Assembly: GCA_937891825.1 (NCBI GenBank)
Contig: CALAHN010000072.1
Location: 1 to 36,723, forward strand
Length of the DNA stretch: 36,723 nt
DNA from: an uncultured Alphaproteobacteria bacterium
GTDB taxonomy: Bacteria; Pseudomonadota; Alphaproteobacteria; Bin95
Direction of reading: 5' to 3'
Shown here one piece after another: positions 1 to 36,723 of this stretch (position 1 is the stretch's first letter; every line of letters starts with the position of its first letter). The position numbers and the translations under genes were made by a program. The notes below the pieces were generated by a model. It searched no databases. It saw nothing but the letters and a program-made list of their open reading frames with translations, and had not been told where the DNA came from.

Positions 1-160
1 AACGAATCACATTCTCGAAGCCAGGGGAATCCGTTTTATGGGTCTGGAGCCTAGGGCGAGGGCCTTGGCCGCCGCAATGCCACGGCCATCCGGCGCCATC
101 CCGACTTGCCGGAGCAGCCAAAACCGCCGAGCATGGCGGATGACGCCCGACCCCTGAAGG
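1..160. other. left-edge non-coding stretch
   Basis: No convincing coding frame was found on either strand in the first 160 bases, and no tRNA-like or terminator-like structure is visible. It is probably the leader of the acyl-CoA dehydrogenase-like gene that starts at 161 or 176, plus the end of an intergenic region. A purine-rich GAAGG directly abuts the ATG at 161. Confidence 0.4.
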
Positions 161-1393
161 ATGCAGCGCCAGACCATGAGCTACAGAATTCTCCCCTGCA
201 CGCCGGAGGGCCAGCGCGCGATCGCGGCCGCTGAAAGCCTGCTGCCGGCGTTCCGGGAGCGGGCCGACGCCGCCGACCGCGCCAACGCCATCTGCAGCGA
301 TAACTATACGGACATGCAGCGCTCCGGGGTCGCGGCGGCGTTCGTGCCTGACGAGCTTGGCGGCATGGGCCTACGCTCGATGCACGACTGGAACCTGCTG
401 ATCGCGACCCTGGCGAAAGGCGACGGCTCGGCCGGCATCGCGATCAGCATGCATCTTTCGGCGACGCGCGGCCTGGCGGGGATATACCGGGCCAACCCGC
501 CCGGGTCGGCGCCGCACGAACGGGCGAAGGCGTATCTGGAAGCCGTCGCCCGGCGCGACGTCCTGATCTGCTCCACCACGACGGAGCGCGGAACCGACAA
601 CCTGCATCCCCTGACCGAGGCTTTCAGGACGGACGGCGGCTGGCGGATCGAGGGCGCCAAGAACTTCGTCACCATGTCGCCGCTCGCGACCCATATCGCG
701 ACCAACGTCCGGATGCGCGACAGCGACGGCGATCATATCGCCAACGTGCTGTTTCCCATGCCGACGCCGGGCGTCGAGCAGCTTGGCGACTGGGATGCGC
801 TGGGCATGCGCGCGTCCGGCAGCCAGTCGATCCGGTTCGCGGGCGCCGAGGTTCCGGCGGACGCGCTCCGCAAGATCGGGCCCTGGGGCCAGTGGAGCAC
901 GCCGGTTCTGGTCAACCGCACCCTGGCCAATGTGCCGCTGGTCGGCGCGTTCCTCGGCATCGCGGAGGCCGCCTTCGACCATGCGCTCGAAGGCCAGCGG
1001 CAAGCTCCCGGCGCGGCGGCGCGGCCGGGGGTCGCGACGGCGCTCGCCGAAATGGAGATCAAGCTCGCGACCGCGCAAAGCATCCTCGCCCGGCTTGGCG
1101 TGATGCTCGACGACTTCATGGCCGCGACCAGGGGCGGCGTCGAGGCCACATACGCCATGGGCCATGAATTGATGAAGGACTACCAGACCGCCAAATGGGT
1201 CGTGAACCGCCATGCCATCGAGATCGTCAGCCAGGCGATGGATCTGAGCGGCGGCGGCGGCTTCATGGCGCGCAACCCGCTCTCCCGCCTCTACCGAGAC
1301 GTTCGGGCCGGACCCTTCATGCAGCCCTATTCGCCCATCGACGCCCGCGACTATGCCGGCAAGGTGCTGCTGGGCGCTCTCCCCGAAGAATGA
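161..1393 (+). CDS. acyl-CoA dehydrogenase family flavoprotein, catalytic Glu not evident
   Basis: This 410-residue protein has the architecture of the acyl-CoA dehydrogenase superfamily: a helical N-terminal domain, a middle beta-barrel domain (about residues 140-240, with TTTERGTDN and GMRASGSQS segments typical of the FAD/substrate region) and a C-terminal helical bundle. The last part reads SGGGGFMARNPLSRLYRDVRAGPFMQPYSP, so the family's RD-R segment is present but the usual YEG motif carrying the catalytic glutamate is replaced. This is common in the acyl-CoA dehydrogenase type 2 or DszC/HpaB-like branch, which uses reduced flavin for oxygenation or other chemistry. The substrate is unknown. 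ATG 161 has a purine tract directly against it, while ATG 176 (MSYRILP) is an equally credible start. It is the only plus-strand gene at this end and converges on the minus-strand catabolic cluster. Confidence 0.8.
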   Translation: MQRQTMSYRILPCTPEGQRAIAAAESLLPAFRERADAADRANAICSDNYTDMQRSGVAAAFVPDELGGMGLRSMHDWNLLIATLAKGDGSAGIAISMHLSATRGLAGIYRANPPGSAPHERAKAYLEAVARRDVLICSTTTERGTDNLHPLTEAFRTDGGWRIEGAKNFVTMSPLATHIATNVRMRDSDGDHIANVLFPMPTPGVEQLGDWDALGMRASGSQSIRFAGAEVPADALRKIGPWGQWSTPVLVNRTLANVPLVGAFLGIAEAAFDHALEGQRQAPGAAARPGVATALAEMEIKLATAQSILARLGVMLDDFMAATRGGVEATYAMGHELMKDYQTAKWVVNRHAIEIVSQAMDLSGGGGFMARNPLSRLYRDVRAGPFMQPYSPIDARDYAGKVLLGALPEE

Positions 1394-1416
1394 CGCCCCG
1401 GTAAGCCGGGGGCGTC
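1392..1416. terminator. GC-rich hairpin between convergent genes
   Basis: GACGCCCC-GG and CCGGGGGCGTC form a strong stem with one bulged base and a TAAG loop. It begins inside the stop codon of the plus-strand gene and lies 18 nt past the stop of the convergent hydrolase gene. No clear T run follows on either strand, so it may act only as a weak or Rho-assisted bidirectional terminator. Confidence 0.45.
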
Positions 1417-1433
1417 ACGCTTCAGGGAAAAGG

Positions 1434-2183
1434 TCAGGCCGGCGCGTTTTCAGCGAGGAAGCTGCGCGCATGCCGGAGCGCCAATTCAATATGGCCCGAC
1501 GGCTCGCGCCAGGGATAGAGCGTGACCTGGCTCTTTGCGGAGAGCCTGGCCGTCTCCATCGCCACGGCGTAGGGGTGGGCGGCCACATCGTCCGGCATGA
1601 TCAAGACCGGCGTCTCGCAGGCCCGGACGAAATCCCGGGTGACGGTGAAGACGAAATCCGGGTTCTCCCGGTACATCTTGGTCAGGAATTTTTCGACTTC
1701 GGCCATGGTGATATCGGGCCGCGCCTTTAGCAGGGCGGGCGCCCAGCCTTTAATGTTGTTCTGATAGAACTGGTCAGGCTTCTCAGGCCGGAAGCCGCTC
1801 GGGTGGGCGAGAACGGCGGCGACGACGCGGTCCGGCGCCCGGCGGATCAGGTTCCAGATCAGCGGCCCGCCGATGCAGAAGCCGACCACGAGAAACTTCT
1901 CGATGCCCAGATGATCCATCAACGCCAATTGGTCGTCGGTGAACTGGTCCCAGCCCTTGTCCGCCTCAAGCGGGCCGGTCGTGCCGCCGCCGTTGGCGTT
2001 CCGGATATCGAGGGCGATGCAGCGATAGGCATCGCTGAACTCGACCAGCGGATTAAACGAGTTGGCGCTGTTCAGCATAGCGACAGTCGCATTCAGGCCG
2101 CCGCCCGGGATGACCAGAAGCGGAAAGCCCTGGCCGGCTTCCTCGTAGTGGATGCTGACCGGACCATTCTTGAAAATCGGCAT
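1434..2183 (-). CDS. alpha/beta hydrolase with Cys nucleophile
   Basis: This 249-residue alpha/beta hydrolase has an oxyanion-hole region VIPGGGLN (about 24-31), a nucleophile elbow G-F-C-I-G at 101-105 and a C-terminal PSGH with His231. Asp198 or Asp199 (MPDD) is the probable acid. The nucleophile is therefore cysteine (Cys103) rather than serine, as in dienelactone hydrolases; this is seen directly, and its consequence for substrate range is inference. No signal peptide is visible, so it is probably cytoplasmic. An AGGGAG box precedes ATG 2183. It lies 27 nt downstream of the CocE-type esterase gene and is the last gene of the minus-strand catabolic run. The substrate is unknown; an ester, lactone or enol-lactone fits the family and the neighbours. 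Confidence 0.82.
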   Translation of the reverse strand: MPIFKNGPVSIHYEEAGQGFPLLVIPGGGLNATVAMLNSANSFNPLVEFSDAYRCIALDIRNANGGGTTGPLEADKGWDQFTDDQLALMDHLGIEKFLVVGFCIGGPLIWNLIRRAPDRVVAAVLAHPSGFRPEKPDQFYQNNIKGWAPALLKARPDITMAEVEKFLTKMYRENPDFVFTVTRDFVRACETPVLIMPDDVAAHPYAVAMETARLSAKSQVTLYPWREPSGHIELALRHARSFLAENAPA

Positions 2184-2210
2184 TGCTGTTCTCCCTGTTT
2201 TTGTTTGGGT

Positions 2211-4043
2211 TCAGGCGCCCGAGGGCGCCATTGATGCTTCAGGTTGGATAGAAATCTCGAGATAGGAGGGCGCAGCGGCGTCGTGATGCACGGTGTTCCG
2301 GGCGACGCGGATGTCGGCCTCGCCGTCGCGTGCCAGCACGGCGTTGCCGCTGTTGGTGTTCCGCGCGCGCCTTGGGAAATTGCTGGAGACGATATCGACC
2401 TGGAGCCGGCTGCCGGCCGCCACGGTATGGCGGATGTCGCCCAGATCGATCTCGATCTCATAGACCGCGCCTGGCCTGAGCCGCGCCGGGCGGGCGGCAT
2501 GGGGATCGCGGACCGTCGCGCGGTACATGGCGCGGGTGACGCCATCCGCCAGCAACATGGCGCGGCCGTCCGGCAGCACCTCGTTCAGCTTGGCGATGAA
2601 GTCCGTGTCGGCGCAGTCGGACCCGGCGTGCAGCACTGCCCTGAGCGGCCCCGACAGCGTGAGCGGCCGGTCGAGCGCGGCCCCGGTATAGATCAGACCG
2701 TAGTCGGGCCGCGTCTGGGCCGGGCGCTGATCCATGCCGCCATTGGCGATCAGCATGTTCCGCCCGCCAAGCGTCGGGTTGGGGCGGCGCGGATCGTAGA
2801 CATAGCTCAAGGCCGATCCCGCCGGCGCGTCGGCGAGCGCGCCGGCGCCTGTCAGGTACAGGCGCCGGGTCCGTACGCCCGCAGGCGGCCAATCCGCGCT
2901 GTGCAGCCAATCGTCCGGCACATAGGCCGCCGGATCGGCGACAAAGGCGCGGGGCGAGAAATACACCGCCGGCTCATCGATCAACGCCGCCGGTTCGTCC
3001 TTCAGATAATGGCCGAACCATTCGAAATAGGGATCGCGCGCCCAGAAGTTCCGCCGGTAGATGAAGTAATGGTCGTTCGGCCCGATCCAGAGCTTCTGGG
3101 TCCCGGTGCGCGCCTGGATATCCTGAAAGGCTGCGAGGACGCTGGTCAGGAAAATGTCGTACCAGGACGTCGCGTGGAACCCCGGAATATCGATCGATCG
3201 CCGGAAGGCATGGGCTGCGCGAAAGGCGTCTGGCGCCGGATGGGTGATGATGTCGTCGAGAAACGGCTGCCAGAGGGAAAAATCGGGATACCCGGCCATC
3301 GGCAGCCGCAGCCAGTCCTCGCTTGCGACGAACGGCGGGTCGGCGCGGCCCGCTGCTTCGAGCCGATTGTAGGTCTCGCCAGCGCGGGCCGCCGCGGCCG
3401 CCATGCCGGCCGCGTCCAGCCCGGCGCGCTGCATCGCCCGGCGCTTGTGGCTTTCCGAGAGGCCGGGAATGTTCTTCGCGACCCAGAGCCAGAGCCGCTC
3501 CATCTCGATCGACTGGCCTTCGCAGACGACGTCGTCATAGATGCTGGAGCCGCCGACCTGAGCCCAGAAGCAGGCGAGCGCCGGATGGCCCCGGCTCGCG
3601 GCCGCGAGCGTCGTCGTGGCGCCCGCTGACGAGCCAGACATGCCGATCCGGCCGTTCGACCAGGGCTCCGAGGCGATCCAGTCCAGCGTGTCATAGCCGT
3701 CGTCGGCGTCGTCGTAATAGACGCGGTCCTCGCCTTCGGAGGCATAGCGGCCGCGGGTATCCTGGTAGACGGCGGCATAGCCCCGCGCCACGCTCGCCCG
3801 CCAGCCGCGCAGGATCGAGCCGCGCATCGGATCGTCCGGCGCCGGAAGCCAGCCATGGGCCGGATCGGTCATGTGCCGGCCCTGGGGCGTGGTGATGCCG
3901 TAGGGGGTGCGCGCCAGAATCGTCGGGAAGCGCGGGCCGCCTTCGGCCGGCAGAAAGACCAGCGTGTTGAGCCGGACGCCGTCCCGCATCTCCACGAACG
4001 CCTGAAAGCCGCGCGCGCCGGTTTCCGGATCGACGATCTGCAA
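2211..4043 (-). CDS. CocE/NonD family serine hydrolase (S15-type esterase)
   Basis: This 610-residue protein matches the CocE/NonD (X-Pro dipeptidyl-peptidase S15-like) hydrolases in order and length. It has an N-terminal substrate-binding and catalytic segment (MRDGVRLNTLVFLP about 19-32, RTPYG about 45-49), a nucleophile elbow G-S-S-A-G around Ser139 inside GRIGMSGSSAG, a helical cap, and a C-terminal jelly-roll domain (about 370-600). Characterised relatives hydrolyse esters such as cocaine or acylated beta-lactams. The start is TTG (4043): an AGGAG-type box lies about 10 nt upstream, and the internal ATG at residue 19 has no spaced ribosome site. It sits 91 nt downstream of hyuB and 27 nt upstream of the small hydrolase. 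No signal peptide is seen. The natural substrate is unknown. Confidence 0.88.
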   Translation of the reverse strand: MQIVDPETGARGFQAFVEMRDGVRLNTLVFLPAEGGPRFPTILARTPYGITTPQGRHMTDPAHGWLPAPDDPMRGSILRGWRASVARGYAAVYQDTRGRYASEGEDRVYYDDADDGYDTLDWIASEPWSNGRIGMSGSSAGATTTLAAASRGHPALACFWAQVGGSSIYDDVVCEGQSIEMERLWLWVAKNIPGLSESHKRRAMQRAGLDAAGMAAAAARAGETYNRLEAAGRADPPFVASEDWLRLPMAGYPDFSLWQPFLDDIITHPAPDAFRAAHAFRRSIDIPGFHATSWYDIFLTSVLAAFQDIQARTGTQKLWIGPNDHYFIYRRNFWARDPYFEWFGHYLKDEPAALIDEPAVYFSPRAFVADPAAYVPDDWLHSADWPPAGVRTRRLYLTGAGALADAPAGSALSYVYDPRRPNPTLGGRNMLIANGGMDQRPAQTRPDYGLIYTGAALDRPLTLSGPLRAVLHAGSDCADTDFIAKLNEVLPDGRAMLLADGVTRAMYRATVRDPHAARPARLRPGAVYEIEIDLGDIRHTVAAGSRLQVDIVSSNFPRRARNTNSGNAVLARDGEADIRVARNTVHHDAAAPSYLEISIQPEASMAPSGA

Positions 4044-4134
4044 GGCCTGGGCGCTCCTCTCCGAAACTGCGGGCGAGGGCAGCTTCGAAGAGCGCGCCGG
4101 GTTTGTCCAGCCGGCCGCCTACGCCTGTCGCCGA

Positions 4135-5811
4135 TCAGTCTTCCAGGCCGTAGATATCCCTGGCCGCCCCGGCGCTGATCCGGTCTTCGCGAAGGTCGCG
4201 GCGCACGGCGTCGCGCGCCCGGCTTTTCGGGTCGCCATAGCCGCCGCCGCCGGAGATTTCGATGACGACGCGGTCGCCGCGCGCCACCGCGATATTCGCG
4301 GCCGCCGGCAAGCGGGTCAGCACGCCGTCACGGATCAGCCCGAACATGGCGAGGCTGCCTTCCCTGCCGCCCGCCAGCGCCCAGGGGCCGGTCATGATCC
4401 GGTCGCCGTTCGTGGACAGCAACACGCCGTCCTGGATCACCTCATAGACCCGGCGCACGCCCATGCCGCCGCGAAACCGCCCGGCGCCGCCGGAATCCCG
4501 GATCATTTCGTAGCGCTCGATGCGCAGGAAGCCGTGATCCATCTCCAACGCCTCGACCGGCGTGTTGGCGGTGTTGGAGAGCATTTGCGCGATCACGTCG
4601 GCGCCATCGTTGCCGGGCCCCGCGCCATAGCCGCCCGAGACCGAGTCTGCGAACATTTCGTAGCCGTCGCCATTGGGGCGGCTCATGGTGATGATGTTGG
4701 TGCAGTCGCTCCCCGCCGCCGAAAGCCGCTCCGGAATGACGGCGCCGAGCGCGCGCTTGACCGCCGACGCGGTCCGGTAGGCGGAGGCCATGCGACCGCG
4801 CACCGGCGCCGGGTGCCGGGGGTCCAGGATCGAGCCGCGCCGCGTCTTGATCGAGATCGGCCGGTAGGTCCCGTCATTGGTCGGGACGCCGCTGCCGGCG
4901 ATCTGGCCGAAGACCGTCATGACGGCGGAATGGGCCGACGCGACCGGGCAGTTGACCGGCCAGGAGACCTGATCGTCGCTCTCGGTCAGGTCGATGAAGG
5001 CGGCGTCGCCCTTGATGACGACCTTGGCCCGGACAACGGGCTGCGGCCCATCGAGCGTCCGCCCGTCCAGCGTGTCCTCGCCGTAATATTCGCCGTCCGG
5101 CAGGCCGAGGATCGTCTGGCGCAGCATGCGCTCGGAATAATCCTGAAGCTCGCGCATGCAGTCCCGGATGAGCGCCCGGCCATGGCGGCGCACCAGATCC
5201 TGCATCAGGGTCCGGCCGCGCATGACGGCGGAGAGCTGGGCATGAAAATCGCCGAGCACGATGTCCGGCAGTCGGCAATTGGCGCGGAGGATCGATTCTA
5301 CCGGCCCGTCATACAGGTCCGCTTCGTTGATCTTCATGGACGGCAGGATCATGCCTTCCTGGAAGACTTCCGTCGCATTGGCGTTCGATCCGGCGACGGC
5401 GCCGCCAAGCTCCAGGTGATGGCAGATGCTGCCGGTGAAGGCGACGAGCTCGTCATCGACGAAGACCGGCATCAGCAGGATGATATCGTTCAGGTGCTGG
5501 CCGTTCTGGTAGGGATTGTTGGTGATGTACATCTCGTCCGGCCGGGTCTTCGCGATGTCGTAGCGCTCTCGGAAATAGGGAACGGCGGCGGCGAGCGAGT
5601 TCATGTGCACCGCGATCGCTTCGGCCTGGGCGACGGTGCGGGCGTCGCTGTCCATCAGGCAGGTCGAGCAGTCCTTCGCCTCGCGCACGATGGAGGAATA
5701 GGCCGAGCGCAGCATGATGTCGCTCATCTCCTCCGCGATCGACTTGAAGCACCCGGACAGCACGTTGAAATCGGCCGGGTCTATGGCGACGGCAGGCTTG
5801 GCTTCGGTCAT
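4135..5811 (-). CDS. hyuB: hydantoinase B/oxoprolinase family protein
   Basis: This 558-residue protein is a full-length HyuB-type subunit. It opens with DPADFNVLSGCFKSIAEEMSDIMLRSAYS, continues through the family segment NNPYQNGQHLNDI (about 97-109), and ends with the family's glycine-rich SGGGGYGDP followed by a charged tail. HyuB pairs with HyuA in ATP-dependent hydantoinases, 5-oxoprolinases and acetone- or acetophenone-carboxylase-like enzymes. Its ATG lies 1 nt after the hyuA stop codon, so the two are translationally coupled and should form one complex. No carbamoylase, racemase or small third subunit is adjacent, so the substrate cannot be named. The assignment to the family is firm; the reaction is inference. 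Confidence 0.92.
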   Translation of the reverse strand: MTEAKPAVAIDPADFNVLSGCFKSIAEEMSDIMLRSAYSSIVREAKDCSTCLMDSDARTVAQAEAIAVHMNSLAAAVPYFRERYDIAKTRPDEMYITNNPYQNGQHLNDIILLMPVFVDDELVAFTGSICHHLELGGAVAGSNANATEVFQEGMILPSMKINEADLYDGPVESILRANCRLPDIVLGDFHAQLSAVMRGRTLMQDLVRRHGRALIRDCMRELQDYSERMLRQTILGLPDGEYYGEDTLDGRTLDGPQPVVRAKVVIKGDAAFIDLTESDDQVSWPVNCPVASAHSAVMTVFGQIAGSGVPTNDGTYRPISIKTRRGSILDPRHPAPVRGRMASAYRTASAVKRALGAVIPERLSAAGSDCTNIITMSRPNGDGYEMFADSVSGGYGAGPGNDGADVIAQMLSNTANTPVEALEMDHGFLRIERYEMIRDSGGAGRFRGGMGVRRVYEVIQDGVLLSTNGDRIMTGPWALAGGREGSLAMFGLIRDGVLTRLPAAANIAVARGDRVVIEISGGGGYGDPKSRARDAVRRDLREDRISAGAARDIYGLED

Positions 5812-5812
5812 C

Positions 5813-7858
5813 TCATGTCTCCCGCGTCAACGTCAGCACGCCGTCGGCGCCGGCCCTGACGCGCCAGCCCGGCGGCGCGAGCGTGCTGGTGCTGGCTTCG
5901 ACGATCAGCGCCGGCCCCCGGATGTCCGAACCGGGCTTGAGCGCCCCCCGGTCCAGCACGGGATATGCCTGCGTCTGGCCGCCGAGCGTCACCTGCCGGT
6001 CGCCCGGCGGCAGATCGGTCGCGCTGGCTTCCACGGGCGCGACCGCCCCGCCCCGCGCATGCACGGCGGAGAGCCGGAAGGAAATCGCCTCGACGTCGCG
6101 CGCCTCGAAGGCATGGCCATATTGCCGGGCATGCTCGCCGTGGAAGCAACGCGCCAGATAAGCGGCGCCCTCGCCCTCCAACTGGTTGGCGTCCACGGGC
6201 ACGCGGAGTTCATAGCCCTGGCCGCGATAGCGGGCGTCGACGGCGCAATCGAAGCGCAAGCCGGCGGGCGCATAGTCGAGCGCCGCGAACGCCGCGCGCG
6301 CCCGCTCCCGCAGGCTTTCGAGTTTTGCGGCGAAATCCCGGGGCGTCAGGCTGCTCGCCAGTTGCGCGCCTTCGGCCAGCACATAGTCCATGCGCACGTC
6401 GGAGACCGCGAGTCCGACGGCGGAGAACACGCCGGGGTTCGGCGGCACGATCACGGTCTTGATGTCCACCTCGTCCGCCAGCGCCGTCGCGATCAGGGGG
6501 CCGGCGCCGCCGCAAGGGAACAGGGCATAGTCCCGCGGGTCGTAGCCGCGCTTGACCGACACCCGGCGCAACGCCTGGGCCATATTGGCGGCGGCGATCC
6601 GGAATACCCGCTCCGCCAGCTCCAATGCCGTCAGGCCAAGCCGCGCCGCCAGCGGTTCGGCCGCCTTGGCGCTCAGCGCCGGCTGGAGGCGGATGCCGCC
6701 CGGCAGTTCGATGCGCGGGTCGAGCAGCCCCATCAGCAGCATGGCGTCGGTCAGGCAGAAATCCTCCCCGCCATGGCCGTAGCAGGCGGGACCGGGCTGG
6801 GCGCCGGCCGATTGCGGGCCGACCTGCAGCATGCCGCCCTCGTCGACCGTCGCGACCGATCCGCCGCCGGCGCCGATGGAGACGATGTCCGTCATGACGA
6901 TATTGAGCGGCAAGCCCTCGACGCTGAACTCCGACGTGCCCTTGACCGTGGTTTCCGGCACGCCGCCCGTGATCAGGCAGACATCGGAGGAGGTGCCGCC
7001 GACATCGATGCTGATGATGTTGGGCGATCCCATGGCGCGGGCGGTCGCGGCGGCGCCGGTGACGGCCGCGGCGGGGCCGGAGAGGAACATGTTCGCGGCC
7101 AGGCGCCGCGCCGCCTCGACCGGGGCGACGCCGCCGTTCGAGAGCATGATCAGCGGCGCATGGCCGATCCCGACGGTCCGGGCAGCTTCGCCGAAGCGGG
7201 CGAGGTAGCGGTCGACCACGGGCCTCACAAAGGCGCTGATCACCGTCGTGCTGGCGCGCTCATATTCCCGATGCTCTGGCGCGATATCGGAGGAGAGGGA
7301 GACATAGACGTCTGGATGCCGGTCCTGGATCAAGCGGCCGATCGCCTGCTCATGGGCCGGGTTCGCATAAGCATGCAGCAAGCAGACCGCGATCGAATCG
7401 ATGCCCTCCGCCTTGACGATATGGTCGATCAGAGCGATCGCCCCGGCTTCGTCGAGCGGCGTCACGACGGCGCCGTCGGCGCCGATGCGCTCAGTCACTT
7501 CATAGGCCCGGTCGCGGGTCAGCAACGGCTCGGGCTTCTGGTAGAACATGTCGTAGACGACGGACTTGTCCTGGCGCTGGATGAACAGGAGATCACGAAA
7601 GCCCGCCGTCGCCAGCAGGGCGACGCGGGCGCCCCGCCGCTGGATCAGGGCATTGGCCGCAATGGTCGAGCCATGCAGCAGTTCCGAGACGTCGCCGCCG
7701 CTGGCGCCCATGCCCGCGAGCAGTTCGCTGAGGCCCGTGATCGCGGCGCGGCTTGGATCGTCCGGCGTCGAAGGCGTTTTATGGATCGTCGCCCGGCCGT
7801 CGTCGCGGATCGCGATCAGGTCCGTGAAGGTGCCGCCGACTTCGATGCCGACAATCAT
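5813..7858 (-). CDS. hyuA: hydantoinase A/oxoprolinase family ATPase subunit
   Basis: This 681-residue protein is a HyuA-type subunit. It has the N-terminal actin-like ATP-binding motif VGGTFTDL (about 7-14) and a second phosphate-binding motif DVGGTSSDV near residue 280. A GAGGGS segment and a HyuA C-terminal domain (about residues 500-675) follow. The family couples ATP hydrolysis to opening or carboxylating cyclic amides or ketones, together with HyuB. An AAGGAAG box precedes ATG 7858. The gene is 36 nt downstream of an enoyl-CoA hydratase gene and directly coupled to hyuB. Neighbouring acyl-CoA enzymes and an esterase suggest a catabolic role rather than glutathione-cycle 5-oxoprolinase, but that is inference. 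Confidence 0.92.
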   Translation of the reverse strand: MIVGIEVGGTFTDLIAIRDDGRATIHKTPSTPDDPSRAAITGLSELLAGMGASGGDVSELLHGSTIAANALIQRRGARVALLATAGFRDLLFIQRQDKSVVYDMFYQKPEPLLTRDRAYEVTERIGADGAVVTPLDEAGAIALIDHIVKAEGIDSIAVCLLHAYANPAHEQAIGRLIQDRHPDVYVSLSSDIAPEHREYERASTTVISAFVRPVVDRYLARFGEAARTVGIGHAPLIMLSNGGVAPVEAARRLAANMFLSGPAAAVTGAAATARAMGSPNIISIDVGGTSSDVCLITGGVPETTVKGTSEFSVEGLPLNIVMTDIVSIGAGGGSVATVDEGGMLQVGPQSAGAQPGPACYGHGGEDFCLTDAMLLMGLLDPRIELPGGIRLQPALSAKAAEPLAARLGLTALELAERVFRIAAANMAQALRRVSVKRGYDPRDYALFPCGGAGPLIATALADEVDIKTVIVPPNPGVFSAVGLAVSDVRMDYVLAEGAQLASSLTPRDFAAKLESLRERARAAFAALDYAPAGLRFDCAVDARYRGQGYELRVPVDANQLEGEGAAYLARCFHGEHARQYGHAFEARDVEAISFRLSAVHARGGAVAPVEASATDLPPGDRQVTLGGQTQAYPVLDRGALKPGSDIRGPALIVEASTSTLAPPGWRVRAGADGVLTLTRET

Positions 7859-7894
7859 GCCGTCTTCCTTTCGCCCCGCGCCCCGGTCTTACGT

Positions 7895-8692
7895 TTAGCG
7901 CCCGCCGAACCGCGCCTCGCGCTTTTCCCGGAAGGCCGCGACGCCTTCGGCATGGTCGGCGCTGAGGCCCGCCTGCTTCTGGAGGTCGGCCTCAAGCTGG
8001 AGCTGGGTCGAGTAATCGTTCTCCAGGCCGTCCCAGTACATGCGCCGGATCAGGCCAAGCGAGGATGGCCCGTTCGCCAGTCGCTCCGCCATCGCCCTTG
8101 CAGCGGCGGCGAGCTCAGCGTCGGGGAGGACCTGGTTGACGAGGCCCCATGCCCCGGCTTTCTCCGCCGGCAGCCGCTCCGCCAGGAGCGACAGCTCCAG
8201 GGCGCGGGCGACGCCGATCAGCCGCGGCAGGATCCAGGAGGAGCCGCAGTCCGGCACCAGCCCGATCCGCGCGAAGGCCTGCAGGAAGAACGCCGACTGC
8301 CCCATCAGCTTGATATCGGCGGAGAGCGCCAGGCTCATGCCCGCCCCGGCGGCGACGCCGTTGATCGCGCTGACGGTCGGCATCGACAGCGCGCGCAGGC
8401 GTTCGAAGGTCGGATTATACCAGGATTCGAGATCGCTCCGGACCGCGCCCCGCGCCTCCGCCGCGCGGTCGACCGGCGGCTTGTCGGGATCGTTCAGATT
8501 GGCGCCGGAACAGAACGCCCGTCCGGCCCCGGTGATCAGGAGGCAGCGCGCATCGCTCGCCTCGATGGCGTCGAGCGCCGCCGACATATCCTGCCGGAGC
8601 TTGACGCCGAAGGCATTCAGCGACCCGGGGTCGTTCAGGGTCATGGTCGCGACCGCGCCCGAAAATTCCAGAATGATCCTGCCGTGCTGCAT
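7895..8692 (-). CDS. enoyl-CoA hydratase/isomerase family protein (PaaG-like)
   Basis: This 265-residue crotonase-fold protein has an oxyanion-hole segment FCSGANLND (about 60-68) and the CoA-binding AAGAGMSLALSADI stretch. The active-site region reads ARIGLVPDCGSSW, where an aspartate occupies the position of a catalytic glutamate in classical hydratases. Asp at this place is typical of PaaG/PaaB-like isomerases and related branches, so isomerisation of a 2,3- or epoxy-acyl-CoA is as likely as hydration. The gene lies upstream of hyuA (36 nt) and may head the ECH-hyuA-hyuB unit. A GGGAGGCGAG tract upstream of ATG 8692 can serve as ribosome site. No signal or membrane segment is present. Confidence 0.87.
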   Translation of the reverse strand: MQHGRIILEFSGAVATMTLNDPGSLNAFGVKLRQDMSAALDAIEASDARCLLITGAGRAFCSGANLNDPDKPPVDRAAEARGAVRSDLESWYNPTFERLRALSMPTVSAINGVAAGAGMSLALSADIKLMGQSAFFLQAFARIGLVPDCGSSWILPRLIGVARALELSLLAERLPAEKAGAWGLVNQVLPDAELAAAARAMAERLANGPSSLGLIRRMYWDGLENDYSTQLQLEADLQKQAGLSADHAEGVAAFREKREARFGGR

Positions 8693-8786
8693 CTCGCCGC
8701 TCGCCTCCCGCTCATGTTATCATGTTGATATCGGTCTGTTTATCCGCCGCTCCAGGCGATTTCGCCATGCCAGTCCCAGGCAAGGC
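8693..8786. promoter_or_regulatory. 94-nt gap between two catabolic sub-operons
   Basis: This is one of the larger gaps in the minus-strand catabolic run and a probable promoter region for the ECH-hyuAB unit. On the plus strand it holds a direct repeat of CATGTT at 8-bp period (in CATGTTATCATGTTGAT) and a small palindrome GGCGATTTCGCC. A GATAAC-like -10 can be drawn on the minus strand but no matching -35 is convincing. Confidence 0.3.
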
Positions 8787-9713
8787 TTATGTCAGATAGT
8801 CCGCCAGCGCCGCCTCCGTCGCCTCGCGGGAGCGGGCGTCCGGCGCCGCCACCTGAATGCGGAGATCGGTCGCGCCGGCCGGGCCGTAGGCGGCGAGGCC
8901 GTCAAGCACTTCCTGCCAGCCGCCGATCAGATGCAGGTCGGCCGCTTCGTCGAGGCCCTCCCGCGCGATCACGGCCGCATAGGACGGGAAAGATTCATAG
9001 AAGCTCGCGATCTGGCGGGCCAGCGCCTTCGCGGCCGTCCGGTCCTCGGTGACGCAGACCCGCACCAGGGCCATGACGCGGGGATCGGGCCGCCCGGCGC
9101 CGGCCGCGCCCTTGTGCAATTCCGGCACGACGTAGGAGGCGATGGTGCGCGGGCCGCATTGGCCGAGAGTCGTGCCGGCCGCGCGGGCGCCGGCGAAGCG
9201 CAGCATGCGCGGCCCAAGCGCCGCCAGCAGGATCGGCGTCGGCGGGGCGTCGATGGCGAGTTCCGCATGGGCGCTGACCTGGGCGCCCGAAACATCGGCG
9301 CGCTTGCCGGCCAGCAGCGGCTCCAGCGCATCGAAGAACTCGGCCGTATAGGAGAACGGCCGGTCCCAGGAGAGGCCGAGCGCGCCTTCGGCCTGCTGCT
9401 TCGAGGAGGCGCCGACGCCAAGGGTGAAGCGCCCGCCAAGCGCGTTCTGGGCCGAGCGCGCCAACTGCGCCAGACCGACGGGATGGCGACCGAACAAGGG
9501 CGTCACCGACGTTCCGACCTCGCCCAGGCTCGCGACATCGTCGGCGACGCAGGCCAGCGCCAGGATCGGCTCGATGGCGGCGGCGTGCGAGACCCAGAAG
9601 CTGTCGAAGCCGCCGGATACGGCGAAGCGCGCCGCCGCGCGGACCTCCGCGATCGAGGCCAGGGTGGTTCCCCCGGCCAAGCCCCACCGCATGCCGAAAC
9701 GATCGTTGCTCAT
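8787..9713 (-). CDS. LLM-class flavin/F420-dependent oxidoreductase
   Basis: This 308-residue protein has the luciferase-like TIM-barrel pattern: SGGFDSFWVSH near residue 35, LGEVGTSVTPLFGRHP near 64-79, GGRFTLGVGAS near 93-103, and a late ILLAALGPRMLRFAG strand. It resembles the coenzyme-F420-dependent members of the LLM class, but the cofactor (FMN versus F420) cannot be settled from the sequence alone. An AGGAAGGG box lies upstream of ATG 9713. The gene follows the PPOX-type flavoprotein by 20 nt, so flavin supply or redox partnership within this operon is plausible. The substrate is unknown. Confidence 0.83.
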   Translation of the reverse strand: MSNDRFGMRWGLAGGTTLASIAEVRAAARFAVSGGFDSFWVSHAAAIEPILALACVADDVASLGEVGTSVTPLFGRHPVGLAQLARSAQNALGGRFTLGVGASSKQQAEGALGLSWDRPFSYTAEFFDALEPLLAGKRADVSGAQVSAHAELAIDAPPTPILLAALGPRMLRFAGARAAGTTLGQCGPRTIASYVVPELHKGAAGAGRPDPRVMALVRVCVTEDRTAAKALARQIASFYESFPSYAAVIAREGLDEAADLHLIGGWQEVLDGLAAYGPAGATDLRIQVAAPDARSREATEAALADYLT

Positions 9714-9733
9714 TGCTCAGGCCCTTCCTGCGG

Positions 9734-10318
9734 TCAATCCTCGAACACGTCCTTCATGAAGTCCATGGACTTCCAGGCCGGGTCCGGCGGCGTATAGCCG
9801 GCGCGCGGGGTGTAGACCGACGGCGCTTCCTGGACCAGCTTCGGGATGTAGCGCGGGCAATTGGAGAAGATGTGCTCGGCCGTCACACGGATCAGCCGCT
9901 TGGCGCCCGGCAGGCCAGCAAGCGCTTCCGGGCGCTCGTCGATCTCGGCGTGGCCATTGATCCGGAGCCGCCCCGCCCCGTTGAAGAGCTTCCCGTCGAA
10001 GCGGATGAACAGCAAGCCGACGCGGGGATTGCGCAGGATATTGCCGAGGCTCCGGTACATGCGGTTGCCGTCGTAATCGGGCCAGGCGACGGCGTTCTCG
10101 CCGACGACGCGGATGAAGCCCGGATCGCCGCCCTTGAACGAACTGTCGACGCTCTCGTCGCTCGCGGTCGCGAGGAAGAAGAACGGCGCCGTTTCGATCA
10201 ATTCCCGGTCGCCTTCGTTGAAGGCGCGGCGCATCCGGTGCACAGCCAGCCGGTCCGGGACTTCGCGGCCCTCATACCGGTCCTGCAGCTCGCGCATGCC
10301 GTCGTGATAATAGGCCAT
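9734..10318 (-). CDS. PPOX-type FMN-binding flavoprotein
   Basis: This 194-residue protein has the split beta-barrel fold of pyridoxamine 5'-phosphate oxidase-like flavoproteins: APFFFLATASDE (about 43-54), a GDPGFIRV segment, NPRVGLLFIRFDG, and GRLRINGHAEI. It ends in a region rich in Pro and Tyr with CPRYIPK, as in the MSMEG_1061-like subgroup. These proteins bind FMN, F420 or haem, and the function here is not determined. Its ATG lies only 2 nt beyond the stop codon of the monooxygenase gene and its stop is 20 nt before the LLM oxidoreductase. The three flavoenzymes are clearly co-transcribed. Confidence 0.85.
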   Translation of the reverse strand: MAYYHDGMRELQDRYEGREVPDRLAVHRMRRAFNEGDRELIETAPFFFLATASDESVDSSFKGGDPGFIRVVGENAVAWPDYDGNRMYRSLGNILRNPRVGLLFIRFDGKLFNGAGRLRINGHAEIDERPEALAGLPGAKRLIRVTAEHIFSNCPRYIPKLVQEAPSVYTPRAGYTPPDPAWKSMDFMKDVFED

Positions 10319-10320
10319 GG

Positions 10321-11850
10321 CTATTCTGCCGCCTGGGCCGCGCGGGCGCGGCGGCGATAGACGAACACGTCATCGTTCAGATCGACGGCCGGGAACGCAT
10401 CCTTCTCCCGCCAATAATCCTGCGTGTGGCTCCATTCCGGCGTCTCCCCGCGCCTCGGCAGCAGGTCCTTGGCGCGCAGCAGGTAATTCGGGTTAAAGTC
10501 GGCCTCATCGACCCAGGAATGCAGCGGCATATCCCGCTCGCTCGGCCGCAGGGCCGGCTCGACGCTCGATGCGCCGGTCGCCCGCATGTGATTGAGCAAG
10601 CGGCAGACGAAGTCGGCGACCAGTTCGCTGCGGAGCGTCCAGCTCGCGCGGAAATAGCCGAATACCCAGGCGAGGTTCGGCGCGCCGGTGAACATCATGC
10701 CTCGATATGTGACGGTTTCGTTGAAGGCGAGCGGCTTGCCGTCGATGGCGAAGGCGATGTCGCCCATGACGTTCATGTTGAACCCGGTCGCGGTCACGAT
10801 GACGTCCGCTTTCAGGACTTCGCCGGATTTCAAAAGGATGCCGTCGGCGACGAAGCGGTCGATCTCCTCGGTCACGACCGACGCCTTGCCCTCGGCGATG
10901 CCCTTGAAGAGGTCCGCGTCCGGCACGAAAGCGATCCGCTGCCGCCAGGGGCGATAGGACGGGCCGAAATGCTTCTCCACGTCATAATCGGGACCCAGCA
11001 CTTTACGCACCTGCCCCAAGAGTTCGCGGCGAACGATATCCGGCTTATCGAAACACATCTCGGTGAAAACGGCCTGATCGTAGAGCATCTTCTTCCGGGT
11101 GATCTCGTGGATCCAGGACTCCTCGATCTGCAGTTCGCGCAAGGTCTCGGCAATCTCGATAGCGTTCCGTCCGGTCCGGAAATATGTGGGCGAGCGTTGC
11201 AGCATCGTCACATGCCCCGCCGTTTCCGCCATCGCGGGCACGACCGTCGCCGCCGTCGCGCCGGAGCCGATGACGACCACCCGCTTGCCGGCATAGTCCA
11301 GGCCTTCGGGCCAGTTTTCCGGATGGGCGATCGCGCCCTTGAAGTCCGCCATGCCGGGCCAGTCCGGCATGTAGCCTTCCCGGTGGCGGTAATAGCCCTG
11401 GCACATCCAGAGGAAGTTGGCGGTGAACCGCACGGTCGCGCCCGTATCGAGCCGCTCCGCCGCGATGCGCCACAGGCTGTCGGCATAAGACCAGTCCGCC
11501 GACAGGATTTTGTGCCGGTAGCGGATGTGCGGCGTCAGATCGTTCTCCGCGATCACCTCGCCCATGTAGGAGAGGATTTCTTCCGCCGTTGCGATGGGCG
11601 GGCCGATCCACGGTTTGAAGCGATAGCCGAAGGTGTGCAGATCGCTGTCGGAGCGAATGCCGGGCGAGCGATGGGTCCACCAGGTGCCGCCGAAGCTATC
11701 CTCGGTCTCCAGAACGACATAGCTGACGCCTGGGCATTGCCGGCCGAGATGATAGGCGGCCGCGACGCCCGAAATTCCGGCGCCGACGATCAGGCAATCG
11801 AAATGCTCGGGCGGCGCATCGGCCAGGGCTCGGGGAGCGGTATCGGACAT
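10321..11850 (-). CDS. FAD/NAD(P)H-dependent Baeyer-Villiger-type monooxygenase
   Basis: This 509-residue flavoprotein monooxygenase has an FAD-binding GAGISG (23-28) and an NAD(P)H-binding GSGATA (195-200). It also carries the Baeyer-Villiger fingerprint F-x-G-x3-H-x3-W at residues 170-180 (FKGAIAHPENW). Family members insert oxygen into ketones to give esters or lactones; some oxidise N or S atoms instead. It heads a three-gene flavoenzyme unit with PPOX and LLM proteins, and esterase genes lie further along the same strand, so ketone to ester to acid plus alcohol is a reasonable route (inference). No transmembrane segment is visible. Confidence 0.88.
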   Translation of the reverse strand: MSDTAPRALADAPPEHFDCLIVGAGISGVAAAYHLGRQCPGVSYVVLETEDSFGGTWWTHRSPGIRSDSDLHTFGYRFKPWIGPPIATAEEILSYMGEVIAENDLTPHIRYRHKILSADWSYADSLWRIAAERLDTGATVRFTANFLWMCQGYYRHREGYMPDWPGMADFKGAIAHPENWPEGLDYAGKRVVVIGSGATAATVVPAMAETAGHVTMLQRSPTYFRTGRNAIEIAETLRELQIEESWIHEITRKKMLYDQAVFTEMCFDKPDIVRRELLGQVRKVLGPDYDVEKHFGPSYRPWRQRIAFVPDADLFKGIAEGKASVVTEEIDRFVADGILLKSGEVLKADVIVTATGFNMNVMGDIAFAIDGKPLAFNETVTYRGMMFTGAPNLAWVFGYFRASWTLRSELVADFVCRLLNHMRATGASSVEPALRPSERDMPLHSWVDEADFNPNYLLRAKDLLPRRGETPEWSHTQDYWREKDAFPAVDLNDDVFVYRRRARAAQAAE

Positions 11851-11979
11851 TGGGGGCGTTCCTCCAGTTCGGTCGGACGAAGCCGCGGGGGCGCCCGCGG
11901 GGTCGCATCCGTCAGATGCTATACTGAAACGCGGCGTCTGCCGATTGCCCGAATTCAGCGCTCCCCAAGCCCGGATAGG
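11851..11979. promoter_or_regulatory. leader region of the monooxygenase operon
   Basis: This 129-nt gap should contain the promoter for the monooxygenase unit. On the minus strand a TATAGC (-10-like) is present near 11918-11924, but no good -35 is 16-18 nt upstream of it. A perfect GC hairpin (CCGCGGG, loop GGCG, CCCGCGG) lies at 11883-11900 in the presumed leader. It lacks a T run, so termination is doubtful. Confidence 0.3.
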
Positions 11980-13905
11980 CTACCGCGCCCGGGTTCCGGA
12001 CCAGGTCGCCTCTGGCGTCAGCGGGCCGTCGCAATAGCTCCAGTTGCCCTTGAACCGGTCCTCGGCGAATTCGAACCGGAGGCGGCCCCAGAAATGGCGG
12101 CCGTCGCGGGCCGTCGCACAGCGCTCGCCGGCGCTGTCCTGGGTCCAGATGCCGACCAGGATGCCGCCTTCCATCACGCCGACGATTTCACCGCTGCCTG
12201 TCGCGTAGCGACCGGCGACCGATGCGCCGTCCTGGGTCAGCGTCATCGAGCCTTCGGTCGTGTCCCAGCTTCCGGCGACATCGAGGAACGGCGGCGGCGG
12301 CCCCTGCAGCCGCGCCGGATAGTCCGCTTTCAGCCAGAGCGCGAGCGCGGCGCCCGTCGCGGTGTCGGACGCCTCGGCCCAGGACGAGGCGGCGACCGCG
12401 CCGCGATAGCGCATGCGCCGGTCGATCTGGGCGACGACGCTGGCGGAAGCCCGGTCGCCGGCGGCGGCGCCGATCGTCCCCCAGAAATAGGCAGCCCGAT
12501 AGTTCCGCGCTTCGCCCTGCCCGCGCAGATAAGCGAGGGCGCGCCGGCGGACCGCCTCGATCGGCGCATAGCCCTGGACGACTTCCGGCGTCGCATCGGC
12601 CGGCAAACTCGAAGCTTGCATCTCCAGCACGACCGGGGTCGCGAGCCTCGTCTCCAGTCGGTCAAGCAGTCCGGGCGCGGAAACGGCGCCCTTGGCGCCC
12701 GCAAGCAAGGCGTAGCGATATGCGGGCTTCGGATCGGCCTCGATCAATGTCTCCGCGAGGATCAACGCGGCCTCCATATCCCCGGCGTCGGCCAGGGGAA
12801 AGAGCAGCGCCTGCGCCGCCTTCGCCGCCTTCGGCGTGCCGAGGCCCGCCGCCAGGGCCTTGCCGGCGCGGAGGCGCTCTCGATCCGAAAGGCTGGATGG
12901 ATCGGCGAGCGCCTGGGCGATGAGCGCGGCGGGCAGAATCTGCCGACGCGCCGCGGGCGCCCGGCCGATCGCCGGGTTGAGCGCCTTGAAGGCCACGGCA
13001 GGATCGGACCCAAGCTCCGGCGACAACCGGATCGGCCGATCCAGTCCCGTCCCCAGCACGAGTTGCCCCGGCGCTTCGACAAAGCTGCGGGCGGCGGCGG
13101 CGGCCGACGCCACGAACGCCGCCTGATCCGGCTGCATTGCGGGTCCGGGGCTGCCGTCCGGGCCGGGCGGGCTGAAGACCTGCGTCAGCGCTTCCGTGAC
13201 GAATGCGGCGGCGGCGTCTGGCGTCGCGGCGTCTGGCGGCAGCACCTGCTGGGCCTTCGCCCAGAAGCCCAGATCCTCGAGAATGATCTCGGCCCGCGCA
13301 AGATCGAGCGACGGCTCTTCCTCCTCGGCCTTGAAGGCGACATAGGCAAAATCGACATCGAAGGACAGGGCCAGCAAGTCAGGCGACGTCATATGGCCCT
13401 CGACGCGCAAGGCGGAGGAGGAGATGCGATAATCGACATCGAAATAGATCCGGTCGATCGCGATCGTCTCAAGCCCGCCGGCGGCGGCCATGCCGTCCAT
13501 GCCGGGCGCCAGACATGCCGGCGGGGCGGACACCCCGAGAAATTCCACGTGCAGGCGGATCATGTCGAGGTTCATCAGGTCCATGCCGGAAAAGCGCGCC
13601 TTGTCGACCCGCACCGCACAGGCGCGCTCGACATCCCACGGGGCGTCCGGCCGGATGGTCAGGCCGTTGATATCCATGCTGTCGGTATAGAAATCGGTGG
13701 CGATCGAGTCGAAGGTCAGATCGACGAGGGAGCGCGCGGACATCAGCGCGATCCGGCCGAACATGTCCGACAGCTTGCTGGCTGAAACCATATCGGAAAG
13801 CGGGGGCCGCGGATCGCCCTCGGCATGGGCGGGCGCCAAGGGAGCGGCCGCGATCATGGCGCCCAGCAGAAAGCTTGCGGCGCGTCTGGAAACTGGCATT
13901 GACAT
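11980..13905 (-). CDS. large exported protein of unknown function
   Basis: I do not recognise this 641-residue protein. It starts with a clear Sec signal peptide (RR followed by a hydrophobic stretch and cleavage near AHA-EGD at about 29), so it is probably periplasmic or outer-membrane associated. The first half has few landmarks. The middle (about 290-530) is Ala/Leu-rich and helical, with two pieces resembling Sel1/TPR repeats (AYRYALLAGAKG and NYRAAYFWGTIGAAAGD). The last 90 residues form a beta-rich module (GSWDTTEGSMTLTQDG, VAGRY, GGILVGIWTQ, FKGNWSY) of the kind that follows a W-x-T-x2-G-x-M-x-L pattern in lipocalin-like barrels. ATG 13905 follows a GGGGGA box and leaves an ideal signal peptide; the upstream ATG 13950 would put 15 odd residues before it. 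Confidence 0.7.
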   Translation of the reverse strand: MSMPVSRRAASFLLGAMIAAAPLAPAHAEGDPRPPLSDMVSASKLSDMFGRIALMSARSLVDLTFDSIATDFYTDSMDINGLTIRPDAPWDVERACAVRVDKARFSGMDLMNLDMIRLHVEFLGVSAPPACLAPGMDGMAAAGGLETIAIDRIYFDVDYRISSSALRVEGHMTSPDLLALSFDVDFAYVAFKAEEEEPSLDLARAEIILEDLGFWAKAQQVLPPDAATPDAAAAFVTEALTQVFSPPGPDGSPGPAMQPDQAAFVASAAAAARSFVEAPGQLVLGTGLDRPIRLSPELGSDPAVAFKALNPAIGRAPAARRQILPAALIAQALADPSSLSDRERLRAGKALAAGLGTPKAAKAAQALLFPLADAGDMEAALILAETLIEADPKPAYRYALLAGAKGAVSAPGLLDRLETRLATPVVLEMQASSLPADATPEVVQGYAPIEAVRRRALAYLRGQGEARNYRAAYFWGTIGAAAGDRASASVVAQIDRRMRYRGAVAASSWAEASDTATGAALALWLKADYPARLQGPPPPFLDVAGSWDTTEGSMTLTQDGASVAGRYATGSGEIVGVMEGGILVGIWTQDSAGERCATARDGRHFWGRLRFEFAEDRFKGNWSYCDGPLTPEATWSGTRAR

Positions 13906-14126
13906 GGGTCCCCCTTGGCTAAGGCCGGAGCATGGACCGCACGTTCGCATGGGCGCGCCATGCCCTATCCGACGGCCCGATCACGAAGGACGGCGCTTGC
14001 CGCCACGTCCGGGCGCGTTCCGACCAGCCTCGCCAATTTTCACGCCTTTGGCAATTCTTGCCCGCGCGGACCGAAGCCTTTGGTGACGCACGTCACTCTA
14101 TCGAAGGACCAGTTCATCCGGCGCTT
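13906..14126. other. 221-nt intergenic region
   Basis: This gap lies between nhaA (ending) and the exported-protein gene (starting), both on the minus strand, so it should hold the latter's promoter. No convincing coding frame is present. A dyad GTGAC-GCAC-GTCAC at 14083-14096 is the only clear symmetric element. Confidence 0.35.
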
Positions 14127-15326
14127 TCAGGCAGCCGCGGCCTCGGCTTTCTCGTCCTTGCGCTCGGCGCGGGCTTTCGCAAGGAGCAGCACGACAGAGC
14201 CCACGACGCCCGACAAGAGCGAGCCCGCGATGACGCCGATGCGCACCAGGTTCTGGTTCTCCGGGTCCGAATATGCCAGCCCGCCGATGAAGAGCGACAT
14301 GGTGAAGCCGATGCCCGCCAGGCAGGCGACGCCATATAGCTGCATCAGACTGGCGCGCTGCGGCGGCGCGGCGAGGCCGAGCTTGATCGCCGCATAGCCG
14401 AAACCGAACACCCCGACCTGCTTGCCGACGAAGAGGCCCAGCATGATCGCCAGCGACAAGGGCGCAAAGAGCTGCTCCGCATTCAGCCCGGCCAGCGGCA
14501 CGCCGGCATTGGCGAAGGCGAACAGCGGCATCACCAGATAGGACACCCAGGGATGCAGGCCATGTTCGGCCGCCTTGGCGGGCGACCGCCCTGCCTTGTC
14601 GAGCGTGAGCGGGATGGCGAACCCGATCGCCACGCCCGCCAGCGTCGCGTGCACCCCGGATTTCAGGACGCACACCCAGAGCACGAGGCCCAGCAGCACA
14701 TAGGGCGGGAGTTTCTTGACGCCCAGCAGATTGAGGGCGATCAGGCCGCCGCCGGCGATCGCCGTCAGCGCCAGGGCGAACAGGGAAAGCTTGCTGGTGT
14801 AGAACACTGCGATGATGAGGATGGCGCCCACATCGTCGACGACCGCGAGCGCCAGCAGGAACGTCTTCAATTCGCCCGGAACCCGCTTGCCAAGCAAGCT
14901 CAAGACGCCGAGCGCAAAGGCGATATCGGTTGCGGCCGGGATCGCCCAGCCTTTCGCGGCCTCGCTGTCCCAGCCGACGACCGCAAGGAACGTCGCGGCC
15001 GGGATCGCCATGCCGCCGACCGCCCCGTAGACCGGCAGAGCCGCCTGCTTCCAGCTCGACAGCGCGCCTTCGCGCGCCTCCCGCTTGATCTCGAGCGCGA
15101 TGAGCAGGAAGAAGATCGCCATCAGGCCATCGTTGATCCAGAGCAACAACGGCTTGGCAATGCCGTCCCCGTCGATTTCGACGGCCAGTTGGGCCAGAAG
15201 GAATTTGTCGTAAAACGGGCGCACGGCTTCGATATTTTCCGCCAGCACGCCAAGCAGGGCCGCCGCCCCGAGTAGGAGCCCGGCTTTCGCCTCCGGCCCG
15301 AGGCCGCCTTTCCCTGTCGCCGCCAT
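14127..15326 (-). CDS. nhaA: Na+/H+ antiporter NhaA
   Basis: This 399-residue, highly hydrophobic protein is a typical NhaA. It carries WAIPAATDIAFALG with Asp134 and ALAVVDDVGAI with Asp164-Asp165, equivalent to the ion-binding Asp133, Asp163 and Asp164 of the E. coli protein. About a dozen membrane segments follow in the usual order, including AGIGFTMSLFIGGLAY near residue 350. It exchanges cytoplasmic Na+ or Li+ for protons across the inner membrane. The start at 15326 (MAATGKGG) is chosen because a GGAGGAA box lies 9 nt upstream. Longer starts at 15362 and 15431 would add an unusual N-terminus. The short charged Ala/Glu/Lys-rich C-terminal tail is not part of the transport core. Confidence 0.95.
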   Translation of the reverse strand: MAATGKGGLGPEAKAGLLLGAAALLGVLAENIEAVRPFYDKFLLAQLAVEIDGDGIAKPLLLWINDGLMAIFFLLIALEIKREAREGALSSWKQAALPVYGAVGGMAIPAATFLAVVGWDSEAAKGWAIPAATDIAFALGVLSLLGKRVPGELKTFLLALAVVDDVGAILIIAVFYTSKLSLFALALTAIAGGGLIALNLLGVKKLPPYVLLGLVLWVCVLKSGVHATLAGVAIGFAIPLTLDKAGRSPAKAAEHGLHPWVSYLVMPLFAFANAGVPLAGLNAEQLFAPLSLAIMLGLFVGKQVGVFGFGYAAIKLGLAAPPQRASLMQLYGVACLAGIGFTMSLFIGGLAYSDPENQNLVRIGVIAGSLLSGVVGSVVLLLAKARAERKDEKAEAAAA

Positions 15327-15566
15327 CCGTCCAATTTCCTCCGTCGGGTCTGATCGGGTCATGCGGGGTTCAACGCGCCCGGCCTTTCCGACATAGCCCG
15401 CAGGCGCTGGATTTGAAGCCTCGAGCGGCAAGAATCCGACATGAAGTTGCTATCGGGCCCCAGCCGCAGCACGCGGCGTCCATATCGACGCCGACCGCCG
15501 CATCTGCGACCATCGCGCCGCGAACCGCCGCCCCGACGGCAAAACGAACAAAGGACGATAGACCCC
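15327..15566. other. divergent intergenic region nhaA / enoyl-CoA hydratase
   Basis: These 240 nt separate two divergent genes and should contain both promoters. No clear -35/-10 pair, dyad or small gene was found by reading. An open frame runs through it in phase with the hydratase, but the translated leader is arginine-rich and unlike the family, so it is treated as non-coding. Confidence 0.35.
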
Positions 15567-16379
15567 GTGACGACCATAGAGACCGGCGAAAGCACGCTGC
15601 TGTGCGACCTGACAGATCGCGTGCTGACCATCACCCTCAATCGGCCGGAGGCGCGGAATGCGCTCTCGCCCGACCTGATGTTCGCCTTCCGGCGCATGCT
15701 TGCGACATACGGCGATCATGCCGATGTCGGCGCCGTCGTGATCACCGGCGCCGGCCAGGCTTTCTGCGCCGGCGGCGACGTCAAGCGCATGGCGGCGGGC
15801 GCCCCGGTCGAACGCACGGCCGAGGAAAAGTTTCGCGACATGCGCGCCCGCCATCATGAGACCGCTGGCGTCATCCGGCGGCTGCGGGTTCCGACCGTCG
15901 CCGCCCTGCCGGGACCGGCCGCCGGCGCGGGCCTGGCGCTGGCGCTGGCCTGCGACCTGCGCATCGCCGCCGAAAGCGCCTTCCTCAGCACCGGCTATGC
16001 GCGGATCGGCCTGCCCGGCGACTATGGCGCGTCCTGGCTGCTGACCCGGGTCGTCGGCCCCGGCCGGGCGCGGGAACTGATGCTGACGTCGGAACGGGTC
16101 GGCGCGGCGCGCGCGCTCGAGATCGGCCTGGTCAACCGCGTCGTGCCAGCCGACAAGCTGCGGGAGGCGACGCTGGATCTGGTCCGCCCGCTGGCGAACG
16201 GCCCCCGCATCGCGCTTTGCTACATCAAGGACAATCTCGACGAAGCGCTCGATATCGATCACGGCGCGGCGATCGACCGGGAGGCCGAGCGCATGCTCCG
16301 CAGCCAGGGCACGTTCGATCACAAGGAAGCGGCGAGAGCGTTCGTCGAAAAGCGCGACCCGAAGTTCGAAGGCCGCTGA
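15567..16379 (+). CDS. enoyl-CoA hydratase/isomerase family protein
   Basis: This is a 270-residue crotonase-fold protein. The N-terminal beta strand VLTITLNRPEARNALS is diagnostic, FCAGGDVKRM forms the oxyanion hole, and PAAGAGLALALACDLRIA and RIGLPGDYGASWLL are the CoA-site and active-site segments. Asp appears in LPGDYG where classical hydratases have Glu, so the exact reaction is uncertain. The start is taken as GTG 15567, with AAAGGA about 11 nt upstream; the open frame begins earlier at 15441 but the extra residues do not resemble the family. It is monocistronic: its TGA directly abuts the stop codon of the convergent DapA-family gene. Confidence 0.87.
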   Translation: MTTIETGESTLLCDLTDRVLTITLNRPEARNALSPDLMFAFRRMLATYGDHADVGAVVITGAGQAFCAGGDVKRMAAGAPVERTAEEKFRDMRARHHETAGVIRRLRVPTVAALPGPAAGAGLALALACDLRIAAESAFLSTGYARIGLPGDYGASWLLTRVVGPGRARELMLTSERVGAARALEIGLVNRVVPADKLREATLDLVRPLANGPRIALCYIKDNLDEALDIDHGAAIDREAERMLRSQGTFDHKEAARAFVEKRDPKFEGR

Positions 16380-17342
16380 TCAACCGACCCGCGGCGCGCC
16401 GGCCGCGTCCAGCTCCGCGTCGAGCGCCGCCGCCGCTTCCGCCGGGAGCGGCTGCAAGGGAAAGCGCGTCGGCCCTGTCTTGAGGCCGGCGCGGGCCGCC
16501 CAGTGCTTCAGGGCCGGGACGGGCGAGCGTCCGTGGTCGAGTTCGCCCATGACCCATCTGTCATAGGCGGCGCGCAAGGGCTGCAGCCGGCGCCAATGGG
16601 CATAGGCCGTCGGCGCGTCGCCCACGATGAGCGCATCCCGGTAGGCCCGGATCGGCTGGGATGCGCCCGATTGATAGAGATACGGCTCCGGGTTCGCGTA
16701 GAGCGGCGCTTCGGGATTGCGGGCGAGTTCGACGAGAAACTGGTCCTCGTGGGGATTGCAGATCAAGCGTGCATCCGCGACCTGCCGGCGCAGGCCTGCG
16801 ACCGCCTTGTCGCCGCCGGGCGCCTTCACCGCGAGCACAAGGCCGCGCCGGGCCAGGCGATCGATGATGTTCGCGCCGAAGCTCATGCCCGGCGCCGGCG
16901 ATTCGAAAATCACCAGCGGCCGCCCCGCCGCGTCGACGGCGGCCGCAGCCAGCGCGATCAGTTCGTCGTCGAGATACTGCCCGCGCGGCCGCATCAGGAT
17001 GATGTGATGGGCGCCCGCCTGACCCGCGTGACGAGCGAGCGTCAACATTTCCGCGGGCGCATGATGGGTGACGACGACGCCGACAGCCATGGCGTCGCCG
17101 GCGCCGGCCAGCATCGCCGTCAGGACATCCTGCCGCTCAGACAACGTGAGCGCAAAGCCTTCGCCCATGATGCCATTGCAGAAAATGCCGTCGCAGCCGA
17201 AGCGGTCCCGATACAGCGTCGCGTTCCCGGCGACGCCTTCAAGGTCGACCGCCCCATCCGCGAGAAACGGCGTCGGCACGGCGGCCCAGATGCCCGCCAG
17301 CGCCCCGACCGATGCCGCCTGTTGTCCCATAGGTGTCGCCAC
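16380..17342 (-). CDS. DapA/dihydrodipicolinate synthase family lyase
   Basis: This is a 320-residue TIM-barrel protein of the class I aldolase DapA/NAL family. It begins GIWAAVPTPFLADGAVDLEG, has a GIFCNGIMGEGFALT segment in place of the usual GTTGE motif, and carries a Schiff-base lysine candidate in VLAVKAPGG. Family members condense or cleave pyruvate-type 2-oxo acids. The altered glycine motif argues against true dihydrodipicolinate synthase and for a sugar-acid, hydratase-aldolase or other catabolic branch. GTG 17342 is preferred because GGAGAT lies 5 nt upstream; ATG 17330 is the alternative. The substrate is unknown. Confidence 0.82.
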   Translation of the reverse strand: MATPMGQQAASVGALAGIWAAVPTPFLADGAVDLEGVAGNATLYRDRFGCDGIFCNGIMGEGFALTLSERQDVLTAMLAGAGDAMAVGVVVTHHAPAEMLTLARHAGQAGAHHIILMRPRGQYLDDELIALAAAAVDAAGRPLVIFESPAPGMSFGANIIDRLARRGLVLAVKAPGGDKAVAGLRRQVADARLICNPHEDQFLVELARNPEAPLYANPEPYLYQSGASQPIRAYRDALIVGDAPTAYAHWRRLQPLRAAYDRWVMGELDHGRSPVPALKHWAARAGLKTGPTRFPLQPLPAEAAAALDAELDAAGAPRVG

Positions 17343-17427
17343 GTCGCATCTCCGATCCACAGATTGCCAAGCAGGGCGCATCGCCCGCTTCGCCGGAACA
17401 GGATGCTAGCACGCCCTGGCGCGGCTG

Positions 17428-18315
17428 CTACTCCGCCGCCTGTCGCGCATCCGACGCCGACAGATCGATATCGAGGCCGAGGTCCAAGCTCTTGGCGCTG
17501 TGCGTCAGCCAGCCCGCGGAGATGAGGTCGACGCCGCTTGCCGCGACCGCCCGAACCGTCGCGGCCGTGATCCGGCCAGAGGCTTCGGTGACGGCGCGGC
17601 CGGCGACGATCGCCACGGCCGCGCGCAACTGGTCCGGCGTCATGTTATCGAGGAGCACAGCATCGGGCGCGGCGGTCATCGCCTGCTCCAATTGCTCCAG
17701 GGTATCGACTTCCACTTCGATCTTCACGAGATGGCCGACGCGGGCGCGGGCGCGTTCGATCGTCGGCACGACGCCGCCCGCAAGCGCGACGTGGTTGTCC
17801 TTGATCAGCACAGCGTCATCCAGGCCGAAGCGATGGTTGGCGCCGCCGCCGGCCCGAACCGCGGCCTTCTGCAGGGCGCGCAGGCCCGGCGTCGTCTTGC
17901 GGGTGCAGGTGATCCGGGCGGGATAGCCCTTGGCGCCCGCGACCAGGTCCGCCGTGGCGCTCGCCACGCCCGAGAGGCTGCAGGCGAAATTGAGGGCGAT
18001 CCGTTCCGCCGAGAGCAGCGCCCGCGCCGAACCGGAGACCCGCATGACGGTATCGCCGGGACCGACCCGACTGCCGTCCGGGGTCACGACTTCGATGCGC
18101 ATGTCCGGATCGAGACAGCGAAACGCCAGCGCCGCCGCGCGCAGTCCGGAGACGACGCCCGCCTCCCGCGCGACCATCGCCGCCGTCGCGCGCAAGCCGG
18201 CGGGCACGATGGCGTCCGTCGTAATGTCGCCCGCCCGCCCCAGGTCCTCCAACAGGGCGGCGCGAACCAGCGGTTCGATCAGGATATCGGGAAGGTCCAG
18301 TTCAGCAGCAGTCAT
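17428..18315 (-). CDS. nadC: nicotinate-nucleotide pyrophosphorylase (carboxylating)
   Basis: This 295-residue protein is a quinolinate phosphoribosyltransferase, which converts quinolinate and PRPP to nicotinate mononucleotide, CO2 and pyrophosphate in de novo NAD synthesis. Diagnostic segments are ITTDAIVP (about 30-37), ARITCTRKTTPGLR (about 137-150), GGGANHRFGLDDAVLIKDNHV (about 157-177) and EVEVDTLEQ. It lies 46 nt downstream of nadA on the same strand, so the two form an operon. A GGAGC box precedes ATG 18315. nadB, often between nadA and nadC in related bacteria, is missing here. Confidence 0.96.
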   Translation of the reverse strand: MTAAELDLPDILIEPLVRAALLEDLGRAGDITTDAIVPAGLRATAAMVAREAGVVSGLRAAALAFRCLDPDMRIEVVTPDGSRVGPGDTVMRVSGSARALLSAERIALNFACSLSGVASATADLVAGAKGYPARITCTRKTTPGLRALQKAAVRAGGGANHRFGLDDAVLIKDNHVALAGGVVPTIERARARVGHLVKIEVEVDTLEQLEQAMTAAPDAVLLDNMTPDQLRAAVAIVAGRAVTEASGRITAATVRAVAASGVDLISAGWLTHSAKSLDLGLDIDLSASDARQAAE

Positions 18316-18361
18316 GTCAGGCGCTCCATGCGTATTGTCGGATAGGGAGGCGGCGGGCGGA

Positions 18362-19393
18362 TCAGCGAACCGCGAGCATGCGGTCGACGGCGGCGCGGGC
18401 GCGAACGGCGATCCGGGGATCGATCGTCACCTCCGGCTGCATCGTCTCCAGGGCGCGGCGGATCTTCGGCAGCGTGATCCGCTTCATATGCGGGCAGAGG
18501 CCGCAGGGCCGCATGAACTCCACGCCGGGCGTCTCGGCCGCGATATTGTCGCTCATGGAGCATTCGGTCAGCAGCAGCACCCGCTCCGGCCGCTTCGCCT
18601 TCACATAGGCGATCATCTCAGCGGTCGATCCGGCGAAATCGGATGCGTCGATCACGTCTGGCGGACATTCCGGATGGGCGACGACGACCAGCTTGTCGAT
18701 GGCGCCCCGATATTGGCGGATGTCGTCGCCGGAGAAGCGCTCATGCACTTCGCAGCGTCCGCGCCACTTGATGATCTTCACGGACGTCCGCTGGGCGACA
18801 TAATCGGCCAGATATTCGTCTGGCAGACAGATCACCCGGTCCACGCCCAGGGATTCGACGATCTGGATGGCGTTGCCGGAGGTGCAGCAGATATCGGACT
18901 CCGCCTTCACTTCAGCCGACGTATTCACGTAGGTCACAACCGGCACGCTCGGATATGCGGCCCGCAAGGCCCGCACGTCCGCGCCCGTGATCGAAGCCGC
19001 GAGCGAGCAGCCCGCCGCCATGTCCGGCATCAACACGGTCTTTTCGGGGTTCGTCAGCTTCGAGGTTTCGGCCATGAAATGGACGCCTGCCTGCACGATC
19101 ACCGCAGCGTCGGTCTCAGCCGCCATGCGGGCGAGCGCCAGGGAGTCGCCCACGATATCGGCGACGCCGTGATAGATCTCCGGCGTCTGGTAGTTGTGGG
19201 CCAGCACGATGGCGTTCCGCTCCCGCTTCAGTCGGTTGATCGCATCGATCTCCGGCGCGAAGCCGGGCCAATCGAATGGCGGAATGACATGCTTGACCCG
19301 TTCGTAAATTGCAGTCGTGCGCGCTTCGACTTCGGGCGTGAACGGCAGCCGGGCGACGGGCTCGGCGTCGGACTGGGGGGCGGCGAGTGACAT
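18362..19393 (-). CDS. nadA: quinolinate synthase A
   Basis: This 343-residue protein condenses iminoaspartate with dihydroxyacetone phosphate to quinolinate, using an oxygen-sensitive [4Fe-4S] cluster. The family motif AHNYQ occurs at 65-69. Candidate cluster cysteines are Cys129 (MAAGCSLA), Cys169/170 (DICCTSGNA) and Cys297/300 ([11 protein letters not shown]). The start at 19393 is fixed by AAGGAG 7 nt upstream. An upstream in-frame ATG at 19522 would run through the operator region and is rejected. It is the first gene of nadA-nadC and is preceded by dyads and by the nadQ gene. Confidence 0.97.
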
Positions 19394-19416
19394 GGATCGC
19401 TCCTTCTGCTCAAATC

Positions 19417-19446
19417 GAGCATAATTTATGCTCCCGTTGAGCATAA
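19417..19446. promoter_or_regulatory. NadQ operator site 1 (candidate), with an extra half-site
   Basis: A 21-bp dyad occupies 19426-19446: TTATGCTCC and TGAGCATAA arms around a CGT centre, with one mismatch between arms. A third copy of the half-site (GAGCATAA, 19417-19424) faces the first arm to make an overlapping 17-bp palindrome. The element lies 24 nt or more upstream of the nadA start codon, within its leader. Binding by the adjacent NadQ is inference. Confidence 0.7.
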
Positions 19447-19503
19447 ATGGCGTTAAAAACAAGAACGCTGGCTGGCTCTCACAGACATTGGCCGCCGAAC
19501 GCC

Positions 19504-19524
19504 TTATAGTCAATCTGAGCATAA
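19504..19524. promoter_or_regulatory. NadQ operator site 2 (candidate), over the nadA -10 box
   Basis: A second 21-bp dyad has arms TTATAGTCA and TGAGCATAA around an ATC centre. Its right arm is identical to that of site 1, and the centres are 78 bp apart. It covers the predicted -10 box of the nadA promoter (19518-19523), as expected for a repressor site. CGCC/GGCG flanks extend the symmetry. Confidence 0.7.
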
Positions 19525-19545
19525 GGCGATCGAAACTGCTGTCAA
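19518..19545 (-). promoter_or_regulatory. predicted nadA-nadC promoter
   Basis: On the minus strand a perfect TTGACA (19545-19540) is followed by a 16-nt spacer and TATGCT (19523-19518). The -35 box contains the TGA stop codon of nadQ, and the -10 box sits inside operator site 2. The predicted transcript has a leader of roughly 120 nt that contains operator site 1. Confidence 0.65.
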
Positions 19546-20531
19546 GGATAGCTTCCGCGCCGTGTCGCGCGCAGGCGGACGCCGGGCGCCGGCCGCTCCA
19601 CCGTCACCTCCCGGCGGAACCGGACGAGCTTCGCCGGCCGGCCGCCGGTCCCGGTCGCCATCGCTCCGGTGTCTTCGACCAGGCCCTGCTGGGCGACGAG
19701 GCGGCGAAAATTCTGTTTGTGCAACGGCACGCCGGACAGCGCTTCGGCCGTTCGTTGCAAATTGGTCAACGTGAAGGCGGCCGGCATCAACTCAAACAAC
19801 ACCGGGCGATATTTGATCTTCGCGCGGAGCCGGCTGATCGCCGTCGCCAGGATGCGCCGATGGTCGGCAAACATCGGCAGGCCCGGCATGCCATTGGCGG
19901 CGGCGGACGGCTCCAAGCCCAGGTCCAGCGCTGCTTCCGGCGCCAGATCGGCCTCGTACAGCATCTCGTACCGCTCAAGCGCCCGTTCCTCGTCCCAGGC
20001 CGCGCCGTCGGCGCCGAACGCCAGCCGGACCCGCTCGACGCAATCGGCGTCCCCGGCGTCGCGCTGGGCTTCGGCCCAGGCGAAGAGCCGCTCCAGCAGA
20101 TGCGCGCGCGCCGCCGGCCCGCCGCCGCGCCGGTCCTCCCAGGGAAAGAACCCGTACCAACGTCGCCAGCGCCCTTGCAGCGTAGCGCTGTCCTCCGGAC
20201 TCGCGGCCAGCGCCAGATAGGCGATCGAGATGGTTTGATGATCGGCGCCATGATCGGCATTGGGCTGAAATGGCGCATGATCCGCGAAGGTATAGAGCTG
20301 CTCCACATAGCCCAGCTTGCGATGCGTGAGATCCTCGACCCAGCGGCGGAGGCCGGTCTGCAAGGTCGGGTGGCCGGCCTGCAAGGGTCCGAACGGCAGG
20401 GCGACGCCGGACGCCCCGTCGTTCGCCACCGTCAGCACATGGGGTTCGCCGTCCCGCATCGCGATGACGACCGCGGTCAGATCCACGCGGACGCGGCTTT
20501 CCCGTCCCCCCTGATCGCCGCCGCCGCCCAT
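19542..20531 (-). CDS. nadQ: NadQ/NrtR-like NAD biosynthesis regulator (Nudix plus winged helix)
   Basis: This 329-residue protein combines an N-terminal Nudix-like domain ([20 protein letters not shown], then [26 protein letters not shown]) with a C-terminal winged-helix region. The latter contains [36 protein letters not shown] and GRPAKLVRF segments, as in NrtR-type regulators. The Nudix catalytic box is not recognisable, as expected for a sensor rather than a hydrolase. Alphaproteobacterial relatives are known or predicted regulators of nad genes. It sits directly upstream of nadA on the same strand, with dyad operators between them. ATG 20531 has an AGGG box; ATG 20657 would add an atypical leader. 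The effector (NAD precursor or ADP-ribose-like metabolite) is not deducible. Confidence 0.87.
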
Positions 20532-20946
20532 GCCAGCCCTCCCCGCGGCCGTTCTTCGTTTCAAGCCGCTTTCCCGTCTCGTGCATACACGAACGTCGAC
20601 GGATTGGGCAGAGTTCGAAGCAAAAGTCGGCAGGCATTGCCGCATTATTCTCCGCAATTCGATTGCGGGGTTCAGGAATTATCGGCACTCTCGCCGCATT
20701 GGGGGAACAGTCGATGGCCTTGAGACGAGAGCGTCCGACGCGCGCGCAAGGCCGGTCCGTTGGGCCGGCGCCGCTGAAGGCCTGGGCGCTTGCCGGCCTG
20801 CGGCTCCCGCCAGCCCGGATGCGCGCCGACCGCCCGATGCGGCGCACTGCCGAATGCTCGATTGCCCTCCTGGAGTTGGGAAAGACCCGCGGGGGCTTTC
20901 GGACCGGACTGACGCCTTCAACTTGCCAATAGACAGGACCCCAGCC
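20532..20946. other. 415-nt divergent intergenic region
   Basis: This gap separates nadQ (minus) from the AIM24-family gene (plus). Short frames on both strands are Arg/Ala/Pro-rich and resemble no family, so I see no gene. It contains a perfect 17-bp palindrome (CCGCAAT, TCG, ATTGCGG at 20652-20668), which could be an operator for either divergent gene. No copy of the nad dyad (TGAGCATAA) is present, so nadQ does not appear to be controlled by it from here. Confidence 0.4.
20652..20668. repeat. perfect 17-bp palindrome in a divergent promoter region
   Basis: CCGCAAT and ATTGCGG are perfect inverted arms around TCG. Lying between divergent start codons and lacking a T run, the element looks more like a protein-binding site than a terminator. 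Confidence 0.45.
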
Positions 20947-21696
20947 ATGGCGGCGGACGCGATCGATTTTCAAATCAAGGGCGAGGATATTCAGTTCGTC
21001 GAAATCGAACTGGACCCTGGCGAGAGCATCGTCTCCGAAGCTGGCGCCATAATGTACAAAAGCCCAAGCGTCGAAATGGAAGCCGTATTCGGCGACGGCG
21101 GACAGGGCAATCGGGGCTTTTTCGGCGCCCTTGCCGGCGCCGGCAAGCGCCTGCTGACGGGCGAAAGCCTGTTCATGACCGTCTTCAGCCACAAAGGTCA
21201 CGGCAAGGCGAAAGTCGCGTTCGCGGCGCCATTTCCCGGCACGATCATCCCCGTGCATCTGCCGGATGTCGGCGGCAAGCTGATCTGCCAGAAAGACGCC
21301 TTCCTGGCGGCGGCCAAAGGCGTCTCCATCGGGATTGAATTCCAGAAACGCCTGATGGTCGGCATGTTCGGCGGCGAAGGCTTCATCATGCAGAAGCTGG
21401 AAGGCGACGGCTGGTGCTTCATTCATGCCGGCGGAACGCTTGTGAAAATGAACCTGAAGCACGGCGAAGAGTTGCATGTCGATGCTGGCTGCGTGGTCGC
21501 CTACACGCAGGACATGGGCTTCGATCTGGAGCGCGCCGGCAGCGTCAAGTCGATGATCTTCGGCGGCGAAGGCGTCTTCTTCGCGCGATTGACCGGTCCG
21601 GGACAGGTCTGGGTTCAGTCGCAGCCTTTCTCTCGCCTGGTCGGCCGCATTCTGGCGAACATCCCCAAAGCCTCGTCCGACAGCGGCTCGAACTGA
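20947..21696 (+). CDS. AIM24/TIGR00266 family protein
   Basis: This 249-residue beta-rich protein matches the AIM24-type family. It has an N-terminal FQIKGEDIQFVEIELDPGESIVSEAGAIMY region, LTGESLFMTVFSH in the middle, GTIIPVHLP, and a late AGCVVAYTQDMGFDLE segment. Family members form a stacked beta fold; the yeast namesake is mitochondrial, and the bacterial role is unclear. No signal peptide or membrane segment is present. AGGA 8-10 nt upstream supports ATG 20947. It is followed after 11 nt by a SnoaL-like gene, so the two are co-transcribed. Confidence 0.87.
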   Translation: MAADAIDFQIKGEDIQFVEIELDPGESIVSEAGAIMYKSPSVEMEAVFGDGGQGNRGFFGALAGAGKRLLTGESLFMTVFSHKGHGKAKVAFAAPFPGTIIPVHLPDVGGKLICQKDAFLAAAKGVSIGIEFQKRLMVGMFGGEGFIMQKLEGDGWCFIHAGGTLVKMNLKHGEELHVDAGCVVAYTQDMGFDLERAGSVKSMIFGGEGVFFARLTGPGQVWVQSQPFSRLVGRILANIPKASSDSGSN

Positions 21697-21707
21697 AAGG
21701 AGACGTT

Positions 21708-22124
21708 ATGCAACCGATTGAGGATCGCCTGGCGATCGAAGACCTGCTTCATGCCTATGCCCGCGCCATGGACTTCGGCGAGATCGACGCCGTCGCGGCG
21801 CTGTTCGCCAGCGACGGGCGCGTGCGCGATATTCAAGGCCGGCTCTGGGACAGCGCCGCGGGCGGCCCTCGCGCCTTCGCCGCCCGCTGGCTTGACCCGC
21901 CAGGGGCGAAGCGCGGCCAGCATTGGATTCAACGCATGCGGACGGACGTGATTTCGGCCGACTGCTGCCGCCTCCTCTCCTATTGGTCCTCGACCCGCTG
22001 GACGGCCGCAAGCCCAGCGCCCCAGATGACCGCGCTTGGCCTCTATACCGACACCGTCGTCCGCCAGGACGGGCGCTGGCTGATCCAGGAAAAGATCATC
22101 GACCGCTGGGAGACCGCGGGTTAG
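21708..22124 (+). CDS. SnoaL/NTF2-like family protein
   Basis: This 138-residue protein has the start of the NTF2/SnoaL-like fold: IEDRLAIEDLLHAYARAMDFGEIDAVAALFASDGRV. A conserved strand pattern ends in YTDTVVRQDGRWLIQEKIIDRWE. Such alpha+beta cone proteins act as isomerases, cyclases, dehydratases or ligand binders; no specific catalytic set is evident. ATG 21708 has an AAGGAGA box only a few bases after the AIM24-family stop, indicating coupling. Confidence 0.8.
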   Translation: MQPIEDRLAIEDLLHAYARAMDFGEIDAVAALFASDGRVRDIQGRLWDSAAGGPRAFAARWLDPPGAKRGQHWIQRMRTDVISADCCRLLSYWSSTRWTAASPAPQMTALGLYTDTVVRQDGRWLIQEKIIDRWETAG

Positions 22125-22236
22125 CAGAAGGCGCGGCAGCGGCGCCGAGCGACACGGCTGACGTGGCGAACCCGGCTGGCTCGACGCTCCGGCGGAATTC
22201 TGGCTAGACTTCCCCCGAAGGTCCGGGGAGCTTGCC

Positions 22237-23232
22237 ATGCAAGAGCGACTGCCGACGATTTCGCTGCGTAACGCCTTGTCCGGCGATGCGGCCGCATTGG
22301 CCGAGACCGCGGCCGCCGTCGATGCATCGCTGAGGCGTCTTGGCTTCTTCATCGTGACCGATCATGGCGTGCCGGGGGCGACGATCGACGGCGTCATGGC
22401 GGCCGCTCGCGCCTTCTTCGCCCAGCCGCTCGCGGATAAACGCGCCATCCAGAGCGACGGCGCCGGCTCCCACCGCGGCTATATCGCCGCTGGCGTCGAG
22501 GCGCTGGCCCATACCCTGGGCGACAGAACCCCGCCCGACCTGAAGGAAAGCTTCGGCATGGGGCCGCCTGCCGTGACCGCCGACCGGGAGGCGGTCGCGG
22601 GCTTCGGCCCGACCTATCGCCCGAACCGCTGGCCTGCCGCGCCCGTCGACTTCAAGCCGCGAACGCTGGCCTACTATGCCGAGATGGAGCGCCTGACCTC
22701 GACCCTGATGGGCGTGTTCGCCGCAGCGCTCGACCTGGAGCCGGCGTTCTTCCAGCGCCGCTTCCAGGACCACAACAGCACGTTCAGGATCGCCCATTAC
22801 CCGCCGCTTGCAGCGCCCCCCGCGCCGGGCCAGCTTCGCGCCGGCGCGCATACCGACTATGGCGCGCTTACCATTCTTCTCGGCGAAGACACGCCGGGCG
22901 GCCTTGAGGTCATGACGCCGGAAGGCCAGTGGCTGCCCGCCCGGACCGCGCCCCATGATTTCGTGATAAACATCGGCGATCTGATGATGACCTGGTCGAA
23001 TGATCGCTGGCGGTCGAGCCCGCACCGGGTCGCCAACCCGCCGCCGGAAGCCTGGCCCGGCCAGAGCCGCTTGTCGCTCGCCTATTTCTGCAACCCGGAC
23101 GATGCGCTCGAGATCGCCTGCCTGCCCGGCTGCGCGACGCCCGCCCGTCCGGCCCGATACGCGCCCGCCACCGCCGGCGAACTCCGCCACCGCAAGATCG
23201 AGGCGGCGAAATCGGCCGCGGCCGGGGCGTGA
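22237..23232 (+). CDS. 2-oxoglutarate/Fe(II)-dependent oxygenase (isopenicillin N synthase-like)
   Basis: This 331-residue protein has the double-stranded beta-helix oxygenase pattern: an N-terminal DIOX region (GFFIVTDHGVP, about 36-46), the iron ligands His205 and Asp207 in AHTDYGALT and His263 in SPHRVANP, and the R-x-S motif 278-280 for the co-substrate carboxylate. It should hydroxylate, desaturate or cyclise a small molecule in the cytoplasm. A GGGGAG box precedes ATG 22237. It is followed 49 nt later by the DUF1028 gene. The substrate is unknown. Confidence 0.92.
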   Translation: MQERLPTISLRNALSGDAAALAETAAAVDASLRRLGFFIVTDHGVPGATIDGVMAAARAFFAQPLADKRAIQSDGAGSHRGYIAAGVEALAHTLGDRTPPDLKESFGMGPPAVTADREAVAGFGPTYRPNRWPAAPVDFKPRTLAYYAEMERLTSTLMGVFAAALDLEPAFFQRRFQDHNSTFRIAHYPPLAAPPAPGQLRAGAHTDYGALTILLGEDTPGGLEVMTPEGQWLPARTAPHDFVINIGDLMMTWSNDRWRSSPHRVANPPPEAWPGQSRLSLAYFCNPDDALEIACLPGCATPARPARYAPATAGELRHRKIEAAKSAAAGA

Positions 23233-23281
23233 TCCCGGCCGGGCCGTCCGGCCACGCTCGGCAATCGAAGGAAGATAGAAG

Positions 23282-23962
23282 ATGACGTTCACCGTAGTCG
23301 CCCGCTGCCCCAAAAGCGGCATGCTCGGCATCGCGACCGCGACCCGCTCGCTCGCCGTCGGCGCGCGGGTGCCGCACATCGCGCCCCGGTCCGGCGCCGC
23401 CGCCATCATGGCGATCGCCGATCCGCGTCTCGGCCGGACGGCGATGCAGCTCCTGGCGCTGGGCTACAAGGCGCCCGGCGTCGTCAAGGCGCTGGTCGAC
23501 GCCGACCCGCAGCACGAATACCGCCAACTCGCCGTCATCGACGCCGATGGCTATGCGGCGGCCCGCACCGGCGCGCACAATCGCGCCTGGGCCGGGCACC
23601 ACATCCGCGACAACCTGATCGCCCTGGGCAACGTTCTGGTCGGCGAACATGTGCTCGACGCCATCGAAGCTGGGTTCGCCGCCGCGCCCGACGCGCCCTT
23701 CGAGGAGCGCTTGCTGCAAGCCCTGGAAGCGGGACGCGACGCCGGCGGCCAGCATGGCGGCCAGAATTCAGCGGCCCTCCTGGTTTACAGAGATCGCGCC
23801 TACCCCTGGGTCGACCTGCGCGTCGACGTCCACGAAGAGCCAGTCGGCGAACTCCGCCGCGTCTTCGACGCCTTCGCGTCCGCAATCGACTATTACTGGC
23901 TCCGCCAGTCCGACCCGACTGTAAAACCCCTGCATGAGGTGGTGCCGGACCAGAATTTCTAG
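23282..23962 (+). CDS. DUF1028 family protein (putative Ntn-type hydrolase)
   Basis: This 226-residue protein matches DUF1028. It opens TFTVVARCPKSGMLGIATATRSLAVGARVPH, has a GRTAMQLLALGYKAPGVVKALVDADPQHEYRQLAVID core, and ends with a PWVDLRVDVHEEPVGELRRVFD region. The family is related to N-terminal-nucleophile hydrolases; its reaction is not established. The mature nucleophile, if any, would be the Thr at position 2. AAGGAAG lies upstream of ATG 23282. The gene probably shares a transcript with the oxygenase. Confidence 0.88.
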   Translation: MTFTVVARCPKSGMLGIATATRSLAVGARVPHIAPRSGAAAIMAIADPRLGRTAMQLLALGYKAPGVVKALVDADPQHEYRQLAVIDADGYAAARTGAHNRAWAGHHIRDNLIALGNVLVGEHVLDAIEAGFAAAPDAPFEERLLQALEAGRDAGGQHGGQNSAALLVYRDRAYPWVDLRVDVHEEPVGELRRVFDAFASAIDYYWLRQSDPTVKPLHEVVPDQNF

Positions 23963-24005
23963 ATCGACCCCACTTTTGGCGGAACCGGCAAAAGCGGAGT
24001 CGATC
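23962..24005. repeat. 44-nt imperfect palindrome at the DUF1028 stop codon
   Basis: Two 21-nt arms, beginning GATCGAC and ending GTCGATC, match at 18 of 21 positions around a 2-nt centre. The element begins within the TAG stop codon. There is no T run after it, so it may be a Rho-independent terminator variant, an RNA-stabilising hairpin or a repeat remnant next to the toxin-antitoxin block. Confidence 0.5.
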
Positions 24006-24040
24006 CAGCAGGCTGCGCCCGGCTCGCCGTGGCGCTTCGC

Positions 24041-24080
24041 TTGCCGGTCCTCGCGCTTTCGCTTATATGACCAAGTCATA
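24041..24080 (+). promoter_or_regulatory. parDE promoter with overlapping operator
   Basis: TTGCCG (24041-24046), a 17-nt spacer and TATATG (24064-24069) form a good promoter for parD. A perfect 15-bp dyad (TATGAC, CAA, GTCATA; 24066-24080) overlaps the -10 box. Self-repression by ParD is the usual arrangement in such systems, so this is a probable autoregulatory operator. Confidence 0.65.
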
Positions 24081-24094
24081 CTACGGAGACTGCA

Positions 24095-24364
24095 ATGACC
24101 GTCAAGACGACCCTCAGCTTCACCGACCGTCACCATCAGTTCCTCATCGATAAGGTGGGACAAGGCGTTTACGCCTCGCAAAGCGCTGCTGTGGCGGCGG
24201 CGCTCGAACGGATGATCCGTGACGAAGAGGACCGGGAGCTAGCGCTTGGCGCGATCGCCGAGGAGATCCGTGCGCGCCTCAACACGCCGGTTCGGGACTA
24301 TGTCTCGGCCGAAGACGCGTTCGCCGCCGCACGCGCCCGGCTCCAGGCCGACCGCGAGGCGTGA
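24095..24364 (+). CDS. parD: ParD-like ribbon-helix-helix antitoxin
   Basis: This 89-residue protein has the N-terminal beta strand and two helices of a ribbon-helix-helix DNA-binding domain (TVKTTLSFTDRHHQFLIDKV, then SQSAAVAAALERMI). A charged, flexible C-terminal half would bind the toxin. Length and pairing match ParD antitoxins. CGGAGA precedes ATG 24095. Its TGA overlaps the GTG start of the toxin gene by 4 nt (GTGA), giving coupled translation. Confidence 0.88.
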   Translation: MTVKTTLSFTDRHHQFLIDKVGQGVYASQSAAVAAALERMIRDEEDRELALGAIAEEIRARLNTPVRDYVSAEDAFAAARARLQADREA

Positions 24365-24678
24365 ACTATCGCATCCGGTTCCACCCGGCGGTCGCGGACG
24401 ATCTCGAAGCAATCATGCGCTGGCTGATCGGCTATGCCGGCCCCGAAGCCGCGACGCGCCGCCTTCAGGAGATCGACGCGGCAATCGCGAGCTTGGCGCA
24501 TCTGCCGCACCAGGGCAGCCGCCGCGACGAGATCGCCCCCGGACTGCGGGCGATTCCCGCCGGGCGCAAGGCGGTTATCGCCTTCACTGTCGACGACGCC
24601 GCGCGCGAGGCATACATCCACGCCGTGTCCTATGCCGGGTCCGACTGGATGACGCGCAGCAGGGCGCGCCCGAGGTAG
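24361..24678 (+). CDS. parE: ParE/RelE-superfamily toxin
   Basis: This 105-residue protein resembles ParE toxins: YRIRFHPAVADDLEAIMRWL at the N-terminus, LAHLPHQGSRRDEIAPGLRAIPAGRKAVIAFTVDD in the middle, and a late strand AYIHAVSYAGSDW. ParE proteins typically inhibit DNA gyrase. The C-terminus ends in an Arg-rich MTRSRARPR rather than the family's usual hydrophobic end, so the tail may have been altered by the rearrangement that left the toxin remnant next to it. GTG 24361 is the only start compatible with the overlap. Confidence 0.85.
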   Translation: MNYRIRFHPAVADDLEAIMRWLIGYAGPEAATRRLQEIDAAIASLAHLPHQGSRRDEIAPGLRAIPAGRKAVIAFTVDDAAREAYIHAVSYAGSDWMTRSRARPR

Positions 24679-24682
24679 CTCG

Positions 24683-24865
24683 ATGTATCTGGAGCATCCT
24701 CAATTGGCGGCAGAAATAAGGGCCGCCGCCATCATCAAGCCGCCGGGCAAGAAGCGTGAGGCGCTGGATGCCTGGTTCTCGGGGCCGGAGGGCCCGCAGG
24801 CGCTGTTCGCGGGCCGGGTTCTCCCCTTCGACGACAAGGCCGCGCTGATCTGGGCGCGCGGCTGA
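24683..24865 (+). pseudogene. PIN-domain (VapC/FitB-like) toxin remnant
   Basis: This 60-residue open frame preserves only the middle of a PIN-domain toxin: LAAEIRAAAIIKPPGKKREALDAWF aligns by eye with the common LAEIR...LPPGKRRDALDAWL part of VapC, and FAGRVLPFDDKAALIWAR with the following FAGRILPFD...W region. The N-terminal first catalytic Asp region and the C-terminal acidic region are missing. The frame ends at TGA immediately after WARG, where intact relatives continue, and a +1 shift there opens LKGMPGADFRP. The remnant begins 4 nt after parE, so part of the gene may have been deleted at the parE junction. A functional product is unlikely. Confidence 0.6.
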
Positions 24866-25052
24866 AGGGCATGCCTGGCGCTGATTTCCGCCCCCAATCT
24901 CCACAACAGCCCAAATGGCGTAAGCCGAATTTTTAAATGCACGTGGCTCGCACACTTACGATTAAACAGCATTTTCCAGAGAATTTTCGACAATACTTCA
25001 TACAATACATCGCACTTAATGCTTCGCCCCAAATAACACAGGAGAGAACATT
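24866..25052. other. AT-rich leader of the lipoprotein gene
   Basis: This 187-nt stretch is markedly more A+T-rich than its surroundings. It should hold the promoter of the CsgG/HfaB-like gene; TACAAT occurs at 24998-25003 but no clear -35 accompanies it. A GGAGAG ribosome site precedes ATG 25053. The base shift fits the edge of an acquired or rearranged segment. Confidence 0.35.
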
Positions 25053-25907
25053 ATGCGGTTAACTGGCCGTTATCCCCGCATTCTCGGCGCGCTGGCGCTC
25101 TTCACGCTTGGCGCCTGTACGTCGCCTGTGCCGATCAACGGCAAGTATGCCGAGCCGCTTGGCACGGCGCCGGTGATCGATAACCCGACGCCCTATACCC
25201 AGGCCCTGTTCTGCCTGGGGCATGCGATCGCGCGCCAGCCTTCGCCCTATATGCTGGCGGTCGGCAAGGTCGAGGACTACACCGGCAAGGACGACCTGGA
25301 GACCGGCAAGCGCCTGACCCAGGGCGCGGCGCTGATGGTCATGTCCGCCCTCGGCAAGGCCGCCGTGCCGCTGGTCGAACGCTTCGACACCTCCGTCACC
25401 GAGATGGAGCTGAAATACGCCAACAACAAGCTGATCGGCGACGGCCAGGGTCCTTACCGGAAGATCCTGTCGGGCTCGCTGCCCGGCTCCACCCAGCACA
25501 TCATCGGCGGCATCACGGAGATCAACTACAATATCCGCTCGAACTCCGTCGACGGTCTCTGGGACGTGGTCAGCGGGTCGGCGCAGCTTTATGTGCTGAA
25601 CGTCGGCCTGGACCTTCGCCTGGTCGAGACCCAGTCGCTCCGGGTGCGCCGGGTGGTCTCCTACCAGAAGCAGGTGCTGGGCCGGGAAGTGCGCGCGGGC
25701 CTGTTCGAGTTCTTCGGCTCCAAGCTCCTGGACATCGGCTTCGGCGAACGCTCGCTCGAGCCGATCCAGCTGGCGGTCCGGTCGGTGATCGAGCGCGGCG
25801 TCTTCGAGATGGTGCGCGAGCTCTACAACATTCCCGCCGAACAGTGCGGCGCCTACCTGACGCACGGCGACAAGGTGTTCAATGGTCCGACGAAGGCCAG
25901 TTTGTAG
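25053..25907 (+). CDS. CsgG/HfaB-family outer-membrane lipoprotein
   Basis: This 284-residue protein has a lipoprotein signal ending in LGAC, with Cys22 as lipidation site, and the CsgG/HfaB core. The core contains YMLAVGKVEDYTGK (about 68-81), TQGAALMVMSALGKA, an IIGGITEINYNIRS strand (about 150-163), and a late LLDIGFGERSLEPIQLAVRSVIERGVFEMVREL helix. CsgG makes the curli export pore; HfaB anchors the holdfast of Caulobacter-like bacteria. Neither curli subunit genes nor hfaA/hfaD are present nearby, so the substrate is unknown. It is a single gene with its own terminator. HfaB-like is preferred because the host is alphaproteobacterial. Confidence 0.82.
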   Translation: MRLTGRYPRILGALALFTLGACTSPVPINGKYAEPLGTAPVIDNPTPYTQALFCLGHAIARQPSPYMLAVGKVEDYTGKDDLETGKRLTQGAALMVMSALGKAAVPLVERFDTSVTEMELKYANNKLIGDGQGPYRKILSGSLPGSTQHIIGGITEINYNIRSNSVDGLWDVVSGSAQLYVLNVGLDLRLVETQSLRVRRVVSYQKQVLGREVRAGLFEFFGSKLLDIGFGERSLEPIQLAVRSVIERGVFEMVRELYNIPAEQCGAYLTHGDKVFNGPTKASL

Positions 25908-25960
25908 GACCGTTGGCGACGCCGGCGCGGGGCGCTAGTCCCATAGCCGGCGAACAGCGA

Positions 25961-26003
25961 GGGCTGGACCGTCGGGGCGACGGTCCAGCCCTTTCGCTTT
26001 TTT
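25961..26003 (+). terminator. Rho-independent terminator
   Basis: A perfect 13-bp stem (GGGCTGGACCGTC and GACGGTCCAGCCC, 5-nt loop) at 25961-25991 is followed by TTTCGC and six T residues. It ends the lipoprotein transcript. The minus-strand side lacks a T run, though the hairpin also follows the convergent PanE-like gene. Confidence 0.88.
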
Positions 26004-26009
26004 GTGGAA

Positions 26010-27092
26010 TCAGGGCGCGATGGCGCCCAGCGGAGCAGCGCGCACCCGGTCCAGGCTGGCCGGCGCCAGGCCGCGTTCGACCTGCTTCACCGCCTCGACC
26101 AGGAACGCGTTCGCCGGGGCTTCGAGGCCGACTTCCTTCGCCTTCTCGACGACGAAGCCGTTGATCTGCTCGATCTCTGTCCGGCGGCCCTTCTGGATAT
26201 CCTGGCCCATGGACGGCCGGGAGCCTTCCGCCGTCGTCTTGGTGCTGGCGAGGCGGCTTTCCTCGACTGCAGCCAGGGCCTTCGCGTCGCCATTGGCGGC
26301 CGCGATCCATTCTTCGCTGGAATGCTTGTTGATCTCCTCCAGCGCATAGCCGAGCGCCTGGCCGACAGCGATCGCCTCGCCCGCCAGCTTGATCTGCAGG
26401 CGACGCGTGAGGGGATCGCGGGCGACTTCGTTCGAGGAAAAGCCCGTCGAAGCCGAAACCCCGTTGCCCATGGCGTTGGCGCAGAGCTTCGACCAGCGCT
26501 CGCCCCAGAGATTGGTCGTCGTGCGGGCGCTGTCGATGCGGGACAGCATCTCCATCAGCGCCTGGATGCGCGGGGTTTCGCGGCCATGGGGCTCGCCCAC
26601 GCGGAAGACCGTGTGCTTGTTGCCGCCGAGCGCCACGCCCCGGCGGACGGTCGCCGGGCCGGTCATCTCGACCGCGATCTTGGCGGCGATGCAGCCGACG
26701 ACCCGGCCCCAGCCGACGACGCGCGCGATCGTCTCCTCGTTGATGCAGTTCTGCAGCGACAGCACGAAGCCCGTCGGCGCCAGATAATCCTTGATCATCT
26801 CCGTCGCCCAGGCCGTGTCGTAGGACTTTACCGAAACGATGGCGATATCGATCGGGCGGTCCCGCATCAGGCTTTGCACCTCGGCGATATGCAGCGCCTT
26901 GGCGGGCGTGTTGAAGCATTCCGGATCGGTCAGGCCCGAGAGCGTCAGCCCGTTGGCGTTGATCGCCTCGACATTGGCGGGCCAGCCGTCGATCAAGGTC
27001 ACGTCATGGCCGGCTTTCGAGAGATAGCCCCCGATATAAGCCCCGACCGCGCCAGCGCCGACGACGGCGATCTTCGGATTGTCCAAGTTCAT
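26010..27092 (-). CDS. ketopantoate reductase (PanE/ApbA) family protein
   Basis: This 360-residue protein has the N-terminal Rossmann motif VVGAGAVGAYIGGYLSKAG (about 10-28) and the C-terminal helical domain signature SRPSMGQDIQKGRRTEIEQINGFVV, with a GERWSKLCANAMGN segment carrying the lysine typical of this family. True PanE reduces 2-dehydropantoate with NADPH on the path to pantothenate. The protein is longer than E. coli PanE (about 300 residues), and such longer homologues often act on other 2-oxo acids, so the function is left at family level. AGGGGGA lies 11 nt upstream of ATG 27092. Confidence 0.87.
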   Translation of the reverse strand: MNLDNPKIAVVGAGAVGAYIGGYLSKAGHDVTLIDGWPANVEAINANGLTLSGLTDPECFNTPAKALHIAEVQSLMRDRPIDIAIVSVKSYDTAWATEMIKDYLAPTGFVLSLQNCINEETIARVVGWGRVVGCIAAKIAVEMTGPATVRRGVALGGNKHTVFRVGEPHGRETPRIQALMEMLSRIDSARTTTNLWGERWSKLCANAMGNGVSASTGFSSNEVARDPLTRRLQIKLAGEAIAVGQALGYALEEINKHSSEEWIAAANGDAKALAAVEESRLASTKTTAEGSRPSMGQDIQKGRRTEIEQINGFVVEKAKEVGLEAPANAFLVEAVKQVERGLAPASLDRVRAAPLGAIAP

Positions 27093-27176
27093 GTGCGGGA
27101 TGCTCCCCCTGAAAAGCGTTCTTGCGGCGATAGTGCGCTCGCCCGGCCGCCAGCATGGCCCGTTCGGGCGCGCGCT

Positions 27177-27641
27177 TCAATCCGCCGGATCGGGCGCGCC
27201 GAAGCTCTTCTGCGGGACGCCCCGGAACAGCGAGACGTGGGTATGGATCGAGCGCCAGGGCTGACCTGGCTCATCGCGCACAAAGAGCGACGTCGTCCGG
27301 CCCGGCCGCTCATAGGCGGCGCCCGCTTCATCGAACCCGGTCGACGTCCAGGTGACGAGGCCTGACGCCATCAAGCGGTCGGGCGAGACCAGCACCTTCA
27401 GCGTCTTCGCCGTTTCGTGGCGGAAATCGCGGATCGTGCCCCAGATCGAGCGCCATTGCTTCGCCTCGAGCTGGTCCAGGCCCTCGACAAGGTCCATCCA
27501 GGTGCCGAAGCCGATGGCGGCCGGGTGAAACAGGGCGCGGGCATCCTCGAACCGACGGGCCGCGACCATGGCGCCCCAATCGTCGAACCAGCGCTTGATG
27601 GCGGCGATGTCCTCGGCTGGAGCAGTGGACCAGTCCGGCAT
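27177..27641 (-). CDS. SnoaL/NTF2-like family protein
   Basis: This 154-residue protein has an NTF2-like N-terminal helix (AAIKRWFDDWGAMVAARRFEDARALFHPAAIGFG) and strands such as WRSIWGTIRDFRHETAKTL and GLVTWTSTGFDEAG. It resembles ketosteroid-isomerase-type or DUF4440-type proteins without a recognisable catalytic set. Its ATG lies 3 nt after the HIT-protein stop codon, making it the last gene of the rpmE-ivd-hisE-HIT string. Confidence 0.75.
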   Translation of the reverse strand: MPDWSTAPAEDIAAIKRWFDDWGAMVAARRFEDARALFHPAAIGFGTWMDLVEGLDQLEAKQWRSIWGTIRDFRHETAKTLKVLVSPDRLMASGLVTWTSTGFDEAGAAYERPGRTTSLFVRDEPGQPWRSIHTHVSLFRGVPQKSFGAPDPAD

Positions 27642-27644
27642 CGC

Positions 27645-28028
27645 TCAGCCCTGCCGCTTCAGCATCGGGCCGACCGGGCGGCCGCCCAGAACATGCATAT
27701 GCAGATGCGGCACGTCCTGGTGGCCGTTATCGCCATTGTTGACGATCAGGCGGTAGCCGTCCGCCTCGACGCTGTCGGCGGTCGTCACGGCCGCGACCGC
27801 CTGGACGAACGCCGAGTGTTCGGCCGCCGTGCCGTCGCGGGCGAAGTCGTGCCAGGTGCGATAGGGGCCTTTCGGGATGACCAGCACGTGGGTCGGAGCT
27901 TGCGGCTGGATATCGCGGAACGCCAGGGCGTGCGCGTTCTCGAAGACCGTGTCGTTCGGGATCTCGCCCCGCAAAATTCGGGCGAAAATATTGCCCTTGT
28001 CATAGTCCGCCAAGGTTCGGCTCCCCAT
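27645..28028 (-). CDS. HIT (histidine triad) family nucleotide-binding protein
   Basis: This 127-residue protein is a HINT-type histidine triad protein. It has DNIFARI-type KGNIFARILRGEIP near residue 11 and the H-x-H-x-H motif at His108, His110 and His112 in PHLHMHVLGG. Family members hydrolyse purine nucleoside phosphoramidates or acyl-adenylates. The gene is 19 nt downstream of hisE, a common pairing in alphaproteobacteria. Confidence 0.92.
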   Translation of the reverse strand: MGSRTLADYDKGNIFARILRGEIPNDTVFENAHALAFRDIQPQAPTHVLVIPKGPYRTWHDFARDGTAAEHSAFVQAVAAVTTADSVEADGYRLIVNNGDNGHQDVPHLHMHVLGGRPVGPMLKRQG

Positions 28029-28047
28029 TGTTCGTGCGACGCCGAGC

Positions 28048-28347
28048 CTATCTGGAGCGCTTGGCGAGCTCCGCCCAGACCGCGTCCGGCGTCACGTCGC
28101 GCGCCGCCCACAGCACCAGCAGATGATACAGGAGGTCCGCGCTTTCGGATACGAGGCGGTCCTTCTCGCCGGCGACGCCGTCAATCACGGTTTCGACGGC
28201 TTCCTCGCCGACCTTCTGCGCGATCTTGGCGACGCCCATTTCGAACAGGCGCGCCGTGTAGCTCGCTTTCGGATCGCCGCCCTTGCGGCTGGCGATCACG
28301 GCATAAAGCGCGTCAAGCGCATGCGCGTCTTGGGTTTTTTCCGCCAT
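28048..28347 (-). CDS. hisE: phosphoribosyl-ATP pyrophosphatase
   Basis: This 99-residue protein hydrolyses phosphoribosyl-ATP to phosphoribosyl-AMP, the second step of histidine synthesis. The MazG-like helices carry KVGEEAVETVID (about 44-55) and SESADLLYHLLVLW with the acidic residues that bind magnesium. ATG 28347 is chosen since it gives the usual length and starts 4 nt after the isovaleryl-CoA dehydrogenase stop. A start at 28368 would overlap that gene. hisI is not adjacent. Confidence 0.93.
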   Translation of the reverse strand: MAEKTQDAHALDALYAVIASRKGGDPKASYTARLFEMGVAKIAQKVGEEAVETVIDGVAGEKDRLVSESADLLYHLLVLWAARDVTPDAVWAELAKRSR

Positions 28348-28351
28348 CGGT

Positions 28352-29524
28352 TCAGGCCGTCGCCGCAAAGAGTTCGCGGCCGATCAGCCAGCGCCGGATT
28401 TCGGAGGTGCCGGCGCCGATCTCGTAAAGCTTGGCGTCGCGCAACAGCCGCCCCGTCGGATAGTCGTTGATATAGCCGTTGCCGCCGAGGCACTGGATCG
28501 CCTCGAGCGCCATCCAGGTCGCGCGTTCGGCCGTGTAGAGGATGACGCCAGCCGCATCGATCCGCGTCGTATCGCCCCGATCCGCGGCTTTCGCCACCGC
28601 ATAGGCATAGGCCTTGGAGGCGTTCAGGGTGACGTACATGTCCGCGAGCTTGCCCTGCATCAATTGAAATTCGCCGATCGGCTGGCCGAACTGTTCGCGC
28701 TCGTGCAAGTACGGCACCGCCACGTCCATCGCCGCCTGCATCAGGCCGAGCGGGCCGCCGGCCAGAACCAGCCGCTCGTAGTCGAGACCGCTCATCAGGA
28801 TGCGGACGCCGCCGTTGACCGCGCCGAGCACGTTCTCCTCCGGCACCTCGCAATCCTCGAACACCAGTTCCGAGGTCGAGGAGCCGCGCATGCCGAGCTT
28901 GTCGAGCTTCTGCGCCGCGCGAAAGCCCTTGAAGCTTTTCTCGATGATGAAGGCGGTGATGCCTCTCGGCCCGGCGTCGGCGTCGGTGCGGGCATAGACG
29001 ACGAAGGTATCGGCGTCCGGCCCGTTGGTGCACCACATCTTCGAGCCGTTCAGGATATAGCGGTCGCCGCGCTTTTCCGCTTTCGTGCGGAGGCTGACGA
29101 CATCGGAGCCGGCGCCGGGCTCGCTCATGGAGAGCGCGCCGACATGCTCGCCGGAAATCAGCTTCGGCAGGTAGCGGCGCTTCTGCTCGACGCTGCCGTT
29201 CCGGCGCAATTGATTGACGCAGAGGTTCGAATGGGCGCCGTAGCTCAAGCCGACGGCGCCGGACGCGCGGGAGACTTCCTCGACGGCGATCATGTGCTCG
29301 AGATAGCCCATGCCGGCGCCGCCGAACTCCTCCTCGACCGTGATCCCGAGCAAGCCCATCTGCCCGAGCTTCGGCCAGAGGGCGCGCGGAAACTCGTTCG
29401 ATGCGTCGATGGCCTGGGCGAGCGGCGCGACCTCGGCCGCGGCGAAGCTCGCCACGCTTTCGCGCAGCATCTCCGCCGTCTCGCCAAGATCGAAGTCAAA
29501 GGGCGGCAGGCTGTTCGAAATCAT
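28352..29524 (-). CDS. ivd: isovaleryl-CoA dehydrogenase
   Basis: This 390-residue acyl-CoA dehydrogenase has the isovaleryl-CoA branch pattern. [14 protein letters not shown] is the flavin-site region, [14 protein letters not shown] follows, and Glu250 in [14 protein letters not shown] lies in helix G, the position used by isovaleryl-CoA dehydrogenase instead of the C-terminal Glu of medium-chain enzymes. The C-terminus has ECLGG-like [12 protein letters not shown] and [16 protein letters not shown]. It converts isovaleryl-CoA to 3-methylcrotonyl-CoA in leucine breakdown. AGGAGGG lies 9 nt upstream of ATG 29524. Methylcrotonyl-CoA carboxylase genes are not adjacent. Confidence 0.92.
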
Positions 29525-29557
29525 TCCGCCAACCCTCCTGCTGCTGTCGCGCGGACG

Positions 29558-29785
29558 CTACTTCTTCAGGCCGAAGCTCTCGAAGCGCTTGTTGAAGCGG
29601 CCGATGCGCCCGCCGGTATCGACGATGTGCGCGCTGCCGCCCGTCCACGCCGGATGCACCTTCGGGTCGATGTCCAGGCGCAGGGACGCGCCAGCCTTGC
29701 CGTAGGTCGAGCGGGTCTTGAATTCGGAGCCGTCGGACATGATGACGGTGATCTCGTGGTACTCGGGATGAATATCGGCCTTCAT
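29558..29785 (-). CDS. rpmE: 50S ribosomal protein bL31, zinc-free type
   Basis: This 75-residue protein is bL31. [49 protein letters not shown] and [10 protein letters not shown] are diagnostic. It contains no cysteine, so it is the C-minus form that does not bind zinc, as is usual in alphaproteobacteria. The start is ATG 29785 with GGAG 8 nt upstream; the longer upstream frame is not conserved-looking. It is the first gene of a probable operon continuing into ivd, 33 nt downstream, with no hairpin between. Confidence 0.95.
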
Positions 29786-29870
29786 GGGAGAGGCTCCAAA
29801 CAATCTGAATGACGGCGATCGGGCAGGCGCACAGGCTGCTGGACAATGCGTCGCCCGCCGGGAAGGCGGC

Positions 29871-29900
29871 GTTATAGAAGGACTCGGGCCTGTCATGCAA
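29871..29900 (-). promoter_or_regulatory. predicted rpmE promoter
   Basis: On the minus strand TTGCAT (29900-29895) and TATAAC (29876-29871) are separated by 18 nt. They lie about 90 nt upstream of the bL31 start codon. A small CCGCC-TTCCC-GGCGG hairpin follows in the leader. Confidence 0.5.
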
Positions 29901-29960
29901 GCCCGACATGGCGCGGACAGGGCCGCAGCTCCAGCCACGGCGCCGCACGCCCACGCTGAC

Positions 29961-30000
29961 TTGTTGCACAAAAGCCACAGGGTCGAGTTTTGTGCAACAA
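29961..30000. promoter_or_regulatory. perfect 13-bp inverted repeat upstream of porin 1
   Basis: TTGTTGCACAAAA (29961-29973) and TTTTGTGCAACAA (29988-30000) are exact inverted arms separated by 14 nt. The element ends 15 nt before the porin 1 -35 box, in an activator- or repressor-like position. No T run follows, so it is not an obvious terminator. Its TGTTGCA core recurs upstream of porin 2. Confidence 0.6.
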
Positions 30001-30015
30001 CTTCGCCCAGTTCGA

Positions 30016-30044
30016 TTGACCCTGTTCATCGGAAGCGTCTAAAA
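30016..30044 (+). promoter_or_regulatory. predicted porin 1 promoter
   Basis: TTGACC (30016-30021), a 17-nt spacer and CTAAAA (30039-30044). The same GATTGAC and GTCTAAAA boxes at the same spacing occur ahead of porin 2, while the spacer sequences differ. That conservation supports both calls. Confidence 0.65.
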
Positions 30045-30102
30045 ATGCGTGCGCTGGGTCGAGGGGCCTGGTCAAACACCTTTTTGAGAGAGGGTTACAT
30101 CA

Positions 30103-31173
30103 ATGAAGAAGTCGCTTCTTGCGACCACGGCTCTGGCGGCGCTTGGCGCTGTCGCAGTCGCTGGCTCCGCTTCCGCTGCCGAGAAAATTCAAGTTACCGT
30201 CGGCGGCTATATGCAACAGTGGTTCGGCTTTGCCGATTCCAGCAAGAATGTGAACCGCAACAACACGGGCTTCGATCAGAAGACCGACTCCGAAATTCAC
30301 TTCAAGGGCGTGACCACGCTCGATAACGGCATCAAGGTCGGTATCCACGTGGAACTTGAAGGTCAGACCGAGAGCGGCGGCGCCGCCGACCAGATCGACG
30401 AACAGTACCTGTTTGTCGATGGCTCCTTCGGCCGTTTCCTGATGGGCTCGGAGAATTCCGCCTCCTATCTGATGCACTATAGCATTCCCAGCCACGGCGC
30501 GACGCTCGATTCGGGCGACATCACCGACTGGATCGCCGGCGGCGATTTTACCGGCGCCCGCACCAACGGCCGCGGCATCGACAACGACTCCGAGAAGCTG
30601 ACCTATTTCACGCCGCGCTTCTCCGGCTTCCAACTCGGCGTCTCCTACGTTCCGGCGCAGAATCAGGATCTCGACGGTCCGCAGAACACCAATGACGGCG
30701 TGCGTGACGATGGCTTCTCTGTCGCCGCGAACTTCAACCAGTCCTTCGGCGACTTCAAGCTGTTGGCTTCGGCTGGTTATCAGCACTTCGGCGAAGACGA
30801 TGCAGTCGCTGGCAGCGATCTGGAATCCTACCAGTTCGGCCTGCGCCTCGGCTTTGCCGGCTTCACGCTTGCCGGCACCTATGGCGAGGAAGATCGCGCG
30901 AACGCCGCGCAGGTCTTCACCGATACGCAGGAAACCTACGGTCTCGGTTTGTCCTATGCTGCCGGCCCGATGGGCGTCTCATTCGCCTATATCGGTTCGG
31001 ACCGCGATCGGGCGACCGACGCGCATCAGGATGCGTTCGAACTCGGCGCCAAGTACGCGCTCGGGCCGGGCGTCGATCTGAAGGGCTCCGTCTACTACCT
31101 CGAGCGCGAAGCGGCTGGCGTCGACAGGGCGAAGGGCTTCGCTGTCGTCGGCGGCCTGGACCTCAGCTTCTAA
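30103..31173 (+). CDS. alphaproteobacterial porin, copy 1
   Basis: This 356-residue outer-membrane porin has a signal peptide MKKSLLATTALAALGA... cleaved near SASA-AEK (about residue 26). Amphipathic beta strands run throughout (VTVGGYMQQWFGF, KVGIHVELEGQTE, FQLGVSYVP, FGLRLGFAGFTLAGTYG) and the protein ends in aromatic GGLDLSF, the usual C-terminal signature of outer-membrane barrels. It should form a trimeric diffusion pore. GAGAGGG precedes ATG 30103. It has its own promoter and terminator and is very similar to copy 2 downstream. Confidence 0.93.
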   Translation: MKKSLLATTALAALGAVAVAGSASAAEKIQVTVGGYMQQWFGFADSSKNVNRNNTGFDQKTDSEIHFKGVTTLDNGIKVGIHVELEGQTESGGAADQIDEQYLFVDGSFGRFLMGSENSASYLMHYSIPSHGATLDSGDITDWIAGGDFTGARTNGRGIDNDSEKLTYFTPRFSGFQLGVSYVPAQNQDLDGPQNTNDGVRDDGFSVAANFNQSFGDFKLLASAGYQHFGEDDAVAGSDLESYQFGLRLGFAGFTLAGTYGEEDRANAAQVFTDTQETYGLGLSYAAGPMGVSFAYIGSDRDRATDAHQDAFELGAKYALGPGVDLKGSVYYLEREAAGVDRAKGFAVVGGLDLSF

Positions 31174-31200
31174 TCCAGACGCTCACTCGACGATCCCATG

Positions 31201-31238
31201 ACGGGGGCGGCCGTAAGGTCGTCCCCGTTATTCTTTTC
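31201..31238 (+). terminator. porin 1 terminator
   Basis: ACGGGGGCGGCC (31201-31212) pairs with GGTCGTCCCCGT (31217-31228), with two G-U pairs and a GTAA loop, followed by TTATTCTTTT. It separates the two porin genes into independent transcripts. Confidence 0.82.
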
Positions 31239-31264
31239 AGCGTCACAAAATCCGCCGTCCTATC

Positions 31265-31308
31265 GCAATATGTTGCAATATGGCAACAGTCCGCTCGATT
31301 AGTGTTGC
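31265..31308. promoter_or_regulatory. GCAATATG / TGTTGC repeat block upstream of porin 2
   Basis: GCAATATG occurs twice at exactly 10-bp spacing (31265 and 31275). TGTTGC (31271-31276) and GCAACA (31283-31288) form a dyad with a 6-nt centre, and another TGTTGC lies at 31303-31308. The half-site matches the core of the inverted repeat upstream of porin 1, so one regulator may bind both promoters. Confidence 0.5.
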
Positions 31309-31324
31309 TGAATTCCTTGGGCGA

Positions 31325-31353
31325 TTGACGTCGCTTCCCTGTCGGGTCTAAAA
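31325..31353 (+). promoter_or_regulatory. predicted porin 2 promoter
   Basis: TTGACG (31325-31330), a 17-nt spacer and CTAAAA (31348-31353), matching the porin 1 promoter in boxes and spacing. Confidence 0.65.
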
Positions 31354-31406
31354 CCGGCGTGAGGTTAGGGATTACTCCCATTCCCGAACGAGAGAGGGTT
31401 CTTCCA

Positions 31407-32477
31407 ATGAAAAAATCGCTTCTTGCGACCACGGCCCTGGCGATGCTTGGGGCTGTGTCTTTCGCTGGCTCGGCTTCGGCTGGCGCTGAGAAAATCAAGG
31501 TCAGCGTCGGCGGCTATATGCAACAGTGGTTCGGCTTTGCCGATTCCAGCAATGATGTGAACCGCAACAACACGGGCTTCGATCAGAAGACCGATGCGGA
31601 AATTCACTTCAAGGGCGAAACGCTGCTCGATAACGGCATCAAAATCGGCATCCACGTCGAACTTGAAGGTCAGACCGAAAGCGGCGGCGCCGCCGACCAG
31701 ATCGACGAACAGTACATTTTTGTCGATGGCGCCTATGGCCGTTTCCTGATGGGTTCCGAGAATTCCGCCTCCTATCTGATGCACTATGGCATTCCGAGCC
31801 ATGGCGCGACGCTCGACTCGGGCGACATCACCGACTGGATCGCCGGCGGCGATTTTACCGGCGCCCGCACCAACGGCCGCGGCATCGACAACGACTCCGA
31901 GAAGCTGACCTATTTCACGCCGCGCTTCTCCGGCTTCCAGCTCGGCGTTTCCTACGTCCCGGAATTGAATCAGGACGATGACCGTGCGCGCCCGGCGACG
32001 GCGAACACCCGCAATGATAGCGTCGCGATCGCCGCAAACTTCAACCAGTCCTTCGGCGATTTCAAGCTGCTGGCCTCCGCTGGCTACCAGCACTTCGGCG
32101 AACTCGGCGCCAACACGAAAGACCTCGAGTCCTACCAGTTCGGCCTGCGTCTTGGCTTTGCCGGCTTCACCCTTGCCGGCACCTATGGCGAGGAAGATCG
32201 CTCGAACGCCGCGCAGGTCTTCACCGATACGCAGGAAACCATCGGCCTCGGCCTTTCCTACGCAGTCGGCGATATGGGCGTGTCCCTGGCCTATATCGGA
32301 TCGGACCGTGACTCGGCGACCGATGCTCAACAGGATGCGTTCGAACTCGGCGCCAAGTATGCGCTCGGGCCGGGCGTCGATCTGAAGGGCTCCGTCTTCT
32401 ACCTTGAGCGCGAAGCGGCTGGCGTCGACACGGCGAAGGGCTTCGCTGTCGTCGGCGGCCTGGACCTCAGCTTCTAA
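31407..32477 (+). CDS. alphaproteobacterial porin, copy 2
   Basis: This 356-residue paralogue of copy 1 has the same signal peptide type (cleavage near SASA-GAEK), the same strand order and the same GGLDLSF end. Most differences lie in an exposed-loop-like segment around residues 192-201 (ELNQDDDRARPATANTRND against AQNQDLDGPQNTNDGVRDD) and a second one around 226-230. ATG 31407 has GAGAGGG upstream, as in copy 1; the ATG at 31359 lies within the leader and is rejected. Different loops suggest different solute or phage specificity. Confidence 0.93.
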   Translation: MKKSLLATTALAMLGAVSFAGSASAGAEKIKVSVGGYMQQWFGFADSSNDVNRNNTGFDQKTDAEIHFKGETLLDNGIKIGIHVELEGQTESGGAADQIDEQYIFVDGAYGRFLMGSENSASYLMHYGIPSHGATLDSGDITDWIAGGDFTGARTNGRGIDNDSEKLTYFTPRFSGFQLGVSYVPELNQDDDRARPATANTRNDSVAIAANFNQSFGDFKLLASAGYQHFGELGANTKDLESYQFGLRLGFAGFTLAGTYGEEDRSNAAQVFTDTQETIGLGLSYAVGDMGVSLAYIGSDRDSATDAQQDAFELGAKYALGPGVDLKGSVFYLEREAAGVDTAKGFAVVGGLDLSF

Positions 32478-32503
32478 GCTCTGCGATCCGCGAGTTGCGA
32501 CAG

Positions 32504-32539
32504 CGGGGGCGGCCATCGGGCCGCCCCCGTTTGCGTTTT
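32504..32539 (+). terminator. porin 2 terminator
   Basis: A perfect 11-bp stem (CGGGGGCGGCC and GGCCGCCCCCG, loop ATCG) is followed by TTTGCGTTTT. Confidence 0.87.
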
Positions 32540-32668
32540 GGGGCAGAGCGCAAAAGCCGCATTGGGCCGTTTCCGCCAAGCGGATCGCCAGCCCCCATGA
32601 TGAGCGATCACCTGCTCCGCCCTTCGGCAAACCCGCCGAAAGCGATTTGACCCAGACGAGACGCGCCG

Positions 32669-33511
32669 ATGACCATTCTCTGGCTCGCATCCTTTCCGAA
32701 GTCCGGCAACACCTGGGCCAGGGCCTTGCTTGCGAACTATCTGACCGGCGGCGACAAGCCCGTCGCCTTGAACACGCTGCCGCAATTGGCGGTCGCGGAC
32801 AGTCAGCTCTGGCCCTATGAGAAGGCCGCCGGCCGGAAGCTGCCGGACGCCAGCCTGAAGGACATCATGCCGCTGAAGCCGCGCGCCCATGCCCTGCTCG
32901 CCGGCAAGCCCGACGCTCTGATCTTCGCCAAGACCCATTCCGCGCTGACCCTGTTCGACGGCGTCGCGACCATCACGCCCGCCGTCACCGCCGGCGCCAT
33001 CTACATCCTGCGCAACCCGCTTGACGTGACGCTGTCCTATGCCGACCACTATGGCCTGACCCACGCCCAGACGGTCGAGGCGATGGCGAGTCCGCATCTG
33101 ATGACCAAGGGCCGCGCCGACCGGGCGCCGGAATTCCTTGGCGACTGGTCGGCCCATGTGCGCGGCTGGATGCGCGCGCCCGGCCTGAAGCGCCTGATGC
33201 TGCGCTATGAGGACATGCAGACGGACACGGCCGCCAGTCTGACCCGGATCCTGACCTTCCTGGAACAGCAGGTCGATCCGGACCGGGTCGCCCGCGCTGT
33301 CCGGCATTCCAGCTTCGAAACGCTGCAGGGCCAGGAAGCGCTGACCGGCTTCCGGGAGCGCTCCCGCAATCAGAAGCGCTTCTTCCGCGCCGGGACCGCC
33401 GGCCAGTGGCGGGAAAACCTGGCGCCTGAACTTGTCGCCAGGACCGTGCAGGCCCACCGTGACGTAATGTCGGAATACGGGTATCTGGATAGCGACGGCA
33501 ATCCGGTCTGA
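32669..33511 (+). CDS. sulfotransferase family protein
   Basis: This 280-residue protein has the PAPS-dependent sulfotransferase pattern. The 5'-phosphosulfate loop SFPKSGNTW lies at 8-16 and the 3'-phosphate site YILRNPLDVTLSYADH near 112-127. A late RSRNQKRFFRAGTAGQWRENL segment matches the family's G-x2-G-x-W-(K/R) motif. It should transfer sulfate from PAPS to a hydroxyl of a small molecule, lipid or glycan. No membrane segment is seen. It precedes yggS by 17 nt and may share a transcript. Confidence 0.9.
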   Translation: MTILWLASFPKSGNTWARALLANYLTGGDKPVALNTLPQLAVADSQLWPYEKAAGRKLPDASLKDIMPLKPRAHALLAGKPDALIFAKTHSALTLFDGVATITPAVTAGAIYILRNPLDVTLSYADHYGLTHAQTVEAMASPHLMTKGRADRAPEFLGDWSAHVRGWMRAPGLKRLMLRYEDMQTDTAASLTRILTFLEQQVDPDRVARAVRHSSFETLQGQEALTGFRERSRNQKRFFRAGTAGQWRENLAPELVARTVQAHRDVMSEYGYLDSDGNPV

Positions 33512-33528
33512 CCCTAAGGGACGGCGCC

Positions 33529-34233
33529 ATGACGAGCATTGAAGAACACACGATCGCCCAGAATATTGCCCGGAATCTCGCGGACGTGCGGGCGGCGATC
33601 GCCCGCGCCGCCGCCGATGGCGGCCGCGACCCGGCATCGGTCACGCTGATCGGCGTCTCCAAGCAGCAGCCGGATGCGCGCATCGACGCGGCGCTTCAGG
33701 CGGGCTTTCGGATTTTCGGCGAGAACCGCGTCCAGGAAGCCGGGGAGCGCTGGCAGCCGCGCAAGCCGGACTATCCCGACCTGGAGCTGCACCTGATCGG
33801 CCCGCTCCAAACCAACAAGGCGCGGGAGGCCGTCCGCCTGTTCGACGTCATCCAGACGGTCGATCGGCCGAAGCTCGCCGCCGCTTTGGCCCGCGTCATG
33901 GCGGAGGAAAACCGGCCCCTGCCCTGCTTCGTCCAGGTCAACACCGGCGAGGAACCGCAGAAAGCCGGCATCGCGCCCGGCGATGTCGAAGCTTTCGTCG
34001 CCGCATGCCGGACGGAGCACGGTCTGAACATCGTCGGCCTGATGTGCATTCCGCCAGCGGAGGACGCGCCCGCCCCGCATTTCGCCTTCCTGAAGGACAT
34101 GGCCGACCGCCTTGGCCTCGCCCAGGTCTCCATGGGCATGAGCGCCGACTATCCGGCCGCCGTGACGCTGGGCGCGACCCATGTCCGGGTCGGCAGCGCC
34201 ATTTTCGGCGACCGGACGCCGCGTCCGGCTTAA
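33529..34233 (+). CDS. YggS/PLPBP family pyridoxal-phosphate homeostasis protein
   Basis: This 234-residue protein is a PLP-binding homeostasis protein. The PLP lysine is Lys45 in LIGVSKQQP. FGENRVQEAGER (about 64-75), LHLIGPLQTNKAREAV, PCFVQVNTGEEPQKAGI and SMGMSADYPAAVTLGATHVRVGSAIFG follow in family order. It helps keep PLP and amino-acid pools balanced. AAGGGAC precedes ATG 33529. Its TAA overlaps the stop codon of the convergent creD gene. Confidence 0.94.
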   Translation: MTSIEEHTIAQNIARNLADVRAAIARAAADGGRDPASVTLIGVSKQQPDARIDAALQAGFRIFGENRVQEAGERWQPRKPDYPDLELHLIGPLQTNKAREAVRLFDVIQTVDRPKLAAALARVMAEENRPLPCFVQVNTGEEPQKAGIAPGDVEAFVAACRTEHGLNIVGLMCIPPAEDAPAPHFAFLKDMADRLGLAQVSMGMSADYPAAVTLGATHVRVGSAIFGDRTPRPA

Positions 34234-35618
34234 CGCCCGTCGACCGCTGGCGCAGATCCCCGCATCCGCGCCGTCGCCGCCATGGCGGCCGCGAGGCCGA
34301 TCAGCAACAGCCCGGCGCCGATCAACAGCGCCATGCCCTCGGCCGTCAGCATCACGTAGAACGCCGCATAAAGCAGCGCCAGAACGCCCCCCGCCCCAGC
34401 CCCGCGCCGGGCGGAGCGCAAGGCGAGGCCGACATAAGCCCCGTTCATCGCCGCGATCGTCAGAGCCGCCGCGACATAGGCGAGCAGAAACCCGACATGT
34501 TCCGCGAGCGCGATCAACAGCAGATAGAACAGCGCCAGCGACAAGCCGACCAGGCCATACTGCGCCGGGTGCAGCCGCTCCCCGCCGAACCGCTCCAGCA
34601 CGAAGCAGGCGAGCAATGTCAGCGCGACGAAGAGCACGCCATACTTCACCGCGCGCGTCGCGCCGACATAGAAGTCGTCGGGACGCGCATGCCGGAAGCC
34701 GACGCCGGTTTCCGCCGCAAGCTGCATTAACGTCGCCGCCTCATGCTCGGTCCATACGGCCCCGTAGCCGCGCGCCAATGCCGGGATGCTCCACGACGCC
34801 GTAAAGCCTGTGTCATCGACCGTGCGCCCTGCCGGCAAGGGCGCGCCCTGGAAGCTCGGGTGCGGCCAGTCGCCCGCGATCTTGAGATCGCTCAAGCCCG
34901 CCAGCGGCGTCAGGAAGAATCCGCCGGAGCCGTTCAGCCCAAGCGTCGCCTCGAACTGCGCGGCGCCGCCGACGAACAGCGTCGCCGGCGCCGGGATGTG
35001 AAAGAAGCGCAGCGACGTCCGGGGGCCGTCGCGCCCGGCGAACAGGCGCGCGGCAAAGGCTGGGGCGCCCGGCTTGAACGCCGCCGCCCGGCCGTCGACC
35101 ATCACGCCGTCGGCTTTCGCGAGGCCGGCCAGATCCGTCACGCCAAAGACCAATGCCGCCCGCGACCAGTCGGCGCCCAACATATTCGGAACGGCCGCCG
35201 CCAGGTCCGGCTGCACGAATTCGCCTGCAAGCTCGATCGTGCTGCGATAGACCGGCGCCTCATAGATTCCGCGATTGCGGATTTCGTGGCTGAGCGCGGC
35301 CGAGACCGCCAGCCGTTCCGGCAGAATGACCGCGACGGCTTCCATCCGGTCGATGACGTCGCCGTTGCTGCTGTCGTCCGGGGACGGGGCGACCCGCCGC
35401 TCATAGGGCACGACCAGAATTGGCCCGACCACATGCTGCTCGCCGCCTTGCTGGCTGGCGATATCGGCCAGCACGGTTTCGCGCAAGGCCGCCCGCTCGC
35501 CGATGACCTCCTCCACCATGGCGAGGGGAATCAGCAGCAGCAGGGTCAGTCCGGCGATCAAGGCCAGTTTCCAGCCGCCGCCGGCGTCCGTCCGCAACAG
35601 GCCCAGATATTGTCGCAT
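34230..35618 (-). CDS. creD: CreD family inner-membrane protein
   Basis: This 462-residue protein matches CreD (about 450 residues in E. coli). An N-terminal membrane helix (LALIAGLTLLLLIPLAMVEE, about 18-37) is followed by RAALRETVLADIASQQGGEQHVVGPILVVPY, a long periplasmic beta-rich domain, and a C-terminal block of about five membrane helices starting at GVLFVALTLLACFVLERFGGERLHPAQYGLVGLSLALFYLLL. CreD belongs to the CreBC envelope-stress regulon in enterics; no creB or creC is nearby. ATG 35618 is preferred because it gives the family start MRQYLGLLRTDAGG and follows GAGAGG; the frame is open upstream to 36206 but that part is antisense to the selenoprotein gene. Confidence 0.9.
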   Translation of the reverse strand: MRQYLGLLRTDAGGGWKLALIAGLTLLLLIPLAMVEEVIGERAALRETVLADIASQQGGEQHVVGPILVVPYERRVAPSPDDSSNGDVIDRMEAVAVILPERLAVSAALSHEIRNRGIYEAPVYRSTIELAGEFVQPDLAAAVPNMLGADWSRAALVFGVTDLAGLAKADGVMVDGRAAAFKPGAPAFAARLFAGRDGPRTSLRFFHIPAPATLFVGGAAQFEATLGLNGSGGFFLTPLAGLSDLKIAGDWPHPSFQGAPLPAGRTVDDTGFTASWSIPALARGYGAVWTEHEAATLMQLAAETGVGFRHARPDDFYVGATRAVKYGVLFVALTLLACFVLERFGGERLHPAQYGLVGLSLALFYLLLIALAEHVGFLLAYVAAALTIAAMNGAYVGLALRSARRGAGAGGVLALLYAAFYVMLTAEGMALLIGAGLLLIGLAAAMAATARMRGSAPAVDGR

Positions 35619-35742
35619 CGCCCTCTCGCCTCCCTTGATGTCCGAAGCCGCGAGTAAGCTTGGGCAATGGGCCGCTGGCGGGGCGGCGCTTGGGCCGTTC
35701 CATGGAAAGGCTGGCGTTTCCGTGTCCATCCGCCTAGCTTGT

Positions 35743-35760
35743 AAGGACTGCATTGTCCTT
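35743..35760. promoter_or_regulatory. small dyad upstream of the selenoprotein gene
   Basis: AAGGAC and GTCCTT are inverted around TGCATT, ending 17 nt before ATG 35778. It could be an operator or a leader hairpin; no -35/-10 pair is certain. Confidence 0.3.
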
Positions 35761-35777
35761 GCACGAAGGGAGCGAGC

Positions 35778-36290
35778 ATGACCGCCATTCTTGACCCGAC
35801 CGCGGAGCGCGCGCCGACCGCGCGCCCGGCGGCGGCGCGGCCGAAGGCGTTCGACGGATTGACCGTCGGCCTTCTGGATATTTCCAAGCCGCGCGGCGAC
35901 TATTTCATGATCAAGCTTGGCGAGGCGCTCGGCCAGGCGGGCGTCGCCGTTCGCCACTATCAGAAGCCGACCTTCACCAAGCCCGCGCCGACCGCGCTCC
36001 GCCAGGAAATCGCCGAGGCCTGCGATCTCGTGGTCGAAGGGCTCGCCGATTGAGGCTCGTGCACGACGTGCTGTACGCATGACGTCACGGACTTTGAGGC
36101 GCGCGGCATTCCGGCCGTGGGCGTCGCGACGACGGAGTTCATCGACGCCGCCGCCGCGCAGGGCGAGGCGCTTGGCTTCGATCCCGCGATGATCTTCGTG
36201 CCGCACCCGATCCAGGACCGCACCGACGCGGAGCTGGAAGCGATGGCGCTGGACTGGCGGGACCGGATTCTGGCGAAGCTGAAGGGCTGA
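35778..36290 (+). CDS. UGSC-family selenoprotein (in-frame UGA = Sec92)
   Basis: This 170-residue protein is read through a TGA at 36051-36053. Before it lie 91 residues: a disordered Ala/Pro/Arg-rich leader and a Rossmann-like start, FDGLTVGLLDISKPRGDYFMIKLGEALGQAGVAV (about 31-64). The UGA gives Sec92 in D-U-G-S-C-T-T-C-C-T-H-D, so Cys95, Cys98 and Cys99 surround the active site. Coherent protein continues for 78 codons (FEARGIPAVGVATTEFID, IFVPHPIQDRTDAEL) to TGA 36288. The U/C-G-S-C motif defines a known but functionally uncharacterised (seleno)protein family, probably redox-active. AAGGGAG precedes ATG 35778. A SECIS-like hairpin follows the UGA. The selenocysteine reading is inference from frame, motif and hairpin; a nonsense mutation is less likely because the motif falls exactly on the TGA. 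Confidence 0.87.
36063..36085 (+). promoter_or_regulatory. SECIS-like stem-loop after the Sec codon
   Basis: CGUGC (36067-36071) and GCAUG (36077-36081) pair around the loop UGUAC, with one G-U pair. Below an A-A mismatch the stem extends by three more pairs (A63-U85, C64-G84, G65-C83 of the 36000s). The stem begins 9 nt after the UGA and the apical loop carries a G in its first two bases, as bacterial SECIS elements usually do. The hairpin lies wholly within the coding sequence. Confidence 0.6.
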
Positions 36291-36349
36291 GCCGGCGATC
36301 CGAATTTCGGCTGCCGGTAGCGCTGCGCGGCCTGATCTGTTAGATCAAC

Positions 36350-36379
36350 CCGCCTTTCAGGGGATTCGCTGAAAGGCGG
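36350..36379. repeat. perfect 11-bp hairpin A
   Basis: CCGCCTTTCAG (36350-36360) and CTGAAAGGCGG (36369-36379) flank an 8-nt loop. It starts 59 nt after the selenoprotein stop. No T run follows, so it is not a standard intrinsic terminator, though it may protect the 3' end of the transcript. Confidence 0.55.
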
Positions 36380-36404
36380 ATAAGTCGATCGCTCTCAGTC
36401 AGAT

Positions 36405-36431
36405 GGAGCAAGGATGGCTCATCCTTGCTCC
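36405..36431. repeat. perfect 12-bp hairpin B
   Basis: GGAGCAAGGATG (36405-36416) and CATCCTTGCTCC (36420-36431) flank a 3-nt loop. The 5' arm contains a possible GGAG ribosome site and the ATG at 36414, so the structure would hide that start if transcribed. It lacks a T run on either side. Confidence 0.55.
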
Positions 36432-36470
36432 AGGCCGCGTGCGCCGCCCCCGGAAGTGAGCCGTTTCGCC

Positions 36471-36723
36471 ATGTCCCTGCCTGTCACCGTCATCGTCGGC
36501 GCGACCGACCAGCGCCTCTGGAGCCTGCCGTCCGATGTTCGGCTCGGCCGCCTTGCGGCGCGCGCCGGCGCAGGCCCGGTCCAGACGCTGGACGCGCTGG
36601 ACGACGCGACCCCGGCATTCCTGATCCGCGCCGACGCCGTGATCGAGGAACGCCTCGCCCGGGCGCTCATCGCGAACGAGAACATCATCCTGACCGCGCC
36701 CGCCCGGCGCACGCGGGAGACGA
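36471..36723 (+). CDS. 5' part of a CDP-alcohol phosphatidyltransferase-like or related protein, cut by the window edge
   Basis: The first 84 residues are visible: SLPVTVIVGATDQRLWSLPSDVRLGRLAARAGAG, then FLIRADAVIEERLARALIAN. The pattern (a short strand, LW-L-x3-RL, then a LIRAD strand followed by a helix) resembles the nucleotidyltransferase-like N-terminal region seen before CDP-alcohol phosphatidyltransferase domains. The decisive part lies beyond the window, so this is tentative. ATG 36471 gives a clean start; ATG 36414 in the same frame, preceded by GGAG inside hairpin B, would add 19 residues (MAHPCSRPRAPPPEVSRFA). Confidence 0.45.
   Translation, partial: MSLPVTVIVGATDQRLWSLPSDVRLGRLAARAGAGPVQTLDALDDATPAFLIRADAVIEERLARALIANENIILTAPARRTRET

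Follow-up and report, generated by a model that had tools for sequence, protein, structure and literature searches.

A UGSC-family selenoprotein gene in an uncultured alphaproteobacterium and its likely separated partner gene

The window, that is, the whole stretch of 36,723 nucleotides analysed here (forward strand of contig CALAHN010000072.1, from an uncultured alphaproteobacterium), carries close to its end a short gene with an internal, in-frame TGA. The features of this locus are listed below.

34230-36206, minus strand: creD homologue (Pfam CreD, 392 bits), divergent from the UGSC gene.
35778-36290, plus strand: UGSC-family selenoprotein gene of 170 residues with Sec92 and stop codon TGA at 36288-36290, called from profile matches and codon selection.
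35853-36281, plus strand: UGSC domain (NF041046 match, residues 26-168), with a predicted five-stranded flavodoxin-like alpha/beta fold in which Sec starts helix 93-108.
36048-36062, plus strand: redox motif D91-U92-G93-S94-C95, in which U/C92, G93, S94 and C95 are invariant (n=54 sequences) and Cys95 is the likely resolving thiol.
36051-36053, plus strand: in-frame TGA, almost certainly read as selenocysteine (U92); TGA also in 80 outside homologues and in the genus copies, TGC (Cys) in relative L146.
36067-36081, plus strand: SECIS-like hairpin with stem CGUGC (36067-36071) and GCAUG (36077-36081) and loop UGUAC (36072-36076), 13 nt after the UGA.
36414-36722: start of a phosphatidyltransferase-like gene, similar to L152 3166-4329 of the same genus and cut by the contig end.

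The open frame of creD overlaps the UGSC gene in antisense only because its start has been called too far upstream. The frame of the UGSC gene begins with ATG at 35778 and runs for 91 codons to the TGA and then for another 78 codons to the stop, exactly at the coordinates given in the initial annotation, which had described the TGA as being in phase with both parts. Reading TGA as Sec gives a product of 170 residues, MTAILDPT...LADUGSCTTCCTHD...LKG, and the motif is encoded from 36051 by TGA GGC TCG TGC. The motif was expected to be U-G-S-C followed by TTCCTHD with three extra cysteines; U-G-S-C is there, but the following residues hold two cysteines (98 and 99) and not three. The position of Cys99 is usually occupied by Ser in the family and Cys98 is replaced by Trp in one paralogue, and around the motif invariance is limited to residues 92 to 95.

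The 170-residue product matches the Pfam family UGSC (PF24696) with 144.4 bits (cut-off 25) and the NCBIfam model NF041046, 'UGSC family (seleno)protein', with 141.4 bits (cut-off 125), so that the family membership first proposed stands on two models. The profile match covers residues 4-169 of 170 (E 5e-42) and spans both sides of the TGA, which is far beyond chance. The window gene is the same in kind as the family: the match extends over the whole length, Sec lies at the U of the motif and a Cys form exists. The initial annotation also held that conventional annotation would truncate the protein and lose its redox centre. The family as such has not been overlooked by annotation, since the NCBIfam model carries '(seleno)protein' in its name. 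Its description dates from 2008 or before (PMC2398784), and recent reviews list it (PMC9312934, PMC13188914). In aquatic metagenomes UGSC proteins rank among the most abundant selenoproteins (PMC2398784); the functions of such selenoprotein families are largely uncharacterised (PMC13188914).

There are five UGSC paralogues in the window genome, with one in-frame TGA each. Across five genomes of the genus all the copies listed carry the TGA (23/23), as do all the matches found in the order (18/18). Among 84,980 species genomes, scanned with patterns that left the Sec codon out, at least 564 relatives were found; in the best 80 of them TGA is present at the same codon in 80/80. UGSC was found in 3 of the 249 genomes of an evenly drawn sample of the phylum, and one of these relatives, L146, has Cys (TGC) at the Sec position. 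Thus residue 92 is Sec with GSC after it in all the homologues read, and Cys in one relative, the pattern that was predicted for a true selenoprotein family. Viral contigs were searched and no relative was found in them. On these counts UGSC is uncommon across the phylum but heavily used in the lineage of the window.

The window gene was compared with two orthologues of the same genus, both of which retain the TGA at a dS of about 1.2-1.4. The dN/dS values are 0.11-0.16 before the TGA and 0.063-0.074 after it, and 35-38 of the 49-51 changes downstream of the TGA fall in third positions. Purifying selection on the protein is strong on both sides of the TGA. The downstream stretch is real coding sequence, as originally suggested from its codon bias: the profile matches cross the TGA and the constraint continues beyond it. 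The internal UGA of the window gene almost certainly encodes selenocysteine.

In every standalone UGSC copy, positions +17 to +31 after the UGA are able to fold into a stem of 5 bp capped by a 5-nt loop. The commonest form is CGUGC-NGUNN-GCAUG, with NGU in the loop (G near the start of the apical loop). Each of the five stem positions forms a standard pair in 109/109 distinct genes. A conserved SECIS-like stem-loop thus lies downstream of the UGA, where the initial annotation had proposed to look for one. Variation is seen at the pairs 18-30 (G-U, G-C or A-U), 19-29 (U-A or U-G) and 21-27 (C-G or G-C), with few compensatory events. The 18-30 pair taken alone is not significant (Fisher test, p 0.09); A-C never occurs there, but A is rare at this position. 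In the C12 paralogue type TGC...TTG has become TGG...TTC, which turns a C-G pair of the stem into G-C together with Cys98 to Trp and Leu to Phe. RNA structure and protein change together in this UGSCSSW type, which is found at L005/L167 (G000:C12) and also at L169 and L170.

In the loop, Ser is encoded by AGT in 80/80 loci, against 79/898 (9%) for the other Ser codons of the same genes. Codons 97-101, which form the hairpin, have zero changes between the window gene and its same-genus orthologues, and silent changes are abundant through the rest of the gene. The case for the hairpin is one of conservation and codon constraint and not of energy, because single-sequence folding of the window hairpin gave a stability no better than that of shuffled sequences (z 0.24). 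An Rfam search of the window gave no match at the gathering score. A comparable hairpin, made of other bases and with a loop of 6 nt, is possible in the fused UGSC genes described below.

Genes for the selenocysteine machinery, which the initial annotation had proposed to find elsewhere in the genome, are all present. A tRNA-Sec scores 71.5 bits, above the cut-off, and has the anticodon TCA (ARAGORN). SelA (512 bits) and SelB (424 bits) are adjacent on contig C43, and SelD (276 bits) is on contig C104 beside a UGSC paralogue. On this genome evidence the host is able to insert Sec.

Clustering of the open frames around UGSC genes shows that a single protein family, referred to here as the partner, lies beside UGSC in 97/101 loci. 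It is found in 79/80 of the best outside loci and also beside the four other UGSC paralogues of the window genome. Among cultivated bacteria, Reyranella soli and Rhodopila globiformis each have UGSC together with a partner. In 76 of the 78 outside loci that were measured the partner precedes UGSC on the same strand, with a spacing of -20 to 200 bp (median 23 bp). The proteins are about 350-500 aa long and share the motifs W.DG(L/F)P..PPT, N.VMAGC.PEY, GRA and PGK..C.AEDEE. Searches of the partner cores against Pfam and NCBIfam gave no family match, and a PDB sequence search with a partner profile gave no relative. In the subfamily of the window and in the nearest paralogue type, the partner begins with a domain containing KRDCPTC, for which thioredoxins are the best matches in the PDB (E about 0.001). 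Two tandem copies of the partner gene lie beside the UGSCSSW-type UGSC in L167 and L169. There are further genes of the partner family at G000:C76 20642-21661, with no UGSC nearby, and at G000:C12 38525-39469, which is a second tandem copy.

In four genomes of the genus, UGSC and the partner are joined in a single chain that keeps the Sec codon. These fusions (L044, L045, L046 and L049, 4/5 genus genomes) are about 575 aa long with Sec in the N-terminal domain; none was found in the window's own genome. A fusion of UGSC with an unnamed domain, 'Unknown_1', has been published (PMC2398784) and, matched by its description, this 'UGSC/Unknown_1' protein is probably the fusion seen in the genus. 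A structural model of the fused protein was moderate (pLDDT 77.6), and a fold search with it gave low-TM matches only and no usable fold match for the partner.

The window copy of UGSC has no adjacent partner and is flanked by the divergent creD and the phosphatidyltransferase-like gene. In sister genera, however, the orthologues of the window gene have a partner of the thioredoxin type directly upstream. A partner of this type is present on contig C136 of the window genome and is 65% identical to the sister-genus partner that lies beside the window orthologue; it is likely to be the partner of the window UGSC copy. Close copies of the C136 partner (78-79%) are present in G003 and G004, which both have a window-type UGSC, and not in G001 and G002, which both lack one. 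Within the genus a C136-type partner at 78% or more is thus found only in the three genomes with a window-type UGSC, five genomes being a small sample. The simplest reading is that an operon has been split with both genes kept.

At other UGSC loci, CoA-transferase genes are found nearby in at least 18/80 (BLAST), and LysR regulators, TctC receptors, enoyl-CoA hydratases and luciferase-like monooxygenases are recurrent neighbours. This is suggestive of catabolism of small organic substrates.

An AlphaFold2 model of the window UGSC protein (pLDDT 93.6, pTM 0.88) has five alternating strand-helix units, with Sec92 leading into helix 93-108. In Foldseek and VIA-align searches it matches flavodoxins, receiver domains and B12-binding domains, with a TM of about 0.5 or Z of 9-11. 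The predicted fold is flavodoxin-like, which is a common fold. A thioredoxin-like fold has been suggested for the family (PMC2398784). The model does not support it and no thioredoxin is among the fold matches listed, although absence from such a list is no proof. A PDB sequence search with the UGSC profile gave no relative.

Sequence comparison points to the Sec-containing subunits of amino-acid reductases (GrdB, GrdF and PrdB; family identifiers PF07355, TIGR01917 and TIGR04483). The GrdB model TIGR01917 was matched by 14/54 UGSC sequences (best 2.4e-6), the GrdF model by 9/54 (best 1.3e-6) and PrdB by 4/54. The TIGR01917 score of 19.8 bits is far below the cut-off of 602, and the match in the window protein covers the Sec region. 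PF07355 was not among the matches of any of the 54 UGSC members. When the UGSC profile was compared with the PrdB-like selenoproteins of the order, Sec aligned on Sec with 31% identity over 104 columns (E 0.0014, probability 18%). The UGSC Sec domain is likely to be distantly homologous to GrdB/GrdF/PrdB. The partner shows no relation to the PrdB-like profile and no resemblance to GrdE/PrdA (no Pfam match). Separately from UGSC, each of the 14 genomes of the order has a GRDB-family profile match. At 11/12 loci PrdB/GrdF-like frames of about 400 aa run through a TGA in VPVUPNCT (L205 1170-2393 on G000:C44, L206, L207 and L209-L216), and a plain ORF listing cuts them just before Sec.

UGSC proteins resemble GrdB/GrdF/GrdH (component B of glycine, sarcosine and betaine reductase) and PrdB (D-proline reductase) in having a Sec domain with UxxC followed by E..GIP, in a weak but recurrent sequence match with Sec aligned, in being present in several copies per genome and in having a dedicated second subunit encoded alongside. 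In glycine and D-proline reductases a second subunit holds the substrate for attack by the selenol, and the electron donor is thioredoxin or a comparable dithiol. Glycine reductase has thioredoxin as its electron donor and a thioredoxin domain is present on some UGSC partners. In contrast, UGSC is 170 aa long against about 430 aa, its scores are far below the GrdB cut-offs, and its partner matches neither the pyruvoyl subunit family GrdE/PrdA nor any Pfam family. By description, a further likeness is to farB/farE of Cloacibacillus porcorum, a proposed fluoroacetate reductase made up of a GrdB-like selenoprotein and a dedicated second subunit (PMC10838667), in that a selenoprotein and second-subunit pair would carry out a substrate-specific reductive bond cleavage. 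C. porcorum differs in being an anaerobe with true GrdB/GrdE homologues.

Taken together, the data may be best explained if UGSC, decoded by SelB and tRNA-Sec, supplies the catalytic selenol in a two-part reductase that is recycled by thioredoxin, an explanation that we regard as evenly poised between right and wrong. The UGA at 36051 would be decoded as Sec by means of the hairpin directly downstream, and the flavodoxin-like domain would set Sec92 at a helix N-terminus beside Cys95. The partner (about 350 aa) would form a complex with UGSC and bind the substrate. The selenolate could then attack an activated C-N, C-S or C-halogen bond, in the manner of glycine/sarcosine reductase, or some other reducible bond, after which Cys95 would form a selenenylsulfide and so resolve the intermediate, oxidised or alkylated. 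Re-reduction would be by thioredoxin, which in the window's subfamily is fused to the partner, and the five paralogues per genome may be substrate-specific versions. The analogy with the reductase complexes is drawn through the Sec subunit, because the partner does not resemble GrdE/PrdA.

Alternatively, UGSC could be a true selenoprotein that acts as a general thiol or peroxide oxidoreductase, like a thioredoxin or peroxiredoxin, for which the partner would be a client or regulator. The UxxC motif, the published suggestion of a thioredoxin-like fold (PMC2398784) and the thioredoxin domain on window-subfamily partners are all consistent with this. We consider it unlikely, however, as the five strand-helix units of the model match flavodoxin, receiver and B12-binding domains with no thioredoxin among the matches listed, the sequence relatives are GrdB/GrdF/PrdB, and a near-obligatory single partner with recurrent catabolic neighbours fits a substrate-specific enzyme better.

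It is very improbable that the UGA is a regulated switch, giving a 91-residue product when selenium is low and the full protein when it is available, with the window copy being partly a sensor or an orphan relic. Such a role would agree with the missing adjacent partner and with a position between creD and the phosphatidyltransferase-like gene, not among catabolic genes, but the strong purifying selection (dN/dS 0.11-0.16 before and 0.06-0.07 after the TGA) and the conservation of the partner elsewhere in the window genome argue against it, and the short product would cut the domain ahead of its catalytic residue. Finally, although a one-base difference (TGC or TGG to TGA) is all that a misread Cys or Trp codon or a pseudogene would need, the chance of this is negligible: it is refuted by orthologues of other assemblies and by the 80 outside loci, which all have TGA at this codon, and it also fails to account for the full Sec machinery and the constrained hairpin.

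In the openly accessible literature we found no report of a separate UGSC partner gene, of a thioredoxin domain on the partner or of a link to GrdB/PrdB. Within that scope, the following appear to be new: a separate partner gene that is close to obligatory and often bears a thioredoxin domain, the proposed splitting of the operon at the window copy, a model with a flavodoxin-like fold, and the likely distant kinship with GrdB/PrdB.

Returning to UGSC as the selenol subunit of a two-part reductase, we suggest tentatively, and with more doubt than confidence, that UGSC and its partner could represent a new selenium-dependent class of proteobacterial enzymes. Its members would be catabolic reductases combining GrdB/PrdB-type selenol chemistry with a hitherto unrecognised substrate-binding subunit of new fold, some with a built-in thioredoxin, and several substrate-specific pairs would be present per genome. 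With the partner gene, the distant tie to the reductases and the thioredoxin module on some partners, an 'unknown selenoprotein' becomes a specific two-subunit enzyme model within reach of expression and assay. If the proposed chemistry is true, reductive cleavage by a selenol, so far a feature of anaerobic fermentation of amino acids, would extend to free-living aquatic and soil proteobacteria.
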